A stretch of DNA of 64,000 bases. Origin: a virus. Location: positions 41,465 to 105,464 of IMG/VR virus record IMGVR_UViG_3300031952_000005; one strand, written 5' to 3'. The position numbers were made by a program, and so were the translations under genes. The notes beneath the pieces were generated by a model. The model searched no databases, was not told the DNA's origin, and worked only from the letters and a program-made list of their open reading frames with translations. Positions 1 through 64,000 of this stretch are shown in pieces. How positions within the stretch are numbered: position 1 is the stretch's first letter; the number at the start of each line of letters is the position of its first letter.

Positions 1-3000
1 TTGATTCTTTAGTAAACATAGACTCACCATTACGTAGTTCATTGATACTTCTTTGTAATTTATCAAATGATATAAAAGTTGGATTAATTTTCTTATACAA
101 GTTTACTAATGAACCTGCGTTTCTAATACCCCATGTTTGCTGTGTTTGTTCTTTATATAACTGTAATAATATTACTTTCTGTGCTTCATTAGATAATAGA
201 GTAGTTACACCTTTTATATGAGAAGATACAGTAAATCCAATATCTTCAACAGTAAGGGTGTTACTTTCTAGTCTACTTTCATTAAGAGCATTCTGTTGAA
301 AATCAATCATCAAGTTTTCCTTGTTGATTTTAACATTACCAGGAAATGAATCTTGTGTAATTAATCCTGCATCTTTTAGTTCATTTAATAATGCTGCATT
401 ACCATTGTTTTTGATAAAGTCTTCCATTTCAGTTTTTAACTCATTAGTCAAAAACTTGAACTCAGTTGATATAGAGTCACTTACTGCAAAACGAGATGCT
501 TGTACTTTATTAATTGCATTGTTAATTTCTGGAATAAAGTTAAATCCAAATGCAAATGCGGGATCTAATCCAATACCTATCATTGCAAGAGTAACTCCTG
601 TATTTATTTCATTCATTCCAAGTGCTGCTGGAATAGGTTTTTTCATACCATCTGCAGCAATACCTAATACAACACCATTTAACATGATTACTCGTTGTCC
701 ATTTTTGTTTATTACACCAAATTTAAAAAGATTATTTTGTGTAACAACTGTACTACCATCTGATTGTAAATCATTACTTGCATATTTCCAAATTACATTA
801 TCAGAATTAAGTTCTAATTCATACTGACTTGCAAGTGCCAAGAACTTCTGCAATGATGCAGCAATACCAATCATGTCTTTGTATGCAGCACCTAATGCTT
901 TAGATTCAATAACTGATGTAATTGTGTTGGGATCAGACTTAGGTCCAAAGTTATCAAGATCTCTACCATATCCTGTTACAATACTTTCAAAATATTCTGT
1001 AGAAGAAGTCTCGTGTATATACAAGTTTTTAAATACTGCTTCGTTAGATAGTATATCTATTTTTGCTTGTAAGTTTTTATTTTGATGTATTGGTAGTACT
1101 GACAAATGATTTACAATATTACTATCAAAGTTTGCTTGGTCTACTGGTAAACCATATTTTTCAAATACTTGCAGTGCTGCTTCTATACGTAATGAACCAT
1201 TTGCAAAAGTTCTTAATCTACGTTTTTCATCACGTGTCTTTTTAAGATCTTGATATGTTTCATCAAGTTCAGTTTTTAAATCAAAATGTTCTTTACCAAA
1301 TTTTCTACGATTTGCTTTTGCAAGATAATCATCAGGATCATTTTCTGTATCTTCAATAGATTGAACAAATGCTTGTTTAACTACTTTTTTTTCAGATTTT
1401 ATTTGTTTAATATCATCTTGTAAATCTTCTTCATAACTTTCGAGTTCTTCATATATACCTGAAGTCATTGCTTTAATATAGTCTTCTTGAGTGTATCCCA
1501 TTGCATACATAACTTCTAGAGCATTTGCACTTACAGAAAAATTATTTGTTTCAGTTAATGCTTTTCTTTTTGCACTGATCAACTTTCTAAAGTTTTCATC
1601 ATCTGCCCTGTAATGTATGTACTCAATAAACTTACCTTGTGCAGGAGATTTATAAATGTTATAGTTACCATATTTTGCGTAGTCACCAACAGCATTTACA
1701 TAATGAGCAAATGTTTGACCATAAAGTGAGTCAACGTCAAAGTCAGATCCAGCAAGTAAGTGTATAAATTGTGGTACAATAATACTATTTATGTGAGAAC
1801 TATCTATATAATCTACCACTTTTAATACAATCATAGAACGTTTATCCTCAGTAGGAATACGTAATGCAAACATTTCACGAAGATTTTCCATAAAAAAATC
1901 TTCTTGTTGTTGACTTCTAAAAAATTGTTTTGGTAATATACATTCTACAAAGTATTTTTTACTAACCAGTTCTCCTGCATCATCATATTCTGCTTCTATA
2001 CGTACACCTAATGGTCTTACTTTTGTATTACGATATTTTCCTGGATTATTTCTGTATTCTTCAGTTGTTATTACTTCACCATTTTCATCTTCTCTTACAT
2101 CATAACCAAATGATGATACGTGAATGTTTTTAAATCCAGAACCTTTTTCATCTGTTATATGCTTACTATAAAGCGAAAAGAAATAATATTCTAGCATACT
2201 TCTTATTCCAGGTAAGTTAGGACTATGAACTGGTTTACCAAAAGCATCAACATCAAATAGTTTTAATACTGAAGATGGTGCATTCTGTTGCTCAAGATTT
2301 TCTCTTATTAAATCAAATACTTTACCTAAATCAAAGTCTTCACCTTTACGTAAAAAGTGCTGTAACGACTGCAGATTAGAATCAGAAATATCATAAAGTG
2401 ACTCTTGATATTTAAGAAGACTGTCACCTAATTCATTCATTGCTTTTCTTTCAGTAGAAGACATAATTGTACCCGCCTCTGCATGACGTTTGTTTGCAAG
2501 TTCTTCTATGTAATTTAAATCTGCAGGTAATAATATTTTACCTTGTACAGAGAATCGTGCAGTGTCATGTACACCAGAAGTTTCTACTTGAAGATACTTG
2601 TCTTCATTGTTTACTTTTAATGATGATATATTTAATGGTAAGTAGTCATTATCAGCATGTGCAAAATAATCAACAGGAAGTTTTGTAGCATTTTTAGATG
2701 CTTCAGTATCCATGATTTGATCAATATTATGATACTCCATAGAATTTAAAATTTTATGCAATTTTATTCTATTTGGTTCATATTTTGCATGTATCTCAAG
2801 ATATGTTTTTTGAATTTGTTGTTCTAATTCTTCAATATTACTGCTTACACTACCATCTTTGTTTATCTTATGATGTTCTTGTATTTGTTTACGTAAGGCG
2901 TATATAGTCATGTATTTGTCATGCAAATTATCATATACTTGATCACGAGTCATTCCTTCAGGTATAATTAATATACTTACATCATTTCTATCAATGTAAC

Positions 3001-6000
3001 TTTCTGATTGTTTGTGATAAATATTACGAGAAGCAGTAACAGTCTTTTTAGGATTGTTTACTACTTTGTTTTTTTCCATTTTGAGTACTTCTTCTTCAGT
3101 AAGTTCACGATAATGTTTTGCAATTATAGAATGCAATATCTCAGGAGTAAGTCTTCCTAATGATTCATGCATATCTGCTTGATGAAACAATGATGAAATA
3201 CTCTGACCATCAAATACTTTTTGATTTAGTTTAAAGTTCTCATAGATTGTTTTACGTATTGTTTCATCTGGAATTTGAATATCATCTAGTACTTCTTGTG
3301 GAGAATAAAATGGACCATAATTAGGATGTTCTTCATTAATATATCCAAACAATGTGTTAAGATAAGCAACTGTGTGTTTACCTTCTTTCATTGTACTACC
3401 AGATGCAAGAAACTTTTTATTACGTTTAGTAGAATCAATACCATCTTTAACGTTCATTGCTTTATCACCTGTATACAATTCATTTACCATTAGTGAATTA
3501 TACCACTGATTGAAAAAGAAATCTGCTAGTAATCCATTTAAATCAGCACGAGATTCTAATACACCTTGTACATTATAGTTTGGTTTTGTATTTGCATAAA
3601 CAGAAGTAGTACTTACTGCAAGATTGTTATCAATTTTTAAAGTATCAGCAATAAGAGAAGATGTTAAGTATCTTAACGATGGTTGTTTTGTTTCAAACAC
3701 TACAGGATACCCTTCTTCTTCAATAACTTTTCCTGTTGCAGGATCTTTCTTAATTGCTTTTACAGATTCTTCTTTTTCATTTACAACACCAAGTTTTTTT
3801 AAAGTGTTAATGTATGTGTTTAGTTCTTCTAACGCAAAATCATTTAATCCTTGACGTAAATCTGCAAGTGTACTTTCATCAATGTCTTCAAAGGATGCTT
3901 TGTCATCTTTAGCATACTCTAGTAATTTACTAGTAAGTAACTCATTTTTAGCATTTGCAAAAAAGTATGGTAAGTAATTAAAGTTATATGCTCTTAAATT
4001 TTCACTATCAACAGTTGCTCTTGTTTTATCATCCTTGCTTAGTACACCATTGTAGTTATTAATAAGTTTGTTAGAACTACCATCATCAAAGTTTTTTTTG
4101 TTAACCTCTCTTCTGTTCCATTCTTTTTTGATTCTGTTAAATTCTTGTTTTACTTTTCCTTCTAAATCATTTACAATTTTTAAATTCTTACCATCTTTTA
4201 CAAGACCATTTTTATCAGCGTATGTTTGATAAAGAGATGTAATTAAAAAGTTTGTTTGAGATGCCTCAAGAGTATCAAATGTACGAAGGAATGTCTGGAT
4301 ACTTGTTTTAGGAGTAGTTATGTTACCATCTTCATCAACAACAGTTTCATATGAAGAAACAGTTGTTCTTTGTAAAAATGATAGTATACTCATTACATGG
4401 AATGATTGTTTATCAAGTTTACCAAAAGTTTTACCTTCCTTGTATGTCTGGTTATTCATCTGAGCAACTCCACCAAACAATGATATGTTAGTATTGTCTA
4501 ATAGTAACTTAGCAATTGTTGCTTGTTTACTAGTTTTGTCTTTTAACAAGTCGCCAAATAATGGATTGTCATTATAAAAGTCTTCTAAGAAATCATCATA
4601 GTATGGATCAGTTCTTAATGTATCTTTTAATCCTTCTCTTCTTAATGATTGACCTGTTAAAATTAATGGTGTATATTTCGTATAACGATACACAGGTTTA
4701 CCAGCAGCATTACGAAATACACTTGGTAAATCAGTTGCATCATATTTTAATATGTATTTAGCAAATCTAGTAGAGATGTTAAAGAATGCACCTAAGTTTT
4801 TATTATTTTCATCAAGTGTTTTTCCAAATGCGTTTGAACTAATAGACTCATTTATTACTGGATCATATATTGATTTTATACTTCTAAAAAATTGTTTTTC
4901 AAGATACGCTTTATCAGCAATCATTGCAGAATTTGTAGCGTAATGATCTAGTGTCTTCTTGTCTATGTTTTCAAGAGCACCGTTAAGATTGTCAATTTTA
5001 TCTATTGCAAGAATAGACATTCTGATTAATGATTTTGGTAATGTAATGCCTACATCTTTAAATGCATTATACAATTCAAATGTCATAGTTTCCAATACTG
5101 TATTTGCATTTAATAAACTACCTATAAGTATTTTTTTATTAATAATGTTTTCAGATAAAGTAACAAGTCTTTTTACTGCAGTTACATATTCAGGATCAGT
5201 TCTTTTTTTAGCGTGTGTTGTTATCATAGATGATACCATGTCACGTCTTTTCTTTAATGCATCTGCTTGAAGAACTCTATCTGTTAATGTAAAACTTTCA
5301 ATATTATTACCTGCTTCTTCAATTTCTGCAGTTTTTAAACGAGCATTTAACATTACATATTCTATTTCAGTACCATGAAGTACATCTATAAACATATTAT
5401 ATAATTCTTTGTTTGTTGATGGATTACCATTGGTATCCATTCCTGTGTACTCTTTTAACTGATTGTAAATTGCTTGTAAATCAGCAGCTGCATCAAAATT
5501 ACCATCTTCTTTATAGATTTTAGCAGTAACTTGCATATTGTTTATAATCTCATCTACTTTGACATCAGCTGATATTTTTAGTAATGAACCAAAAATACTT
5601 TCTCCATCAATTACTCTTGGAAATAGTATACCAGATTCTGTATCTTCTTTCTCATAACTTATAATACCAAGAAATCTTCTTAATTGTCTTGGAGCTGAGT
5701 CAAGTCTGTTGTGCTCACCAAATCCTTCATCAATATTTATATCATCAGAAATTTCTTCACCATCTTCAAAGTCTTCATCAACTTGTGACTTTTTTTCATT
5801 TTCACCTGCTAATTCTTTTAACAGTGTATTTTTATCAATTGCTGTACCAGTACCATCCAGTAATGAATATAACTCTTGAGTTTTTTTCTTAACTAGTTTT
5901 TTTAATACTTCAACAGATACTTGTCCAAGATTATTATCTAAAGGATCTGCTTCATATTGTTTTACTTTATTTGGTAATACTTTACCCTTGTATGCAGCAT

Positions 6001-9000
6001 TGCCTGAGTTATTTATATCATTAACAGTTTCATTATTTAACCTTGCTCCTAACATAAATCTATATTGAGAAACAAGATTGCTATATTGTTCAAGAACTTG
6101 TTTTTCTTTACCAGGATTCTTTTTAATCAATTCATCAAGATTATATACTTTTTCAAGTAACAATGTTTGCGCTGTTTTAAATTTTGCATCAAAAGTTTGT
6201 CCAGATGTATTTTCAATAACATATTTTGTCATCATATATACCAACTGATTTTGTTCAGCTTTTAATAATGTTGTAGGTGATTGACTAACGCCAGATGATG
6301 AATACTTGTCGTTAATAATTTTTTTCAATCCAGGTATTAACTCATATGCTGCTTGTCCATCATATAATTCAGATTGTATTTGTTCTGATTTATAGTATCC
6401 TCTTTTGATATTCTTGTATGTACTGTCAACTAGATTACTTCTTTGAGTAAACATGTCAATCAGTTTTTTTAGTAACTCAAATAATTTTGCTACAAGACCT
6501 TGTGGTTTTGTATTTTTATTCATGTAGTTTTGAAAACCATCTGCAAGAATTTCTTCTGCTTGTAACTGAAACATTTTATCATACTCATACACATAGTTTT
6601 TTTCACTTGCAAATTTCTTTAATGCTGCAGGTGTAAATGCACTCTTGTGTTTTTTATTAGATGATACTGCATCAATTAATCTTGAACGTTGTTCTGGTGT
6701 CATCAAGTATCTAAACACACCATGAAATGCCTCGTGAAATACTACACCTTTTGACAAGATAGAGTTATTCAAATAGATAACTTTGTCTTTAAACATTCCT
6801 AGTACGTTACCATCAATACTTGACAAATCAATTATACTTGCAATTTCTTCTTGACTGATACCAAACTGAGGAAGATTTTCTTGTAACCATTGTACAGCAT
6901 TCTGTCTTTCTGCTTCTGTTTCTGTTTGTACTTCTGTATTAGAAATAGAAAACATTTCATTTTCAGGAATATCATCTATAGTAACATTATTACTGTCTGT
7001 TACAATAATAGGTTGAGCTTGTACAACAACAACGTTTTCTACAGGGTGCTGTGTAACTTCTAATGGACTTTTATTAGATAAAGGTATTCCAGCAGCAGTT
7101 GGAGATTTTGAAGTGATTACAAGACGATTTCTTGGTACATCTGATATATTAAAACTATTTACATTTCTTTCATAATCTTTTTTTGCTTGTGTGTCATTTA
7201 AATCTGAAAATACAACACGAGAAACTTGTTTACCTTCATCATCAATATCTACTACTAAATGTTTTGGTTCTGGATAGTCATTCATAAAGTTTTCAATAAA
7301 TCCAGGATATTTTTTACCATTTTCTAGTAACTGTCCAATAACTTTATTAATTATTAATTTTGAAAACCCTTCTTGTTGTTCTTTTATTGCATCAATTAAT
7401 TTTACTACATTAGGAGAAGAATTTGTATTACTATACATTTCATTTACCATGGAGTAAAACTTTGCAAGATCTTTTTGTTTGTTTAAATCTAATTTAGAAA
7501 ATGCAATATTTTCTGCAACAACATCTGCTACTAATGAAGCATTGCCTCTTAGTGTACTTGCAAATGCTATTATTTTTCCTTCTTCACCATTAACAATTTT
7601 ACCATCTACTACTCTTGGACCAAACGTAAAGTTAAAATCTGATTTGTTATCTTCTATAAAACCATACTTACTATCTTTTGATTTATTAGATGGTCGTACT
7701 TCAATTTGCAAATGTCCATTTTGATCACTTGCAAAATTTATAAATAATTCTACTTTTTTATTTGCTGATGCAAACGCTTTAAATTTGTAAACTTTTCTAT
7801 CAAATGATTGTAATTGTAATTTTCTATCAGCAGCATTTAATACATCAGATAACGTAGTTATAAATGTAGCAAACCCTTCTACTTGTGATAATACATTTAC
7901 AGGAGATACTGCTCGCCATCCATATGTACCATTATTATTAAACCTTATAATAATATGTCTCTGCGTATTATAACTACTACCTTTAAATATTTGATCTTTA
8001 ATGTATGAATCATCAAGTTTTATTCTAGAATCAAAATGTGAATTTACGTATTCTTCCTGTGTAACAATATCTTGTACATTACCTTGATTATCTTTTACAA
8101 CAATTCTTTCATTAGAATTTAGTGTATTTAATAATCTAAATTTACTTTGTTTTGCTTTTTCAGGATAGTTTCCATCCTTATTTTTTTTGTCAGAAAACTT
8201 AGTAAATGCAAATACTACATTACGCTCTTCTTCTTTTATAGTTTTACCAACCTGGTCAATAGTGGCAATAGTTAATTTACGTGATAAATTTGTTTCTTCT
8301 TCTATTACTTCAGAAAGATTTTTAATTTTTGTGTCACCTGTTTTTTGAGAACCAATGTTGTACTGAGAAAAGAATTGTTCTGTTACATCAACAGAATTTA
8401 CATCATCAGTAAACTGAGGTTCTACAATTGCTGATAGTTGCTCTTTAAAGTCATTGTATAACTCATAAGCGTTTTTCATTGTGTTAATATCGTTCTCATC
8501 TAAACTATCTGTAGTATTATCATTTAATCTTTTGATAGACAGTTCTTTAACTTTTTCAAGATGTACAGGATTTGAAAAATCTATTTTTTGTGAAGTGTTA
8601 TCACTATTTAAAAATACATAGTTATCTAATGGATACAAGTAAAATTTTTCACCAGTACCAATTATCTCACCAACTAATGCAAATTTACTTTCAGATTGTT
8701 GTGGTCTAGCAACTGTAATAACAGTTCCTTTTGAAGTTGATTTTAAATATTTTATTTGAGTTTCATTTTCAAATGTTTCATGTGTTCTGTTTGCAAGTCC
8801 TTTATATTTTGGATTAGTTGCAGCAAGTCCTTGTATTCTACTGATACGATCATCACCAACAGTACTTAATGAAACAGCATGTATTCTTACACCTGCTGAT
8901 GGAAAACCTGTTTTAGCAAGATTCTTTAATGCATCTTCAACTTTTTGTTGTAAACCAATTTCACTTCTTATAGGTTTAATAGTAAAGTTAGATGATATTC

Positions 9001-9799
9001 TATCCTGATAAAATTCTTGTTGTCCTTTGTTACTATTAGATGTATCATCATTACGTGCAGGTCTTTCTGTTAAAATATCTTCAGCATCAAGTTTAAATTC
9101 ATCACCATTTTCAGTTGTTATAAATAATCCTTCAGGTTTACTTGTTGCTTCAACCATGTTATTATCCTTAAATGTAACAAGAACAGTTTTTAATTCAGCA
9201 AGATCTGATATATCTCGTATTGCAATAAAATCAGATTGTTTATTTAAAGATTCTATAACAGAGGTCATTCGACTTAATAAAAAACTTTTGTTATCAAAAT
9301 TATTTATAACATCTCTTAGTTCAGATGTAATATAAATTAATATAGTATTTTTTGTTTCAAGATCTTCAAAATCATTTGTGTTAAAATAGTTATTAATCAT
9401 TGTGAGTACTTCTGTAAGATCATCACCAGTTATAACTTTTTTATTTTCAAGATTTAGTATTGCTCTTTGAATTGCTTCAACTTTTCCAATAGGTGTTTTC
9501 TTAACAGTATATAATGGAGATATTGAAGAAAGAAAATTATCAGCATCAGATAATAATATTTTTGCATCAATGATTTTTTCTGCATTTCCTACTTCATAAA
9601 ATGATTGATCTAATCCATTTAAACCAACATATATTTCTGCAATAGAAAATAAAGAAAGTGATTTTTCATAATTAGAAAGACCACTTTTTAAAATAAACTT
9701 TGCAGTATTGTCAAAGTTCTTATATGTTTCAGGATTTAGTTTGATTAAATTTCTTACAACTGATACAAATTTGTCAGTTGATAATTCACATTGTTTCAT
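1..9799 (-). CDS. Giant virion RNA polymerase, crAss-like (partial, C-terminus beyond window)
   Basis: An open frame runs from ATG at 9797-9799 to the left edge of the window, giving at least 3266 residues with the C-terminus outside. At residues 2686-2690 I read DFDVD within AGSDFDVDSLYG, preceded by ALRIPTEDKRSM and IIVPQFIHLL. This is the metal-binding signature of the crAss/phi14:2 single-chain RNA polymerases, which are injected with the DNA and transcribe early phage genes. At residues 1022-1026 the same chain carries HEAFH in KGVVFHEAFHGVFRYLM, a zincin-type HExxH helix, so it is a protease-like plus polymerase fusion. The gene is last in the leftward virion operon, 18 bp after the 1604-aa cargo gene. 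The catalytic motif makes the RNAP call strong. Peptidase activity is inferred from the motif alone. Confidence 0.9.
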   Translation of the reverse strand, partial: MKQCELSTDKFVSVVRNLIKLNPETYKNFDNTAKFILKSGLSNYEKSLSLFSIAEIYVGLNGLDQSFYEVGNAEKIIDAKILLSDADNFLSSISPLYTVKKTPIGKVEAIQRAILNLENKKVITGDDLTEVLTMINNYFNTNDFEDLETKNTILIYITSELRDVINNFDNKSFLLSRMTSVIESLNKQSDFIAIRDISDLAELKTVLVTFKDNNMVEATSKPEGLFITTENGDEFKLDAEDILTERPARNDDTSNSNKGQQEFYQDRISSNFTIKPIRSEIGLQQKVEDALKNLAKTGFPSAGVRIHAVSLSTVGDDRISRIQGLAATNPKYKGLANRTHETFENETQIKYLKSTSKGTVITVARPQQSESKFALVGEIIGTGEKFYLYPLDNYVFLNSDNTSQKIDFSNPVHLEKVKELSIKRLNDNTTDSLDENDINTMKNAYELYNDFKEQLSAIVEPQFTDDVNSVDVTEQFFSQYNIGSQKTGDTKIKNLSEVIEEETNLSRKLTIATIDQVGKTIKEEERNVVFAFTKFSDKKNKDGNYPEKAKQSKFRLLNTLNSNERIVVKDNQGNVQDIVTQEEYVNSHFDSRIKLDDSYIKDQIFKGSSYNTQRHIIIRFNNNGTYGWRAVSPVNVLSQVEGFATFITTLSDVLNAADRKLQLQSFDRKVYKFKAFASANKKVELFINFASDQNGHLQIEVRPSNKSKDSKYGFIEDNKSDFNFTFGPRVVDGKIVNGEEGKIIAFASTLRGNASLVADVVAENIAFSKLDLNKQKDLAKFYSMVNEMYSNTNSSPNVVKLIDAIKEQQEGFSKLIINKVIGQLLENGKKYPGFIENFMNDYPEPKHLVVDIDDEGKQVSRVVFSDLNDTQAKKDYERNVNSFNISDVPRNRLVITSKSPTAAGIPLSNKSPLEVTQHPVENVVVVQAQPIIVTDSNNVTIDDIPENEMFSISNTEVQTETEAERQNAVQWLQENLPQFGISQEEIASIIDLSSIDGNVLGMFKDKVIYLNNSILSKGVVFHEAFHGVFRYLMTPEQRSRLIDAVSSNKKHKSAFTPAALKKFASEKNYVYEYDKMFQLQAEEILADGFQNYMNKNTKPQGLVAKLFELLKKLIDMFTQRSNLVDSTYKNIKRGYYKSEQIQSELYDGQAAYELIPGLKKIINDKYSSSGVSQSPTTLLKAEQNQLVYMMTKYVIENTSGQTFDAKFKTAQTLLLEKVYNLDELIKKNPGKEKQVLEQYSNLVSQYRFMLGARLNNETVNDINNSGNAAYKGKVLPNKVKQYEADPLDNNLGQVSVEVLKKLVKKKTQELYSLLDGTGTAIDKNTLLKELAGENEKKSQVDEDFEDGEEISDDINIDEGFGEHNRLDSAPRQLRRFLGIISYEKEDTESGILFPRVIDGESIFGSLLKISADVKVDEIINNMQVTAKIYKEDGNFDAAADLQAIYNQLKEYTGMDTNGNPSTNKELYNMFIDVLHGTEIEYVMLNARLKTAEIEEAGNNIESFTLTDRVLQADALKKRRDMVSSMITTHAKKRTDPEYVTAVKRLVTLSENIINKKILIGSLLNANTVLETMTFELYNAFKDVGITLPKSLIRMSILAIDKIDNLNGALENIDKKTLDHYATNSAMIADKAYLEKQFFRSIKSIYDPVINESISSNAFGKTLDENNKNLGAFFNISTRFAKYILKYDATDLPSVFRNAAGKPVYRYTKYTPLILTGQSLRREGLKDTLRTDPYYDDFLEDFYNDNPLFGDLLKDKTSKQATIAKLLLDNTNISLFGGVAQMNNQTYKEGKTFGKLDKQSFHVMSILSFLQRTTVSSYETVVDEDGNITTPKTSIQTFLRTFDTLEASQTNFLITSLYQTYADKNGLVKDGKNLKIVNDLEGKVKQEFNRIKKEWNRREVNKKNFDDGSSNKLINNYNGVLSKDDKTRATVDSENLRAYNFNYLPYFFANAKNELLTSKLLEYAKDDKASFEDIDESTLADLRQGLNDFALEELNTYINTLKKLGVVNEKEESVKAIKKDPATGKVIEEEGYPVVFETKQPSLRYLTSSLIADTLKIDNNLAVSTTSVYANTKPNYNVQGVLESRADLNGLLADFFFNQWYNSLMVNELYTGDKAMNVKDGIDSTKRNKKFLASGSTMKEGKHTVAYLNTLFGYINEEHPNYGPFYSPQEVLDDIQIPDETIRKTIYENFKLNQKVFDGQSISSLFHQADMHESLGRLTPEILHSIIAKHYRELTEEEVLKMEKNKVVNNPKKTVTASRNIYHKQSESYIDRNDVSILIIPEGMTRDQVYDNLHDKYMTIYALRKQIQEHHKINKDGSVSSNIEELEQQIQKTYLEIHAKYEPNRIKLHKILNSMEYHNIDQIMDTEASKNATKLPVDYFAHADNDYLPLNISSLKVNNEDKYLQVETSGVHDTARFSVQGKILLPADLNYIEELANKRHAEAGTIMSSTERKAMNELGDSLLKYQESLYDISDSNLQSLQHFLRKGEDFDLGKVFDLIRENLEQQNAPSSVLKLFDVDAFGKPVHSPNLPGIRSMLEYYFFSLYSKHITDEKGSGFKNIHVSSFGYDVREDENGEVITTEEYRNNPGKYRNTKVRPLGVRIEAEYDDAGELVSKKYFVECILPKQFFRSQQQEDFFMENLREMFALRIPTEDKRSMIVLKVVDYIDSSHINSIIVPQFIHLLAGSDFDVDSLYGQTFAHYVNAVGDYAKYGNYNIYKSPAQGKFIEYIHYRADDENFRKLISAKRKALTETNNFSVSANALEVMYAMGYTQEDYIKAMTSGIYEELESYEEDLQDDIKQIKSEKKVVKQAFVQSIEDTENDPDDYLAKANRRKFGKEHFDLKTELDETYQDLKKTRDEKRRLRTFANGSLRIEAALQVFEKYGLPVDQANFDSNIVNHLSVLPIHQNKNLQAKIDILSNEAVFKNLYIHETSSTEYFESIVTGYGRDLDNFGPKSDPNTITSVIESKALGAAYKDMIGIAASLQKFLALASQYELELNSDNVIWKYASNDLQSDGSTVVTQNNLFKFGVINKNGQRVIMLNGVVLGIAADGMKKPIPAALGMNEINTGVTLAMIGIGLDPAFAFGFNFIPEINNAINKVQASRFAVSDSISTEFKFLTNELKTEMEDFIKNNGNAALLNELKDAGLITQDSFPGNVKINKENLMIDFQQNALNESRLESNTLTVEDIGFTVSSHIKGVTTLLSNEAQKVILLQLYKEQTQQTWGIRNAGSLVNLYKKINPTFISFDKLQRSINELRNGESMFTKES

Positions 9800-9817
9800 A
9801 AGAATAATTTTTTTTAA

Positions 9818-12800
9818 TTATTTGAAGCAAGAAAGAGCATCTTTCAGTTGGTCAATTATTGAGGCGTCAGTAATAATGTCCTCCTTTACAAATTTACTAA
9901 TTTCTTTTGACTTTTCTGCATTTACAGTTTTGAAATCTTTAAGTTCCTCATTTAATGATTCTAACATGTTGCGATTAGTTGACAATACATTAGGAGTATT
10001 TACTACATCAAACAAATCAATTTGTTGTTCTTTACCAGCAGTAGGTGCTTTTTTCTTTGGTGCATACTTGATTGGTTTACCAGTTATAACAGATTCACGT
10101 ATTCCTTCAAGTTTAGTTTTACCTTCTTTTATTGATGCATATTCTTGTAATGTTTTAAAGTCAGTACCATTTTTACTATTATGCACTTTCATAGATTTTT
10201 CACCACGCGCTTGCATACTACTATACATCATAGTATCTAGTTTGTCTTCTGGATTAGTCAATGCACTATCCATAAATGTTTTTACAAACTCAATATCCTT
10301 TCTAGTATTATTAGCAGAATCTACAATTTCCTGTGCTTTTACTTCTGTCTCAACAGTTTGTACTACATTATCATTTTTATCTTTTACATCAAATGTTTGT
10401 TGAGTATTTGTTTGAACAACAAAAGATTCTTTAGTCACTGGTTCAACAGCAGGTAAATCCATCATTTGACGAAGTAAAGCACTTTGATCTAATGCATTTT
10501 CATTTTCTTCAGGAGCAGCATTTACATTTGGAGTAGGAGCTGGCGTAGGTGCAGGAGTTACAATTGGTGCAGGTTGTGGTGGTGTAGGTGGTTCTTCTTC
10601 TTCTACATTAACAACAGGTTCTTCAGGTATTTCTTCTACTGGTACAACAGGTGCACTTGATGCAGAAGTTTTATTTATTATTTTATTTAACGCTGCAAGT
10701 ATATATTGTTTTTCAAGTAATATATCATCAATTTGTTCTTGAGTACCGTCGATAGTTAATTCATCATAAATTTCATTTACCTCAGTAAGTTCATGTCGTA
10801 ACTCAAGTTCTGACATATCCAAGTATTGTTGTCCAGGTGTTGTCTCAGGAATTTCGTGTACAGGATCTTCAGATGTATTTAGTAAACCATTAGCTGCAGC
10901 AACTGCTTCTTCTTCAGTTGCATGTCCTTGTGTAATAACTGTTTTGTTACTATCCATAACACCAAATGTACCATCAGGATCTTGAAAAGTTTGATTATCT
11001 AAATTTACTGGAGTAATATTTTGTTTAGCAATTTCTACAAGTGCTTCAATTGATTGTTTAAATTGTGATGAGTTTACAAGTTTTTCTTCATTAGGACCTA
11101 GTGCAATTTCACCACGAGCAATTTTATCTACAAGTAATTGTTCTTTAACTGGTTCAATTTTACCAGTAGCAATCATTTGATCATACTCTTCATCTGTAAT
11201 GTCTTCTACATACTCGTTTGGTGCATACTTTTTAGTTATGTCAGCAAACTTTGCAATCATGTTATCTTTAAGATCATCAAACAACTTTTGTGCATACTCA
11301 CCATTTGCAATACCAAGATTTGGATCAAGTGATATGGTCAATAAGTTTTTATAGTTTTCATCTTCATACAGCATGTTTATTACTTCAAAACCAATTTGCA
11401 CTTTATCTGATTGATTAAATGCACCATTTACTTCTTCTAAACTATCAAGTAATCCACCTTGACCATATACACTTGCGTATATATCAAGTTGAAATCTATT
11501 TAAAAATGATATAATTTGAAACTTCATTTTACCATCAGACATTTTGCTAATAGCATACTTAAAGTTTTTAGGATTCATCAATGTATCAACAGCACTCATG
11601 TAATCTTTTGTGTCTTTATCAAGTTTCATATAATCTACTAACTTGTTATGCACATCACGCATTGCTGTTTCAGATATTTCAGTATCAACACCTGCCTGTT
11701 TATTTTTTACATTTAATAGTTTTCTAAATACTTCGATTACTTCTGCATCATGTGAGTCAAATGTAGTATTAGTACTTGCAACATCTTCACCATCTTCATT
11801 AGTAACTGTTTGTACTTTATCTAATCGTTTACCAACAAATGTATCTAGTACAACATTATCTCTTGTTACAACTTCTCCTTCTTCGTTTAAAGCAATACCT
11901 ACATCAGTACGTTTACTAAAGTAAGACTGCCACTTTTGTAAATTTTCTAGTTCATCTTTCTTATCTTCAATTTGCTTTTTAATTTTAGGTGTCAGTGATG
12001 CATCAGTATTTTGTTGTAAGTTATTTTCATATATTCTTAATTCAGACATGATGTTACCTAATTCATCATTAAGTATTTTAGGATCTGTTAATACACGTAT
12101 AACATAATCTGAACTAGTAGCAATACTTGAGTTGCTTAATAACTCTTGTGATATTTGACTAGCACGTTTTGCAGTCATATCACCTTTGACAGCATTCATT
12201 GCAATTATATGAACAGCATCTTCTTCTGCAGAACGAGCAATCATTGCTGTATAATGTTCTTTACTACCTGGAGTATATAAACTAGGTTCTGTAAAATTCT
12301 TTATCTTATTTCTCAGACCATCTGTTACGTCAGAATATTTTTTAATATCATTTGCCAGATTCTTAGAAAAGTCTAATGGTGTTGCATACTTAGTATCTTC
12401 TAGTTTAACACCAAATGATTTTTCAAAATCCTCATTACTCATGTCCACACCCATCTCACGAACAGCTCTTTGCAATACATCGATAGAATCTGTACGTTTA
12501 GCGGCAGATATTGCAGATACTAATGCATTATCTCTACTATTTTCAAATTCATATTGTAAACCTTTTGCTGCAGCTTCTGCTTGATTCTGTCCTTCTTGTA
12601 CTTGATTAACAAAATTTACTATTTTATGTTTAAAGTTTCTTTCTTCTGTTTGTTTGAAGAAAGTATTTAAATATTCTATGTCTTTATCAAACTGTTTTTT
12701 AACAGCAAGTACAGGATTATCTCCAGGAGTTTTTGCATATTGACGCTCACTCATTTTGTCAGAGATACCTTCTAATGCTTTTGTTGTAACATGTACAGGT

Positions 12801-14632
12801 AATCTAACAAGTGTTCCTGTTAATGCACCCATCAAGAATGTTTTTAATCCTTGTTTACTTATCTCATCTTCAAATGCTTTACCAAATGATTCACTTAGTA
12901 TAGAATTAGATTTCTGATACTGACCAACATAATAGTCTTTCCAACCATTTGCTGATATACCTTGCATGTTTTCTTGTAAACCTTCTACAAGTTCAAACCT
13001 TGCCATGTCTTTAAAGAATGCTTTACCTACTTGATAGGTTGCTTCTTTTTTACCAAAGTCTTTTGCTATTTGTCCAGTTACACCATACGCTCCAGCAAAT
13101 CCTTTTTTGTAAAATTTCTTTAATCCATTCTTTTCTACTAGTAATAAGTTATCTTTTGTTGCTTCTACCAACTCACGCATAGTTTTGTTTGCTGGTATAA
13201 ACTTATTAAACATATTACCAAACTGTAACTTGTTAGTTGCCAGTAAGATAGCCATGTTTGTTTTGTAATTAGCTCCACTTGAATCCATTGAGATTTTTCT
13301 CATTTCTTCAAACTGAACTTCATTAGGATCATCACCATTATTACTATTACGATGATCTTCAATAAGTTTGTTTAATGTATCACCATAAGAAGACACTGCT
13401 TCAAAAGATGATTCTGTCGCAGACATATTTAGTTCTTGTGCAACACGTCTAAGACCTTGTGCACCTATACCAATAAGTTTACCAGTAGAAAGTCCTGCTT
13501 CTACACCAGCTGCAACTCTTTCACCATATCGTATACCACTACCTAGTAATGGTAATCCTCTTGCAACATTGCCAGTTAACTCAGCAATGCTTTTTGATTT
13601 CATTATACCTGGCAAATTACCACTAAATACAGTAAACGTATCATTTAATGCTTGACGTGCAACAGAACCAGATACATTTGCAATTTCTGATGCTTCTCCT
13701 ATTTTGTTTAATAATCTGATTTCTTCTGCAGATTTATTACCTAACGTAAATCCTTGTGCAACATCTCTAAAAATATTTGTTTTTGTTGCAAGTGCTTCTG
13801 CAGATTCTCTTGCACCAACTTCTAGTGCATCCTTTCCCATCATTCTTCCAAATCCTGCACCAATTTTTGCAAAGGTAGGAGCAAATAATGCTGCGCCCGC
13901 ACCACCTTCAGGAAGTGTTAATCCTGTAATTAATATGTCTGCTGCAATTTCTAATGATAATGCACCAAATGTTCCAAGCATAAATCCACTACTACCTATA
14001 AATTCTGATATGGTTCCTTTAGTAAATATGCTATCTTGATCTTCAGGTGTTTGAAATACAAAGTTTTTTTGTGCATCTTTTTGGTCTTGATAATACTGTT
14101 GCATCATCTCATCTTCAGATGGCATAAGTAATGACATATCCATGTTTGCTATTGCAGAACCTATTCTACCATAACCAATAAAGTTTTCTTTAAATGCTGC
14201 ACCAAACTTACTTGACATAGAATCAAATCCTTTTGCAAGAGCAGTACCCCATGTTTCTTCTTTTAATGCTCTGTCAAAATTGGTAGAATCTAATGGGTTA
14301 AATCCACTAGCATTAAATGATTCTTGTTGTGTAAAATTTGCAATAGTATCTGCATCCTGATATCTTACCCCAGGTGACTCTTGATAAGTCATAGAATCAA
14401 TAAGAGACTTTCCAGGATTTATTTCTCGCGCAAGTTGTTGGGCACTTGCATTTTGTGCGTTACGCATTGTTTCTGCAAATGATCCATCACCAGGACCAGT
14501 AGGTATATTTTCTGGTACTATATTGGTGTTATTTGCTTGACTTTGTGATGACATTATTGAGGCAAAATCCTGTTGTTGATTTGCATCTGTAGCGTTTAAT
14601 GATGCTGCTTCTAATTCTGTATTTTCTGCCAT
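9818..14632 (-). CDS. Large virion cargo/ejection protein with hydrophobic segment
   Basis: A 1604-aa protein directly upstream of the RNA polymerase giant, in the position of the crAss-like cargo proteins that are packed in the head or tail and ejected into the host. The N-terminal 110 residues are Gln/Asn/Ser-rich and look disordered. Residues about 211-262 form a long hydrophobic, Gly/Ala-rich stretch (for example GTFGALSLEIAADILI) that could insert into a membrane. The middle is helical and charged, and residues about 1330-1375 hold a Pro/Glu-rich linker with repeated PAPTPAP-like units. No enzymatic motif was seen. The start lies 3 bp after the stop of the 881-aa gene, implying co-translation. 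Role in DNA or RNAP ejection is inferred from position. Confidence 0.7.
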   Translation of the reverse strand: MAENTELEAASLNATDANQQQDFASIMSSQSQANNTNIVPENIPTGPGDGSFAETMRNAQNASAQQLAREINPGKSLIDSMTYQESPGVRYQDADTIANFTQQESFNASGFNPLDSTNFDRALKEETWGTALAKGFDSMSSKFGAAFKENFIGYGRIGSAIANMDMSLLMPSEDEMMQQYYQDQKDAQKNFVFQTPEDQDSIFTKGTISEFIGSSGFMLGTFGALSLEIAADILITGLTLPEGGAGAALFAPTFAKIGAGFGRMMGKDALEVGARESAEALATKTNIFRDVAQGFTLGNKSAEEIRLLNKIGEASEIANVSGSVARQALNDTFTVFSGNLPGIMKSKSIAELTGNVARGLPLLGSGIRYGERVAAGVEAGLSTGKLIGIGAQGLRRVAQELNMSATESSFEAVSSYGDTLNKLIEDHRNSNNGDDPNEVQFEEMRKISMDSSGANYKTNMAILLATNKLQFGNMFNKFIPANKTMRELVEATKDNLLLVEKNGLKKFYKKGFAGAYGVTGQIAKDFGKKEATYQVGKAFFKDMARFELVEGLQENMQGISANGWKDYYVGQYQKSNSILSESFGKAFEDEISKQGLKTFLMGALTGTLVRLPVHVTTKALEGISDKMSERQYAKTPGDNPVLAVKKQFDKDIEYLNTFFKQTEERNFKHKIVNFVNQVQEGQNQAEAAAKGLQYEFENSRDNALVSAISAAKRTDSIDVLQRAVREMGVDMSNEDFEKSFGVKLEDTKYATPLDFSKNLANDIKKYSDVTDGLRNKIKNFTEPSLYTPGSKEHYTAMIARSAEEDAVHIIAMNAVKGDMTAKRASQISQELLSNSSIATSSDYVIRVLTDPKILNDELGNIMSELRIYENNLQQNTDASLTPKIKKQIEDKKDELENLQKWQSYFSKRTDVGIALNEEGEVVTRDNVVLDTFVGKRLDKVQTVTNEDGEDVASTNTTFDSHDAEVIEVFRKLLNVKNKQAGVDTEISETAMRDVHNKLVDYMKLDKDTKDYMSAVDTLMNPKNFKYAISKMSDGKMKFQIISFLNRFQLDIYASVYGQGGLLDSLEEVNGAFNQSDKVQIGFEVINMLYEDENYKNLLTISLDPNLGIANGEYAQKLFDDLKDNMIAKFADITKKYAPNEYVEDITDEEYDQMIATGKIEPVKEQLLVDKIARGEIALGPNEEKLVNSSQFKQSIEALVEIAKQNITPVNLDNQTFQDPDGTFGVMDSNKTVITQGHATEEEAVAAANGLLNTSEDPVHEIPETTPGQQYLDMSELELRHELTEVNEIYDELTIDGTQEQIDDILLEKQYILAALNKIINKTSASSAPVVPVEEIPEEPVVNVEEEEPPTPPQPAPIVTPAPTPAPTPNVNAAPEENENALDQSALLRQMMDLPAVEPVTKESFVVQTNTQQTFDVKDKNDNVVQTVETEVKAQEIVDSANNTRKDIEFVKTFMDSALTNPEDKLDTMMYSSMQARGEKSMKVHNSKNGTDFKTLQEYASIKEGKTKLEGIRESVITGKPIKYAPKKKAPTAGKEQQIDLFDVVNTPNVLSTNRNMLESLNEELKDFKTVNAEKSKEISKFVKEDIITDASIIDQLKDALSCFK

Positions 14633-14635
14633 GAT

Positions 14636-17281
14636 TTATTTTTTCTTTTTTTGATCATCATAATATGCTTTTAAAAAACCCAAGTAATTATTGTAATCTG
14701 TTTTAATGTTTTTATCAAGTGCTAAAATACTATCAATATCATCAGGTCCTGTCATTGGTAAAAACTCAACATTTGAACTAACCCACTTGTCTGTTTGAGG
14801 ATCCTGAAATTTTGTACTATATGAAACAGAGTAGTTACCATATTTGTCATAATTACCAGTAGCAGTAAAATCAAATCCTGCATCTTTGTATACCTTTTTA
14901 GCATTAATAGTAGTAGTTGGATTTTGAAACAAAGAATTAAAATCTCCAATAGAAGTATTATTCATTGTAGATTCACTTACATTTTTCTTAAGTCTTGACA
15001 ATGCTGGATTTGTGTTTATAGTATTGTAAGGTAATGTAATTACTAATGGTACTGTTGCAGTTTTAGGATTATCATTTTTATTTCTAACAGTAATTGTAAC
15101 AACCTTTGCAGCAGGATTACTACTAATTTCATATTCATTTCCTAATGCGTCTGCTTTTGCTGTGTTATTCATAGAAGCAAACTTGGTAAATACTTCAGGA
15201 TTATTTGAATTTTTTGCAGCAACTGAACCAAATATGTTACCCCATTCATCTGGAGTTACACCAGTATTCATTCTTGTAAAAGTAGTACCTGCTGTTCTAC
15301 CTTTAAACTCTGGTGTTATTATGCGATCTAATCCTGCTCTTTGTTGTACTGATAATCTAGATAAATCAAATATTGGATAATTTTTACTTGTTTTTCCCAT
15401 TACTTTTACTTTACCTTCATACATCTCTTTTACAGTTCCATCAGGATTCATTATTGCTTTTGCAATATTTTCATAATTCTTTTCTAACTGTGCTTTCTGA
15501 GAAATTGTTTGATCAAATTTACCTAACATATTACTAAGCGTATATATCTGGTCTTTATAATTCTGAGCACTTCCTTGTTTTGAAAGTGTTGGAAGTAATT
15601 TTCTTGCTTTGTTATGTATACCAAGAGCAACAGCATCAATCATTGTTTGTGCAACTTGTGCTGTTTTAGGATCAACTACTTGTACACCAGCGTGTCCACC
15701 AAGAATACCAAATAATTTTTTATCAGGTTCAGTAAGTTTTTCTTGACTGCCATTAGCAATTCTTTTTACTTTATCCATTACTGAATAAAACTTACCAGAA
15801 TTTGCAGCACCTACAACAATGTTTAATACACCTTCTTTAGGATCAAATGCATCAGAAAATATTTCATTACGATTTTTGTTTAATGAATCTAATACAATAT
15901 CTACACCAGGAACAGCATCTGCTTGTGGAGTACTAGGATCAAAATCTGCTTGACTAGTACCTATAATACTACTACTAGGTAATTCACCTTTTGCAACTGC
16001 TTGTTTAATTTTTAATTGCATATCATCTACATGAAATCTTTCATCTTGTGCCATTTTTTTTGCAGCAAGATCTGCTTCTTGATTCATTTTTGCATATGCA
16101 AGACTCTGATCCATTTTGATTTTGTACAAACTCATCTGAACATCATCTTGGTCAATCTCAACTTTTGCAGTTACATTTGCATAATTCTTACCCCAGTCTA
16201 ATGCAGTTTTTATCATTGCATTATTCTTATAAAGATTGTGTAAATTATTAGCAATATATTCATAACCACCATTAGTTACATCAGCAACATCTTTATCAGC
16301 ATTTGCACTAATCTTTTCAAGTTCTTCTTTTTGTTTCATCAAATCATCATAGTACACTTTTTTTATTGCAGGAACTCCATCAGGATATTCTCTGTCAAAT
16401 ACTTCAAGTTTTTCTTTAACGTCTGACAATCCTAAGTTTGTTTGTGTTTGCACTTTTGTTGCTTCTGCAACAGTAGGTTGTTCAATTTTTTTTGCAAGAT
16501 TCTGTAACGCTTGGTCTCTAGAAACTTTAGTAGTTTCCATTTCCTGTTGTATATCATTTTCAGCATTCATAAAACCCATTACCTGCATTTGGTCATTAAA
16601 TCTGCCATCATTTTTTATTTCTGACATTGCCCATTGTGCAAATGATGGAGCAACATCTGCTCCATTAGTTTTTTTAATTTTGTAAAAACCATGTAGTTCA
16701 TCTCTAACAATTATAGCATCTATCTTTTTTGCACGTTCATCAAGAAAACCCATCACATCTTCAAATGGTACAAAGTTTCTTGGTTGTGCTTTTAGTATAC
16801 TACCATCACCACGTTTTGAATTCTTTAGTTCATTAATACCATAGTTCATGTACGCCATACTATAATCATTTGCAAGTGCTCTCTGTTTAGGATCATCACT
16901 TGCTTTTAAATTATTATACTTGCCTATTTCAGTACCATAGTATTTTGTAAGTGCAATATCGCGACCAAACTCTTTATCTTGTGTAATAGGATCTACAATA
17001 GAATTTGCAGTACTAATGTTTGCAGGATTTGATAAATCTAGATTTGAAATGTCTTTTAATGAACCTTGTATTTTTTTAAATACTTGTTTACGATATTCTT
17101 CATTAGAAGTAGAAGTCAATGGGTCATTTAATGCAGAGTTAACTATGTTTTTTACATAACTAAATCCACGATCATATTCACCTTGTTTGGTTCCTAGTAC
17201 TTGTGTAAGAAAACCATAATCTGGTTTGAACATATTTCCCTGTGGAAACTCATCAGTAACTCCCTTTATAAATGTTGCCAT
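14636..17281 (-). CDS. Virion cargo protein, helical
   Basis: An 881-aa, mostly helical, Lys/Asp/Asn-rich protein without recognisable catalytic residues, signal peptide or membrane span. The N-terminus (MATFIKGVTDEFPQGNMFKP) is hydrophobic/aromatic and the centre (about residues 230-420) is predicted to be largely alpha-helical with Gln- and Lys-rich stretches. It sits between the 1060-aa Gly-Gly protein and the 1604-aa protein, in the part of crAss-like genomes that encodes internal proteins delivered with the genome. I do not recognise a named domain. Function as a cargo or inner-tail protein is inferred from gene order. Confidence 0.65.
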   Translation of the reverse strand: MATFIKGVTDEFPQGNMFKPDYGFLTQVLGTKQGEYDRGFSYVKNIVNSALNDPLTSTSNEEYRKQVFKKIQGSLKDISNLDLSNPANISTANSIVDPITQDKEFGRDIALTKYYGTEIGKYNNLKASDDPKQRALANDYSMAYMNYGINELKNSKRGDGSILKAQPRNFVPFEDVMGFLDERAKKIDAIIVRDELHGFYKIKKTNGADVAPSFAQWAMSEIKNDGRFNDQMQVMGFMNAENDIQQEMETTKVSRDQALQNLAKKIEQPTVAEATKVQTQTNLGLSDVKEKLEVFDREYPDGVPAIKKVYYDDLMKQKEELEKISANADKDVADVTNGGYEYIANNLHNLYKNNAMIKTALDWGKNYANVTAKVEIDQDDVQMSLYKIKMDQSLAYAKMNQEADLAAKKMAQDERFHVDDMQLKIKQAVAKGELPSSSIIGTSQADFDPSTPQADAVPGVDIVLDSLNKNRNEIFSDAFDPKEGVLNIVVGAANSGKFYSVMDKVKRIANGSQEKLTEPDKKLFGILGGHAGVQVVDPKTAQVAQTMIDAVALGIHNKARKLLPTLSKQGSAQNYKDQIYTLSNMLGKFDQTISQKAQLEKNYENIAKAIMNPDGTVKEMYEGKVKVMGKTSKNYPIFDLSRLSVQQRAGLDRIITPEFKGRTAGTTFTRMNTGVTPDEWGNIFGSVAAKNSNNPEVFTKFASMNNTAKADALGNEYEISSNPAAKVVTITVRNKNDNPKTATVPLVITLPYNTINTNPALSRLKKNVSESTMNNTSIGDFNSLFQNPTTTINAKKVYKDAGFDFTATGNYDKYGNYSVSYSTKFQDPQTDKWVSSNVEFLPMTGPDDIDSILALDKNIKTDYNNYLGFLKAYYDDQKKKK

Positions 17282-17302
17282 GTTTATCTATTATATAAAA
17301 TA

Positions 17303-20300
17303 TTAATCTTCAAAAAAGTACAATGGTAATGCACCAAAATCAACTACTGTTCCACCATATTTTTTTATGTATCCACCGTATTTTCCTACTCTTTGTGGTA
17401 TTGCTTGTCCTGCTGCAACTATATCACGCATATTATTTCTTTGTGATGAACCTGTTCCAGAACCTGATTTACCAAGTTGACGTAACACTGCTTCGTGCGC
17501 TTGGTCAGAAGTCATTCCATTATTCATGTAGTCTTTTTTCATTGCTGCAAATTGAGGACCTGTAACATAACCATTACCAGATGCTACATCATTTGGATAT
17601 GCAGCATTTTGATATGGATCATATAAAAGATTACCATTCTCATCGTATGCCTCTCTACCTTGAGTAAAGTTAACATTACCATTTATACGATTAAATGCAT
17701 ACTGAGGAAACATACTTTCTAATTGATTAGTACGTTGCATATTAGTTGTACCATTATTAAACGCATCTATTACACCCCATTTTAAATCTCTACGTGCATT
17801 GTCGTATTGTTGATTTGCTGTTGCAGATTCTGCAAGATATTTTTGTTGAGCATTTGCATTCAAAAGTCTTTCTTGATTTACAATTTGCGCATTTCTTGGA
17901 AGTGCTTGATTAACAGTATTAACATTTCTATTTTCTACAGTACCAATAGTATTTGCAATTTGTCCAAGTCTTTGATTGGATTGTCCTACCATAGATGCAC
18001 CTGCAACATTACCAGCAGTTGAGTTATAAGCACCTTCTCTTGTAGCTGCTGCATCTTCTTGTAGTGCTGCAATTTGTCTAGCAGGATCTTCTAATACGTA
18101 AGGAGAAGTTTCAAGATTTACTTTTGCTAATCCTGGACCATACTTGCGCGCATCATCAGTCATTTTACCAGCAAAATAAACCTGGTCTTGTAACCACCAT
18201 GGTTTTCTTTCTTGTGGTCCCATCTGATTTTCCATAACAGGAATATCAAACTCTTGTTCTGCAGCAGGAGTGGTTTTTACAACTGGTGCAGGTTTTTTAC
18301 TGATACCTGGTAAGTTATAATTTTCAACACCTGGTACTAACGCACCTTCAATACCCATGTCAATGTACGGTTTGTTTCCAGAAACTGTTCCGATAGCAGC
18401 ATTTTCATATTCTAACAAATGTGTCATTGCTGGATTTGCTTTACCTTTTCCTGCAATCTGATCTTGTCTCCATTTAGCAGCACCACCTGGATATGCATTA
18501 ATTGCATCTGCGTGAATCTTCATGTATTCATCTAGTCCTCTTGTACCAGGTTTTATATCTTTATATAAAAATCCTGATTCTGGATCTATTTTATAACCTG
18601 TCTGAGAAGTTTGTGGTCCAACTGTTTTTTCTTTGTATCTAAGATCTTCTGGTAGATAACCAAAGTTATAACCTTTGTCTTGAACAGTTTTTGTCAGGTC
18701 AGCATCTTCAACATCATATAAAATTACTTGTCCTTTTGTACCATCACTATACACAGGTCTTTTGTTACCTGTCTTATTAGAGTACTCATATCCTACAACT
18801 GTTTTACCAGAACCTTGTACAGTACTTGGTACACCAGGTTGTGTTCCTTGATGTTTAGGTAAATACAATCCACCATCTGCAAACTCTTCATCTGTATAAA
18901 TAATATTATTATTAGGATTTGATGATTGCGCAGCTGCTTTTACTGGTACTTTAGATGCAACAGGTTTAACAGCATTGGTTACAACAGGTGCAGAAGCAAC
19001 TACTACTTGTGGTTGTTTTACAGTGGGAGCATTTTCTTTTACAACAGTTCTGACATTTCTTTCTTGTGCTGTACGAGTTGTATCAATTGGTGTTGGAGCA
19101 TAAACACTTTTAACTTTTGGTTGTGGTGTTACTTCAACATTTGTATTTTCATTTTCATCAACTGCATGTAGTCCTGCTTGACCAATTCTACTTGCAATTG
19201 AATACCCTTTTGATAAAAGTTGTTCAAATGGTATTTTACCAATATATTGTGCTAGAAATTTACCAGCTTGTTTTCCATATTTTGCAGTTAATTCAGCAGC
19301 TTGTGCAACGTATGGGGCTGCTACTTGTACTGCTTTACCAGTAAGTTTTACTGCACCTTTTCCTAATGCTACAGGTATTTCTGGATATATCATTGGATCT
19401 GTTGCAACATCTCCCCAGAAATGTTGAGTATCAGATACTGGTGAGTATCTTGATTTAGTATCCATGGGAGACTCATAGTAACCAGTTAACAACGAGTTAA
19501 TACCTTTTTGAGGAAGAGTAAACATGTTAGCAGCATAATCAAGTACACCACTAGAACCATTAAAAGGAATAAGTTCTTTTAATGCTTGTTTCATTCTTGG
19601 ATCATCATCAGGATTATTAAGACTCTTTTTGAAATCAACACTACTCCAGTTTTCTCCAACTCTATCCCAATATCCTGTTGATGTATCTGGACCAACTTTA
19701 TATGTATTTGTTGGTATGTATGGTTTTTCTTTTGCTACTTTTTTCTTACCAGGTAATTTTTTAGTTTGTGGTTGTTTGGTTGTACCAGCTCTCTGATAGT
19801 ATGCACTACCACCATAACGCATCTGACCTTCTTCTGCAGCTTCTTGTCCTTCCATCATTTCTTCTGGAGCACCTTGTTCTTGACCAGGTGCTTGTTGTCC
19901 TTGTAATCCTGCCATAACAGATTCTGCAATTGCAGGTATACCATCAGGAAATCCTTTCATAGATTCTTGTACCAATGCAAGCATACCAAGTTTCTCTAAA
20001 TTGTTTTCTAACATTTTAGATGCAGTACGTTTACTTATTTGATCATAATTATTATCCTTTAGAATATTCATATAGTTATTCATAGGATACTTATTTGCAA
20101 TTTTTGCAGGAGTTACACCACCTTTGTCAAAACTAGTAATACCAAATATAGAAAGTACTTCTGGATCTTTAATTTTTAACTTCTTTGTATCAGAGAATAT
20201 AAAAGAACCTGGTGCAACATTAAGAGGTACTCCACCTCCAGTATGTCTTTTACCAACAATTTTATTATGTTCTAAAAAACCATCATTGTTTATATCACCA

Positions 20301-20485
20301 ATTACAGTTTCACCACCTTCAGCTTCTATATTTGCTTCTTCACGTGGTACTGCACTGATAGTGTTTTTGACATTACTATCTTGGTTAATTGGATTTACTT
20401 TAATGTATAAATCATTTCTATCAACTAAACTATAGTTACGTTGATCACCATTTTTTGGTAGTTGTTTTATTCTAATGTTGTACAT
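17303..20485 (-). CDS. Large virion protein with repeated Gly-Gly motifs
   Basis: A 1060-aa protein of mixed, low-complexity character. The first 150 residues include EAEGGETVIGD and a Gly-rich loop (KRHTGGGVPLNVAPGSFIF), a beta-rich segment often seen near the start of phage internal proteins. Several copies of a Gly-Gly motif followed by a polar/aromatic stretch occur: FDKGGVTPAK, MRYGGSAYYQRAG, FADGGLYLPKHQG and the C-terminal KYGGYIKKYGG. An Ala/Val-rich segment (about residues 380-420) could be amphipathic or membrane-seeking. The second half is Asn/Gln/Ala-rich. It has its own candidate TATATTTG promoter upstream, unlike most genes of this block. Role is unassigned; cargo or tail-internal protein by position. 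Confidence 0.65.
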   Translation of the reverse strand: MYNIRIKQLPKNGDQRNYSLVDRNDLYIKVNPINQDSNVKNTISAVPREEANIEAEGGETVIGDINNDGFLEHNKIVGKRHTGGGVPLNVAPGSFIFSDTKKLKIKDPEVLSIFGITSFDKGGVTPAKIANKYPMNNYMNILKDNNYDQISKRTASKMLENNLEKLGMLALVQESMKGFPDGIPAIAESVMAGLQGQQAPGQEQGAPEEMMEGQEAAEEGQMRYGGSAYYQRAGTTKQPQTKKLPGKKKVAKEKPYIPTNTYKVGPDTSTGYWDRVGENWSSVDFKKSLNNPDDDPRMKQALKELIPFNGSSGVLDYAANMFTLPQKGINSLLTGYYESPMDTKSRYSPVSDTQHFWGDVATDPMIYPEIPVALGKGAVKLTGKAVQVAAPYVAQAAELTAKYGKQAGKFLAQYIGKIPFEQLLSKGYSIASRIGQAGLHAVDENENTNVEVTPQPKVKSVYAPTPIDTTRTAQERNVRTVVKENAPTVKQPQVVVASAPVVTNAVKPVASKVPVKAAAQSSNPNNNIIYTDEEFADGGLYLPKHQGTQPGVPSTVQGSGKTVVGYEYSNKTGNKRPVYSDGTKGQVILYDVEDADLTKTVQDKGYNFGYLPEDLRYKEKTVGPQTSQTGYKIDPESGFLYKDIKPGTRGLDEYMKIHADAINAYPGGAAKWRQDQIAGKGKANPAMTHLLEYENAAIGTVSGNKPYIDMGIEGALVPGVENYNLPGISKKPAPVVKTTPAAEQEFDIPVMENQMGPQERKPWWLQDQVYFAGKMTDDARKYGPGLAKVNLETSPYVLEDPARQIAALQEDAAATREGAYNSTAGNVAGASMVGQSNQRLGQIANTIGTVENRNVNTVNQALPRNAQIVNQERLLNANAQQKYLAESATANQQYDNARRDLKWGVIDAFNNGTTNMQRTNQLESMFPQYAFNRINGNVNFTQGREAYDENGNLLYDPYQNAAYPNDVASGNGYVTGPQFAAMKKDYMNNGMTSDQAHEAVLRQLGKSGSGTGSSQRNNMRDIVAAGQAIPQRVGKYGGYIKKYGGTVVDFGALPLYFFED

Positions 20486-20537
20486 AAACTTTTGAAGTTT
20501 AAAGTTAAAAATGATAAATCTCTTACATTTAGAATTT

Positions 20538-20552
20538 ACAAATATAATTTGT
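20538..20552 (-). promoter_or_regulatory. Bacteroidota-type promoter -7 box inside a palindrome
   Basis: On the minus strand TATATTTG (20546 to 20539) matches the Bacteroidota -7 consensus TAnnTTTG, about 55 bp before the start of the 1060-aa gene, in the largest gap of this gene block. The box lies in the perfect inverted repeat ACAAAT-ATA-ATTTGT, whose arms also occur at the divergent promoter near 60.28 kb. No clear TTTG -33 element is visible, so activity may need a phage factor. Confidence 0.45.
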
Positions 20553-20581
20553 TTTTTCCTATTTTGTTACAGAGTTTGTTA

Positions 20582-22195
20582 TTAATTGATGAATTCAATT
20601 TCTGCACCATCTTGCATAAGTTGCAATAGTTCATCTTCTGATACTTGATATTCACCACCTTGTGCAAATGACTTTTTCATAAAACCACCATATCTGGCAC
20701 TTTGAATAGGTGTTGTCATACCTGGTTGGAAATTTTGAGATGGTCCAACATTAAGTGTGTAATCACCAAATGGATTTGGACTATTATACGCCATACCAAA
20801 ATCAGTATTTCCAGTACGTCTTAACATGTCTTCATATTCTCTTTGTTGTTTTTCCGCTTCTCTTGAACGAATAGTATTGGCAAATGCACCTAACCCTGCT
20901 AGTGATTTTTGTGCATACTCCATTCCATTAAAAGAGTTGTTATTTATGTTATTATTTCTTCTTGCATCACGAATATATTTTTTCTCTAAAGGATTTGTCT
21001 CATAAAGATCATTAGGTTCTTCTGTAATTAATTGCTGTTCATCTAACATGTATTGGTCAGGTACATTATTATTTCCTTGCATTGGCGCAAATTGTGATTC
21101 ATCAATAGTAGAATCTTCATTAGCAGGAATTGCAGGTTTTGGAAATTGTATTTTATTGTTATTAAAAGCATTCAATTGATTGCTGGTCATGTTATCTGTA
21201 TTGAACGGTTGTCCAAAAGAACGTATAGCATTATTATATTGATTATATGCATCAGCACCTTGCGCTCTTGCAGAAGCATCTACTGTTGTATTTTGTGGAT
21301 ATTCATTTGGATCAGGTGTGTTATTTTGTTGTGCGTATGGTGGTCCTTGAGGATTACTAAATCCAAACTGTGCTTGTGGTAAAACACCACCATAAGCAGC
21401 AACCATAGAATCATACTCACCATTGTACTGTGGTTGTTTTGTAAAATCAGTATTTCTAATTTTGTTATAGTTTATTGAAGGAGCAGGTGTAAGGTTTGGA
21501 GCAGGAATATTATTCATATTATTAATATTTCTATTTCTGTTATAACCTAAGTCAGTACTAAAGTCCACAACATTTCCTAAACTGTTATTTGTATTTTGTA
21601 AAATATTACTACCAGGTTTTATTTTGTTACCAATCCATTGTGCAGCTTTACCATATCCTAAAGCAGCACCTGCTGTAGCACCTACAAGTCCTAGTACACC
21701 AGAAGCGTCATTTAACAGTTTTCCAAATGGTCCTTTTCTTTCTGAAGTAAGCGCGTTGATTGTAGGATTAATATATGGAATACCTTGTCCAAATCCAACT
21801 GCACCACGTGCACCATAAGCACCACCACCTTGATAAGACTCCATCTCTTGAGACTCATCATTATCTGCATATGACATTGGAGCTTCTTGTTGCTGAGGTT
21901 CTTGCATTTGTTGTTGTTGCATTTGTCCAGCACCTTGTTGCACTTCAGCAACCATAGTCTGAATTGCTTGTTGCTGACCATTCTCATCAAGTTCCTGTAA
22001 TTTTTGTACAATCATTTTGGGATCAACACCATGTATCTTTGCATACATAGTAATTAACTGCATGATCTGTTCTTGCTCTCCTCCTTGTTGTGCTTTATGT
22101 AAACCACCATGTTCTAAAACAGTTAATGGATTAGTAAAGTATTCGTATGGTAATACAAATTTATTTTTTTCGCATTCTGTACACTTCTTATTCAT
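20582..22195 (-). CDS. Gln-rich virion protein with Gly-Gly motifs
   Basis: A 537-aa protein opening with a CxxC pair (KKCTECEKNK) and then LEHGGLHKAQQGGEQ. Residues about 75-110 are extremely Gln/Met-rich, followed by a Gly-rich stretch and a short hydrophobic Ala/Gly segment (about residues 165-185, GVLGLVGATAGAALGY) that could cross a membrane. Further Gly-Gly motifs occur in the middle (AYGGVLPQAQFG) and near the end (RYGGFMKKSFAQGG). The rest is Asn/Pro/Gln-rich with few charged residues, typical of flexible ejected proteins. It ends about 97 bp before the 1060-aa gene. I do not recognise a family. Cargo or tail-tip internal protein is inferred from its neighbours. Confidence 0.65.
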   Translation of the reverse strand: MNKKCTECEKNKFVLPYEYFTNPLTVLEHGGLHKAQQGGEQEQIMQLITMYAKIHGVDPKMIVQKLQELDENGQQQAIQTMVAEVQQGAGQMQQQQMQEPQQQEAPMSYADNDESQEMESYQGGGAYGARGAVGFGQGIPYINPTINALTSERKGPFGKLLNDASGVLGLVGATAGAALGYGKAAQWIGNKIKPGSNILQNTNNSLGNVVDFSTDLGYNRNRNINNMNNIPAPNLTPAPSINYNKIRNTDFTKQPQYNGEYDSMVAAYGGVLPQAQFGFSNPQGPPYAQQNNTPDPNEYPQNTTVDASARAQGADAYNQYNNAIRSFGQPFNTDNMTSNQLNAFNNNKIQFPKPAIPANEDSTIDESQFAPMQGNNNVPDQYMLDEQQLITEEPNDLYETNPLEKKYIRDARRNNNINNNSFNGMEYAQKSLAGLGAFANTIRSREAEKQQREYEDMLRRTGNTDFGMAYNSPNPFGDYTLNVGPSQNFQPGMTTPIQSARYGGFMKKSFAQGGEYQVSEDELLQLMQDGAEIEFIN

Positions 22196-22245
22196 AACAC
22201 AAATTTTTAGTTACATGTTTATTATCACATGATTACATTACTAAT

Positions 22246-24264
22246 TTACAATTTATTTCTTGGATTTATTATGTTTTCTCTATAATATTCATCAAAGGGT
22301 ACAGGACCTCCTACCACTTTTCTTTTCATAAAATCTATAACAGTTTTACCAGGTGCAAGATATTTTGCCATTGATTGTTCATGTGGTAACTTGTTATTGA
22401 CATTTGCATATAACATTCCTCCTAGTTCTTGTATTGCCATTCTATCAAATCCTGTCATATCACTGTAAGGACTTGACAAGTCACCACCATTTTTTTGTTG
22501 TTGTAATGTTGCTGCTCCTACTGCTGCAGGAACCATTGCACCAAGTCCTATTTTATTTAAAGATTTTAATAATGCATTCATATCAAAATCTTCAACTTTT
22601 ACTCCTTTTAAATATTCATGTCCTGTATTCATTAAACTTTGCAGTTTGTTTTTGATTTCAGGAATATCTTTTTCTGTATAAACTCTGTTTCCTTTTATAT
22701 CACCAAGAGATGCTCTTAATTCATTTTGTACTGCAAATGCTTCTTCAGCAGGCATTCCAAAATCATTATTTTTTATCATAGGTTCCCAAGCTGCACTAGC
22801 AATTTTTTCTTCTTGCGGAGTTGCTTTTAATCTTATAGATCTACTATGGGTTGCTTCATGCATTGCATCAGTATAAGCAGATGTTGTTGGAATATTTGAT
22901 GTATTTGCTCTAAATTTATCAACCATTACTACGTCATTCATATCCCCATGATTATTTGCAAGATAGTTACCTCGTGAATTTCCTAACTGTTCTGTTACAT
23001 TTTCAGGATAATCTAAATTACCATTGTTTCTAAATGCCTGATATTCATTGTTTAACACAGGATCATCAATAAATCTTGCTTGTTGATTAGAAACATTAAA
23101 TTCTTGATTAGGTCTAAACTCTTGTAATTTTTGTCTATTAAAAGGTGAGTTTGAAAAAGCTGTAGCATCTGCATTAGCTCTTGCTAACTCTTGTTCTGCA
23201 AGTAACGCTTCTTTTTGTAAAAATGTAGGCGCAGATGATGTTGATATAACAGGTGCTTTTTTACCAAATCCAAACAAGTTTAAATCTATATTACTTGCAT
23301 TACCCATATTTCTTTTAGCATTAAATGCTGTTATATATGGATCTTCTACATATGGTGTGTATGTGTTTATATTTTTAGGTGCAGGAATAACATTACCATT
23401 AGCATCATAAAATATTGTATTTTCTAATTCTTTTGCAGCAGTATATTTACTACCCATAACATTTCTAAACACTTCTTCTTCTCTACTAATACCTGCTTCT
23501 CCTACCTGAGAAAGATATGGTTCTAATCCTTTTGCAGATTCTGCTACATATGGTCGATATTTACCAATTGATTCAGCAATTGAAGGAACTCTGTATTCTC
23601 CTGTAAACGGTAAAACTGTTTTTGAGTTTACAAACTGATTTGCTGCGGAACCAAGTTCTGTTAATGCTTTTTTAACAGGTCTTGCTACATATCCTAATGC
23701 TTGACTAACATAAGGACTTATTACTTCACCTACTGCACCTGCTACCAGTGGTTCACCAATTGCTTCAACGTAAGGCGTATACGAGTCTTCTTGTTGTGCT
23801 CTCAAAGGTGCTTGACCTAGATTTGCTGCCATTTTACCAATCCAACTTGCAGGATTTATGTAATCATCAACCACATTAGGTTCATCAGAAACTCTAAATT
23901 GTGATTCTAAACCTTTTGCAGATTCTGCTATGTTTTCTCTTGTCCAGTTTTCAGGATTTAAAGACACTGCAAACTTTTGATTTAAAGGATTTGCACTAGA
24001 TTTTTTTCTATCAATACCTCTTTGTACACCTGGAACATTTTGTATAGTTCCTTGTTTATCAATTAATGCTTGTACTCTTCTTTGTTCTATCTGTTGCGGT
24101 GTAAGTTGTATACCTACTTTTGGTTTAAAGTTAGGTGTGTTATCTTTAGTAGCAACTGCTATCATTCTTTCATCTCGAGGTACTATTTTACCAAGTTGTG
24201 CTTTTGGTAATTGATTATTAGAAAGAAACTTTTCTAAAATAAACATGTTTCCTTGACGTGCCAT
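22246..24264 (-). CDS. Virion protein with zincin-type HExxH motif
   Basis: A 672-aa protein. Residues 469-473 read HEATH (within DAMHEATHSRS), an HExxH zinc-metallopeptidase helix. About 35 residues later EEAFAVQNELRA could supply a third acidic ligand in a gluzincin-like arrangement, which is speculative. The N-terminus has NNQLPKAQLG, resembling the Gly-Gly motif tails of neighbouring proteins. An internal repeated phrase AESAKGLE occurs at least twice in the first half. It follows the 1338-aa peptidoglycan-degrading protein by only 4 bp and so is co-expressed with it. Possible roles are virion maturation or local proteolysis during entry; neither is proven. Confidence 0.65.
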   Translation of the reverse strand: MARQGNMFILEKFLSNNQLPKAQLGKIVPRDERMIAVATKDNTPNFKPKVGIQLTPQQIEQRRVQALIDKQGTIQNVPGVQRGIDRKKSSANPLNQKFAVSLNPENWTRENIAESAKGLESQFRVSDEPNVVDDYINPASWIGKMAANLGQAPLRAQQEDSYTPYVEAIGEPLVAGAVGEVISPYVSQALGYVARPVKKALTELGSAANQFVNSKTVLPFTGEYRVPSIAESIGKYRPYVAESAKGLEPYLSQVGEAGISREEEVFRNVMGSKYTAAKELENTIFYDANGNVIPAPKNINTYTPYVEDPYITAFNAKRNMGNASNIDLNLFGFGKKAPVISTSSAPTFLQKEALLAEQELARANADATAFSNSPFNRQKLQEFRPNQEFNVSNQQARFIDDPVLNNEYQAFRNNGNLDYPENVTEQLGNSRGNYLANNHGDMNDVVMVDKFRANTSNIPTTSAYTDAMHEATHSRSIRLKATPQEEKIASAAWEPMIKNNDFGMPAEEAFAVQNELRASLGDIKGNRVYTEKDIPEIKNKLQSLMNTGHEYLKGVKVEDFDMNALLKSLNKIGLGAMVPAAVGAATLQQQKNGGDLSSPYSDMTGFDRMAIQELGGMLYANVNNKLPHEQSMAKYLAPGKTVIDFMKRKVVGGPVPFDEYYRENIINPRNKL

Positions 24265-24268
24265 AGTA

Positions 24269-27200
24269 TTATCTTTTCTTTTTAGGTTTAACAGTTACCT
24301 CATTAAGTTCCATTGCACCATCTTCATTAGGTGTCATTTGTCTATACAAATTATTTCTCCAGTTTTGTTCTACTTTGTAAGGATAACTTCCAGGATCTCT
24401 TTGGTATTTTTGTCTCATTTCATCTTCACCACTTTCTGTAAATGCACCTTCTGTAAAATTACTCATTGTTCCTTCATTAAATGGTATATAATCATCATCA
24501 TTTTCCCAAGTAGTTCCAGATGCAATAGAAGAGAATTGATTTCTTAAATAAGGAGAATATCTACCAACACCATCATCTAATGCATTGCTATTAACATCAG
24601 TATATAAATCATCTGTTTGGAATCCTCCAGATGTTGTACCATCTGCATTGACCATCTCTGGTCTAGTAAATCCAAATAAGTTTTTACTAAGTTTATTTTG
24701 TTCACCCCAGTTCTCTAAAACTTGTTTATCTTGTAAATCCATTGCAGTCATAAGAGGTAATACTTTTTCCATATTATACAAATCATTTGGTGATTGTATA
24801 CCAAACTTTTGTTTTAACTCAGTAGGAATACTATTAAACTTAATCTGTCCAGGTCCTACTGATAATCTTTTACCACCACCTACTGATGTTAAAACACTTT
24901 CTGCAATGTTTTCTGTAAGTGAACCTAATCCTTTTCCACGTGATGTAGTCCAGTTGTTTTCAGCACCTAGTTCACCAAATACATTTAGTAATGAATCTTG
25001 TATTTCTTCTTTAGACTTACCTGTCTTCTTAACAAGATCATTTACTTTATCATTATCATTTGCAAATAATAAAAACTTATCCATAACATTTTTAGTAGTG
25101 TTATTGTAGTTTTTTGCATTAGGTGATATACTCCATTTATATGACGCTTTAGATGCAGATTCTTTTTTTACAAAATCTTTTTTGTCTTCATAGTTTTGTT
25201 TTTCTTCAGGTGTTAATCCTAGAGGATTTGCATCATTGTATGGATTAACTTTATAAATAGATGCAGAAGGTTCTGTTGATGTTCTTGCACGATCAAGTAA
25301 ATCTGCTACATCACTTTCAGAATATGTTCTTTCTGTTTTCCAAAAATTATCAAAAAATCTAAGTTCACCATTTGCATTTTTACCTAAGTAAATCTGAGCG
25401 TGTCCTGGATAAAAATTACCTTGTTCATTTTTACGATTGTTACGTTGCAACATATCACCTGGTTCAAGATTAGTTATGCCTTTAACACCATATCCATTGT
25501 TTGCAGTAAATCCATACTCTTTTGCATTCTTAGAAAAACTAGTGTTAGACCAATCTATGTTTTTCATTACACCTGCTTCTTTGTACACATCACAAACTCC
25601 ACCAATACAACTGTTAGCAGATTGGTCAAGTGCTACTGCAGCTTTTTTTAAATCATCAGGTACAGCAATATACTTACCAGTTTTGATTCTGTCTTCTGCA
25701 ATTTGCACAACTCGCTGTGCCATTTCTTTAGTGTGAACATTTCTGTCAGAAGGATTAATAACTTCTACTTCTGGTGGTGCCACCATGCTATCCTGTCTTT
25801 GTTTTTTTAGTATTTTTTCTATTAATGCAAGATTCTGTTGCATAGAACCATCTGTTAATCCTTGTGCTCTAGCAGTACTCCATGGTTGACCTGTTAGTTT
25901 TGTGTATTGTTCTGCTACACCATTTCCTGTTGTACCACCAATGTCATAACGCTGGTGTTCACCACCATATTTGTTAGGAGAAACTGTTTTAAAAGCATCA
26001 ACACCTCCAAAGCTTTCCATATTACCCATTCTATTTAAAAGATCAGGTGTCAATATTTCATCACTCATAATAAGAGATTTCAAATAATCAGGATTAGCAG
26101 TTCTAACTTTACCTGTTCTTTCGAAAATTGTATTATTCATTTGATTTTGAAAATCTTGAGCATCAAATGCTTTTGCATTATTCCAGTCAGAAGCCAGTGT
26201 TTTTTTAAACATTGTTGGATTTGTAATATCTTGATGTCCAATATCGCCAAATAAACTTAATTTAGATTTAGTATTTTGATATTGCTCAGGAGTCATAAAT
26301 TTTTCTTGAAAACTGCGAGGTACTAGTTCAGGAAATTTTTTGTCAAATACTATATCAGCATCACTTAAAGGATATTCATCTGCAAATTCAAAATACTTAT
26401 TCCAATAATTTTTTTCTTTTGCTATTTTATCAGCAAGTTCTTTGTCAGTATAAAAATCTTTTTCTGCAACTAATGGTTTTTTACCATATGTTGCTTTAAC
26501 AATTTGTTCATCAACTGCATTGTTAAATGGTTCTACTTCTGAAATACCTCCTTTGTTTGGTAACTCATCCATATATTTCCATTCACCTGTTGGAAAATTT
26601 TGTGTAGCATTACTATCATAAAATACTTTCTCACCGTCAATATTTTCAATAGCATTTGCAAAATCATCTCCTATTTTAGGTATTTTACCTTTGACCATTC
26701 CTTTTGTAAAAAACGGTAGTTTTCTTAAAGAACCTAATTTTGAAAGAGCTTTTTCTTTTGTTAATATTCCTGCACCAATTAAGTTTGCAGGATCTGCAAA
26801 AACATTTAAAAGAGTGTCATCAAGATTTCTACCAAATGCACTAGGACTATCAAACCATCCTTCCTTGGTATTATGTCCCCATGCTTCAGAAGGATCTTGA
26901 ACTTTACCAGTTGTTGCATAAGTAAGAGCATGCTGTCCAACAGATGCAGGGTATTTTACTACACTACCTATTGCTCCTAATAAACCATCATCTGCATTAT
27001 CTTTTAAATACTTATCTCTAGACTGTTCCCAGAATCCTCTAGGTCTTTTATAGTTATTCTGTATAGTAACTTCATCAAGTAGTATTGGAGAACGTTGTCC
27101 ATCTTCTGTTACAACCTCACCTCTGTTATATGCTTTTTCATATTCTGGTGTACCATATTTTACTGTTCCTGCTTTTTGATACTTATTACTAACAGACATT

Positions 27201-28285
27201 ACATCTGCATTCTTAAACCAGTTACCTGTGTAGTTTCCACCATTTTGCATTATCTTATTTTCATTACCACATTTGTGACAAGTACTAACATCATTACCAC
27301 CATCTGCAGCTTTCCATAACCAACCACAATTAGAACACTTAATAGTCTTATTAAGTAATCCACCATACTTTGCAATAGGCATTTCAGATTGATCATTGTT
27401 CTGAGCAATGTTATTCATTAACCATATAAGATCTTCATCAGAATAATTTTCTAATGCTCTGTTTTTACGACCAGTATTTTTTAACTGATTAAGATGTTCT
27501 TGTGTAAACTCTTCATAACCAGGATTATAGATACCAAGTTTTGCAGCTTCATATTGTAATGCTTTTTGATCAGCATAATTTTCATCTGCTCCTCTTGACA
27601 TTTTATTATTTTTGTTTCTTGATTGTAGTTCATTATAATCATATTGATTATAATATGGTACATTACTTCCAATGATAGAATCACTTGAGTCTAATACAGA
27701 ATGTCCAAACTCATGTGCAAGTACACTGTCATTATCATTTGGTAAAATAGATTTATCTTTTGTAACCCATTGTTTAAGATCTCTATTAGGTGAATGATGT
27801 ATAGTATTACTACCAGTATTATAATAAGAACCATCTCTATTTTCATCAAGTTTGTATTTAGTTCTGTTTACATTTGCTTGTCTTCGTTCTAATACTTTCT
27901 CAACATCTTTGTAACCTGACTTTTCTAAATTCTCTTTATATAAAGGTGATTCTATATATTTATTAAACCATGTTTTTACATTATTAAATTCTTCTTGTGG
28001 TCCACCTTCTTGAGCAATAGGCATTTCTACTACACGCGTACCAGGATACTGATATTTTTGTCCAGGAAACATTTGTTGCTTATTACCAAATTCATCCATA
28101 CCTATAAGAGGAGTACTTACGCCTTGCATAGTTATAGATGTACCTTGTGGTGTACCATAAATAGTATTACTAGGATTGTTTCTGTAAGGAGAATCATCCT
28201 TGTAACCTTGCATAGAAATATCCTGTTTTACTTTTTCATTTTGTCCAGTTATGAACTTCATCAAAATTTCTCTATTACCACTCAT
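24269..28285 (-). CDS. Multidomain virion lysin: zincin motif, zinc ribbon, NlpC/P60-CHAP-like and transglycosylase-like domains
   Basis: A 1338-aa chain with at least four recognisable parts. Residues 191-195 are HEFGH in VLAHEFGHSVLD, a classic zincin helix. Residues 317-339 form a zinc ribbon with CSNCGW and CHKC pairs. Around residues 893-962 there is a papain-like cell-wall hydrolase signature: C893 in SCIGGVC, then NLEPGDML and H962 in PGHAQIYLG, as in CHAP/NlpC-P60 enzymes. From about residue 1100, FGELGAENNW (E1105 a candidate acid) followed by SVGPGQIKF resembles lytic transglycosylases. Together these suggest a tail-associated enzyme that opens peptidoglycan during DNA entry. The ATG overlaps the stop of the tail-muzzle gene by one base (TAATG), indicating translational coupling. 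Confidence 0.75.
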   Translation of the reverse strand: MSGNREILMKFITGQNEKVKQDISMQGYKDDSPYRNNPSNTIYGTPQGTSITMQGVSTPLIGMDEFGNKQQMFPGQKYQYPGTRVVEMPIAQEGGPQEEFNNVKTWFNKYIESPLYKENLEKSGYKDVEKVLERRQANVNRTKYKLDENRDGSYYNTGSNTIHHSPNRDLKQWVTKDKSILPNDNDSVLAHEFGHSVLDSSDSIIGSNVPYYNQYDYNELQSRNKNNKMSRGADENYADQKALQYEAAKLGIYNPGYEEFTQEHLNQLKNTGRKNRALENYSDEDLIWLMNNIAQNNDQSEMPIAKYGGLLNKTIKCSNCGWLWKAADGGNDVSTCHKCGNENKIMQNGGNYTGNWFKNADVMSVSNKYQKAGTVKYGTPEYEKAYNRGEVVTEDGQRSPILLDEVTIQNNYKRPRGFWEQSRDKYLKDNADDGLLGAIGSVVKYPASVGQHALTYATTGKVQDPSEAWGHNTKEGWFDSPSAFGRNLDDTLLNVFADPANLIGAGILTKEKALSKLGSLRKLPFFTKGMVKGKIPKIGDDFANAIENIDGEKVFYDSNATQNFPTGEWKYMDELPNKGGISEVEPFNNAVDEQIVKATYGKKPLVAEKDFYTDKELADKIAKEKNYWNKYFEFADEYPLSDADIVFDKKFPELVPRSFQEKFMTPEQYQNTKSKLSLFGDIGHQDITNPTMFKKTLASDWNNAKAFDAQDFQNQMNNTIFERTGKVRTANPDYLKSLIMSDEILTPDLLNRMGNMESFGGVDAFKTVSPNKYGGEHQRYDIGGTTGNGVAEQYTKLTGQPWSTARAQGLTDGSMQQNLALIEKILKKQRQDSMVAPPEVEVINPSDRNVHTKEMAQRVVQIAEDRIKTGKYIAVPDDLKKAAVALDQSANSCIGGVCDVYKEAGVMKNIDWSNTSFSKNAKEYGFTANNGYGVKGITNLEPGDMLQRNNRKNEQGNFYPGHAQIYLGKNANGELRFFDNFWKTERTYSESDVADLLDRARTSTEPSASIYKVNPYNDANPLGLTPEEKQNYEDKKDFVKKESASKASYKWSISPNAKNYNNTTKNVMDKFLLFANDNDKVNDLVKKTGKSKEEIQDSLLNVFGELGAENNWTTSRGKGLGSLTENIAESVLTSVGGGKRLSVGPGQIKFNSIPTELKQKFGIQSPNDLYNMEKVLPLMTAMDLQDKQVLENWGEQNKLSKNLFGFTRPEMVNADGTTSGGFQTDDLYTDVNSNALDDGVGRYSPYLRNQFSSIASGTTWENDDDYIPFNEGTMSNFTEGAFTESGEDEMRQKYQRDPGSYPYKVEQNWRNNLYRQMTPNEDGAMELNEVTVKPKKKR

Positions 28286-31200
28286 TATCTTGGACTTATT
28301 AAATATTTATTATTCACAAATTTAAGAATCATTTTCTTATCTGCACTAACAGTTTTACGTAAAATTACTTTGTTACCATAGTGTCTGAACTTTTTATGTT
28401 CCAGTGGACTCTTTGCATAATTCAAATATGCAGCATTTAAATCTTTATGATATCCATCTGGTTGTGTAATCCACATAGGTATTGTGTTACCAGTAAACTC
28501 TCCTCTGTCATTAGTAACATCATAAAACTGATTGAATCTAAACTTGTTTTCTTCTTTACTAAATAGTATATCAATTGAATCTATGTTAACTACTGGATAG
28601 TTTAATAATGCAAATGGATTATTTTTTGGTTTTACATTTAGTTTTAACAGTCCACTATTTTGTTCTGAGTTATAAATAATTGCTCTGTCAAAATTTACAT
28701 CAAGAACATGATTAAAATCTTTACCATTATTATAATACTTATACGCATCAAGAGTGTACTCAAAATTTCTTAACGTGGTAATTGTATTTGGTGTAACAAC
28801 AGGATACTCAACTTCCCATGGATAATCATCACCATAGTAATTTGCAAAACTATCTGTTCTTACATTGTGTCTCCAAATTTTTGTTACATCTTCCTCTTCT
28901 TCAACAAGTGTTTTAATAGTAAGAAAATGATTGTAAGATGGTATTAACCATTCAGGATGCCAGTCATGAAATGATAACCATATTTTTAGTTTTGGATCAT
29001 AACTAATAGTCCATTCTATTTTTTCAAATGCTGCTGGATTATCAAATGTATATGTTGTAACTACATCATTAATGTTAGTATAAAAAGTATTGTTAAACTC
29101 ATTATACTGCAATGCTTCTATAAGTGGTTTATAATCTTTTTTAGTAAAATATAATAAATCATATTGTGAATCAAATATTGCTTGTGCAGAAATACCTTCT
29201 ATAACATTATCGTATAGTTTATAGTTTGGAAACTTTTTTAACAATGGTGATGGTAAGTTTTCTAAGAACCAGTACTTCATATCGTTTTTAGATATTTCAT
29301 CTAGTACACTTCCTGTAAAATTAATTATCTTACCAGTTTTCTGAGAAACCCAGAATAATCCATAAGGTGTGTTAACTGCAGATTTACTAGATATACATGT
29401 ACCATATTCAAATGCGTCATCTGCATTAACAAGTGACTGCATGTTTTGCTGAAATAACCCTGCATCACCAATAGTATATTTTACACCACCTTGTGATTGG
29501 AAAGTATCAACACCCACAAATTGTGTTGGTTCAATATCTTCAAACAAAATAACAGCACCTTGTGCGTTTAATGTTTTTATAACATTTACTTTTCCTTCAA
29601 AGTCTCTGTAGTTATTCTGTAAATAATTTCTCCAGTTGTCGCGTTTAAGTCCTTCTTGTTGTTGTAATGAATACACAACTCTCCTTGGGTAGTATTGGAA
29701 ACAACTTGTATAGATGGCAGGATCATAGTCCCTTGGAAGTATATTTCCCCAGGAAGCAAAGTTGCTGTACAACTTGGATGCGCTAAGTGATAAGTCATAT
29801 TCATAGTATATTGGTCTTGTTATTAAATCACTTCTGAACATAGTATCTAAATCAGTAAATGAGTTACCAACAGAATCATAAAACTTTTCCCATGGTTCTT
29901 CACCATAATCTCTAAATGCAACATTCAATTCTGATTCTGTAAAGAAATCTCTTACACCATTAAATGATAAGTACATCCATGCATTATAAAAACTAAGACT
30001 AAATGCTGGAATACTACTTGTGTTAACTCTACCACGCTCATCTAATTTATATAAATCTGCAGGAGTACCAAAATTAAATTCTGGAACAATTAATAATTTC
30101 CATGTAATTGAAATGTTAAAATCAGATGAATCGTAAAGAGATGAATCTAACCAGTAAGTTGGTATTGGTCCATTACGATAATTATCATAATTCCATTCTG
30201 TACCATTTGGCACGTCTATTAACCATGTATTGTAAAAATAATAAACATTTTTTTCAGTATATCTGTTAATATAAACGTCACCTCCTAATATTTGTGAAGT
30301 CGCATGTTGTCTATTTACAGTACCAATAGTATTATATACACACGACTGCACAGGTATTTGAACAATAGCATGTAATTGACCATACTGATTTTCATAATCA
30401 ACTTTTATGGCACCATAATATGATGCAACATTTCTAGTATAAATTTTTGAAATGCTACTTGGATCATCTAATAATGATTTTGATGAATCAATAGTATTTG
30501 TAAAGTTAATATCTGTTGTTGTTTGTAACGCAAGAAATTTATTTCTATTAACATTGTTTATTCTTTGTATACTATTAAAATCTTGTAATCCAGAACCAAC
30601 ATATTTTGCTCCTTGTGGTACAACAGGTCTTGTAATTGATGGTTGTAATGCGCTTGGAACATTTGTATTAACAACACCTGTAAAACTATTATAAAAAGCA
30701 TGACTATTTAATTGTACAACATAATCTCTATATTTAATAACACCATATAATATGTCTATTAATGACGCCAATGTTTGTGTAAATACACTATTAGCTGCTG
30801 CTGCTGCTGCCCAAACTGAACTAATTAATCCAACAGCTGCTCCAAGACCAACTGCGCCTGAAAATGCAGCATTTGCTGCTGTAACAAGTTTACTATTAGT
30901 AATTGTATCTACAATGTTACCAACTCCCCCTTGTGTTGTTGTAGAAAAAGTATTATCATAATTAATAACAGGATTTCTAGTAATCATATTGGTATCACCT
31001 AAATAAGTTCCAGTACCTGATACCCAAGGAAGACTGATAGTAACCACATCTAATTCTCCTGAAGGTCCTGTTGTGTGTCCTGTAGTAGTAGATGATGTTG
31101 CTTGTTCTCCAAACAATGCTAAAACAGCAAGTCCTGTTGCATATGCTACAGAAGATGTAAATGCACCTTCGTTTATAAATTTAAATTTAGGATGTTGATA

Positions 31201-33660
31201 AGGTATTATACCATATATATTTGCATTACCAGTTTCTTCTGTATATAATTTTACATGACCTCCAGAACCCATGTATGGTCTTACTAAATTATTTTCAGGT
31301 GCATGAAATGAAAATATATTTTTTTGTACTTGTAAATTATTTACTATAGTGTTAGTTAAACTGCAAGGAGCTTGATTTAAACATCTACCTGTTAAAAATG
31401 GATCGTCATTTACATCATTGTAAGGATAATTCTGAAATAATCCTTTTTGTGATGTTGTATTTTGAAGATCATATTGTATCATGTTATTAAACATACCTTT
31501 TGCAAGAATGCTTCTATTTCCTTCGCGTGAACCACGTAAGATTTCATAACCTACAATATCTAAAATAGGATTACCACTAGTGTCAACAGGATGTGATATA
31601 TTAGAAAACTCAACTCCTAGTATATTTATTTTATCACCTGTTGTATTATGTATGTGAGTAGTTTCATTAGAAGGCATCTTGTGATGTCTAATAGGTTTAT
31701 TACACAAATCTCCCCATATTTCTGGATGATTATTTGGATACAACTCAGTAGATTCCCAGTATGCCATGTTACCACGTAAGTTGACAATACCACCATCTAT
31801 TCTAGCGTAATTTGGCATACTTGTTATTGTAGAAGTATCATATACTTGCCATGTTTTTCTACGTGTCTGATCAATTAAATCAGGATTAGTTATAGGTAAT
31901 AATGCAAGATCACTTGTAACTGCTTCTCTACCAGGTATATGAAATGATGCAGATCTTGCACCTGTTTTATATACCCATCTGATAAAGAAAGGATAAACTT
32001 CATCTCTATAATAACCAACTTCATGACCACCATCCCAGTAGTAACTTGCAGGATATTCTATAGACACCCAGTTACATTCTATCTGATTTGCTAGTGGTTG
32101 ATAATTAAAAAATGGTTGAGTAGTTACACTTGAGCGTATCAAGTATCCACTTACATTAAACATTTTTTCACTTTTCTCATATATAACTTTTTTAATAGGT
32201 ATAAGAGAAAGATCTACAGTAATAAGAGATGCATTATATAAATCTAAATGTACATTTGTTTGATTAATAGAATAGTATCCAATTTTCTTTGCAACAGATT
32301 GTTGATTAATAGTAGCAATAATAACCAGTTCATATTCTTCAAAATTCTGATCAAGATTGTCTAATGTTATATTAATTGAACCACCCATTCCAGTGTGATC
32401 CCATAATGTCTGTGCATTACTAGGCATACTATAATCAGTAAGTTTAACACCGTTCTCAGAATATGCAATAACTGCTTGATAAGAACCATTGTTTAATTGC
32501 CCACTACCTTTTGATTTACGTACTGTGACACATGGTTGTTCAACTAATGGATGTAATCTTAACTCATCACAATCTAATCTATCTGTACATATTTTTTCAC
32601 CACATGCATCAGGATCAGGAATTGTTTGGTTTACTTCTTTACATATTGTACCAGCAGCAGAAACAGAATAACCATCTGCCATATTATCAATATCAATACT
32701 TCCTTCTAATGCACATATAGTAACACTTTGTCCATAGTCCATGCTTAATACTTGCAGAATATTACCATCAACATCTGTATAATAAATACCAGTATCTATA
32801 ACAGGCATAGGTGGTGTTTCAGGTGTAACAACAGGACAATTTACTGTATAATCCCACTCAGTACCAGTTGGTCCTGTGATTCTTATGTAACAAGTAGAAG
32901 TTGTTGAAAACTTATTAAATGTTAGTGACCCTGCTCCTGATACTGGTCCACCTGTTGTAACTGTTGGAGGATCTATTGCTGGATTAGCATCAAACCATAT
33001 ATCCATTCTATCTGTTATAGTATACATTTCATAATTTACAGTCACGACACCATACATTTCTCCAAGTGAATGTATAGTATTTGTAACACCTGGACCCCCA
33101 GAATTAGTTGCAACTCCACAAGGATTTGCAGAACTTGCTCTAGCAACAGTATAATTATTCCATGTTTTATTTACGTCTACAGTTTTTATAGAACATATAT
33201 ATGGAATTTTATTTGGATCCAGATTTAATACTCTATCTGGATTTCTATTATCTTGCCAGTATGCAGAATAAGAACAATCATAATTTTCTTTAACTGCTCC
33301 TGTAATTAAATTATAAGTACTAAAATTTAAACAAGTATCTCTAATAAGTTTTGTATATGAACAAGTAGACTCATCAAATATTCCTATTTCTGATGTACTA
33401 TTATCTGTACTATATACTACCCATTCAGTTTTAAGTTTATTTATAATACCTATTACTGTAAATGGAAAAGTAGCACATTCCAAATTTGACTGCTCATTAC
33501 TGATTGTACCTACCTCACCATTATGAGCGTTGTTAATTGCATTAATTGCATTTGTCCAAACACCTTCAGGTATATATACATCAGTAGTATCCTTTAACAT
33601 TCCTTTTGAGAATGCGTTAATCAATTGTGGAGTTCCTGTATTTTTAGTTTGTTCTGCCAT
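28285..33660 (-). CDS. Tail muzzle / tail stabilisation giant protein, crAss-like
   Basis: A 1791-aa beta-rich protein with the N-terminus characteristic of the crAss tail-needle/stabilisation family: INAFSKGMLKDTTDVYIPEG, then NEQSNLECATFP. It carries many Cys, Tyr and Thr residues and an Ig/fibronectin-like middle (about residues 200-300). A hydrophobic Ala/Val-rich segment (roughly residues 880-970, including AAAAAANSVFTQTLASLIDI) may occupy the lumen or contact membrane. In characterised crAss-like virions the large protein after the ring proteins forms the tail muzzle that plugs and guides DNA exit. Assignment rests on size, order and N-terminal pattern. It is tightly packed between the ring protein gene (3-bp gap) and the lysin gene (1-bp overlap). 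Confidence 0.75.
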   Translation of the reverse strand: MAEQTKNTGTPQLINAFSKGMLKDTTDVYIPEGVWTNAINAINNAHNGEVGTISNEQSNLECATFPFTVIGIINKLKTEWVVYSTDNSTSEIGIFDESTCSYTKLIRDTCLNFSTYNLITGAVKENYDCSYSAYWQDNRNPDRVLNLDPNKIPYICSIKTVDVNKTWNNYTVARASSANPCGVATNSGGPGVTNTIHSLGEMYGVVTVNYEMYTITDRMDIWFDANPAIDPPTVTTGGPVSGAGSLTFNKFSTTSTCYIRITGPTGTEWDYTVNCPVVTPETPPMPVIDTGIYYTDVDGNILQVLSMDYGQSVTICALEGSIDIDNMADGYSVSAAGTICKEVNQTIPDPDACGEKICTDRLDCDELRLHPLVEQPCVTVRKSKGSGQLNNGSYQAVIAYSENGVKLTDYSMPSNAQTLWDHTGMGGSINITLDNLDQNFEEYELVIIATINQQSVAKKIGYYSINQTNVHLDLYNASLITVDLSLIPIKKVIYEKSEKMFNVSGYLIRSSVTTQPFFNYQPLANQIECNWVSIEYPASYYWDGGHEVGYYRDEVYPFFIRWVYKTGARSASFHIPGREAVTSDLALLPITNPDLIDQTRRKTWQVYDTSTITSMPNYARIDGGIVNLRGNMAYWESTELYPNNHPEIWGDLCNKPIRHHKMPSNETTHIHNTTGDKINILGVEFSNISHPVDTSGNPILDIVGYEILRGSREGNRSILAKGMFNNMIQYDLQNTTSQKGLFQNYPYNDVNDDPFLTGRCLNQAPCSLTNTIVNNLQVQKNIFSFHAPENNLVRPYMGSGGHVKLYTEETGNANIYGIIPYQHPKFKFINEGAFTSSVAYATGLAVLALFGEQATSSTTTGHTTGPSGELDVVTISLPWVSGTGTYLGDTNMITRNPVINYDNTFSTTTQGGVGNIVDTITNSKLVTAANAAFSGAVGLGAAVGLISSVWAAAAAANSVFTQTLASLIDILYGVIKYRDYVVQLNSHAFYNSFTGVVNTNVPSALQPSITRPVVPQGAKYVGSGLQDFNSIQRINNVNRNKFLALQTTTDINFTNTIDSSKSLLDDPSSISKIYTRNVASYYGAIKVDYENQYGQLHAIVQIPVQSCVYNTIGTVNRQHATSQILGGDVYINRYTEKNVYYFYNTWLIDVPNGTEWNYDNYRNGPIPTYWLDSSLYDSSDFNISITWKLLIVPEFNFGTPADLYKLDERGRVNTSSIPAFSLSFYNAWMYLSFNGVRDFFTESELNVAFRDYGEEPWEKFYDSVGNSFTDLDTMFRSDLITRPIYYEYDLSLSASKLYSNFASWGNILPRDYDPAIYTSCFQYYPRRVVYSLQQQEGLKRDNWRNYLQNNYRDFEGKVNVIKTLNAQGAVILFEDIEPTQFVGVDTFQSQGGVKYTIGDAGLFQQNMQSLVNADDAFEYGTCISSKSAVNTPYGLFWVSQKTGKIINFTGSVLDEISKNDMKYWFLENLPSPLLKKFPNYKLYDNVIEGISAQAIFDSQYDLLYFTKKDYKPLIEALQYNEFNNTFYTNINDVVTTYTFDNPAAFEKIEWTISYDPKLKIWLSFHDWHPEWLIPSYNHFLTIKTLVEEEEDVTKIWRHNVRTDSFANYYGDDYPWEVEYPVVTPNTITTLRNFEYTLDAYKYYNNGKDFNHVLDVNFDRAIIYNSEQNSGLLKLNVKPKNNPFALLNYPVVNIDSIDILFSKEENKFRFNQFYDVTNDRGEFTGNTIPMWITQPDGYHKDLNAAYLNYAKSPLEHKKFRHYGNKVILRKTVSADKKMILKFVNNKYLISPR

Positions 33661-33663
33661 GTC

Positions 33664-34767
33664 TTAGTACATATAACTTTTAAACATGTCATAATAATTA
33701 TGATATTGTGCTCTTCTGTTCAAATCATGAAGTCTTCTCATTTCTGCAAAGTCAGGAGTATTAACAAATGACAATGCGTTTGCACGTGCACCACGCAGCT
33801 TCTGATCCATTAACTGCATATGATTGGATACATTCTCTCCACTCATAAATAAGTTCTCGTAAATGCGTTGTTTTATAGCGTATTCATAATACTCGTTACA
33901 GTATGGATGATCAAGAACTAATAAATTACCATCATCATCTTCCATAAGTGATTGATAGTTGATAAAAATTACTCCTTCATCAAAATTAGTATGCATAAAT
34001 CCATTTTTAATATATGCGTCATATCTACCTCTTGTGTTTACATTAAAACAATCATCAGAAACAGATACTGATTTTTGCATTCTTAAAGGAATTAAAGTTT
34101 TACTATCAGTTCTTCTACCATTTGTTACGTAATGCACACGAGGTGTTCCATCAGCAGTACAGTCTAATAACGCAGGACAACTTCCTGAACCAGTACCCAT
34201 AGTACTTATTTTAGCACCCATTATAATTACTTTTACATTAGGTATAGTTACTATTGAAGTTGAAAATAAACTAATGTTCTCAGAATCAATAATATTAATA
34301 TCAAAATCTAGTGCAATACCATCACTATCAAATGCTTGTACAATAATATTTTGTGTATGCAACTGATGGTTAATAATGTTAGAACCTATTAAAATATCAA
34401 CTATTGTTGTAGACTGGTTAACAAACTTATCTGCTAAAAAGTTTTGAGCAAGACTGACACCTTCTAATATACCTTCAGTATATGTTTTATTGTAACTAGG
34501 TATTTCTTCAGTGTAATGTTCTTCACAAACTAAACCAAAATTTAATACATAAAAGTCTTGAGGAAGTTTTCCTTTTCCTTTGTGTATTTCAATTGCTTTA
34601 CTACGTGCTTGATTGATGCGCAATCCTAAATCATAATTTACACGCATTGCAACTTTAATAAGTTGTTGTGGTGCAATTAATCCTTCAAGATCCCATGTGT
34701 ATAAATCAATTTTTACACTGTCTAGTAAATCATCGAATGTTCTATATTGAGGTTCAGTTAATGCCAT
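33664..34767 (-). CDS. crAss-like tail ring / head-tail connector protein (367 aa)
   Basis: A 367-aa protein starting MALTEPQYRTFDDLLDSVKI, with LIAPQQLIKVAMRVNYDLGL shortly after. This is a pattern I associate with conserved crAss-like connector/ring subunits that sit below the portal. The C-terminal third (YCNEYYEYAIKQRIYENL, then a helical tail) suits a helix packing against adjacent ring subunits. It lies between the 223-aa ring protein and the tail muzzle, with 8- and 3-bp gaps, so the three are made together. No catalytic motif. Function from family pattern and gene order. Confidence 0.7.
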   Translation of the reverse strand: MALTEPQYRTFDDLLDSVKIDLYTWDLEGLIAPQQLIKVAMRVNYDLGLRINQARSKAIEIHKGKGKLPQDFYVLNFGLVCEEHYTEEIPSYNKTYTEGILEGVSLAQNFLADKFVNQSTTIVDILIGSNIINHQLHTQNIIVQAFDSDGIALDFDINIIDSENISLFSTSIVTIPNVKVIIMGAKISTMGTGSGSCPALLDCTADGTPRVHYVTNGRRTDSKTLIPLRMQKSVSVSDDCFNVNTRGRYDAYIKNGFMHTNFDEGVIFINYQSLMEDDDGNLLVLDHPYCNEYYEYAIKQRIYENLFMSGENVSNHMQLMDQKLRGARANALSFVNTPDFAEMRRLHDLNRRAQYHNYYDMFKSYMY

Positions 34768-34775
34768 TGTAATTA

Positions 34776-35447
34776 TTAATTAATTATGTTTCTATTATCT
34801 TGTTGTGGATCTGATGGTACTGCCATCATTGCACCAAGATCTTTTATTACATTTTGTTCTATTTCTGAATATAAGTATTCTGGAATAGCAAAATTCTTAT
34901 CTTGTATATAAATACAATCATCTGTAGTATCACAATTGTAACCACTTATATCACCTTCAAATACACCTTCAATTCTTACAGCATCCCATACAGTATTTGG
35001 AAAATAAATATGTCCATCTGAATACCAGTAGTATTTCTTTTTATTATACTTAAATGTCTTTTGATTAGACATTTTTTCAAATGTGTTAGGATAAGTAGGT
35101 GATACTTCTTCTGACAAATCTAATGAAGTAACACTTCTAAAAATAGGTCCCCAGTGTCCTTCCATCATATTGGGTAATTTATTTTTTGTACGTTTAAAAG
35201 TACAACCAGATGTAATACAATGACATTGAGATTCAGCGCGATCTATTTCGATTAACTCTACATAATTTAGAACTTGAAATACACTGTTGAATTTCATTAT
35301 TCTATTCTGTATGTCTTGTCTACGCACAAGCATTTTAGCATGCTTCATTACCATAGAATATAAAAATCTATCAGTAAGGAACGCATCCTGCTTAACTGCT
35401 TTTATTTGATTACGTACTCTTGATAGTACTTCACCTATTGTTATCAT
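34776..35447 (-). CDS. crAss-like tail tubular / ring protein (223 aa)
   Basis: A 223-aa protein beginning MITIGEVLSRVRNQIKAV and continuing TDRFLYSMVMKHAKMLVRR. It has a Cys-containing insertion (SQCHCITSGC) and a core YYWYSDGHIYFPN. This matches my recollection of the small conserved ring/tail-tubular subunit present in the structural block of most crAss-like genomes. Predicted position is the tail ring stack under the portal. It is followed after 8 bp by the larger ring protein and preceded after 8 bp by the 190-aa gene. Confidence 0.7.
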   Translation of the reverse strand: MITIGEVLSRVRNQIKAVKQDAFLTDRFLYSMVMKHAKMLVRRQDIQNRIMKFNSVFQVLNYVELIEIDRAESQCHCITSGCTFKRTKNKLPNMMEGHWGPIFRSVTSLDLSEEVSPTYPNTFEKMSNQKTFKYNKKKYYWYSDGHIYFPNTVWDAVRIEGVFEGDISGYNCDTTDDCIYIQDKNFAIPEYLYSEIEQNVIKDLGAMMAVPSDPQQDNRNIIN

Positions 35448-35455
35448 AATCTTAT

Positions 35456-36028
35456 TTATATATCGAACTCATCATAGTATTTAAGTTCATCTTGTTCTTG
35501 TTCTTTTTTATCAAGTTTATAATTATTTGATTTATAAATATTTGATATTTTTACTCTTGGATCTACTTGTAAATACTTCTTCCAGTTTTCTGGATAAGTA
35601 GCACTTACTGTTCTACTAAACTCACGCGTTGAATTAAACGCCCACAACTCATGATTCTTAAATCTGTACTTACTACCAAAAGTAGTAAAAAAGATTTTTG
35701 CAAGATACTGATCACTTTCAAAATTTCTATGTTGTACAGTACTTATGTATTCTTCACTTGCTTTAAAATCAATGTTTTTCTTTTTTGGTGGAGGACATGT
35801 TCCTACAAACAAATGTCCAATTTGTTCTGGTAGTTCAACACCATCACGTTTGTTAATTACAGTTTTCCACATGTTTTCATTAAACTTACTTACTATCAAT
35901 TTGATTTGCTCATTGGTCAAATCTACTGATGAAGGAACCTTTTCTTTTAATGATTTTATAAAATCTGTATTCAATGTACCTTCTGTCATTTTTCTGAATC
36001 GAGGTGCATTTAAGTTTGGTTTATTCAT
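35456..36028 (-). CDS. Conserved-position small protein, possibly HU/IHF-like
   Basis: A 190-aa basic protein. The segment from LTNEQIKLIVSKFNENMW through DGVELPEQIGHLFVGTC looks like the helix-then-beta-arm start of an HU/IHF fold. A later NHELWAFNSTREFSR could correspond to the final helix region, and the C-terminus is Lys/Asp/Glu-rich. crAss-like phages usually encode two IHF-like proteins, one near the terminase and one elsewhere, so this may be the second copy. The similarity is weak, and it could equally be a structural connector. It begins a ring-protein operon, with a 63-bp gap separating it from the phosphoesterase. Confidence 0.5.
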   Translation of the reverse strand: MNKPNLNAPRFRKMTEGTLNTDFIKSLKEKVPSSVDLTNEQIKLIVSKFNENMWKTVINKRDGVELPEQIGHLFVGTCPPPKKKNIDFKASEEYISTVQHRNFESDQYLAKIFFTTFGSKYRFKNHELWAFNSTREFSRTVSATYPENWKKYLQVDPRVKISNIYKSNNYKLDKKEQEQDELKYYDEFDI

Positions 36029-36091
36029 GAGTTATATACATTAAGAATTTACTAAAAAATATGAACATATTAAAGGATTTACCTAATTATC

Positions 36092-37360
36092 TTATACTGA
36101 ATAAGTAAACTCAGATATAAGTCCTTTGTTTATTTCGTGTATGTGTATTATTGCAGACCTTTGATTTCCAGTCCATTTGTTATGATAATGATAATAATCT
36201 GAAGATGTAAGCGCAGGAATAATACGTGTAACAAATCCTTGTTCTTCATTCTCAGTAATTACTTCTTTTGTTTTTCTACCATGATAGTGTCCTGTGTATA
36301 GCATTCTATGTTCAGAGTTACCCCATTCTGTAGAAAATTCTACTGCATATACTAATGGATTATTTTTAGATGATACATCACCATGTTCAACAGCAATCAT
36401 GTTTTTACCATACATAATGACTTTGCGTTCTGCATACTCTACGTTAAATGTAATATCAGTATCTTTTTTAAATACTTGTGATGATGCATGGATCATATGA
36501 TATGAAGATAGTCTATCGTGATTACCTGGTATAAACACAACCTCTAAGTTCTCACAAAACTGTTTAAGTTTATCAACAGCGTTACATACTGCGTCAAACG
36601 CTTTTAAATATGCTTTAGTTGCCACTTCTGAGTTTTCAACAGGTGTTCCTTTTGTAGTAGTACCATCAAAAGTATCCATGTTAAGTGTATCAGGTCCTAT
36701 TATTAATATAATTTTATCTAAATGATAATTTCTGTATGCTTTACCAACAAGATATGTAAGTGCAATATCCATTACTTCTGCCATGTTTTCATTACCTGGT
36801 TTACCAAAATGTAAATCTTGTAATGAAATAACCCCGCACACTTTCTCAGTTGATACTGAATTTAAATGTACAGGGTTTACTTTAGGAAAAACAGGTAACT
36901 TATAAGTTAATAGTTCTTGTAGAAATGATTTTTGTGCGATTAGTTCAGTAGGCAATCTTGTTATTAGTGCAGATACTAACCATTTGTTATTTTGTTCCTT
37001 ATTCCAGAACTGAGACAACTTCCATTTTGTAGTATCAATACTTAGTAAAGCAATAATTTCATCAGGTGTTTTTGGTTCTGTACTTGATATACCAGTAATC
37101 TTACTAGTACCTGTTTCAAGATTTTGATGAACTTCTGTTACTTTTGAATTTGTTTCTTTTTGTGGAAACAACTTATTGTCAATACTATGAAAAAAAGAAT
37201 CATCCATCACTTCATCATCAGACATGTTTTTTATTACATCTAATGTTTCTTTTTTAATAAACATGTATTCATGTAGTGATAACTCTAATCTGTCTGCTTC
37301 TTTTTGATTTGAATTTTTTCTTGTTAATCCTTGGTAAATTAATTTACTAATTAATTTCAT
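36092..37360 (-). CDS. Calcineurin-like metallophosphoesterase
   Basis: About 422 aa, taking the Met at 37360 (MKLISKLIYQ) as start. An in-frame upstream ATG at 37384 lies within a TATATTTG promoter box and so is probably not used. The C-terminal 250 residues hold the metal-binding motifs of calcineurin-type phosphoesterases in order: DLH (182-184), IIGPDTLN (GPD 222-224), GNHD (279-282), EHGD (325-328) and GHYHG (357-360). The N-terminal 170 residues are helical and not recognised. Such enzymes cleave phosphodiesters in nucleic acids or nucleotides. Its place inside the virion gene block, between tail fibres and ring proteins, is notable because it need not be structural. The second motif has Pro-Asp where many relatives have Gly-Asp. 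Confidence 0.8.
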   Translation of the reverse strand: MKLISKLIYQGLTRKNSNQKEADRLELSLHEYMFIKKETLDVIKNMSDDEVMDDSFFHSIDNKLFPQKETNSKVTEVHQNLETGTSKITGISSTEPKTPDEIIALLSIDTTKWKLSQFWNKEQNNKWLVSALITRLPTELIAQKSFLQELLTYKLPVFPKVNPVHLNSVSTEKVCGVISLQDLHFGKPGNENMAEVMDIALTYLVGKAYRNYHLDKIILIIGPDTLNMDTFDGTTTKGTPVENSEVATKAYLKAFDAVCNAVDKLKQFCENLEVVFIPGNHDRLSSYHMIHASSQVFKKDTDITFNVEYAERKVIMYGKNMIAVEHGDVSSKNNPLVYAVEFSTEWGNSEHRMLYTGHYHGRKTKEVITENEEQGFVTRIIPALTSSDYYHYHNKWTGNQRSAIIHIHEINKGLISEFTYSV

Positions 37361-37381
37361 GTTTGAACATTTTGAGTTATA

Positions 37382-37389
37382 CAAATATA
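37382..37389 (-). promoter_or_regulatory. Candidate Bacteroidota -7 promoter box for the phosphoesterase gene
   Basis: Minus-strand TATATTTG lies in the 34-bp gap after the 740-aa fibre gene and extends into the first codons of the longest possible phosphoesterase frame. Transcription starting about 7 bases downstream would exclude the first ATG and favour the Met at 37360. No convincing TTTG -33 box is seen. Confidence 0.4.
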
Positions 37390-37418
37390 TTATTAAAATA
37401 AAAAACTACATAAAATAT

Positions 37419-39641
37419 TTATAGATTATTATATGCAACACCTTGAACATTTAAAGTTATAATTGCATTTTGTGCATTTAAAGTTAATATTGATTTTTTG
37501 TGAGTTGTTGTAATACTTTTTGGTTTACCAAAATATGAATTCCATGTTACTAGTGCTAAATCTATAACTAGTTGACTTGTGTCTGCTATAGTAAAATCAG
37601 CATCGTCTATATATATATGTTGTACACCTTCCGCCCAAGTTTTTGTAGCATACTCTAAATCAGTAGAATTACCTCTTATATCAAAATAAAGAAGAGTAGA
37701 TGGAATGTTGTGTATTTCTCCAGTAATAGTGTTTAAACCTCTACTATCAAATACTTTTAATCCTAGAGCACTCATTGTTTGTAATGTTCCTGTAACAGCA
37801 TTTTGACCTTGATTATCATAGAACTCTAATATTGCTGGCAAACTATTAATATTACCTGATGTAACTTGAAAAGGAGCTACATCAGTACTCAACGTTCCAG
37901 CACCCCAGTTTTGAAAAGTTTTTAAACTTGCTGGTAAATTTGCTATATCACCACTAGTAGTATTTTTACCTTTATTACTATAATAAGTTAAAGAAGTTTT
38001 ATTTGTTAAACCAAAAAGATTTCCTGTTGTTGTTTGAAAAGGAGCAATCTGATCACGCAGGGTTCCATTTCCTTCATTTAAAAAGTACGTTATTCCAACT
38101 GGTAAATTACCTATGTCACCACTAGTGTAATTTATACCTCTATTACTATAACTTGTTAAAGTAGGTTTTAAATTACCAATATTACCAAAAGTTCTATTAG
38201 CACCTTCATTAGCATAAGTAATTAATGTAATAGGTAAATCTTTTATATCACCAGATGTGGTATTATTACCCCTGTTTCTGTAAAGTGTTAAATTAGGAGG
38301 TAAGTCTTTAATATCTCCACTTGTGGTATTAAGACCTGTGTTTTCGTAAATAGTTAAACTACGTGGTAATGATATCATTGTACCAAATGTATTGTTACTA
38401 CCTCCACAAATAAACGATTGCAATCCTGCAGGTAGTGCATCAACATTACCAGATATTTTATTAGAAATAGTACCAACAGTTGAATCAGTACATATAAATT
38501 TAGTTAATCCTGTGAATGCTCCTAGTTGAGCAGTAGTAAATGCTATACTATTAAATGTATTATCTGTTACTATAAAATTAGAAAACTCTTTGATATTTGC
38601 ATTACCTAATGAACTTCTCATTCTTATTTCTCCAGTATAAGCAGCACCATATGTATGAGATATAGTTATAGTATCTGTTGCAGTAGTATATCCTTCTATA
38701 GTACCATCACCCCAATTCACTAATAAACTAGAAGAACTGGTAGAAAGTTTAACATCAAATTTATTTTCTTCACTACTTATTAATGATAATGGTAACAATG
38801 GACAAGTTGCTATGTTAGTAATTATGCCTGCTAGTATTGTCACAACAATTATGTCTGAAACATTAGTATAATCTTGCACTTGATTATTAGGAATATACCA
38901 GTAATTCCCATTAGGAATAACCTCACAATCTGTTGCATTCCATACAACATACGCAGTTTGTCCAACTGTCATGCTACCTGTTTCAAGTGCATAAGCAGAA
39001 GTAAAACCAGTAGTTCTAACTGCTTTATAATCAACATATGCTGAACAAACTTGTTCAACAGTTCCACTAGAAAAAGGATAATTAGTTACACCATCAGTCC
39101 ATGCGTATGCTAAGTATGATTGTAACGTTAAACCTGCAGGTCTAACACAACATTCTACTGTTTCTGATGGTGGTCCGCATGGTGTTCCTCCATTTAATGG
39201 TTGTTGAATAATTGTTCGAGTACGTGTTTTTTCACCATCAACACATGGTCCAAATGGTCCCCATTCAGATTGTATACAATCAACAGGACATGTTGTTGTT
39301 TCTGTAAGTGGTGGACATGCTGGTGCACAAACACTTGGTTCTGTAATTGCTGTTCTAGTTCTAGTTTTTGTACCTGTTGCAGGATTACATGCTGACCATG
39401 CACTCCAGTCAGAAACCTGACAATTAGTTACACAACAAGCTAAACTTATTGTTTTGAATATTTCGAATATTTCATATACAGTCATACCTGTTGTAATATT
39501 CAAACAAGGAATATCTGCACCTGTATATATTACACATTTATCATCATGAGATGATGTACATAACGTATGTGAATAATCTGTACCTGGATATAATGGATCA
39601 GGACAAGGAACACAAGCAGTACAGTTGTTATTTGGATACAT
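37419..39641 (-). CDS. Tail fibre/adhesin with two thrombospondin type-1 repeats and leucine-rich-like repeats
   Basis: A 740-aa probable receptor-binding protein. Residues 1-70 are Cys-rich and include CVIYTGADIPCLNIT, shared in form with the next fibre (551 aa), suggesting a common attachment module. Residues about 74-119 and 122-166 are two thrombospondin type-1 repeats, with SDWSAWSAC and SEWGPFGPC signatures and KTRTRT strands. From about residue 390 to 680 at least ten repeats of roughly 22 residues follow the pattern NTTSGDI-x-x-LP-x-x-L-x-x-Y-x-N-x-G, like FNIP/BspA-type leucine-rich solenoids. It lies in the host-recognition cluster between the 551-aa adhesin and the phosphoesterase. 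Binding to a surface glycan or protein is inferred. Confidence 0.75.
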   Translation of the reverse strand: MYPNNNCTACVPCPDPLYPGTDYSHTLCTSSHDDKCVIYTGADIPCLNITTGMTVYEIFEIFKTISLACCVTNCQVSDWSAWSACNPATGTKTRTRTAITEPSVCAPACPPLTETTTCPVDCIQSEWGPFGPCVDGEKTRTRTIIQQPLNGGTPCGPPSETVECCVRPAGLTLQSYLAYAWTDGVTNYPFSSGTVEQVCSAYVDYKAVRTTGFTSAYALETGSMTVGQTAYVVWNATDCEVIPNGNYWYIPNNQVQDYTNVSDIIVVTILAGIITNIATCPLLPLSLISSEENKFDVKLSTSSSSLLVNWGDGTIEGYTTATDTITISHTYGAAYTGEIRMRSSLGNANIKEFSNFIVTDNTFNSIAFTTAQLGAFTGLTKFICTDSTVGTISNKISGNVDALPAGLQSFICGGSNNTFGTMISLPRSLTIYENTGLNTTSGDIKDLPPNLTLYRNRGNNTTSGDIKDLPITLITYANEGANRTFGNIGNLKPTLTSYSNRGINYTSGDIGNLPVGITYFLNEGNGTLRDQIAPFQTTTGNLFGLTNKTSLTYYSNKGKNTTSGDIANLPASLKTFQNWGAGTLSTDVAPFQVTSGNINSLPAILEFYDNQGQNAVTGTLQTMSALGLKVFDSRGLNTITGEIHNIPSTLLYFDIRGNSTDLEYATKTWAEGVQHIYIDDADFTIADTSQLVIDLALVTWNSYFGKPKSITTTHKKSILTLNAQNAIITLNVQGVAYNNL

Positions 39642-39674
39642 AATTAATCTAGTTTATGACAATGTGTATTATTA

Positions 39675-41330
39675 TTAAAAAGTTCTAATAGCACGAACAG
39701 CAGTAAGGTTGGTTTTGCTGTAGTCATTTGTAGAACCATCGCTAAAATCTTGGTACCATACACCATTACTACTATCCTCAGAAGAACTCCAATAGTTAGA
39801 AGTACTAAAACCACCAATAGCAACTCTGTTTATATACAATTGATTTAACTCATCTCTGCTTGGCAAATACCAATCATTATGACCACCTTCAACTAAATCT
39901 TTGCACAATTTAGCAGCAATACCTGGTTCAAAACAAACTGCTACTATATCTTCAGTATTTTGATTACCAGTTCCTATTACCAAACCATCTGAACCTATAA
40001 GTGTACCCTCACATCCCCATTCTACACCTTCTGATATATCTGCAACTGTTGCAATAAGTCCATGTTGTACATTTTCATTATACCCAGTGTCACCATCTTG
40101 CAAAAGATACGCTACTACACCACCATGTGCAAGGTCTCCTATTTCATAGTCTTTTACTAATCTTACTGATTGACCAACAAGTTTACCATTTCCTGTATAT
40201 TGACATTCACTACCATAACTATTTAATGCTCGACCCTCTCCTACTGATGGATCAAGTATTGATTCTGTAGAAGTCCAATAGAAAGCAAAGTCATTAAAAA
40301 GAGTAAAATCAGTTAGTGTTCCTGATCGTAAACCAGTTGGTTGACCTGTAAATCCACTACTATTAGTTGCGCCTGTATTAGGTGTTGTCCAGCAACCATC
40401 ACTTCCTTCTATTGTACCAATTGTTTTCATTTCCCCACCTGCTACACTTGATCCTCCTAGATAATCTATTAACACGGTCCACTCTGCATCAGAAGGAACA
40501 TGATATCCTAATGGAGCAAACTGTTTTCTTAGTAATGGATCAGATAAAGATGCTGCATCATAGATACCAACTACTGCATACCAATTATACAATTTACCAT
40601 GAATAGCTTCGTTTGCAGGATCATTATCAAAATAGCACCATGCACCAGTTGTCAAACCATCCCATAATGTTTGGTCAGTTACTTCTGGTATTGATATACC
40701 ATCTCTATATGTTACATTTACTGCATTACATTCTTTCCAAGTTTGAGTTCCAATCACTACTTCAGTTCCTTCACAATCAGGACAAACAAATGATGGAGTG
40801 GTAACCACACAAGAATCTCCCCAAGGTGTAAATGCTGTAGCAGCTCCTTTAGATCTCACTCTTATTGTATACGCTGTATTATATTGAGCACCTCCTGGAG
40901 TTTTAGTATATAAATCAAAAGTATAAGTACTTTCTGTTGAAACGAACGTTCCAAAATCAGGAATAGTAACCTCAAACTCATAAACTGTTGCACTTGCTAC
41001 TGGAATTGCTTCAACAAGTTCAGTAATGGAAAGTAATGTTTGATTACACTGAGAAGATATAACTTTAGTTAATACAGGTGGTGGTGCAGGAATACATGTT
41101 TCACATAACTTAACTGCCATATTTTGAATTACAGTAGTAAGATTCATATTTTGTGTAATATTTAAACAAGGTATTGCAACACCTGTATAAGTTACACAAG
41201 AACTATCATATAATTCTGTACACGCTGTTCCTACGCACGCAGGAGGTGTAGGTGTAGGTATCGGTGGTGTCGGAGGACAACAATTATTGCAACTACCTCC
41301 TGTATTGCAATTTGGATCTATACATGCCAT
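39675..41330 (-). CDS. Tail adhesin with FISUMP and DUF1566 (C-type-lectin-like) domains
   Basis: A 551-aa protein. The N-terminus is Cys/Pro-rich with CVTYTGVAIPCLNIT, shared with the 740-aa fibre, followed by a fibronectin III-like domain (about 85-182). Residues about 190-397 match the Fibrobacter paralogous (FISUMP) domain: VVIGTQTWKECN, GKLYNWYAV, GYHVPSDAEWTVL and FYWTSTE. Residues about 398-551 match DUF1566/Lcl-type domains: WYLPSRDELNQLY, NYWSSSEDSSNGVWYQDF and the terminal VRAIRTF. Both folds resemble formylglycine-enzyme/C-type lectins and are used as variable ligand-binding domains in phage. The C-terminal edge has the layout of diversity-generating retroelement targets, but no reverse transcriptase or template repeat is visible here. 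Confidence 0.8.
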   Translation of the reverse strand: MACIDPNCNTGGSCNNCCPPTPPIPTPTPPACVGTACTELYDSSCVTYTGVAIPCLNITQNMNLTTVIQNMAVKLCETCIPAPPPVLTKVISSQCNQTLLSITELVEAIPVASATVYEFEVTIPDFGTFVSTESTYTFDLYTKTPGGAQYNTAYTIRVRSKGAATAFTPWGDSCVVTTPSFVCPDCEGTEVVIGTQTWKECNAVNVTYRDGISIPEVTDQTLWDGLTTGAWCYFDNDPANEAIHGKLYNWYAVVGIYDAASLSDPLLRKQFAPLGYHVPSDAEWTVLIDYLGGSSVAGGEMKTIGTIEGSDGCWTTPNTGATNSSGFTGQPTGLRSGTLTDFTLFNDFAFYWTSTESILDPSVGEGRALNSYGSECQYTGNGKLVGQSVRLVKDYEIGDLAHGGVVAYLLQDGDTGYNENVQHGLIATVADISEGVEWGCEGTLIGSDGLVIGTGNQNTEDIVAVCFEPGIAAKLCKDLVEGGHNDWYLPSRDELNQLYINRVAIGGFSTSNYWSSSEDSSNGVWYQDFSDGSTNDYSKTNLTAVRAIRTF

Positions 41331-41331
41331 A

Positions 41332-41997
41332 TTATGGTATAGGATTAGTTGTTAATATACTATTTAAACTTGAAGATGGTGACTGACCACATTTGTATAT
41401 AGAAGATATGTGAAGTACATATTCTTCATCTTGTACTATATTTGGACTTGTTATATTTAAAGTATTTGGTGTACCATCTACTTCAAGAGTTGATTTTGAA
41501 TAAATAGGATAACTAAAAGTAGTATCTGCAAGTGTGTAAACATTAATACTATATCCTGTAGGAGATTGTATATCAGGAACACTTGATTTACTCCAAGAAA
41601 TATCAGCTGATGTAGTTCCAATTGTATCAACAGTTAAATTTTCTGGAGCTAATAACACACATGCAATAAGACTTCCACTATTTGTGACTTCTATAATCTT
41701 GTTTCTCATGTCTGCTATTGTTACCCATAAATTTGTTATAGAGTCACCTATATTATTTACACTAGTTAACCATCTTGGTAATGCACTCATCGGGGATGAA
41801 GTATTCATTAACTGTGGTAAGTTAGATAAGTTAGGTATCTGTGCAGTTATGCCATTAAATAATGAAGTAGTAGTTCCTATTGCAGATGTTAAATTACAAT
41901 AGTTTCTTTCAAATGTAAAAAATGCATTTTGTATTAGTACTTCTTGTCCAGGTGTACCACTTGATGCACATTGAGATATAATGTAAATATTATCCAT
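41332..41997 (-). CDS. Fibronectin III-containing tail/fibre-associated protein
   Basis: About 221 aa, choosing the Met at 41997 (MDNIYIISQC). A longer frame starts at 42060 but would run through the preceding 74-aa gene, and the chosen start leaves only 2 bases between them. The first 100 residues look like a fibre connector, with NAFFTFERNYCNL and LPRWLTSVNNIGDS. From about residue 120 a fibronectin type III-like domain follows (PENLTVDTIGTTSADISWS, then TGYSINVYTL). The stop abuts the 551-aa adhesin, so the two are co-translated. It could join adhesins to the tail. Confidence 0.6.
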   Translation of the reverse strand: MDNIYIISQCASSGTPGQEVLIQNAFFTFERNYCNLTSAIGTTTSLFNGITAQIPNLSNLPQLMNTSSPMSALPRWLTSVNNIGDSITNLWVTIADMRNKIIEVTNSGSLIACVLLAPENLTVDTIGTTSADISWSKSSVPDIQSPTGYSINVYTLADTTFSYPIYSKSTLEVDGTPNTLNITSPNIVQDEEYVLHISSIYKCGQSPSSSLNSILTTNPIP

Positions 41998-41999
41998 TA

Positions 42000-42224
42000 T
42001 TATAGTGTATTTATTTTTTCTTGAATTGTTGTTAATGAACACGCACTGCTCATTATACATTCACATGCTTCCATTTCAGTTGCACGAATTAATAAATTGC
42101 GCAAGTCATCAGCAAAATCAGCATCAATAACAGTGTTACAGTTTTTAAAACCATACCTCTTTTGCTTGTATTTTGCGTAAACACTTTGAGCGTATACTTG
42201 ATTAATTCTGATTAGTGGAGTCAT
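42000..42224 (-). CDS. Small structural-cluster protein (74 aa)
   Basis: A 74-aa protein of unknown family with a basic N-terminal half (VYAKYKQKRYGFKNC) and an acidic, Cys-containing C-terminal half (EMEACECIMSSAC). The ATG overlaps the stop of the upstream 55-aa zinc-ribbon-like gene by four bases (ATGA), indicating coupled translation. It belongs to the fibre cluster. No function can be read from the sequence. Confidence 0.6.
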   Translation of the reverse strand: MTPLIRINQVYAQSVYAKYKQKRYGFKNCNTVIDADFADDLRNLLIRATEMEACECIMSSACSLTTIQEKINTL

Positions 42225-42388
42225 TTGTTATTATCGTTATTTAATTTTTCAGTAGCAAGTTTTTGCTCATTGGCAAGTTGTTGTTCGTATTGTGCAAGAC
42301 AACTTGCACATACACTTGCACCATTCGATGCATTTCTTTGTTGACATTCACAACTTAAAGAAGTTTTACAATTGTTACATTGAGCCAT
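42221..42388 (-). CDS. Small zinc-ribbon-like protein (55 aa)
   Basis: A 55-aa frame reading MAQCNNCKTS at the start, with Cys pairs CNNC, CEC and CASC in the first 31 residues and a helical charged tail (YEQQLANEQKLATEKLNN). The Cys spacing suggests a small zinc ribbon. It starts 18 bp after the 194-aa gene and overlaps the next gene by ATGA. Fusion of a Cys ribbon to a helical tail would suit a small adaptor in the fibre or connector assembly; that is inference. Confidence 0.6.
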   Translation of the reverse strand: MAQCNNCKTSLSCECQQRNASNGASVCASCLAQYEQQLANEQKLATEKLNNDNNK

Positions 42389-42405
42389 ACAATTTTTATT
42401 TAAAA

Positions 42406-42990
42406 TTAAACGTTACATGATACACAGCATCCAGTAAGATATTTAGAAAGTAATGTTTCTGCGTAGTTATACATTTCTATAGCTTGTTTAGGAGAATTAC
42501 AATATTCTGCTTTTGCTTTTGCAGCATCAACATACATTTTAATATATCTTAAATCATGCAATTTTTGATGTTGTTCTGCAGTAGGTTCACACGCTTGTAA
42601 TTGTACTTTGCAAATTTCTCTATAATAAGTATTTACTAAATGTGTTGTTCGTAAATGATAGCATTCTACAAATACTGTTTCATTTGGTGATACACTATAT
42701 TTTATAGTATACAGTCCATCAGGAAATATTCCAATAGGTTGATCATTAGCAGTAATTCCTAAATCAGTAGTAGAAAAGTTTTTTACAAATCCTGGATTTA
42801 ATGTCTTAGGTGGTATTGCTGTTGGATCAGGAATATAGTAAATAGGTAATGCAAAACCAGGTAGATATATATCAAGTCTTGGACAATCAACTGCCAATCC
42901 TGCACCGTATACAGAAGCATCCCATATTCTTATAATATTTTCGCATGCAGTTTCTGGTATATCTAATGCGAGTGTATGTTTAATTGCCAT
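42406..42990 (-). CDS. Virion-associated protein (194 aa), connector/fibre cluster
   Basis: A 194-aa protein with a beta-rich first half (ETACENIIRIWDASVYG, RLDIYLPGF) and a helical second half ending in a Cys-rich tip (GCCVSC). The beta part resembles small tail or fibre-attachment domains, but I do not recognise a family. A strong intrinsic terminator and a 113-bp gap separate it from the upstream 543-aa gene, so it opens a new transcription unit that contains the tail-fibre genes. Confidence 0.6.
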   Translation of the reverse strand: MAIKHTLALDIPETACENIIRIWDASVYGAGLAVDCPRLDIYLPGFALPIYYIPDPTAIPPKTLNPGFVKNFSTTDLGITANDQPIGIFPDGLYTIKYSVSPNETVFVECYHLRTTHLVNTYYREICKVQLQACEPTAEQHQKLHDLRYIKMYVDAAKAKAEYCNSPKQAIEMYNYAETLLSKYLTGCCVSCNV

Positions 42991-43049
42991 AAGTGATTCA
43001 GTATTAATATCATTACTACAATATGAATTTACGAAAAATAATTAAATAA

Positions 43050-43084
43050 AACAAAAAGAGGAGACAAATTAATATCTCCTCTTT
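43050..43084 (-). terminator. Intrinsic terminator after the 543-aa structural gene
   Basis: A perfect 10-bp inverted repeat, AAAGAGGAGA and TCTCCTCTTT, with a 10-base loop. On the minus strand it is followed by a T-rich tract interrupted by one G. It lies 20 bp past the stop of the 543-aa gene and is the strongest terminator in the structural block. Confidence 0.85.
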
Positions 43085-43103
43085 AGTGTTTATATACTTA
43101 TGA

Positions 43104-44735
43104 CTACGGTAACAATGTGAATTTTGTATCGTAGTTGTTAGCAGTTTGTAACCATTTAGTTATACCTTCTTCCAAAGCAGTCAAACGACCAGTTGCAGTT
43201 GGTACAAAAATTCTGATTAAGTATTGATCATTATCCATTGTTCCAGAAGGATTACTCTTACGAGGAACACTGTGTAACAAGTTGTAAATAATATATTTAC
43301 TTGCACGAGTTACTTCTGCAAAAGGACTATAATCAAGAACTTCTCTCAAACGAGGATCTTGTTGCCATGGTTCTTGTTGGTATCTTTTAGCAAGAATTAA
43401 TTCTCTAATAAGAGTTTCACCAAATCCTCTACCTTGGATTGCTTGTTGAATTTCAGCAGGATTAAAACATTGTGCTAAACATTGATTTCCTAATGGATCC
43501 ATTGCAGTAACAGAAGCATAAATTTCAATTGGTTGATATTCTACGTGATCTCTAGGAGCAAAAGAACAATCACCAAATACAGTATCTACATAAGCACCTA
43601 CAATTTCTAAGAAAGACTCAACAGTATCAGGAGCACTAGCACCTGTTAGTGGAGTATAAGTAGCAGTTGTAATTGATTCATAAATTTTAGTTACAGTACC
43701 AGCAGTAGTAGTAACATTACTAATTGCAGTACTACCACTTGTAGTTTGAATTGTGTTAGCAGCAACTAATGCGACAGCACCAGCTCCAGTAGCAGCAGTG
43801 TAACTAGCAGCAACATAAGCAATTACAGGAGAAACAGAACTAATAGTTGCAGAAGCAACAGTTTGAGAAATGTTTACAGTAAATGTAGAACCAGTACCCC
43901 CACCACCAGAAACTCTAGATACAATAGTTGTACCAGCAGCAACACCTGTTCCAGTAAGAATTTGTCCTACAGAGAAAATTGTGTTAGTAGCAGTACCTAC
44001 TGTAAATAAATTACCAGCAATACTTGAAGTAGTTGCAGAAGTAGCAGTAGTTGGTGTAAACACAACTCTGTCATTTGCAGCAATACCAGTTCTTTCAGTC
44101 ATTGTTAATGCAGCAGCTGCAGAAGCAGTAGCTGTAGCAGCAACACCAGAAACCAATACACGATTCCATACAGTTCCTTGTACAAAATCTTTTACAGTTG
44201 GATAAAGAGCAAGTCTATCTGCCCATCCTAACAATACAATATTTGGATCCACATTGTTTGAACTTGCGTCACAACATCCTGTGTCAGCATCAAGTGTGTA
44301 GTAAGCATTGTGAGTTAAGAAACGCAATGCAGGAGAACCTTTAAGATCCAATCTTAATCTGTAAGTAGTGTTACAAGTAACAGCACATCCAGCAGTAGCA
44401 GATATTTGTTGAATATCTTGAACAGGATTAGATGGTTCAGATACAGTAAATGAACTGATGTACTTAGGATTAATACCTTTAGATTTTACAGACTCTTTGT
44501 AACCACCATGAAATGGTCCAAGTTTGTCTACAGTGTGAAAACTACCTTGTGCTAAGTATGCAAGTGGAGTCACCGCATAATCAGGAGAAGCAGTTGATAA
44601 TACAACTGACGCGTTGGTCGTTGCACTAATTAATGCAAGTTGACCTGCAGTTAATGCAGAACTTGCTGTACCAGCTGTTGCAACTAAAGAGTTAGCAACT
44701 AGAGCCTTCTGGTAGGCATGTGGAAAATAAGCCAT
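43104..44735 (-). CDS. Probable abundant virion protein with Ala/Thr-rich insert (543 aa)
   Basis: A 543-aa protein whose ends look globular (MAYFPHAYQKALVAN at the start; RYQQEPWQQDPRLREVLDYS and YIIYNLLHSVPRKSNP near the end). Residues about 195-360 are Ala/Thr/Ser/Gly-rich beta repeats such as FSVGQILTGTGVAAGTTIVS, a decoration-like domain common in marine phage surface proteins. A strong terminator directly downstream and a separate transcription unit suggest high expression. By position, between connectors and fibre genes, it may be a head fibre, auxiliary capsid or tail sheath-like component. No specific family recognised. Confidence 0.65.
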   Translation of the reverse strand: MAYFPHAYQKALVANSLVATAGTASSALTAGQLALISATTNASVVLSTASPDYAVTPLAYLAQGSFHTVDKLGPFHGGYKESVKSKGINPKYISSFTVSEPSNPVQDIQQISATAGCAVTCNTTYRLRLDLKGSPALRFLTHNAYYTLDADTGCCDASSNNVDPNIVLLGWADRLALYPTVKDFVQGTVWNRVLVSGVAATATASAAAALTMTERTGIAANDRVVFTPTTATSATTSSIAGNLFTVGTATNTIFSVGQILTGTGVAAGTTIVSRVSGGGGTGSTFTVNISQTVASATISSVSPVIAYVAASYTAATGAGAVALVAANTIQTTSGSTAISNVTTTAGTVTKIYESITTATYTPLTGASAPDTVESFLEIVGAYVDTVFGDCSFAPRDHVEYQPIEIYASVTAMDPLGNQCLAQCFNPAEIQQAIQGRGFGETLIRELILAKRYQQEPWQQDPRLREVLDYSPFAEVTRASKYIIYNLLHSVPRKSNPSGTMDNDQYLIRIFVPTATGRLTALEEGITKWLQTANNYDTKFTLLP

Positions 44736-44768
44736 TTTATAAAATATTTAAGGTTAATAATACATTTA

Positions 44769-45209
44769 TTATTTAAGGAACAGTAGTTTATATTTAACAC
44801 TGTTCAGTGTACTTTTGATAGTGTCAAGATCATTTATGATTTCACTATATGGCATAATTGCCTGTAATGAAGTAACTTGTTGATATAAATCTCTTATATA
44901 AGATAATGCTTCTTCTACAGAATTCAAAATTCTTGGAGCAGAATCTTCATAATTTAACAATTTTTCACAAGCACCCTGAAATCCTTCTGCTAAATCATCA
45001 GCATGCCCAGGCATTGCATCATATAATTCATTCAATGCTTTGTGAGAAGCAAATGAACCTAATCCAGTTACTTTTAAATGTAACTTGTGAAAACTTGTAC
45101 CAGCATTCATAAGTTCACTTACTAGTGAACCAGTTTTGCTTTCAAGTGATGAACCAGCAGAACTTGTCACACCTGGTTTTTTTAATTTATAATTTCCTGC
45201 AAAATCCAT
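44769..45209 (-). CDS. Small helical virion-block protein (146 aa)
   Basis: A 146-aa, mainly helical protein with a flexible Gly/Ser-rich start (LKKPGVTSSAGSSLES) followed by amphipathic helices (FHKLHLKVTGLGSFASHKAL). Neither catalytic residues nor Cys motifs were seen. It sits 4 bp downstream of the 236-aa connector gene. A structural or assembly role is inferred from location only. Confidence 0.55.
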   Translation of the reverse strand: MDFAGNYKLKKPGVTSSAGSSLESKTGSLVSELMNAGTSFHKLHLKVTGLGSFASHKALNELYDAMPGHADDLAEGFQGACEKLLNYEDSAPRILNSVEEALSYIRDLYQQVTSLQAIMPYSEIINDLDTIKSTLNSVKYKLLFLK

Positions 45210-45213
45210 ATGT

Positions 45214-45924
45214 TTAATTATTTATTGTTGCATTTTGTTTGTTTCTTTGATATTGATTCATTGATTCAATATCACCAGCAAGTATTGAACATGCTTCATC
45301 GATTATTAGTTCAACAATGTCATCTTTAAATTCACAATTGACATTTACAGTAGTAACAACTCCAGTGTTTGGATTTACACAACCTACAAATGCCACATCA
45401 AGTGGTTTTCTAAAATAATACAAAACAGGTCTATCTATTGTAAACTGACCATTTGTGTATATTTTAATTTTATTATTCTGTATAGTGCAAATAGTTTCTC
45501 CCCACTCTACACTAGGACTTCTAAAATTATCAGATAACAAGTTGTCAATATCACCTACTTGAGCAAGATATGTAATCATTGGTCGTGGTGTAGGACAGCA
45601 TGTAGAAATTGAATTTACAGACAGTCTTTTAAAATACAAATAATCAACTGGTAATACTGCAGTTTCATAATACAAAGGAAACGCTGTTGCTGACCATGTA
45701 GTTCCAGTATCTGTTATCATCAATTGAATATCATCAATATTCATCTTGGTAGATTCATCACCTTCCTTAGCTTGGTTGTGTCCATGAATTTGTCTGCGAA
45801 ACCATTCTAGTTGTGCTTTATTAAATGCTTCAGTAACCTGCCAACACTCGATATTATCATAATCGAGTGAAGCAAGTTTGTTCAACCTTTGTTTTATTTT
45901 TATTTGTAATAAACTATTTGTCAT
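45214..45924 (-). CDS. Head-tail connector-type protein (236 aa)
   Basis: A 236-aa protein with an N-terminal helical region (IKIKQRLNKLASLDYDN, EAFNKAQLEWFRRQI), a central beta region including FPLYYETAVLPVDYLYF, and a terminal helix ELIIDEACSILAGDIES. The helix-beta-helix layout and the closing helix resemble adaptor proteins that bind below the portal. Located among post-capsid genes, 3 bp from the 80-aa gene. Connector assignment is by pattern and position, not by a named domain. Confidence 0.6.
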   Translation of the reverse strand: MTNSLLQIKIKQRLNKLASLDYDNIECWQVTEAFNKAQLEWFRRQIHGHNQAKEGDESTKMNIDDIQLMITDTGTTWSATAFPLYYETAVLPVDYLYFKRLSVNSISTCCPTPRPMITYLAQVGDIDNLLSDNFRSPSVEWGETICTIQNNKIKIYTNGQFTIDRPVLYYFRKPLDVAFVGCVNPNTGVVTTVNVNCEFKDDIVELIIDEACSILAGDIESMNQYQRNKQNATINN

Positions 45925-45927
45925 TTC

Positions 45928-46170
45928 TTAACATTTCCATTTTTTTAACGCCAATGCTTTTCTTGTTGGTTCTCCATTTGGTTTTTTCATAGGACCAGAT
46001 ACTCCAGACATTCTTGCACAAAAAGATTCTTTTCTAGGACCACCTTCTGGTTGAGGTGCTTTTAAGTTAGAACCAGGATTTGCTTTGTTGTAAGAGTCTC
46101 TTCCTTTCTGATTTAAACCACCAGAAGGAGATTTACCTTCTTTTCTTGTCCATGCAAGTGTCTTTGCCAT
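45928..46170 (-). CDS. Small basic Gly/Pro-rich protein ending in Cys (DUF6321-like)
   Basis: An 80-aa protein reading SPSGGLNQKGRDSYNKANPG, then RKESFCARMSG and a C-terminal ALKKWKC. From memory this corresponds to a small family (DUF6321) seen in many aquatic phages. It has a conserved inner Cys and the terminal Cys. It is highly basic and probably binds nucleic acid or acidic virion proteins. It is one of four small basic genes clustered after the capsid gene; three of them end in Lys-x-Cys. Confidence 0.7.
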   Translation of the reverse strand: MAKTLAWTRKEGKSPSGGLNQKGRDSYNKANPGSNLKAPQPEGGPRKESFCARMSGVSGPMKKPNGEPTRKALALKKWKC

Positions 46171-46171
46171 G

Positions 46172-46318
46172 TTATTTACCTTTAGATTTTATTTTTTTTT
46201 CTTGTTTGATCATCTCAGGTGTAGGTTTCTTACCTGAACCTTTGTTTGCTCTTATGTTATCCCAAAGACCTCTCTGAGAACTAGAACCATCTGCGCGTTT
46301 TATCATTTGCTTTGCCAT
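46172..46318 (-). CDS. Small basic protein (48 aa)
   Basis: A short frame reading MAKQMIKRADGSSSQRGLWD at the start and closing with a Lys-rich tail (EKKIKSKGK). It is about 30% Lys/Arg, has no Cys and no membrane span. The stop nearly touches the next gene's ATG at 46170, and the ATG is 12 bp from the 47-aa gene, so it is part of a packed set. A conserved-looking core (QRGLWDNIRANKGSGKKPT) suggests a real phage protein; function unknown. Confidence 0.65.
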   Translation of the reverse strand: MAKQMIKRADGSSSQRGLWDNIRANKGSGKKPTPEMIKQEKKIKSKGK

Positions 46319-46330
46319 GACAGTTACTTA

Positions 46331-46474
46331 TTAACATTTTTTAGTTTTACCACCCATTCTCATTACAGGAGTAGCAAGACTTTTTGTTGCAATGATTGGT
46401 GTTCTTTGTTGTTTACTAATAGGTTTTTTTGCTTCTGCAGCATCTTTGCCTAACTGTTTTTTATTGAATGACAT
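46331..46474 (-). CDS. Small basic protein ending in KKC (47 aa)
   Basis: A 47-aa frame beginning MSFNKKQLGKDAAEAKK and ending GGKTKKC. It is strongly basic, with a Lys-x-Cys C-terminus like its two neighbours. It begins 19 bp after the 338-aa gene and sits 12 bp before the 48-aa gene. The conserved end suggests the Cys is functional (metal, disulfide or packing contact), but nothing else can be said. Confidence 0.6.
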   Translation of the reverse strand: MSFNKKQLGKDAAEAKKPISKQQRTPIIATKSLATPVMRMGGKTKKC

Positions 46475-46493
46475 ATTTATATAATTTAAATTG

Positions 46494-47510
46494 TTACACG
46501 TTCCAATAATGTTCTGTTGTCAATGTGATTTCTGATAAGATCTCATCATTCAATGGGTTCTTTAAGAACATAACAACATCAGATGGATTCTTACCTAAAC
46601 TAGTTCCTGACTTGATATGATAAATAAATCCATCACCTCTTGTAGAAATTAATTTATAAAAGTTTGCATCTTTTACAAGTGCTCTTAATTTTAATGTCTC
46701 CATGTCTAATGTAGCAATATCTAAGAACTTACCTGCAGTTTTACGTTTGTCTTTGTCAACTGTATCACCATTAATATAACTATCCATGTTATCATACATT
46801 ACATCAAGTGGTGTAGATTTTTTATACTGAGTAGAATTAGGATCAACTACTTTACATACATAAAATAATTTGTTACTATTTTTCTCAAATAATTTTTGCA
46901 ATTCAGATAATGCTCTGTTTCTCAGTTTTTTAACTTCAGTTTTAACAGATGCAGTTTCTTCATATTTATCTAAGTAAAACTTAAATGGAACTGATGCACT
47001 TCTTGCAGCTTCTAATGACTTTGCAACTATACTAAATCCACCTGCTTCTATACCACGTAGTTTAATCAAATCATATGGATCACCTACAGGATCTAAATAA
47101 ACAGGTTCATTACCAAATCGCATGGTAATCTTTCCCCAAAAATCATCATTATCTGGTCTAAGTAATTTACACTTGTTCCAAAACTCTACATCATCAACAT
47201 TTAAAACATTTGCTGCCAATTCTCTTTCTAATTGTGCAACAGTTTTTCTAATGTCTTTAATTGCAGCAGCTGCATCATCAGGATTCATAAGTTTTATTTC
47301 AGGTGCAAATTCATTTAAACCTGATACATATCTTCTAATACCATTGTACTCAAGACATGCTAATGATTCTTCATGAAACACTCCTTCAAAGAGTGCCATC
47401 TGATACTTTTCTAATCCCATGTTTGCCATCTCGTTATCAACGTATGGTCTAATTGTCAATGAACTGTTTCTTTTTAACGACTGGTGTTTGTCGATTACTG
47501 TTACTTCCAT
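46494..47510 (-). CDS. Conserved post-capsid protein, crAss gene-75 position (338 aa)
   Basis: A 338-aa protein with a helical N-terminal half (MNPDDAAAAIKDIRKTVAQL, then RELAANVLNVDDVEF) and a beta-rich C-terminal half (ISTRGDGFIYHIKSG). It lies immediately after the capsid gene and the small Cys-ended gene, the place held in other crAss-like phages by a conserved uncharacterised protein often called gene 75. A structural role such as head completion is inferred. A 195-bp structured non-coding stretch precedes it. Confidence 0.6.
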   Translation of the reverse strand: MEVTVIDKHQSLKRNSSLTIRPYVDNEMANMGLEKYQMALFEGVFHEESLACLEYNGIRRYVSGLNEFAPEIKLMNPDDAAAAIKDIRKTVAQLERELAANVLNVDDVEFWNKCKLLRPDNDDFWGKITMRFGNEPVYLDPVGDPYDLIKLRGIEAGGFSIVAKSLEAARSASVPFKFYLDKYEETASVKTEVKKLRNRALSELQKLFEKNSNKLFYVCKVVDPNSTQYKKSTPLDVMYDNMDSYINGDTVDKDKRKTAGKFLDIATLDMETLKLRALVKDANFYKLISTRGDGFIYHIKSGTSLGKNPSDVVMFLKNPLNDEILSEITLTTEHYWNV

Positions 47511-47559
47511 GTTTGTTTTTTAATTTAATTGACTGCGTTCTTCTTTCTCTGTTTTTTGT

Positions 47560-47696
47560 AACTACTAGTTTAAAGCTCCTAAACCACGTCAAGGTTGTTA
47601 CATCTTAGGAGTGCCTGTATTGCTACAGGTTGTTGTTGACTAATCAACATCGGGGAGAGAGGTTATCTCTTCAACTTGCCATACTATGTACAAGTT
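47560..47696 (-). ncRNA. Array of consecutive hairpins downstream of the capsid gene (candidate structured RNA)
   Basis: On the transcribed strand this 137-base gap holds five perfect stem-loops a few bases apart: AACTTG with a 12-base loop (47673-47696), AGAGA-TAACC-TCTCT (47656-47670), TGTTGA-TTAG-TCAACA (47634-47649), CCTGTA-GCAA-TACAGG with a GNRA-type loop (47614-47629), and CTCCTAA/TTAGGAG enclosing a smaller ACC/GGT stem (47576-47611). A weak sixth (AACT/AGTT) follows. No reading frame spans it. It could be a leader controlling the 338-aa gene, an mRNA-stabilising element behind the capsid message, or a free RNA. It does not resemble any ribozyme or riboswitch I know. Confidence 0.55.
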
Positions 47697-47705
47697 ATAG
47701 CAAAT

Positions 47706-47831
47706 CTAACACTTTTTATACTTACTTGGTGAAGCACCTGCAAGTTTTTGTGTTTTTGGACCAGATTGAGGAGAAGTAGGTTTCTTTACTACAATCTTGT
47801 TACTCATTGCTGCTTTATTTTTTCCTGTCAT
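47706..47831 (-). CDS. Small basic protein ending in KKC (41 aa), after MCP
   Basis: A 41-aa frame beginning MTGKNKAAMSNKIVVKKP and ending SPSKYKKC, which is Pro/Lys/Ser-rich and basic. It starts 63 bp after the capsid stop. The terminal Lys-Lys-Cys echoes two other small genes 1.3 kb away. Because it is short, coding status is less certain, but composition and the shared C-terminus favour a real gene. Confidence 0.55.
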   Translation of the reverse strand: MTGKNKAAMSNKIVVKKPTSPQSGPKTQKLAGASPSKYKKC

Positions 47832-47894
47832 GATTTCTTATTATTAGTTGTACTTACCTGGAGATATTACTTCTCCAGGAGTACATTATTAATA

Positions 47895-49547
47895 CTAAAA
47901 TGATCCACCAGTAATAGGGTTTCTCATAACAATTTTCAACACTTTAGTTGGATCTTTTACCCAGATACTTGGCATAGTTTGAGTCATAAATACTCTATAA
48001 CCATTAAAGTTTCCAGAAGATGCAAATCCTTGAGATCTACCCATATAGTCCATAGTACCATTTTGGTAGAACCACTTCATCTCGCTATCCCATTTAAGTT
48101 TCAACAAAAAGATGTTATCATTTGTATTGTCAGTAATATCAAATACAATGAAGTTGTAAGATGATAATGGATATCCATCAATGATAGGATTTTCAATATC
48201 ATTTGTATGAACGTTGTCAAATGCAGGATTCAATACAAATTTCACATTTGCCAAGAAAGGAATTGTGTAAGATGTAAATGCAAATCCAAAGTTTAAGTCC
48301 ATTGCGTTATTACCAGTAATAGCACCAACACCAGACTTATCCATGTTTGCAACAAGTCCATTGTAAGAAGAACCTAAGTTTGCACTAAACGCTTCTTTTT
48401 TGATAGACTCATTAACCATTCTCATACCAGCCATACCCGTTTGTACAATGATTTGACGACCTGGATCTGGTCCTTTGAATTCTACTTTACCATTGTAGAA
48501 GTTGAAGATTTCTGATCTGAACAATTCTAAGTTGAAAGTAGACTTGTTGTAGATTCTCTTGAATGAGTTATCTAACTGAGACCAAAGTCCTACTGATAAT
48601 CTAATATCATCTGGACCATCTTGTTTGATTCTACCACCTTGTCCCCACATCAAGTAAGTCTCAATGTCATTTGCAACTTTTGATAAGTGAGCTGCTTCAA
48701 GGTTTGTAACAAATGAACGAGATAGATTACCATTATCATAAGATTTTTTAATCCAATCTTTACCCATTGTTTTTACCATGTCATCAATCTTAGTGATAGA
48801 TGGATCAAGGTTTTTGTCAAATGATCTCCAGATTTCAGTTACAGGAACTGTACCATCTGCATTAAGACCACCTTTCATCATCATGTCTGCACGAGATGAG
48901 ATAGAATAATGTACGTGAGCCTCAGCACCTCCAACAAAGTTGTAGTATTCTCTGAAACCATTCTGTAATTCTCCGATGTCAGAAAATTTTTCACCATATT
49001 CTCCACGAGCAGAACCTTTTCTGAAGAATTTAGTACCTGGTTTAAGGTATTTTTTGTCTAACGTAGCAGTGTTATTGTTGTTTACCAACTGTACAGTGTA
49101 GATGAAACCATCTCCTGTAGGAAGAATATCTTCTGAAGGTACAACATACAATTCAAGACCTTTGTATTTGTCATAAGTGATGATATCACCAGAACCAAAT
49201 ATACGTCTGTTGATTTTAATTTTGAACAATACTCCATCAGCTCCTAGAGCAGTTTGAGTAGGTTCTACATCTTCAACAATGTAAGGAAGATCTTGTACGA
49301 TTGGTGTTTGCCATTTGTACTCTCCACGAGCATTGTCTACCATTATGGTGTTTTTACCACCAAAAGATGCCATCTGATAAAGAGGCATTTCTACCTTTTG
49401 CGTCATTGCCCATAAGTCAACAGGTCCTAAATCCATAGGTTCTGAAGTCTTTAGCATATTTTGCAAATGGTATGAGTCTACATGCGAACTTACCTTGTAA
49501 GTTGTGTCACGCAAGAAGAGACCATTGTTTAAAACAGGTGTTGCCAT
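47895..49547 (-). CDS. Major capsid protein, crAss-like HK97-fold
   Basis: A 550-aa protein typical of crAss-like major capsid proteins in size, sequence style and position (after portal and a scaffold-position gene). The N-terminus (MATPVLNNGLFLRDTTYKVS) leads into an acidic/hydrophobic arm, followed by RGEYKWQTPIVQDLPYIVED. Motifs in the middle include GEKFSDIGELQNGFREYYNF and HVHYSISSRADMMMKGG. The late part includes PGRQIIVQTGMAGMRMVNES and ends with a beta-rich segment (SQGFASSGNFNGYRVFM). An HK97-type fold is expected from the family. Codon and base use match its neighbours. Confidence 0.85.
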   Translation of the reverse strand: MATPVLNNGLFLRDTTYKVSSHVDSYHLQNMLKTSEPMDLGPVDLWAMTQKVEMPLYQMASFGGKNTIMVDNARGEYKWQTPIVQDLPYIVEDVEPTQTALGADGVLFKIKINRRIFGSGDIITYDKYKGLELYVVPSEDILPTGDGFIYTVQLVNNNNTATLDKKYLKPGTKFFRKGSARGEYGEKFSDIGELQNGFREYYNFVGGAEAHVHYSISSRADMMMKGGLNADGTVPVTEIWRSFDKNLDPSITKIDDMVKTMGKDWIKKSYDNGNLSRSFVTNLEAAHLSKVANDIETYLMWGQGGRIKQDGPDDIRLSVGLWSQLDNSFKRIYNKSTFNLELFRSEIFNFYNGKVEFKGPDPGRQIIVQTGMAGMRMVNESIKKEAFSANLGSSYNGLVANMDKSGVGAITGNNAMDLNFGFAFTSYTIPFLANVKFVLNPAFDNVHTNDIENPIIDGYPLSSYNFIVFDITDNTNDNIFLLKLKWDSEMKWFYQNGTMDYMGRSQGFASSGNFNGYRVFMTQTMPSIWVKDPTKVLKIVMRNPITGGSF

Positions 49548-49590
49548 TGTAATTGATTAATTAAGGTTATTATTATTATTGTTTGTCAAG

Positions 49591-50835
49591 TTATCTTCTA
49601 AATATATTTTGAGGTTTACTCAATTTCTTTGTTGGTATTTTATCATCTTCTTCTTCTTTAACATAAGAAGATATCTTACGAGCTTCTTCTGTTTTCAGTT
49701 TCTTTACTGTTTCTTGTACCACTTCATTCTTTGCTTGTTTTCTAATGTTTTCTTTATAATCATCTGGATCAGAAAGTAACCATAGTGTTTCAGCAATTAA
49801 ATCATATCTTGGTTTTTGACCAAACTGATAATCTTCTAATAGTTTACCAAGCAAGTTGGTTGGTCTACCAGTAAGACTTTCATACTTTACTGTTGTAAGT
49901 TCATCCCACAACATCTTTTGTCTTTTACCATCTATTTTAACACCATTCAACTCAGATGGTTTTAAAGTTTCATATATGTTAGACATATACGCTTCTTTCT
50001 TTTGTTGTTGTTGTTGCTTGTATGCTTCTTGTTGTGCAAGTTTTGATTGAACAACTTCTTCTTGCATGTCATTCAATTTTGGTTGAAACTGTATTGCTTT
50101 CTTTTGCAAATTACCATTGTCAAACCATTCTTGAATTTGTTCTTCAATTAACTCTTGATCACCACCACCAAATCCAGATGCTTGTAAATATTGTCTAACA
50201 ATAATTTCCTGATGTTCTGGTTGACGCGCATCAAGTGATCTTACTTCTTCAACTTGTGAAAGTGCTCTAAATAGACCTTTTAAATCTTGTCCACCTTTAG
50301 CAACATACTCTGCAGCATATTGTAATTCTTCAGGTAAACTTTCAAAGAACTCTTTTGGCGTAGCAGACGCAACTTCATTTTTCATGTTGTCCACATTTGC
50401 CTTCCATAAATCTTCAAAATCTTTCTCAGAAAGACCTCCAAGATATTCATCTAATGATTGTTTAGAATCATCATAATCATCAAAGGCAAACATCTCATTA
50501 CCTTCAATTCTTTTTTTAAGAAAATCTACTAAACCACTTTTATCAGTTTTCTTTCTACCTAATTTTGGTTTATCATCTTCTTCAATTTCTTCACCAGTTT
50601 CTAATGCATTGTCTAATTCTGCAATAATATTATTAGTACTATTTTCATCATCATCTTTTGTATTGTCATCCAAGAAATCCATGTTAACTGATTTGTTGGG
50701 AGCAGTAAACAAACTTGGTTTACTATTTTCATCATCTGATGTTACAATACTTTCTGCACCAGGCATTGGTAAAAAATCGTCAATGTTATCTAATGTAACA
50801 TTATTAACTGTCAAATTGTCTTTTTCTGAACTCAT
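49591..50835 (-). CDS. Scaffold-position head protein (414 aa), between portal and MCP
   Basis: A 414-aa protein with a very acidic first 130 residues (NMDFLDDNTKDDDENS, EIEEDDKPKLGRKKTDKSGL) and a helical, Gln/Lys-rich middle (EAYKQQQQQKKEAYMS). The end is Lys/Glu-rich (VVQETVKKLKTEEARKIS). Acidic disorder plus a long coiled middle and location between portal and capsid fit a scaffolding or internal head protein. It corresponds in order to the uncharacterised protein upstream of MCP in other crAss-like phages. Scaffold function is inference. Confidence 0.65.
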   Translation of the reverse strand: MSSEKDNLTVNNVTLDNIDDFLPMPGAESIVTSDDENSKPSLFTAPNKSVNMDFLDDNTKDDDENSTNNIIAELDNALETGEEIEEDDKPKLGRKKTDKSGLVDFLKKRIEGNEMFAFDDYDDSKQSLDEYLGGLSEKDFEDLWKANVDNMKNEVASATPKEFFESLPEELQYAAEYVAKGGQDLKGLFRALSQVEEVRSLDARQPEHQEIIVRQYLQASGFGGGDQELIEEQIQEWFDNGNLQKKAIQFQPKLNDMQEEVVQSKLAQQEAYKQQQQQKKEAYMSNIYETLKPSELNGVKIDGKRQKMLWDELTTVKYESLTGRPTNLLGKLLEDYQFGQKPRYDLIAETLWLLSDPDDYKENIRKQAKNEVVQETVKKLKTEEARKISSYVKEEEDDKIPTKKLSKPQNIFRR

Positions 50836-50885
50836 GTTTTTTGTTATTAGTTTAATTCCTGTTCTTCTTCATATATAATCTACAT

Positions 50886-50906
50886 AATAAATTTTTAAGA
50901 TTTATT
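50886..50906 (-). promoter_or_regulatory. Inverted repeat in the gap before the scaffold-position gene
   Basis: The 122-bp gap between portal and the 414-aa gene contains the perfect repeat AATAAAT-N7-ATTTATT. No TAnnTTTG box is obvious. It may be a weak operator or a transcript hairpin; the AT-rich composition makes chance pairing plausible. Confidence 0.3.
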
Positions 50907-50957
50907 AATATGCAATAATATTTTTAACTTTTTTCGACTATAACGCTATGATTACTT

Positions 50958-53705
50958 TTACTTCTTTTTCGAAGTACTATTAGCATCATATTTGTTCTTG
51001 TTCATTGCAGCAATCTGAACTTGTTTGTCAGCAATACGTTCACGTGTTTGTAACTCTTGTGTTTGAATATTTGCTTTACGTTGTTCGTTTACTTGCTGGT
51101 TAATTTGTTTATCACGTTGCATTGATGCGTTATCATCACGTGCATTCTTTTCATCAAGATACTTTAACGTATCAATATAATCAGATTGTTTGTTCTCATC
51201 ACGATCTTGCATTGCTGTAAATCCAGCAGAACGTATCTCTGCTTCTCGTATATTGTTATCTCTATCCAGTTGATTTTGTTCTGCGTCAAATGCAAGTTTC
51301 TTATCTTGTCTTTCAGTTTCTGCTTGTTGCGCCATTTCAATACCTTGTTGTGTAGCTTGTTGTTCTTGTTGACGTTGAGCATTAACTTTCTCTTCAATTG
51401 CTTTAAGAGTATGTGTAATCTCTGCCATAGAATCTGCTTTAATAATATTACCAAGATCATAAATAGATGCACCAGCAGTATTATTAGATAATGCAAGTGA
51501 TCTTATCTGTTCAGTAATAGCACGTTGATTTACTTTTGTAGATGTAAATACATTTAACTCTCTGGACAATAATTCTGTACCATTCATTTCAAAATTTACC
51601 TTTTCATCCATTGTGGTCATATACTGCAATCTAACACTTGGTCTATTACTATGATAGTATTGTGCAAGGTCTGTACGCATCTGATGCACGCGAGGCATTA
51701 AGTGTTCACTATGTTGAACAAAGTACATTTCTGTTTGCGAGTAAGATGCATTCAATGCTTGTGTTACACCTGTTGCTGTTTCTTGTGAAGTAGGACTACC
51801 AAGACGTTGAGGTGTAAGACCTATTAGTTCAAATGCTTGTGTTTTAAAATAAGTAGATAATTGTATACGAGAAAGTAAACGTTGTGTCTGTTCTAAATTA
51901 AGTACTTGATAATGTTGGAAATTAAGAGCATTTTCTGTATTTGTAATAGAAGTATCAAGAGGTAACATTTGAAAATCTTTCATTGCTACATATGCTTTTG
52001 CAAAATTGTTTGCTCCCCAGTCTTCTCCCATAGAGTGACGTGGTAATGCATTCTGATCTAACATGATTACGGTACCTAACTCATCTACAAGAATATCAGC
52101 AATCTGATTATTAACAAGATTGTATCCTATTTGGAAAGGTTTCATCTTATCAATAAGTGATCTTGACTTAGTATTTCTATCTGAAAATACACGACCTTCT
52201 ACAGGAAGTTTGCAACCATATAAAGTAAAGTCTCCTTTGAACTGAAACTTTACAGGACCAATATTAAGGTATATTGGAGCAAATCCCGTACTGTCGTTAT
52301 TACCATAGAATGATGGTCTATTTGGTCCAATCTTAACACCACCCCACGTTTGATTGATCCATATCCAATCAATATGTTCTCCATAAAGTAAATTATCTTT
52401 TGATTTGTTTTTTAATACTGTGTTATCATATAATGGTTTATCAGTAACCTTATAATTCTCATCAATAATCATTTCTAATGGAATACCTTCTTCGTCAATT
52501 TTTGTAAGATGTCCCACCATACGTTGTGATTTCCAGTATACAGTAGTTACACGCAATAATGAATAGTTACTAAAGTCCATTAAATCTTCAGATTCATTTA
52601 GTATTCTATAAATAATATCATCACCTGTATTTAATATTGCATCTCTATGTGCAACAAATTGACGCATGCCAAGAGAAGGTCCTTCAACATTCCACTCATG
52701 AGAACGTGTAGCATCGTAGAATGAACCATCATTTTGTACACCAGGTAACATGTATCCTGCAGATTTTACTGGATATATTACTTCTAGTGCAGCAAGTTGT
52801 TCTTCATTCATCATGTATCCATACTTATCAATGATGTCAGAAATAGTCATAAGATCCATCCGACCTGCCCAGTTAGATTGAGATATATATCTTGCTTCTG
52901 GTGATTTATGATAAAAAGTTAATAGTGGATTCCATAGTTCTAATTCATAATCATCTTCGCGCATGTTAAAATGCCAAAACTCTCTATCTGTAATAAGCAT
53001 GTCTTTAAATGCAAGATTCTCAAGTTCTTTCATTGTAAAACGCTCACTATCAACTTCATGTTGATGTGACGCCCATTGTTCAATCATAGAACGATAATCT
53101 TTTTTAAAGAACTGTTCTATTTCTGGTAATGATTTTATTTTATCAGGACTCATCATTTCCTGTGCTTGTTTTGCTTGTTCAGGATCTTGCAAATCCATAC
53201 CCATTTGTTGGATTGTTTGTTGCATTTTTTGTTCACCATAATGAACAAGTGTCTCCTCAATCATGCTTCTTTTCATTTCAGCCATTTCATTGAATGACGC
53301 GTCATCTACTGCACGATATGTAATTTTATCATTACGCTTTGCAAATTCACCAGTAAGCACATTTATTACATTTGGTATAATAGGAAAGAATTTTAACTCA
53401 AACGCAGACTCGTCTTCTTTTGTAAGAGTGTCAATTAAATCTGCCATTTCATTATCTTCTTCAATCAGATAGTCAGATTTATCTATAATACCATTTGCAA
53501 GTTTGTAGTTCTTCATTAAACGTCTAGCATTACGTCTAATCATCTTCAGTCCTTGCATTTCATGCCAGTCCATATTCCATGCACCCCATGTTACATCTTT
53601 GTCTTTTGTTAACAAAAACTGAACAGGTTGGGTAATTGTACCCATTCTGTTATATTCTGATTTTGCACCACTTTTTAGTTGTAGAGCATTATATATTTTT
53701 GGCAT
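50958..53705 (-). CDS. Portal protein, crAss-like
   Basis: A 915-aa protein with the portal-like opening (NALQLKSGAKSEYNRMGTIT, VTWGAWNMDWHEMQGLKMIR) and long helices. The C-terminal 150 residues form a Gln/Arg/Lys-rich coiled region (EKVNAQRQQEQQATQQGIEM), which in crAss-like portals makes the barrel and tail end. It follows TerL by about 30 bp and precedes the scaffold-position and capsid genes, which is the crAss order. The dodecameric portal occupies one capsid vertex and is the motor docking site. Long C-terminal helices suggest an extended barrel. Confidence 0.85.
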   Translation of the reverse strand: MPKIYNALQLKSGAKSEYNRMGTITQPVQFLLTKDKDVTWGAWNMDWHEMQGLKMIRRNARRLMKNYKLANGIIDKSDYLIEEDNEMADLIDTLTKEDESAFELKFFPIIPNVINVLTGEFAKRNDKITYRAVDDASFNEMAEMKRSMIEETLVHYGEQKMQQTIQQMGMDLQDPEQAKQAQEMMSPDKIKSLPEIEQFFKKDYRSMIEQWASHQHEVDSERFTMKELENLAFKDMLITDREFWHFNMREDDYELELWNPLLTFYHKSPEARYISQSNWAGRMDLMTISDIIDKYGYMMNEEQLAALEVIYPVKSAGYMLPGVQNDGSFYDATRSHEWNVEGPSLGMRQFVAHRDAILNTGDDIIYRILNESEDLMDFSNYSLLRVTTVYWKSQRMVGHLTKIDEEGIPLEMIIDENYKVTDKPLYDNTVLKNKSKDNLLYGEHIDWIWINQTWGGVKIGPNRPSFYGNNDSTGFAPIYLNIGPVKFQFKGDFTLYGCKLPVEGRVFSDRNTKSRSLIDKMKPFQIGYNLVNNQIADILVDELGTVIMLDQNALPRHSMGEDWGANNFAKAYVAMKDFQMLPLDTSITNTENALNFQHYQVLNLEQTQRLLSRIQLSTYFKTQAFELIGLTPQRLGSPTSQETATGVTQALNASYSQTEMYFVQHSEHLMPRVHQMRTDLAQYYHSNRPSVRLQYMTTMDEKVNFEMNGTELLSRELNVFTSTKVNQRAITEQIRSLALSNNTAGASIYDLGNIIKADSMAEITHTLKAIEEKVNAQRQQEQQATQQGIEMAQQAETERQDKKLAFDAEQNQLDRDNNIREAEIRSAGFTAMQDRDENKQSDYIDTLKYLDEKNARDDNASMQRDKQINQQVNEQRKANIQTQELQTRERIADKQVQIAAMNKNKYDANSTSKKK

Positions 53706-53736
53706 AATTTATATATTTTGACGAAGTTATATATTA

Positions 53737-55950
53737 TTATTTAATATTTTTAAATGGATTGTATGGTTTTCTTACTGTTTCTTTATTACCAAACATAGAC
53801 TTACCAGAAGTACCAATATGCTTAAAAGGACTCACTCTTAATTTAGCATATTTATTTGACTTTTGCAAATTATCATCTTCTCTTTCAATACGTTTGGTGT
53901 ATCCACGATTAGATTGTTGTACTTTTGCAAATGCAACTAATGCACAAAATGCTACAATTCTATCTACGTTTAATCCATCTCGATATGCTGCCATTTCTTT
54001 AAGTAACATAATATCAGGTATTCTTTCTACACCATATGTAGTTTTTACAATAGTACCATCTGTTTTTGTTTCATGATCTAACTCTTCTTCAAGAAACTGT
54101 TTACCATAAGGTATTATATTTCCTTTAAACATTGTACCTACGTTTTTCCAACCATACTCTTGAAACACATTCATATTTGCTTGTATTTCTTTTAAGAACA
54201 TAATCTGATTTTTTGGAACCAAATACTTTTGCTTTCTACGTGCAATCATGTGCTGAATAAATGCACTAACGTTATTTTCACATATTGTCCAAGCATTATA
54301 CCACTCTATTATAAGTTCGAGTCTCTCGTGCGTTTTATTTAAGTCATCAAATCTTCCACACCATGCAGCAACAATTTTGTCTCCTTCAATTGCAGATTCA
54401 ATTGTACCATCTGATTTATGTGTAGTAATTTCTTGTGATGTTTTATAAATATATATAGAACACAAAGAGTCAGAAGTATTTGTTTTACCTTCTGCAACAG
54501 GATCGACAGAACCATAATACATTCCAAAACCAGGATCTTTATGTGGTCTTTCCCATACTACTAATACTCCTTCTTTATCTTGTGTTTTTGGAGATAATGG
54601 AAACTCTGATATAGGTATTTTTTTAGATTCTTTTGCTGTAATTTTTCCAGTCTCATCACGTGATAAATCTAAAAACTCTTTGAAGTATTCTCCATCTTCA
54701 ATTCTTCTTACTTGCTGTGTAACTAAATGTAAAGGAAATACTGATTTAGTTCTATGTGCAAATGCTTCTGCAATGTTAATAGGTTTCTGAGAAATACGAA
54801 GTTGGTAGTCATCTGGTTTAAGTTTCTTTTTCCAATCAAGTCTTTCTTCAAGAATCATTTCTAATGCTCTCTCTACCTGCGAGTTACCAAATTCATCTAT
54901 GCAAGGAAGCATCGACCATTGTTCAGGAATGAACAATCCACATTGTGCAATTTCACCTTTGTCGTTTAGTAAGTTTGTTTCAACAGCTAGTACATCTTTA
55001 CTATCAGGATTCAACAACATTTCACGCAATGGTTCACATTGAGTAAGATCTCCTACAGAACCTGCTGCTATAAATTGTCCAGTATATATCATACCAGATT
55101 TCATTGCAGGAAGTAAGTATTCCATTGTCATATTCATCTTTGGAGCAATACCTGCTTCTTCATGATAAAACAATGTACAAGGTCCTCCTACACCATTAGT
55201 AGGATCTTTATCAAGTACCAATCCAAATATAACAGATTTTAATCCTATATCACGTTTTCTACCACCTTGATTGATTTCAATCTTTTGTTCCCAGTTAAGA
55301 ACTTTATCAGGTGTACACGGTCTGTACCATGCAGTGTAAGTATTAAGAAAGTTTCTATATTCTTCAAGAAAACGCCAAGTACCTTTTTCACCAATATAGT
55401 CTTTTAGTGAACCTGCCATTTTATTAATACTACCTTCTTCAAACCAGAAGTAATTTATCATTTTTGCACCATGATAATAACTAGATGCAATCTGACGTTT
55501 CTTTAATATAACAGCGTGTTTGTATAAGTGTCTTCCTATTTCTTCATAGAGTGCCATATGATACTGAGCATCTCTAACTTTTGCAAATCCATATTTTGCT
55601 TCTTCTTTATCGTAGATTGGTAAGAAGTTTAACCACATGTAGTATTCTCTTGTTAGATACCAAGATGTACTTTTGTTTTTATAAATTACACCATTTCTAC
55701 ATTTTAGTTTTTGATCGTTCCAGTAAGTGATATAGTCTTTTGAACGCAAAGGTGCTATGCAATATACTTTATTATTTTTATTAAACAGTGTAGCTTGTTC
55801 ATTAAATTTCTGAGAACACTCATCAAAGTTGTATTGACCAGGTTCTTTAAATATAGACCACATGTATTCAACAAATAATTCTCTTGTTTTAAACTCTGTT
55901 GTTGACCACACATCTGTTGCACAATCATATGTAGGTATTGTTATGTACAT
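53737..55950 (-). CDS. terL: Terminase large subunit
   Basis: A 737-aa DNA-packaging motor with an N-terminal ATPase and a C-terminal nuclease. Around residues 150-158 KKRQIASSY occupies the Walker A position in a non-classical form (many terminases have KKRQ-type sequences). CTLFYHEEAG at about 258-267 is the Walker B with tandem Glu. In the nuclease half, YYGSVDPVAEG followed by TNTSDSL supplies acidic metal-binding residues of an RNase H-like fold. The gene sits between a 63-aa gene (10-bp overlap) and the portal. The order PDDEXK nuclease, TerL, portal is the standard crAss layout, so this anchors the window. Confidence 0.9.
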   Translation of the reverse strand: MYITIPTYDCATDVWSTTEFKTRELFVEYMWSIFKEPGQYNFDECSQKFNEQATLFNKNNKVYCIAPLRSKDYITYWNDQKLKCRNGVIYKNKSTSWYLTREYYMWLNFLPIYDKEEAKYGFAKVRDAQYHMALYEEIGRHLYKHAVILKKRQIASSYYHGAKMINYFWFEEGSINKMAGSLKDYIGEKGTWRFLEEYRNFLNTYTAWYRPCTPDKVLNWEQKIEINQGGRKRDIGLKSVIFGLVLDKDPTNGVGGPCTLFYHEEAGIAPKMNMTMEYLLPAMKSGMIYTGQFIAAGSVGDLTQCEPLREMLLNPDSKDVLAVETNLLNDKGEIAQCGLFIPEQWSMLPCIDEFGNSQVERALEMILEERLDWKKKLKPDDYQLRISQKPINIAEAFAHRTKSVFPLHLVTQQVRRIEDGEYFKEFLDLSRDETGKITAKESKKIPISEFPLSPKTQDKEGVLVVWERPHKDPGFGMYYGSVDPVAEGKTNTSDSLCSIYIYKTSQEITTHKSDGTIESAIEGDKIVAAWCGRFDDLNKTHERLELIIEWYNAWTICENNVSAFIQHMIARRKQKYLVPKNQIMFLKEIQANMNVFQEYGWKNVGTMFKGNIIPYGKQFLEEELDHETKTDGTIVKTTYGVERIPDIMLLKEMAAYRDGLNVDRIVAFCALVAFAKVQQSNRGYTKRIEREDDNLQKSNKYAKLRVSPFKHIGTSGKSMFGNKETVRKPYNPFKNIK

Positions 55951-56132
55951 AAATGATAGGTATATAAAATTTCTATTAACGTATGAAATTCAGGTGCTGA
56001 ATATACAGGATGTATTTTTTCACTATTATTCCAGTAAGCATTGGCGTCTTCTCTATTAAAAACATTCCATTGTTTTGTATGCGGATTATAATGAAATAAC
56101 CAACTGTATAATCTATTGTCTTCTTTTTTCAT
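55941..56132 (-). CDS. Small aromatic-rich protein upstream of TerL (63 aa)
   Basis: A 63-aa frame beginning MKKEDNRLYSWLFHYNPHTK. It is very rich in Tyr, His and Trp and overlaps the TerL start by 10 bp. There are no membrane spans or metal motifs. Position between the 171-aa protein and TerL makes it a possible packaging accessory, but the sequence itself gives no function. Confidence 0.55.
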   Translation of the reverse strand: MKKEDNRLYSWLFHYNPHTKQWNVFNREDANAYWNNSEKIHPVYSAPEFHTLIEILYTYHLCT

Positions 56133-56137
56133 AATAT

Positions 56138-56653
56138 TTACATTTGATCATAAGCAATTTGACTTCCTCCTCTTGCAGAACCTGTTTGTTCTTCCATTAA
56201 ATCTTTATAAGCACCTCTAAATGAGAGTCTTATGTTTTCAAATTTGGCAGCAGCATTTACAATAGAGTTGATGTTACCATCTCTACCATCTGTAAGCGTA
56301 CTTGTTCCCATATAACCAGCTAGTCTATCTAACATCGATTTGATACCCATGTACGCGCGCAACGTAGGAGTCTCGTACAATTTTGTGCAAAACTTGAGAG
56401 CGTCAACGATAAGTTCATCTTCAGTAGTAAAATTAACATTAAGCTGCGAAAGTATAAGTTCTTCTTTTTCATATTCTATAGTATTAAAGAAAGGATTTAA
56501 ATCAGGATTTGGACATGTCATATAAAAAAGATAAGCAAATATATTATTATAGTCATCTGGATATTCATCAATTATCATTTTTAAATCTCTTAGTGTATAA
56601 CAATGTTCACTAGGAACTACTGTTCCATTTTGAATATCAAATAATTTTACCAT
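56138..56653 (-). CDS. Conserved-position helical protein before TerL (171 aa)
   Basis: A 171-aa, helical, acidic protein with LRDLKMIIDEYPDDYNNIFA near the start and AKFENIRLSFRGAYKDLMEE near the end; the last 15 residues (TGSARGGSQIAYDQM) look flexible. It lies between the PDDEXK nuclease and TerL with 5-bp gaps. The small terminase subunit of crAss-like phages is not well defined, and this helical protein next to TerL is a reasonable candidate, but no helix-turn-helix is evident. Treat as unassigned packaging-block protein. Confidence 0.6.
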   Translation of the reverse strand: MVKLFDIQNGTVVPSEHCYTLRDLKMIIDEYPDDYNNIFAYLFYMTCPNPDLNPFFNTIEYEKEELILSQLNVNFTTEDELIVDALKFCTKLYETPTLRAYMGIKSMLDRLAGYMGTSTLTDGRDGNINSIVNAAAKFENIRLSFRGAYKDLMEEQTGSARGGSQIAYDQM

Positions 56654-56658
56654 GTTTT

Positions 56659-57504
56659 TTATTTTTTAATTACTGCACTAGGATTTTGTTTGTACCAGTT
56701 AAGTATATCGATAACTTCTTGTTTTAAATATTCTAGTTCATACACTTCTACATCACGAATAATAGGATCTCCTTCAACAGATACTTTCATAATTGGATAA
56801 CCATACTCATCTTTTTCTTCTTCCTCTTCAAAAGTAATATGATGAATAATTAATTTACCAGGTTTTAAACTAGGATTGTGTTTCAGTATAATATACATAT
56901 AAATACTGAGTTGCAGATTATAATGATTTATGTTACAGTCATCTAAATGTGCAACAGGAGCAAGCATTTTCTTAGAAAGACCTTCCCAGTTTACAAAAGA
57001 ATTTATATCAATCTTTTTATTAGTTTTATAATCTGTTATATGAACAATATTATCTACTACTTCTACAAGATCTGATTGACCACATATACCAGCAGATTTT
57101 AAATACACCATGTGTTCTGGATAAATACCATTGATTAATTTCTGTAAAGGTGCTAGTTTTTTACCTGTACCGTCTAGTAGTGGTTTTATAACTGGTAATT
57201 CAAACTCATGTCTAACCATTGTCTCACAACCTACAATATCTTGTTCACGTTGGTCGTGATACCAGTTACCTAATGCACATGCTCTATCTGCTTCACGCTT
57301 CCATGCTTTTTGTATTGCACCAGGTGTCATACCTTTCCACTTGTTATCTTTACGAGTATTCTTAGAACATTTAAGTGCAATTGCTTCAGAATCAAATGGT
57401 TGCTTTAAGTTACTAAGCAATGTAGTTACAGATACCCATTTAGTTTTATCTTCTGGATCTAACGATACATAAGAGTGTGTTGCTGCTTCAAATACTATTG
57501 CCAT
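56659..57504 (-). CDS. PDDEXK-family nuclease (RecB/Cas4-like)
   Basis: A 281-aa nuclease. The motifs appear in order: ALGNWYHDQRE around residues 78-87 (with H83), YPEHMVYLKS near 128-137, then GICGQSDLVEVVD (D145) and ITDYKTNKK with D158 and K160, the PDDEXK core. NHYNLQLSIYMYI (Q198, Y202) is the Q-x3-Y helix of RecB/Cas4-type exonucleases. The family encoded beside TerL in crAss-like phages matches in placement. Possible roles are end processing during packaging or recombination. It is 2 bp from the Cys-rich 102-aa gene. Confidence 0.85.
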   Translation of the reverse strand: MAIVFEAATHSYVSLDPEDKTKWVSVTTLLSNLKQPFDSEAIALKCSKNTRKDNKWKGMTPGAIQKAWKREADRACALGNWYHDQREQDIVGCETMVRHEFELPVIKPLLDGTGKKLAPLQKLINGIYPEHMVYLKSAGICGQSDLVEVVDNIVHITDYKTNKKIDINSFVNWEGLSKKMLAPVAHLDDCNINHYNLQLSIYMYIILKHNPSLKPGKLIIHHITFEEEEEKDEYGYPIMKVSVEGDPIIRDVEVYELEYLKQEVIDILNWYKQNPSAVIKK

Positions 57505-57506
57505 GA

Positions 57507-57815
57507 TTAATTATTTATTTGTTTTAAAAGTGCTGTTTCTTCTTCTTCTGTAAGTTCTGCTTTCCAAAATCCTTTAGGACATTCAGATGCCAGCGATCTT
57601 GTTTTTAACTTTAATGAACAACCACATTCAGAACAACAAGGTTGTGTACCAGGTAATGCGCACTTACTACCATCATTGTCTACAAACTCACAATTTTTGC
57701 ATATTTCATTTCTAAAAAATGCAATGTTTTCTACGTGTGCTGTCTTGAACATATTGTTCTTGATACCTTCCATAATCAGTCCACGATTTTTCCAGATTCT
57801 AATAGGATTTGCCAT
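57507..57815 (-). CDS. Cys-rich zinc-ribbon-like protein (102 aa)
   Basis: A 102-aa protein with eight Cys residues between about residues 39 and 79: CKNC, a Cys before ALPG, CCSECGC, and C in ASECPKG. Such spacing fits a double zinc-binding knuckle. The N-terminus is basic (MANPIRIWKNRGLIMEG). The C-terminus is acidic and helical. It overlaps the HU-like gene by 17 bp. Probably a DNA- or protein-binding accessory of packaging or early head assembly; family not recognised with certainty. Confidence 0.65.
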   Translation of the reverse strand: MANPIRIWKNRGLIMEGIKNNMFKTAHVENIAFFRNEICKNCEFVDNDGSKCALPGTQPCCSECGCSLKLKTRSLASECPKGFWKAELTEEEETALLKQINN

Positions 57816-58191
57816 CTTTAAATTCTTTTGTTTTTAGTTTGACTTCATGTTTTCTGTCTTGTTCTGCTCTCATCAATTCTAACAATGCCATGTACTCTGC
57901 AATTTCTTTTCTTTTTTGAATAATCAACTCATAAGTTTGTACAGATATGTCATCATCAGTTTCAATTTTTTGTACAAATAACACATTCTTTCTTATCTTT
58001 TCCTCAAGTGACTTTTTCTTTATTACAAAAGTTCCCAAATTAGGAACAAATACAGAATGATGGTGTGCAGATGATAATTTTTTTTGTACAGATTTATAGT
58101 AAAAAGATATAATTTTATCTACAGTATCCACTGGCAATTGCAATTGTTCAGCAGTTTTTTCTACTAATGTCTTACGCTTTATTGGATTCAA
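57799..58191 (-). CDS. HU/IHF-like DNA-binding protein
   Basis: A 130-aa protein. Residues 1-38 have the HU/IHF N-terminal helices (RKTLVEKTAEQLQLPVDTVD, then KIISFYYKSVQKKL), and residues about 46-59 hold the beta strand VFVPNLGTFVIKK, matching the conserved G-x-F/V turn of the family. The C-terminal half is helical and basic/acidic mixed, unlike compact bacterial HU. crAss-like phages typically carry an IHF subunit close to TerL. Likely bends DNA for packaging or transcription. Confidence 0.75.
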   Translation of the reverse strand: MNPIKRKTLVEKTAEQLQLPVDTVDKIISFYYKSVQKKLSSAHHHSVFVPNLGTFVIKKKSLEEKIRKNVLFVQKIETDDDISVQTYELIIQKRKEIAEYMALLELMRAEQDRKHEVKLKTKEFKDGKSY

Positions 58192-58567
58192 CTGCTAAAT
58201 AATTATAGTCTAGTAATATGTTACCTTCTGACTGTATATTAATATCTGGATTTAAACTGATTATCTTTCTACCAGTTTTAGACTTAGTTACAATATTTCT
58301 TTTTTCCAATTTAACTATTCTATTACGCACATTTTGTGAACGTATAGATAAATCTTCTGGAGCAGTATTAGGATACAATTGTTTTGCAGCATCCATGCAA
58401 AAACCTACAAGTTCCATTGGTCCCCACATTACTAGTAATATCAGTATGTCAAGATCAGAAGGAATAAGATATTCATTTTTGAAGAATACTATTTCTGTTA
58501 TTAACTGATACTTAATTACATCAGAATTGCTTACTCGTAGTTTTTTTGTTACTTTTTTTACTTCCAT
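58172..58567 (-). CDS. Winged-helix-like protein (131 aa)
   Basis: A 131-aa protein beginning MEVKKVTKKLRVSNSDVIKY. The middle (SDLDILILLVMWGPMELVGF) and the helix-wing candidate QNVRNRIVKLEKRNIVTKSK followed by GRKIISLNP suggest a winged-helix DNA-binding domain. It overlaps the HU-like gene by 20 bp, and both may act on phage DNA. It could be a transcription regulator for late genes or a small-terminase-like DNA binder. Neither is shown by the sequence. Confidence 0.6.
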   Translation of the reverse strand: MEVKKVTKKLRVSNSDVIKYQLITEIVFFKNEYLIPSDLDILILLVMWGPMELVGFCMDAAKQLYPNTAPEDLSIRSQNVRNRIVKLEKRNIVTKSKTGRKIISLNPDINIQSEGNILLDYNYLAVESNKA

Positions 58568-58591
58568 TTCTTCTTCTAATGTTTGTTATTT

Positions 58592-58629
58592 CATACATAA
58601 ATGTATGATTTTGTACAATATACTGTACA
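58592..58629. promoter_or_regulatory. Short palindromes between the tmRNA 3' end and the winged-helix gene
   Basis: Two inverted repeats: CATACAT-AA-ATGTATG and TGTACA-N6-TGTACA. On the minus strand TACATTTATG resembles a -7 box, so a promoter for the packaging genes is possible. The hairpin may also help define the tmRNA 3' end. Confidence 0.35.
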
Positions 58630-58633
58630 TTTG

Positions 58634-59070
58634 TGGAGGTGAGGGGAGTCGAACCCCTGTCCAAATCATGCTTCAATAATACAATTTATACAGCTTTTAG
58701 GTAATCAACTTAGTTGACGACTCCACCACTCTGTTTAATCTAACAGAGAAATCTTAAATCTTTCTTACAGCGCTCCTAAAGAATTACCTCATGGTCTGTC
58801 ATCTGTTAAGATTCAGGGTTTCTGAGAAAGATTAATTTGCGACTACTATAAACCCTTTTTCGTCAGTTAATTTAGGCTGCTATACCAGTGTAAGACTCCT
58901 CATTTAATAATGAGAATACTTTGTTCATGTTAGCTTCTACTTGTGCGTTGTCTCCTTGAGATACTACACTTAAATTTGCATTGCCATTTAATTAAATTCA
59001 CCTTAGTTTACAGTTATCTCTCTGGCTGATTGTACTACTTACTAATAACCTGTCAAAACCAGTCACCCCC
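58634..59070 (-). ncRNA. ssrA: tmRNA with unusually long tag reading frame
   Basis: A transfer-messenger RNA of about 437 nt. The 5' end (59070) reads GGGGGTGACTGGTTTTGACA, closely resembling Bacteroidetes tmRNA starts. Its first seven bases pair with CACCTCC at the 3' end (58641-58635), preceded by a perfect T-arm AGGGG-TTCGACT-CCCCT. CCA is not encoded. A tag frame in register begins with GGC at 58985, about 86 bases from the 5' end as expected for the resume codon, and ends GGT-ATA-GCA-GCC-TAA at 58872. It encodes 37 residues starting GNANLSVV and ending NEESYTGIAA. Host tags are normally near 10 residues. Which codon is resumed cannot be proven by eye; a later GGA (GDNAQVEA) is possible. 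It rescues stalled ribosomes. Confidence 0.88.
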
Positions 59071-59079
59071 AGTATTAGT

Positions 59080-59150
59080 AGCGTGTTGTGGATTCGAACC
59101 ACCCCGTAGAGTTTATGAGACTCCAATGCAACCAGTTACACCTTCACGCA
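59080..59150 (-). tRNA. tRNA-Met-like (anticodon CAT), just upstream of the tmRNA
   Basis: A 71-base cloverleaf on the minus strand: anticodon arm GGAGT-CTCATAA-ACTCT giving CAT, and T-arm with TTCGAAT loop (GGTGG/CCACA, one mismatch). The D-arm is short (GTGT...GCAT), and the acceptor TGCGTGA/ACACGCT has five good pairs and two mismatches. CCA is not encoded. It ends 9 bases before the tmRNA, so both may be processed from one transcript. Imperfect stems leave open a modified or decaying tRNA, or an Ile-CAT type. Confidence 0.65.
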
Positions 59151-59166
59151 ATGTAACAGTTGTTTA

Positions 59167-59227
59167 TGGCACAACTGACTAAGCCTTCAGTAACTTTTGA
59201 ATACCCCCAGAGTTACAAACTGTGCCA
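59167..59227 (-). ncRNA. Structured element upstream of tRNA-Met (possible degenerate tRNA)
   Basis: Outer perfect stem TGGCACA/TGTGCCA (7 bp), inner stem GTAACT/AGTTAC (6 bp) and a short CTGA/TCAG stem give a three-way-junction-like fold of 61 bases, close to a tRNA in size but lacking a proper T-arm. An alternative tRNA reading with anticodon TGT can be drawn but fails in the acceptor. It could be a remnant tRNA or a processing signal in the GroES-tRNA-tmRNA transcript. Confidence 0.35.
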
Positions 59228-59324
59228 ACCTACGATTTGGAGGACCTCCACGCCAACACTAAAAAGTGCTTGTAATTCCTATCTTCGATACTTGCCAGTG
59301 CACTGTCAGAGGTCTAAATACTTT

Positions 59325-59612
59325 TTACCAAACAATTGCAACATCTCCTTCAGAGATCATCATTCTTAATGCACCACCTACCTCAAGAACTTCTGCTTGT
59401 TGTAAACCATGTGTAGGAACATATACCTTGTCGCCTACAGCAACTTCTTCTACATCCTCTCCAATAGCATACACGTCAAGTGCAGTCCATCGTTTCATTG
59501 CATCAGCATCTAGTGATGCTTCTGTTTCTGCAGACAATTCAAGTGCACTTTCTTTTTTTACAGGTTTTGTAATTAAAATCCTTCTTCCTCTTAGTTTTTT
59601 GTAATCTGACAT
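59325..59612 (-). CDS. GroES-like co-chaperonin
   Basis: A 95-aa protein with the GroES/Cpn10 beta-barrel pattern: LRGRRILITKPV near the start, a mobile-loop region (ESALELSAETEASLD), then DVYAIGEDVEEVAVGDKVYV, where AIG-x3-x2-V-x-VGD is the conserved core. The end (ALRMMISEGDVAIVW) matches the final strands. Such phage proteins, like T4 gp31, adapt host GroEL to fold capsid protein. It is transcribed upstream of the tRNA and tmRNA and 5 bp after the 78-aa coiled-coil gene. Length is close to bacterial GroES. Confidence 0.75.
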   Translation of the reverse strand: MSDYKKLRGRRILITKPVKKESALELSAETEASLDADAMKRWTALDVYAIGEDVEEVAVGDKVYVPTHGLQQAEVLEVGGALRMMISEGDVAIVW

Positions 59613-59617
59613 ATTTT

Positions 59618-59854
59618 TTATTTTAAAATGTTATCAATCTTTTTAATTGTGTTAAGCGTTTCTGCTCTACTATTTTCTACAAGTGTTAGTTCATCTGATA
59701 ACTGTTTAAGTTGAGATTTTACGTCGTCAGCATAAACTTTTTGTTCATCATGCAGTTGTTGTAATTCATTTTGCATAGTAGTAAATACACCAAGTATTTT
59801 TGTCTTTTTTGCTGATAGTACAGCATTGTTTAATTTTTGTTTTGTACTAAACAT
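59618..59854 (-). CDS. Small coiled-coil protein (78 aa)
   Basis: A 78-aa, nearly wholly helical protein: AVLSAKKTKILGVFTTMQNE then DVKSQLKQLSDELTLVENSR, with heptad-like Leu/Ile spacing. There are no Cys or metal motifs. It is the middle gene of the first leftward transcript from the divergent promoter, with 1- and 5-bp gaps. Function unknown; may pair with the next small helical gene. Confidence 0.6.
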   Translation of the reverse strand: MFSTKQKLNNAVLSAKKTKILGVFTTMQNELQQLHDEQKVYADDVKSQLKQLSDELTLVENSRAETLNTIKKIDNILK

Positions 59855-59855
59855 A

Positions 59856-60227
59856 TTATACTTTTTTTAATTTTTTAACTGGTGTGTTTTCATCTACTCC
59901 TAGATCAATTTCAGAAGGTAGTTCAGTAATAGCAGTTGGATTATTAACCAAAATTTTATCACCTACTTTTACATTGTTTTCTACTAGTTCTGGATTGGCA
60001 TCTATATCTTCTTGAGTCACAGTGTGTTCAACTTCATTCTGAGAAGTTGGAGTTTGCATTTGTGCCATCAGAATAGTTGCTTGAGTTCTTTGTGCTTCAT
60101 TTTTTGCAATCTCCATTTGCAACACAGACAAGTCACGTCTTAATGTTGTGATTTCAATTTGCTCTTTGTACCATGCAATGATTTGTTCTTTTGAGGGCAC
60201 ATCTTGTGTTTTTGTTTTTGCGTTCAT
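59856..60227 (-). CDS. First gene of the leftward transcript, helical protein (123 aa)
   Basis: A 123-aa protein with an N-terminal helix (SKEQIIAWYKEQIEITTLRR) continuing as a coiled coil. A mainly polar middle follows, and an end containing VENNVKVGDKILVNNP may form a small beta barrel. It is the gene closest to the divergent promoter and so likely transcribed first. No family recognised. Confidence 0.6.
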   Translation of the reverse strand: MNAKTKTQDVPSKEQIIAWYKEQIEITTLRRDLSVLQMEIAKNEAQRTQATILMAQMQTPTSQNEVEHTVTQEDIDANPELVENNVKVGDKILVNNPTAITELPSEIDLGVDENTPVKKLKKV

Positions 60228-60252
60228 ATGTGTTAAGTTATTGATTACACCA

Positions 60253-60285
60253 CAAATATATAAAGAAAAGTTTAACTTTTACAAA
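60253..60285 (-). promoter_or_regulatory. Leftward Bacteroidota-type promoter
   Basis: Minus-strand TTTG (60285-60282), 21-bp spacer and TATATTTG (60260-60253) match the Bacteroidota -33/-7 consensus (TTTG, about 19-21 bp, TAnnTTTG). Transcription would begin roughly 15-20 bp before the ATG at 60227. This is the best promoter in the window and would drive the GroES-tmRNA region. Confidence 0.7.
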
Positions 60286-60305
60286 TTTATTATATATTTG
60301 TAAAA
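60277..60305. promoter_or_regulatory. Perfect 10-bp inverted repeat between divergent promoters (candidate operator)
   Basis: TTTTACAAAT-N9-ATTTGTAAAA is a perfect inverted repeat that covers the rightward -7 box and the leftward -33 box. Just left of it is another palindrome, AAAAGTT-T-AACTTTT (60266-60280), overlapping by four bases. A repressor bound here could shut both directions, a typical early/late switch arrangement. The same ACAAAT/ATTTGT arms occur at 20538-20552. Confidence 0.55.
60293..60300 (+). promoter_or_regulatory. Rightward -7 promoter box
   Basis: TATATTTG, the Bacteroidota -7 consensus, lies 25 bp before ATG 60326. At the -33 position only TTTA (60271-60274, 18-bp spacer) is found, so it may be weaker than the leftward promoter or need an activator. 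Confidence 0.5.
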
Positions 60306-60325
60306 TAATTTTAAAACATTCTAAC

Positions 60326-60526
60326 ATGAAAACATTATTCCAGTATGCAGTTGTACTACATGAGTATGACAATGATAAAAAATATGTTGACTCAAAAGTC
60401 ATCATAGAACCTAAAACAGCATTAGCAAAATCAGAAAAAGATCTTGTGTTTAAAATTACAAGAGAGATTCCTGAAGAGTATGCAGAGAATCCTGATAACG
60501 TGCAAATCTATGTGCGAAATTTTTAG
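60326..60526 (+). CDS. Small conserved-type early protein, zero-frame product (66 aa)
   Basis: A 66-aa protein, MKTLFQYAVVLHEYDNDKKY to VQIYVRNF, with a compact alternating beta/alpha pattern (SKVIIEPKTALAKSEKD then LVFKITREIPEEYAENP). Short proteins of this style are frequent in aquatic phages; role unknown. It is the first rightward gene. The last sense codons form A-AAT-TTT immediately before the TAG stop, and a start-less open frame continues in -1, so a longer frameshifted form is likely. Confidence 0.8.
   Translation: MKTLFQYAVVLHEYDNDKKYVDSKVIIEPKTALAKSEKDLVFKITREIPEEYAENPDNVQIYVRNF
60517..60523 (+). other. Probable -1 programmed frameshift site (A AAT TTT)
   Basis: The heptamer AAATTTT fits X-XXY-YYZ in the frame of the 66-aa gene (CGA AAT TTT TAG), with the stop codon as the next codon, an arrangement that favours pausing. 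Slipping back one base reads AAA TTT TTA GTA and enters a 69-codon open frame. A downstream stimulatory hairpin was not obvious. Confidence 0.6.
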
Positions 60527-60732
60527 TAACTCCATCATGGTCTAACACTAATAATAATAGTGGTGGTGGAGTATTTAACAGACCAAATGGATTAATAGGT
60601 ACAACAGGTTTTACAGGATTACCTTATCAATCTATTACAAATGATAATCCTTTCAACACTACATTTACAAGTAGTAGTAGTGCAAATACCTATTCATTAA
60701 CAAGTGCATTGAATACAATTACAGATAAATAA
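60523..60732 (+). CDS. -1 frame extension of the 66-aa protein (69 codons, no start of its own)
   Basis: From TTA at 60523 the -1 frame is open to TAA at 60730-60732 and reads LVTPSWSNTNNNSGGGVFN at the start and SLTSALNTITDK at the end, a Ser/Thr/Asn/Gly-rich, probably flexible tail. No ATG, GTG or TTG start is available before its upstream stop, so it can only be made by frameshifting, giving a 135-aa fusion. Its stop overlaps the next ATG by one base (TAATG), as coupled genes do, which argues that this frame is really translated. A sequencing error is the alternative. Confidence 0.6.
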   Translation, partial: LVTPSWSNTNNNSGGGVFNRPNGLIGTTGFTGLPYQSITNDNPFNTTFTSSSSANTYSLTSALNTITDK

Positions 60733-60944
60733 TGGCAATAACAGTAAGATCTAAATTAGATTTTGGACAAATAGTATATATCAAAACAGATGTAGATCAG
60801 TTTCCAAAACAAGTAATAGGAGTACAAGCAACAGCAGATGGTGGAATTCTTATAAAAGTTACTACAGACGGTGAAGCAACTTGGCACTATGAGTGTGAAA
60901 TAAGTGATGAAAAAGACATCATGTTATCATTGAATAATCCATAA
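60732..60944 (+). CDS. Small beta-rich early protein (70 aa)
   Basis: A 70-aa protein, MAITVRSKLDFGQIVYIKTD through ECEISDEKDIMLSLNNP, with alternating beta strands like a small SH3/barrel and TWHYECEI near the end. It is coupled to the frameshift extension by a TAATG junction. No known motif; function unknown. A perfect palindrome and an intrinsic terminator follow. Confidence 0.7.
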   Translation: MAITVRSKLDFGQIVYIKTDVDQFPKQVIGVQATADGGILIKVTTDGEATWHYECEISDEKDIMLSLNNP

Positions 60945-60947
60945 ATC

Positions 60948-60963
60948 GCATATCGCGATATGC
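60948..60963. repeat. Perfect 16-bp palindrome
   Basis: GCATATCGCGATATGC lies three bases after a stop codon and 10 bp before the terminator hairpin. It contains CGCG in an AT-rich genome. It may be a protein-binding site; as a hairpin it lacks a loop. Confidence 0.6.
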
Positions 60964-60972
60964 AATATCAAG

Positions 60973-61000
60973 AACCCTGGCGTAACTGCTGGGGTTTTTT
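60973..61000 (+). terminator. Rho-independent terminator after the first rightward operon
   Basis: AACCC pairs with GGGTT around a partly paired loop, followed by TTTT. It ends the two-gene early operon. Confidence 0.65.
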
Positions 61001-61305
61001 GTTGTGCATTTGTTAGTATTTGCTGATGTGTGTTTGTTAGTACTTGCTGTTTGCGGTGATCATCACCTGTATAATAAAATTTTGTAAATATTTTTCTGCA
61101 ATGGTGTGGAAAATATACTGTGTGTTAGAATGGTGGTATTAACATTTTTTAAAATAATATCCTCTGTGAGTTCTAGTTAAAAAATTTTTTGGTATATATT
61201 TTTATATTGAGAGTGTAAGAACAACAACTACCTAGCTAAAGCATCCCCCGCACTTTGTCAACTACCCTCTACCCCCCTTGAGAATCAGACTAATAATTGT
61301 GTCTT
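61001..61305. other. Non-coding stretch with direct repeats and a palindrome
   Basis: No convincing gene in this 305-bp stretch. It holds two copies of a 17-base repeat (TTTGTTAGTATTTGCTG at 61009 and the same with one change at 61033, period 24) and the palindrome GGTGAT-C-ATCACC (61055-61067). AT-rich and C-rich tracts follow (CCCCCGCAC, CTACCCCCC). Iteron-like repeats plus a palindrome could mark a replication or regulator-binding site, but two copies are few. Confidence 0.5.
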
Positions 61306-61401
61306 ATGAAAACTATCTATTTCATTTCAGGATACTCTATTGTTGCAATGTCGTGGAGAGAAGCATTTGCTTACTACCGCAACTACTGCAAGGAAGAGTA
61401 G
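61306..61401 (+). CDS. Possible small protein (31 aa)
   Basis: A 31-codon frame reading MKTIYFISGYSIVAMSWREA and ending YCKEE. It is flanked on the right by hairpins, as are its real neighbours. It contains no membrane span of full length. Composition is protein-like, but the short length leaves coding status uncertain. Confidence 0.4.
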   Translation: MKTIYFISGYSIVAMSWREAFAYYRNYCKEE

Positions 61402-61402
61402 A

Positions 61403-61465
61403 GTTCAACTACGTTGAACACCTGACAGACTAAAACTCATGGTATCTTACAATCGAGATACCATG
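61403..61465 (+). terminator. Two consecutive hairpins after the 31-codon frame
   Basis: GTTCAAC-TAC-GTTGAAC (61403-61419) comes directly after the stop, then CATGGTATCT-N8-AGATACCATG (61438-61465), a perfect 10-bp stem followed by ATTTCTCTTATT. The second is terminator-like. Confidence 0.6.
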
Positions 61466-61521
61466 ATTTCTCTTATTAGCGCTCTTAATTTGTATTATTA
61501 ACTCTCTTAAATAACTTCATT

Positions 61522-61734
61522 ATGAAACTCAGAGAAAAACTAGCGCTTTGGATGTTCGCTACATCTATTATGTCATGGACTATTGTCGTGGCAATTACAC
61601 CTGTTGGTGGTTGGTGCAATAGTAATCCTCATCACGAGTACTATAAGATGGCATTTGTTATCACTAGTGCTGCTACATTATTGTCGATTGCTGTGTTAAT
61701 GTATAACTCTAGACCTGCACACGATGAAGAATAA
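61522..61734 (+). CDS. Small two-TM membrane protein (70 aa)
   Basis: A 70-aa protein with two hydrophobic segments, about residues 9-28 (LWMFATSIMSWTIVVAITPV) and 43-61 (MAFVITSAATLLSIAVLMY), joined by a short polar loop with Gly-Gly-Trp-Cys. The basic start and acidic tail (AHDEE) suggest both ends on the cytosolic side. Size and layout fit a holin or superinfection-exclusion protein; neither is proven. It overlaps the next gene by 11 bp. Confidence 0.65.
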   Translation: MKLREKLALWMFATSIMSWTIVVAITPVGGWCNSNPHHEYYKMAFVITSAATLLSIAVLMYNSRPAHDEE

Positions 61735-61954
61735 AGAGCAACGTTACGCTACTGTGATATTCAAATCACTAATACGTGCAGAAAGTTTCAAGAAAGAACT
61801 TGCAGATAGATGTAAACAAACTATCAAACAAGACAAACTTGGTAACTATAAAGTCAGGTTCCTTATAGATAAATCTCGACCATTAGTAGATAGATCTATG
61901 AGGAATAAATATCCAGAAGAAACTCCTGACTTTGAAGAGCACTGGAAAGAATAA
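61724..61954 (+). CDS. Small basic protein (76 aa)
   Basis: A 76-aa, strongly basic protein: YATVIFKSLIRAESFKKELA then NYKVRFLIDKSRPLVDRSM. The beta-alpha pattern might bind nucleic acid. The ATG lies inside the end of the membrane protein gene, so translation is coupled. It is followed by a terminator hairpin. Family not recognised. Confidence 0.65.
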   Translation: MKNKEQRYATVIFKSLIRAESFKKELADRCKQTIKQDKLGNYKVRFLIDKSRPLVDRSMRNKYPEETPDFEEHWKE

Positions 61955-61961
61955 TAATCAT

Positions 61962-61993
61962 GGGTGTTAGTCGTTACTGTCTAACACCCTTTT
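61962..61993 (+). terminator. Intrinsic terminator
   Basis: GGGTGTTAG-N10-CTAACACCC is a perfect 9-bp stem followed by TTTTC. It starts 8 bp after the stop of the 76-aa gene. Confidence 0.85.
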
Positions 61994-62011
61994 CACTCAC
62001 TTAATAAATAA

Positions 62012-62019
62012 CTCTTAAT
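62012..62019 (+). promoter_or_regulatory. CTCTTAAT leader element (one of three)
   Basis: CTCTTAAT lies between the upstream hairpin and the next ATG here and at 61482-61489 and 62963-62970, at 18-40 bases before the start codons. No Shine-Dalgarno is present. It may be a translation-enhancing or promoter-linked leader, though AT-rich bias could create it. Confidence 0.35.
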
Positions 62020-62030
62020 ACATAATAATT

Positions 62031-62285
62031 ATGAAAACTTTTGACAAAGTTCAAATTGCAGTAAAAACTGCTTATGGTGAAATAAATGTAGACTTCACCA
62101 TCATTGCTGTGCTCAGTAATCACACATATGGTTTAGTTGCACAAGACAAAGTAGTAGTTGGTCATCATAGAGTTGGCAACCAATGGGTACTATCAGAACA
62201 TGTTGATCTATTAGATCTAAAAGAAAACATTGTTCAAGATGTATTCCACAGAGGTGTTGTAGTTCCACAAGATAATTGTCTCTAA
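62031..62285 (+). CDS. Small beta-rich protein (84 aa)
   Basis: An 84-aa protein, MKTFDKVQIAVKTAYGEINV through GVVVPQDNCL, with alternating hydrophobic strands and a GHHRVGNQWVL turn. It may be a small barrel. It is a single-gene unit with hairpins on both sides. No known motif. Confidence 0.7.
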   Translation: MKTFDKVQIAVKTAYGEINVDFTIIAVLSNHTYGLVAQDKVVVGHHRVGNQWVLSEHVDLLDLKENIVQDVFHRGVVVPQDNCL

Positions 62286-62309
62286 TAACACTTTAATAAT
62301 AACTAACAA

Positions 62310-62333
62310 GGGTGGTATTACTTTCTACCACCC
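62310..62333 (+). terminator. Terminator-like hairpin
   Basis: GGGTGGTA-N8-TACCACCC is a perfect 8-bp stem after the 84-aa gene, without a long T tract, so it may act as an mRNA end or stability element. Confidence 0.6.
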
Positions 62334-62404
62334 ATGTAATATAGGAGAGAGTCGCTGCCTGCAATGTGCGACAACCAATTATTAATCTCATAATTTATAT
62401 TATC

Positions 62405-62917
62405 ATGAGAAATGTTCAAATCACGCCATCTAGCACTGATGGTCAATTAATTACTGTTTATAAAAATAACAGCGCGTATGGTTACATCAAATTATCATCT
62501 GTAGAGATGAGTATTGGTGGTAACGGTTGGATACGCGAGTCTAAACGTAGTACGCTCATGCGTGCTGAAGTAGAACTCTTACAGCGCTTCATTGCTGCAA
62601 ACAAATCTCTTGCTCTTGCAGGCAAGATATATGTGGAAGAGTTCCTGGAAAACAGTCTGCCTGACTCTTATAGAGAACGTCTCAATAAGAATGTTGACTA
62701 TGAAACATCCATCAAACCGTACATTAAATGTGCTGGTAAAGATGGTGTTGAGTTGACGTTAGGTGGTGAGCGCATACTTCGTTTCACTTCGTATGATCCA
62801 TCTGGAACTGTCGAAGATGTGAAGATTGCTCACGATAACACTGATGCAGTTAAAGCATCTAAAGGTATTGCATCTGCTGCAGCATTTGATGGTGAAGGTA
62901 CTGATGTGCCTTTCTAG
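62405..62917 (+). CDS. Putative ssDNA-binding-like protein (170 aa)
   Basis: The start is set at 62405 (MRNVQITPSS), since the longer frame from 62366 begins in the intergenic leader. The N-terminus (VYKNNSAYGYIKLSSVEMSI) closely parallels a partial gene at 63879. The C-terminus ends GEGTDVPF after an acidic, flexible stretch, as the protein-interaction tip of SSB proteins does (D-x-P-F). Together with a beta-rich body this suggests a single-stranded DNA-binding protein for replication; the oligonucleotide fold itself cannot be shown by eye. Base composition is less AT-rich than the virion genes. Confidence 0.6.
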   Translation: MRNVQITPSSTDGQLITVYKNNSAYGYIKLSSVEMSIGGNGWIRESKRSTLMRAEVELLQRFIAANKSLALAGKIYVEEFLENSLPDSYRERLNKNVDYETSIKPYIKCAGKDGVELTLGGERILRFTSYDPSGTVEDVKIAHDNTDAVKASKGIASAAAFDGEGTDVPF

Positions 62918-62930
62918 TCATCTAAATTAT

Positions 62931-62957
62931 GAGGGTGTGTAACAGCACCCTCTATTT
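62931..62957 (+). terminator. Terminator hairpin
   Basis: GAGGGTG-N8-CACCCTC followed by TATTTT, 13 bp after the 170-aa gene. Confidence 0.75.
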
Positions 62958-62980
62958 TATAACTCTTAATTAAATAACTC

Positions 62981-63166
62981 ATGGATTTGACTCAAGCATT
63001 AACAATGTGGGATAACGCAGGTAACACCACTAAAGATTACAATGATGAACACAATAACTACTGTATTGATTTCATCAATAAGAATGATGAAAAAGTAGGT
63101 TGGATAAAGGTGTATCCTGGTCAAGGTATCAGATGGAAATACCCTGAAGAACTCTTTAAAGCATAA
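62981..63166 (+). CDS. Small early protein (61 aa)
   Basis: A 61-aa acidic protein: MDLTQALTMWDNAGNTTKDY, then VGWIKVYPGQGIRWKYPEEL. Trp-rich with a short beta segment. It is preceded by a hairpin and CTCTTAAT leader and followed by the strongest terminator of this region. Function unknown. Confidence 0.65.
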   Translation: MDLTQALTMWDNAGNTTKDYNDEHNNYCIDFINKNDEKVGWIKVYPGQGIRWKYPEELFKA

Positions 63167-63180
63167 CTACCCAGTTGAGG

Positions 63181-63213
63181 AACTGTTGCTCTGAGAATGA
63201 GCAGCAGTTTTTT
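63181..63213 (+). terminator. Strong intrinsic terminator
   Basis: AACTGTTGCTC pairs with GAGCAGCAGTT (11 bp, one G-U) around a 7-base loop and runs into TTTTTT. Confidence 0.9.
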
Positions 63214-63320
63214 CTCAACAGCAAGTAAATCCTTTCTCAACCTTGTTGTGTGTAGTGCAGATAAATGCAACCACTCAGTGTAGCAGTTCTTTCTCAAAGA
63301 CAAGATAATTCTTTTCTCAA
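63211..63320. repeat. Four TTTCTCAA repeats upstream of the HNH gene
   Basis: TTTCTCAA occurs at 63211, 63233, 63290 and 63313, as two pairs spaced 22 and 23 bp, about two helical turns. The reverse-complement form TGAGAAA recurs downstream of the gene at 63784 and 63807, again 23 bp apart. This looks like a binding-site array. Confidence 0.5.
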
Positions 63321-63383
63321 TGGGTAAGTTATTACATTATTCGCAAAGTTTCTTATCTTTACATAAACAAAAACACAAGAACT

Positions 63384-63761
63384 ATGTCATTCAAATATAA
63401 AAAACCACAAGTTATAATTCCTATATACACTTCTTCTCCTCTAAAAAAGAAAAAGTCACAAGTAAAAGCAGACTCTCCATTGTTTAAAGAATACAGAAAA
63501 AAGGTGTTTGCATTAACAGAAGAAAACTGTAAGAGTCTAACAGATTTATGCAAAAGAGGATTTTTTGGTCATCACATAGACCACATGATAAGTATACACT
63601 ATGGATTTGTAAATAACATTCCTGCTGAAAATATAGCAGACATTTCTAATCTTAGAATGATATACTACAAAGACAACATGAAAAAAGGTATTAAGTGCGA
63701 AATTACAGAATCAAACATATGGATAATTAATAGTACAACTACACCCCCTGGGGAAGGATAA
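63384..63761 (+). CDS. HNH endonuclease-like protein (125 aa)
   Basis: A 125-aa protein. FFGHHIDHMISIHYGF (H63, H64, D66, H67) followed by ISNLRMIYYKDNMKKG (N89, N98) gives the His-His-x-Asp-His and Asn elements of an HNH-type nuclease, similar to small phage endonucleases. The first 40 residues are Lys-rich and likely DNA-binding. Flanked on both sides by TTTCTCA-type repeats. It might act as a free-standing homing endonuclease or in host DNA degradation. Confidence 0.65.
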   Translation: MSFKYKKPQVIIPIYTSSPLKKKKSQVKADSPLFKEYRKKVFALTEENCKSLTDLCKRGFFGHHIDHMISIHYGFVNNIPAENIADISNLRMIYYKDNMKKGIKCEITESNIWIINSTTTPPGEG

Positions 63762-63783
63762 TACAAACCACACGAGAAGCACC

Positions 63784-63813
63784 TGAGAAATGCTGGACAC
63801 ACACCCTGAGAAA
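63784..63813. repeat. Two CCTGAGAAA repeats
   Basis: CCTGAGAAA occurs twice, spaced 23 bp, in the 117-bp gap after the HNH gene. TGAGAAA is the reverse complement of TTTCTCA seen upstream of that gene. Probable regulatory site for the next gene. Confidence 0.45.
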
Positions 63814-63878
63814 AAGTTGTCTACATACTACTCTCTACCCCCTTCTGAGTTCACTATTAATTTTTAATTTATCTCTCT

Positions 63879-64000
63879 ATGTCTACAGTAAGAATCGTAG
63901 CTAATGCAAAGACCAGTAACCTTATATCAGGTTACAAAAACAATCCTGAATTTGGTTATATTCAGTTGGAACAAACAGCAATCTCTATTGCCAGTAATGG
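63879..64000 (+). CDS. Paralogue of the SSB-like protein (partial, right edge)
   Basis: Starts ATG at 63879 and is open to the end of the window, 40 full codons. It reads MSTVRIVANAKTSNLISGYK then NNPEFGYIQLEQTAISIASN, matching the layout VQI/VRI, YKNN, GYI-x-L and SI of the 170-aa gene at 62405. The two are diverged tandem paralogues with the HNH gene between them. C-terminus not visible. Confidence 0.65.
   Translation, partial: MSTVRIVANAKTSNLISGYKNNPEFGYIQLEQTAISIASN

Follow-up and report, generated by a model that had tools for sequence, protein, structure and literature searches.

The DNA analysed here (the window) is a stretch of 64,000 nucleotides, positions 41,465 to 105,464 of the 105,464-base virus contig IMGVR_UViG_3300031952_000005. 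The window phage has matches to crAss-like phages in its portal, terminase and head protein and in a giant ORF; further genes have their matches in Flavobacterium phage FpV4. An open frame of about 3266 codons occupies window positions 1–9799 on the minus strand and runs off the window edge; it shows a weak match to a giant protein of the crAss-like phage cr128_1.

A tmRNA gene lies on the minus strand (Table 1). The region 59070–58634 matches Rfam RF00023 with 71.3 bits (E 9.6e-26; gathering score 47), and the gene was also called by ARAGORN. The tmRNA proposed by an earlier reading made from the letters alone (the sequence-only reading) is thus confirmed, and so is the exact pairing of the tRNA-like ends that it had described: the acceptor forms 7 of 7 pairs, including G3-U70, and the T-stem has 5 bp. 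Of the features by which a member of RF00023 is recognised, the following are present: a paired acceptor and T-arm, the G3-U70 alanine identity pair and a tag frame which lacks a start codon, is terminated by a stop and follows a recognisable resume context. CCA is not encoded, the gene ending with A73 at 58634. The neighbouring tRNA-Met is possibly co-transcribed with the tmRNA. A structured conserved RNA at 59160–59300 was also considered and found unsupported (fold z-score +0.5).

Table 1. Features of the tmRNA locus, in window positions
Feature	Position	Strand	Basis
tmRNA gene, 437 nt, G1 to A73	58634..59070	-	Rfam RF00023, ARAGORN, acceptor and T-arm check
5' acceptor strand GGGGGUG	59064..59070	-	7/7 pairs with CACCUCC, including G3-U70
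3' acceptor strand CACCUCC, followed by A73 at 58634	58635..58641	-	acceptor check
T-arm AGGGG-UUCGACU-CCCCU, 5-bp T-stem	58642..58658	-	T-arm check
Conserved pre-tag motif CAGAGAGAUAACUGUAAACUAAGGUGAA, at the position of pseudoknot 1	58997..59024	-	short stem compensatory in relatives
Tag reading frame: GGC resume codon, 37 codons GNANLSVVSQGDNAQVEANMNKVFSLLNEESYTGIAA, stop UAA	58872..58985	-	frame and relatives
Conserved tag core QVEANMNKVFSLL, mostly Q-[VI]-x-A-N-M-x-x-V-[FHY]-[SN]-[LI]-[LI]	58905..58943	-	79/80 distinct tags; residue tallies over 102 tags
C-terminal GIAA, degron-like tag end	58875..58886	-	end tallies
tRNA-Met(CAU), 7 nt upstream of the tmRNA	59078..59150	-	ARAGORN

The tag frame runs over 37 sense codons, from the GGC resume codon (58985–58983) to a TAA stop (58874–58872). 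In the Bacteroidota hosts, translation resumes at ...TTTAAAC/GGC GAG AAT AAC TAC GCT TTA GCT GCA TAA (the slash marks the resume point), giving the 9-residue tag GENNYALAA. Most of the phage RNAs resume at TTAAA[T/C]/GG[C/A] or close variants, which is the host Bacteroidota context. However, the short tag of the Bacteroidota (about 9–10 residues, GENNYALAA type) was not found; the frame has 37 codons here and 24–50 in relatives. The sequence-only reading had opposed an in-register tag of 37 codons to known Bacteroidetes tags of about 9–10 residues. This is upheld by the resume context, by long frames in relatives and by an excess of third-position substitutions.

A search with blastn found the 5' part of the tmRNA in three groups of isolated phages as well: Fipvunavirus, whose host is Flavobacterium psychrophilum (tag GNTNNSVVSLEDNAQVEANMNMAFSLIREDVAVAA), Cellulophaga phage phi14:2 of the Steigviridae, Crassvirales (GNDTDNTQLKANMTVVHNILNGSDALIGSSVQKLAMVA), and Callevirus of the Pervagoviridae (GNNTNAVNAQIEANMEAVNAILNLEVAVGV). 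The isolate records of FpV4 and phi14:2 carry no tmRNA annotation, and in the latter the tmRNA region is annotated with small hypothetical ORFs. A 265-aa gene (2775–3572 in L267; about 22775–23572 in G000) is about 55% identical to a gene of Cellulophaga phage Calle, and is the only strong protein match noticed between its phage and Calle.

Further relatives were collected in two scans. The first, blind to the tag, took as its query on IMG/VR just the RNA motif that precedes the tag, and found at least 120 contigs. The matches listed, together with the isolates and the window, gave at least 123 complete tags, of which at least 80 are distinct; their lengths are 24–49 codons, so that all are long. 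Among the matches listed, the other two frames are open in none of the 80 distinct tags. The second scan searched viral contigs with a degenerate DNA pattern of the core, leaving the gap length free, and found 54 contigs. It added 28 new loci, all 28 of them in frame despite the free gap. Pooling both scans gave at least 102 distinct tags of 24–50 residues. Comparison with other crAss-like phages and with hosts, as the sequence-only reading had suggested, shows that long tags recur in phages, whereas those of the hosts have 9 residues. The acceptor and T-arm, examined under strict rules, are intact in 129 of the 143 tmRNAs with enough flanking sequence, all 129 with G3-U70. The short pre-tag stem pairs in a compensatory manner in relatives (CAG/CTG, CTG/CAG, CTAG/CTAG, GAG/CTC). 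One contig of 105,181 bases, IMGVR_UViG_3300025853_000041, carries two long-tag tmRNAs with differing tags, GNTITTQETAQIEANMSVVHNILASKHLNDVVTGELQMAA and GNTTSTQETAQIEANMSVVHNILNDFQGVSQDTMGGQVLIAA (L313 and L340).

The tags share an inner motif. Among the tag-blind matches listed, Q-x-x-A-N-M-x-x-[V/A]-x-x-[L/I]-[L/I/M] occurs in 79 of the 80 distinct tags. In the pooled set the core is found in 101 of 102, but 22 of these tags were picked by the core, which leaves 79/80 as the independent figure. The sole exception among the 80 listed, L040, has a 49-codon tag and the pre-tag motif without the A-N-M core. Hydrophobic residues recur at fixed intervals in the core, which is placed 2–14 residues from the tag start and 8–31 from the tag end, between linkers variable in length and content; tag lengths vary by whole codons. 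Nearly all of the at least 102 tags end in a ClpX-type -AA, mostly VAA, IAA, MAA or LAA, and one family ends in AVGV, without AA. Some tags look mosaic; L060 and L117 join a window-type beginning to the end of another group. AlphaFold gave one helix over residues 10–36 with modest confidence (mean pLDDT 71.5, pTM 0.40). The core's helical hydrophobic moment was not significant (p 0.15); we therefore do not propose an amphipathic helix and claim no shape for the core.

The tag peptide is under purifying selection. When pairs with 60% or more peptide identity were pooled, the first, second and third codon positions showed 4139, 3736 and 6978 substitutions, with a nonsynonymous/synonymous rate ratio of 0.27, a crude count from non-independent pairs. 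Between the window and FpV4 alone, 20 differences fall at third positions against 15 at positions 1 and 2 combined. The A, N and M residues of the core are essentially invariant, while the codons of A and N vary synonymously (GCT/GCA/GCC and AAC/AAT) and the core ATG is present in 83 of 83 distinct tag coding sequences. About 100 distinct and related phage tags have this inner motif in common, which shows the long tag to be genuine and under selection.

We hold it close to certain that the 37-codon tag is real. A short tag, with translation resuming elsewhere and a 37-codon frame open by chance, has in its favour the 9 residues of ordinary Bacteroidota tags and the call of ARAGORN itself, which places a tag DEKGFIVVAN at 58864–58832. 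That position lies beyond the real stop. In phi14:2 the ARAGORN tag covers no more than a late segment of the long frame, so its placement is inconsistent, and the tag calls of this program are unreliable for this group of tmRNAs. Resumption near AAT-GAG-GAG, which the sequence-only reading had named as an outcome that would overturn it, disagrees with the relatives, where the conserved core lies upstream of AAT-GAG-GAG; no upstream frame breaks, the other such outcome, were seen in homologues. The frame is not a chance one because the relatives found by the tag-blind search all carry long frames at the same place, and the phage resume context is that of the host, with peptide conservation covering the frame from the resume codon onward. 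A short tag is hence extremely improbable. Only slightly less improbable is that the frame is kept for another reason, either because the RNA is structured where the tag lies or because the conserved ATG opens a small ORF. The ATG in all 83 distinct coding sequences and certain N-terminal codons which vary little would agree with this. However, the Q, A and N before the ATG are kept as amino acids despite synonymous changes, and neither RNA structure nor a small ORF fits whole-codon length differences and freely varying linkers. In particular, the small ORF was rejected, as conservation extends upstream of the ATG.

Counterparts of the core were sought elsewhere. Searched as an exact pattern, the pre-tag motif has no match in 84,980 genomes of bacteria and archaea. 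Of 21 phage records searched with a tag profile, 19 gave the tmRNA as the sole match (E 1e-8 to 1e-15), and the two short-tag crAss-like phages gave none. The tmRNA of the gut crAss-like Burzaovirus is permuted with a 13-codon tag, and that of the gut crAss-like cr128_1 has by inspection an 8-codon tag, GNTYRAAA; neither gave a tag-profile match. In cr128_1 (L005), an apparent unannotated tmRNA at about 1195–1645 was missed by ARAGORN. The same profile gave nothing at E < 0.05 in 200 Flavobacteriaceae genomes, and a separate search in 18 host genomes gave no source of the core; the best host match had E 0.08. Compared with PDB sequences, the tag had a chance match only (E 1.2). No SmpB gene was found in the 21 phage records, and no gene common to the window phage, FpV4, phi14:2 and Calle was found at the sequence level, at which diverged partners would be missed. 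Because these four long-tag phages have no gene in common, a host-encoded partner is favoured; judged by sequence, the factor that binds the core would more likely be encoded by the host than by the phage.

Compared with the Bacteroidota host tmRNA, the phage RNA has the same alanine-type tRNA-like domain and resume context (TTAAA[CT]/GG), and its tag likewise begins with G and has a hydrophobic-Ala-Ala end. The middle of the tag is phage-specific; the phage RNA differs in its tag of 24–50 residues with an inserted core and in its phage-specific pre-tag motif. The alanine identity, the resume context and the stop all follow the canonical pattern, so the RNA is expected to act together with host SmpB, the most likely way for it to work. 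The sequence-only reading had raised the possibility of a diverged phage rescue system, which is too strong a description for an RNA with canonical tRNA-like part, alanine pair and resume context, from phages in whose records no SmpB was found. Its other suggestion, an added degron or recruitment signal, receives comparative support from the invariant inner motif between variable linkers and from the retained -AA.

We therefore favour, with a probability of about 0.6 and by analogy, a tag that combines a docking element with a C-terminal degron and is used with host SmpB. The phage tmRNA would rescue stalled ribosomes through host SmpB and host alanyl-tRNA synthetase, adding a bipartite tag of 37 residues in which a short variable linker is followed by the core, a second variable linker and the hydrophobic-Ala-Ala end. 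Like the half of the E. coli tag that binds SspB, the core (Q-V/I-x-A-N-M-x-x-V-x-x-L/I-L/I) would first dock tagged proteins to a delivery factor or a protease, and the -AA end would be engaged afterwards. We infer here expression, translation and degradation as well as the docking role of the core. The E. coli ssrA tag AANDENYALAA is the precedent for such two-part logic, with an adaptor site and a ClpX-binding LAA (PMC8138137); the phage tag is longer and its core different and invariant. SspB is reported from certain proteobacteria only, so the comparison of adaptors is functional only, and cleaved RseA, which ends in VAA, is a ClpXP substrate (PMC8138137). As the core floats between its linkers, a docking element is suited whereas an arrest peptide is not, and a ribosome-arrest peptide was rejected on the distance from core to stop, which varies from 8 to 31 residues.

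The tmRNA tag of Mesoplasma and Mycoplasma has about 27 residues and is read by Lon, in hosts without ClpXP. It resembles the phage tags in its length and in carrying sequence beyond an LAA-type end, and is not known to have any obvious sequence relation to them. With the Lon-read tag of Mesoplasma florum as a precedent, the core could be a degron read directly by a different protease of the host, Lon or some other AAA+ enzyme, and its hydrophobic residues at fixed spacing would suit this role. The phage tags differ in keeping a ClpX-type -AA almost throughout, which argues against the Lon-directed type, because a pure switch of protease would not need it; such a switch is unlikely. Less likely still, the tag might block host proteolysis or protect tagged proteins, the core clogging or titrating a protease or chaperone in competition with the host tmRNA system. 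The tag is phage-specific and one family lacks the terminal AA (AVGV), and a tag-less tmRNA-like RNA of phage DS6A inhibits the endogenous tmRNA (PMC11915505). However, the phage RNAs carry a full tag frame, unlike that of DS6A, and the -AA on nearly all tags suggests delivery to degradation.

Tags of trans-translation have been given as 8–35 residues long (PMC8012679), and their described role is to signal degradation. The commonest length is 10 in a 2025 tmRNA database which includes RefSeq viruses, and the accessible part of its description discusses very short tags and not long phage tags (PMC11915505). The tmRNAs of mycobacteriophages and Bacillus phage G are likewise genes on phage genomes; they belong to unrelated phages and hosts, and the part of their account available reports no long conserved tag core (PMC4131195). 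The tmRNA of Calle was counted, and nothing more, in a paper on North Sea phages (PMC8776804). The open-access literature, the body searched, yielded no description of long tags in phages; such tags may already stand in databases without comment. The phage RNAs form a tmRNA family marked by a long, conserved tag.

Phage tags thus reach 50 residues and carry an invariant, selected motif in phages which otherwise share little. Such a widespread motif in phages with little else in common implies a specific conserved partner in flavobacterial cells. It is conceivable, though we would not count on it, that phages of Flavobacteria have re-engineered trans-translation, with a dedicated recognition element that, during infection, reroutes nonstop proteins to a particular host factor or an undetected phage factor, as a module exchanged between unrelated phage groups. 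If this were true, the tag would have a function beyond that of a simple degron. The question of why phages carry tmRNAs becomes testable.
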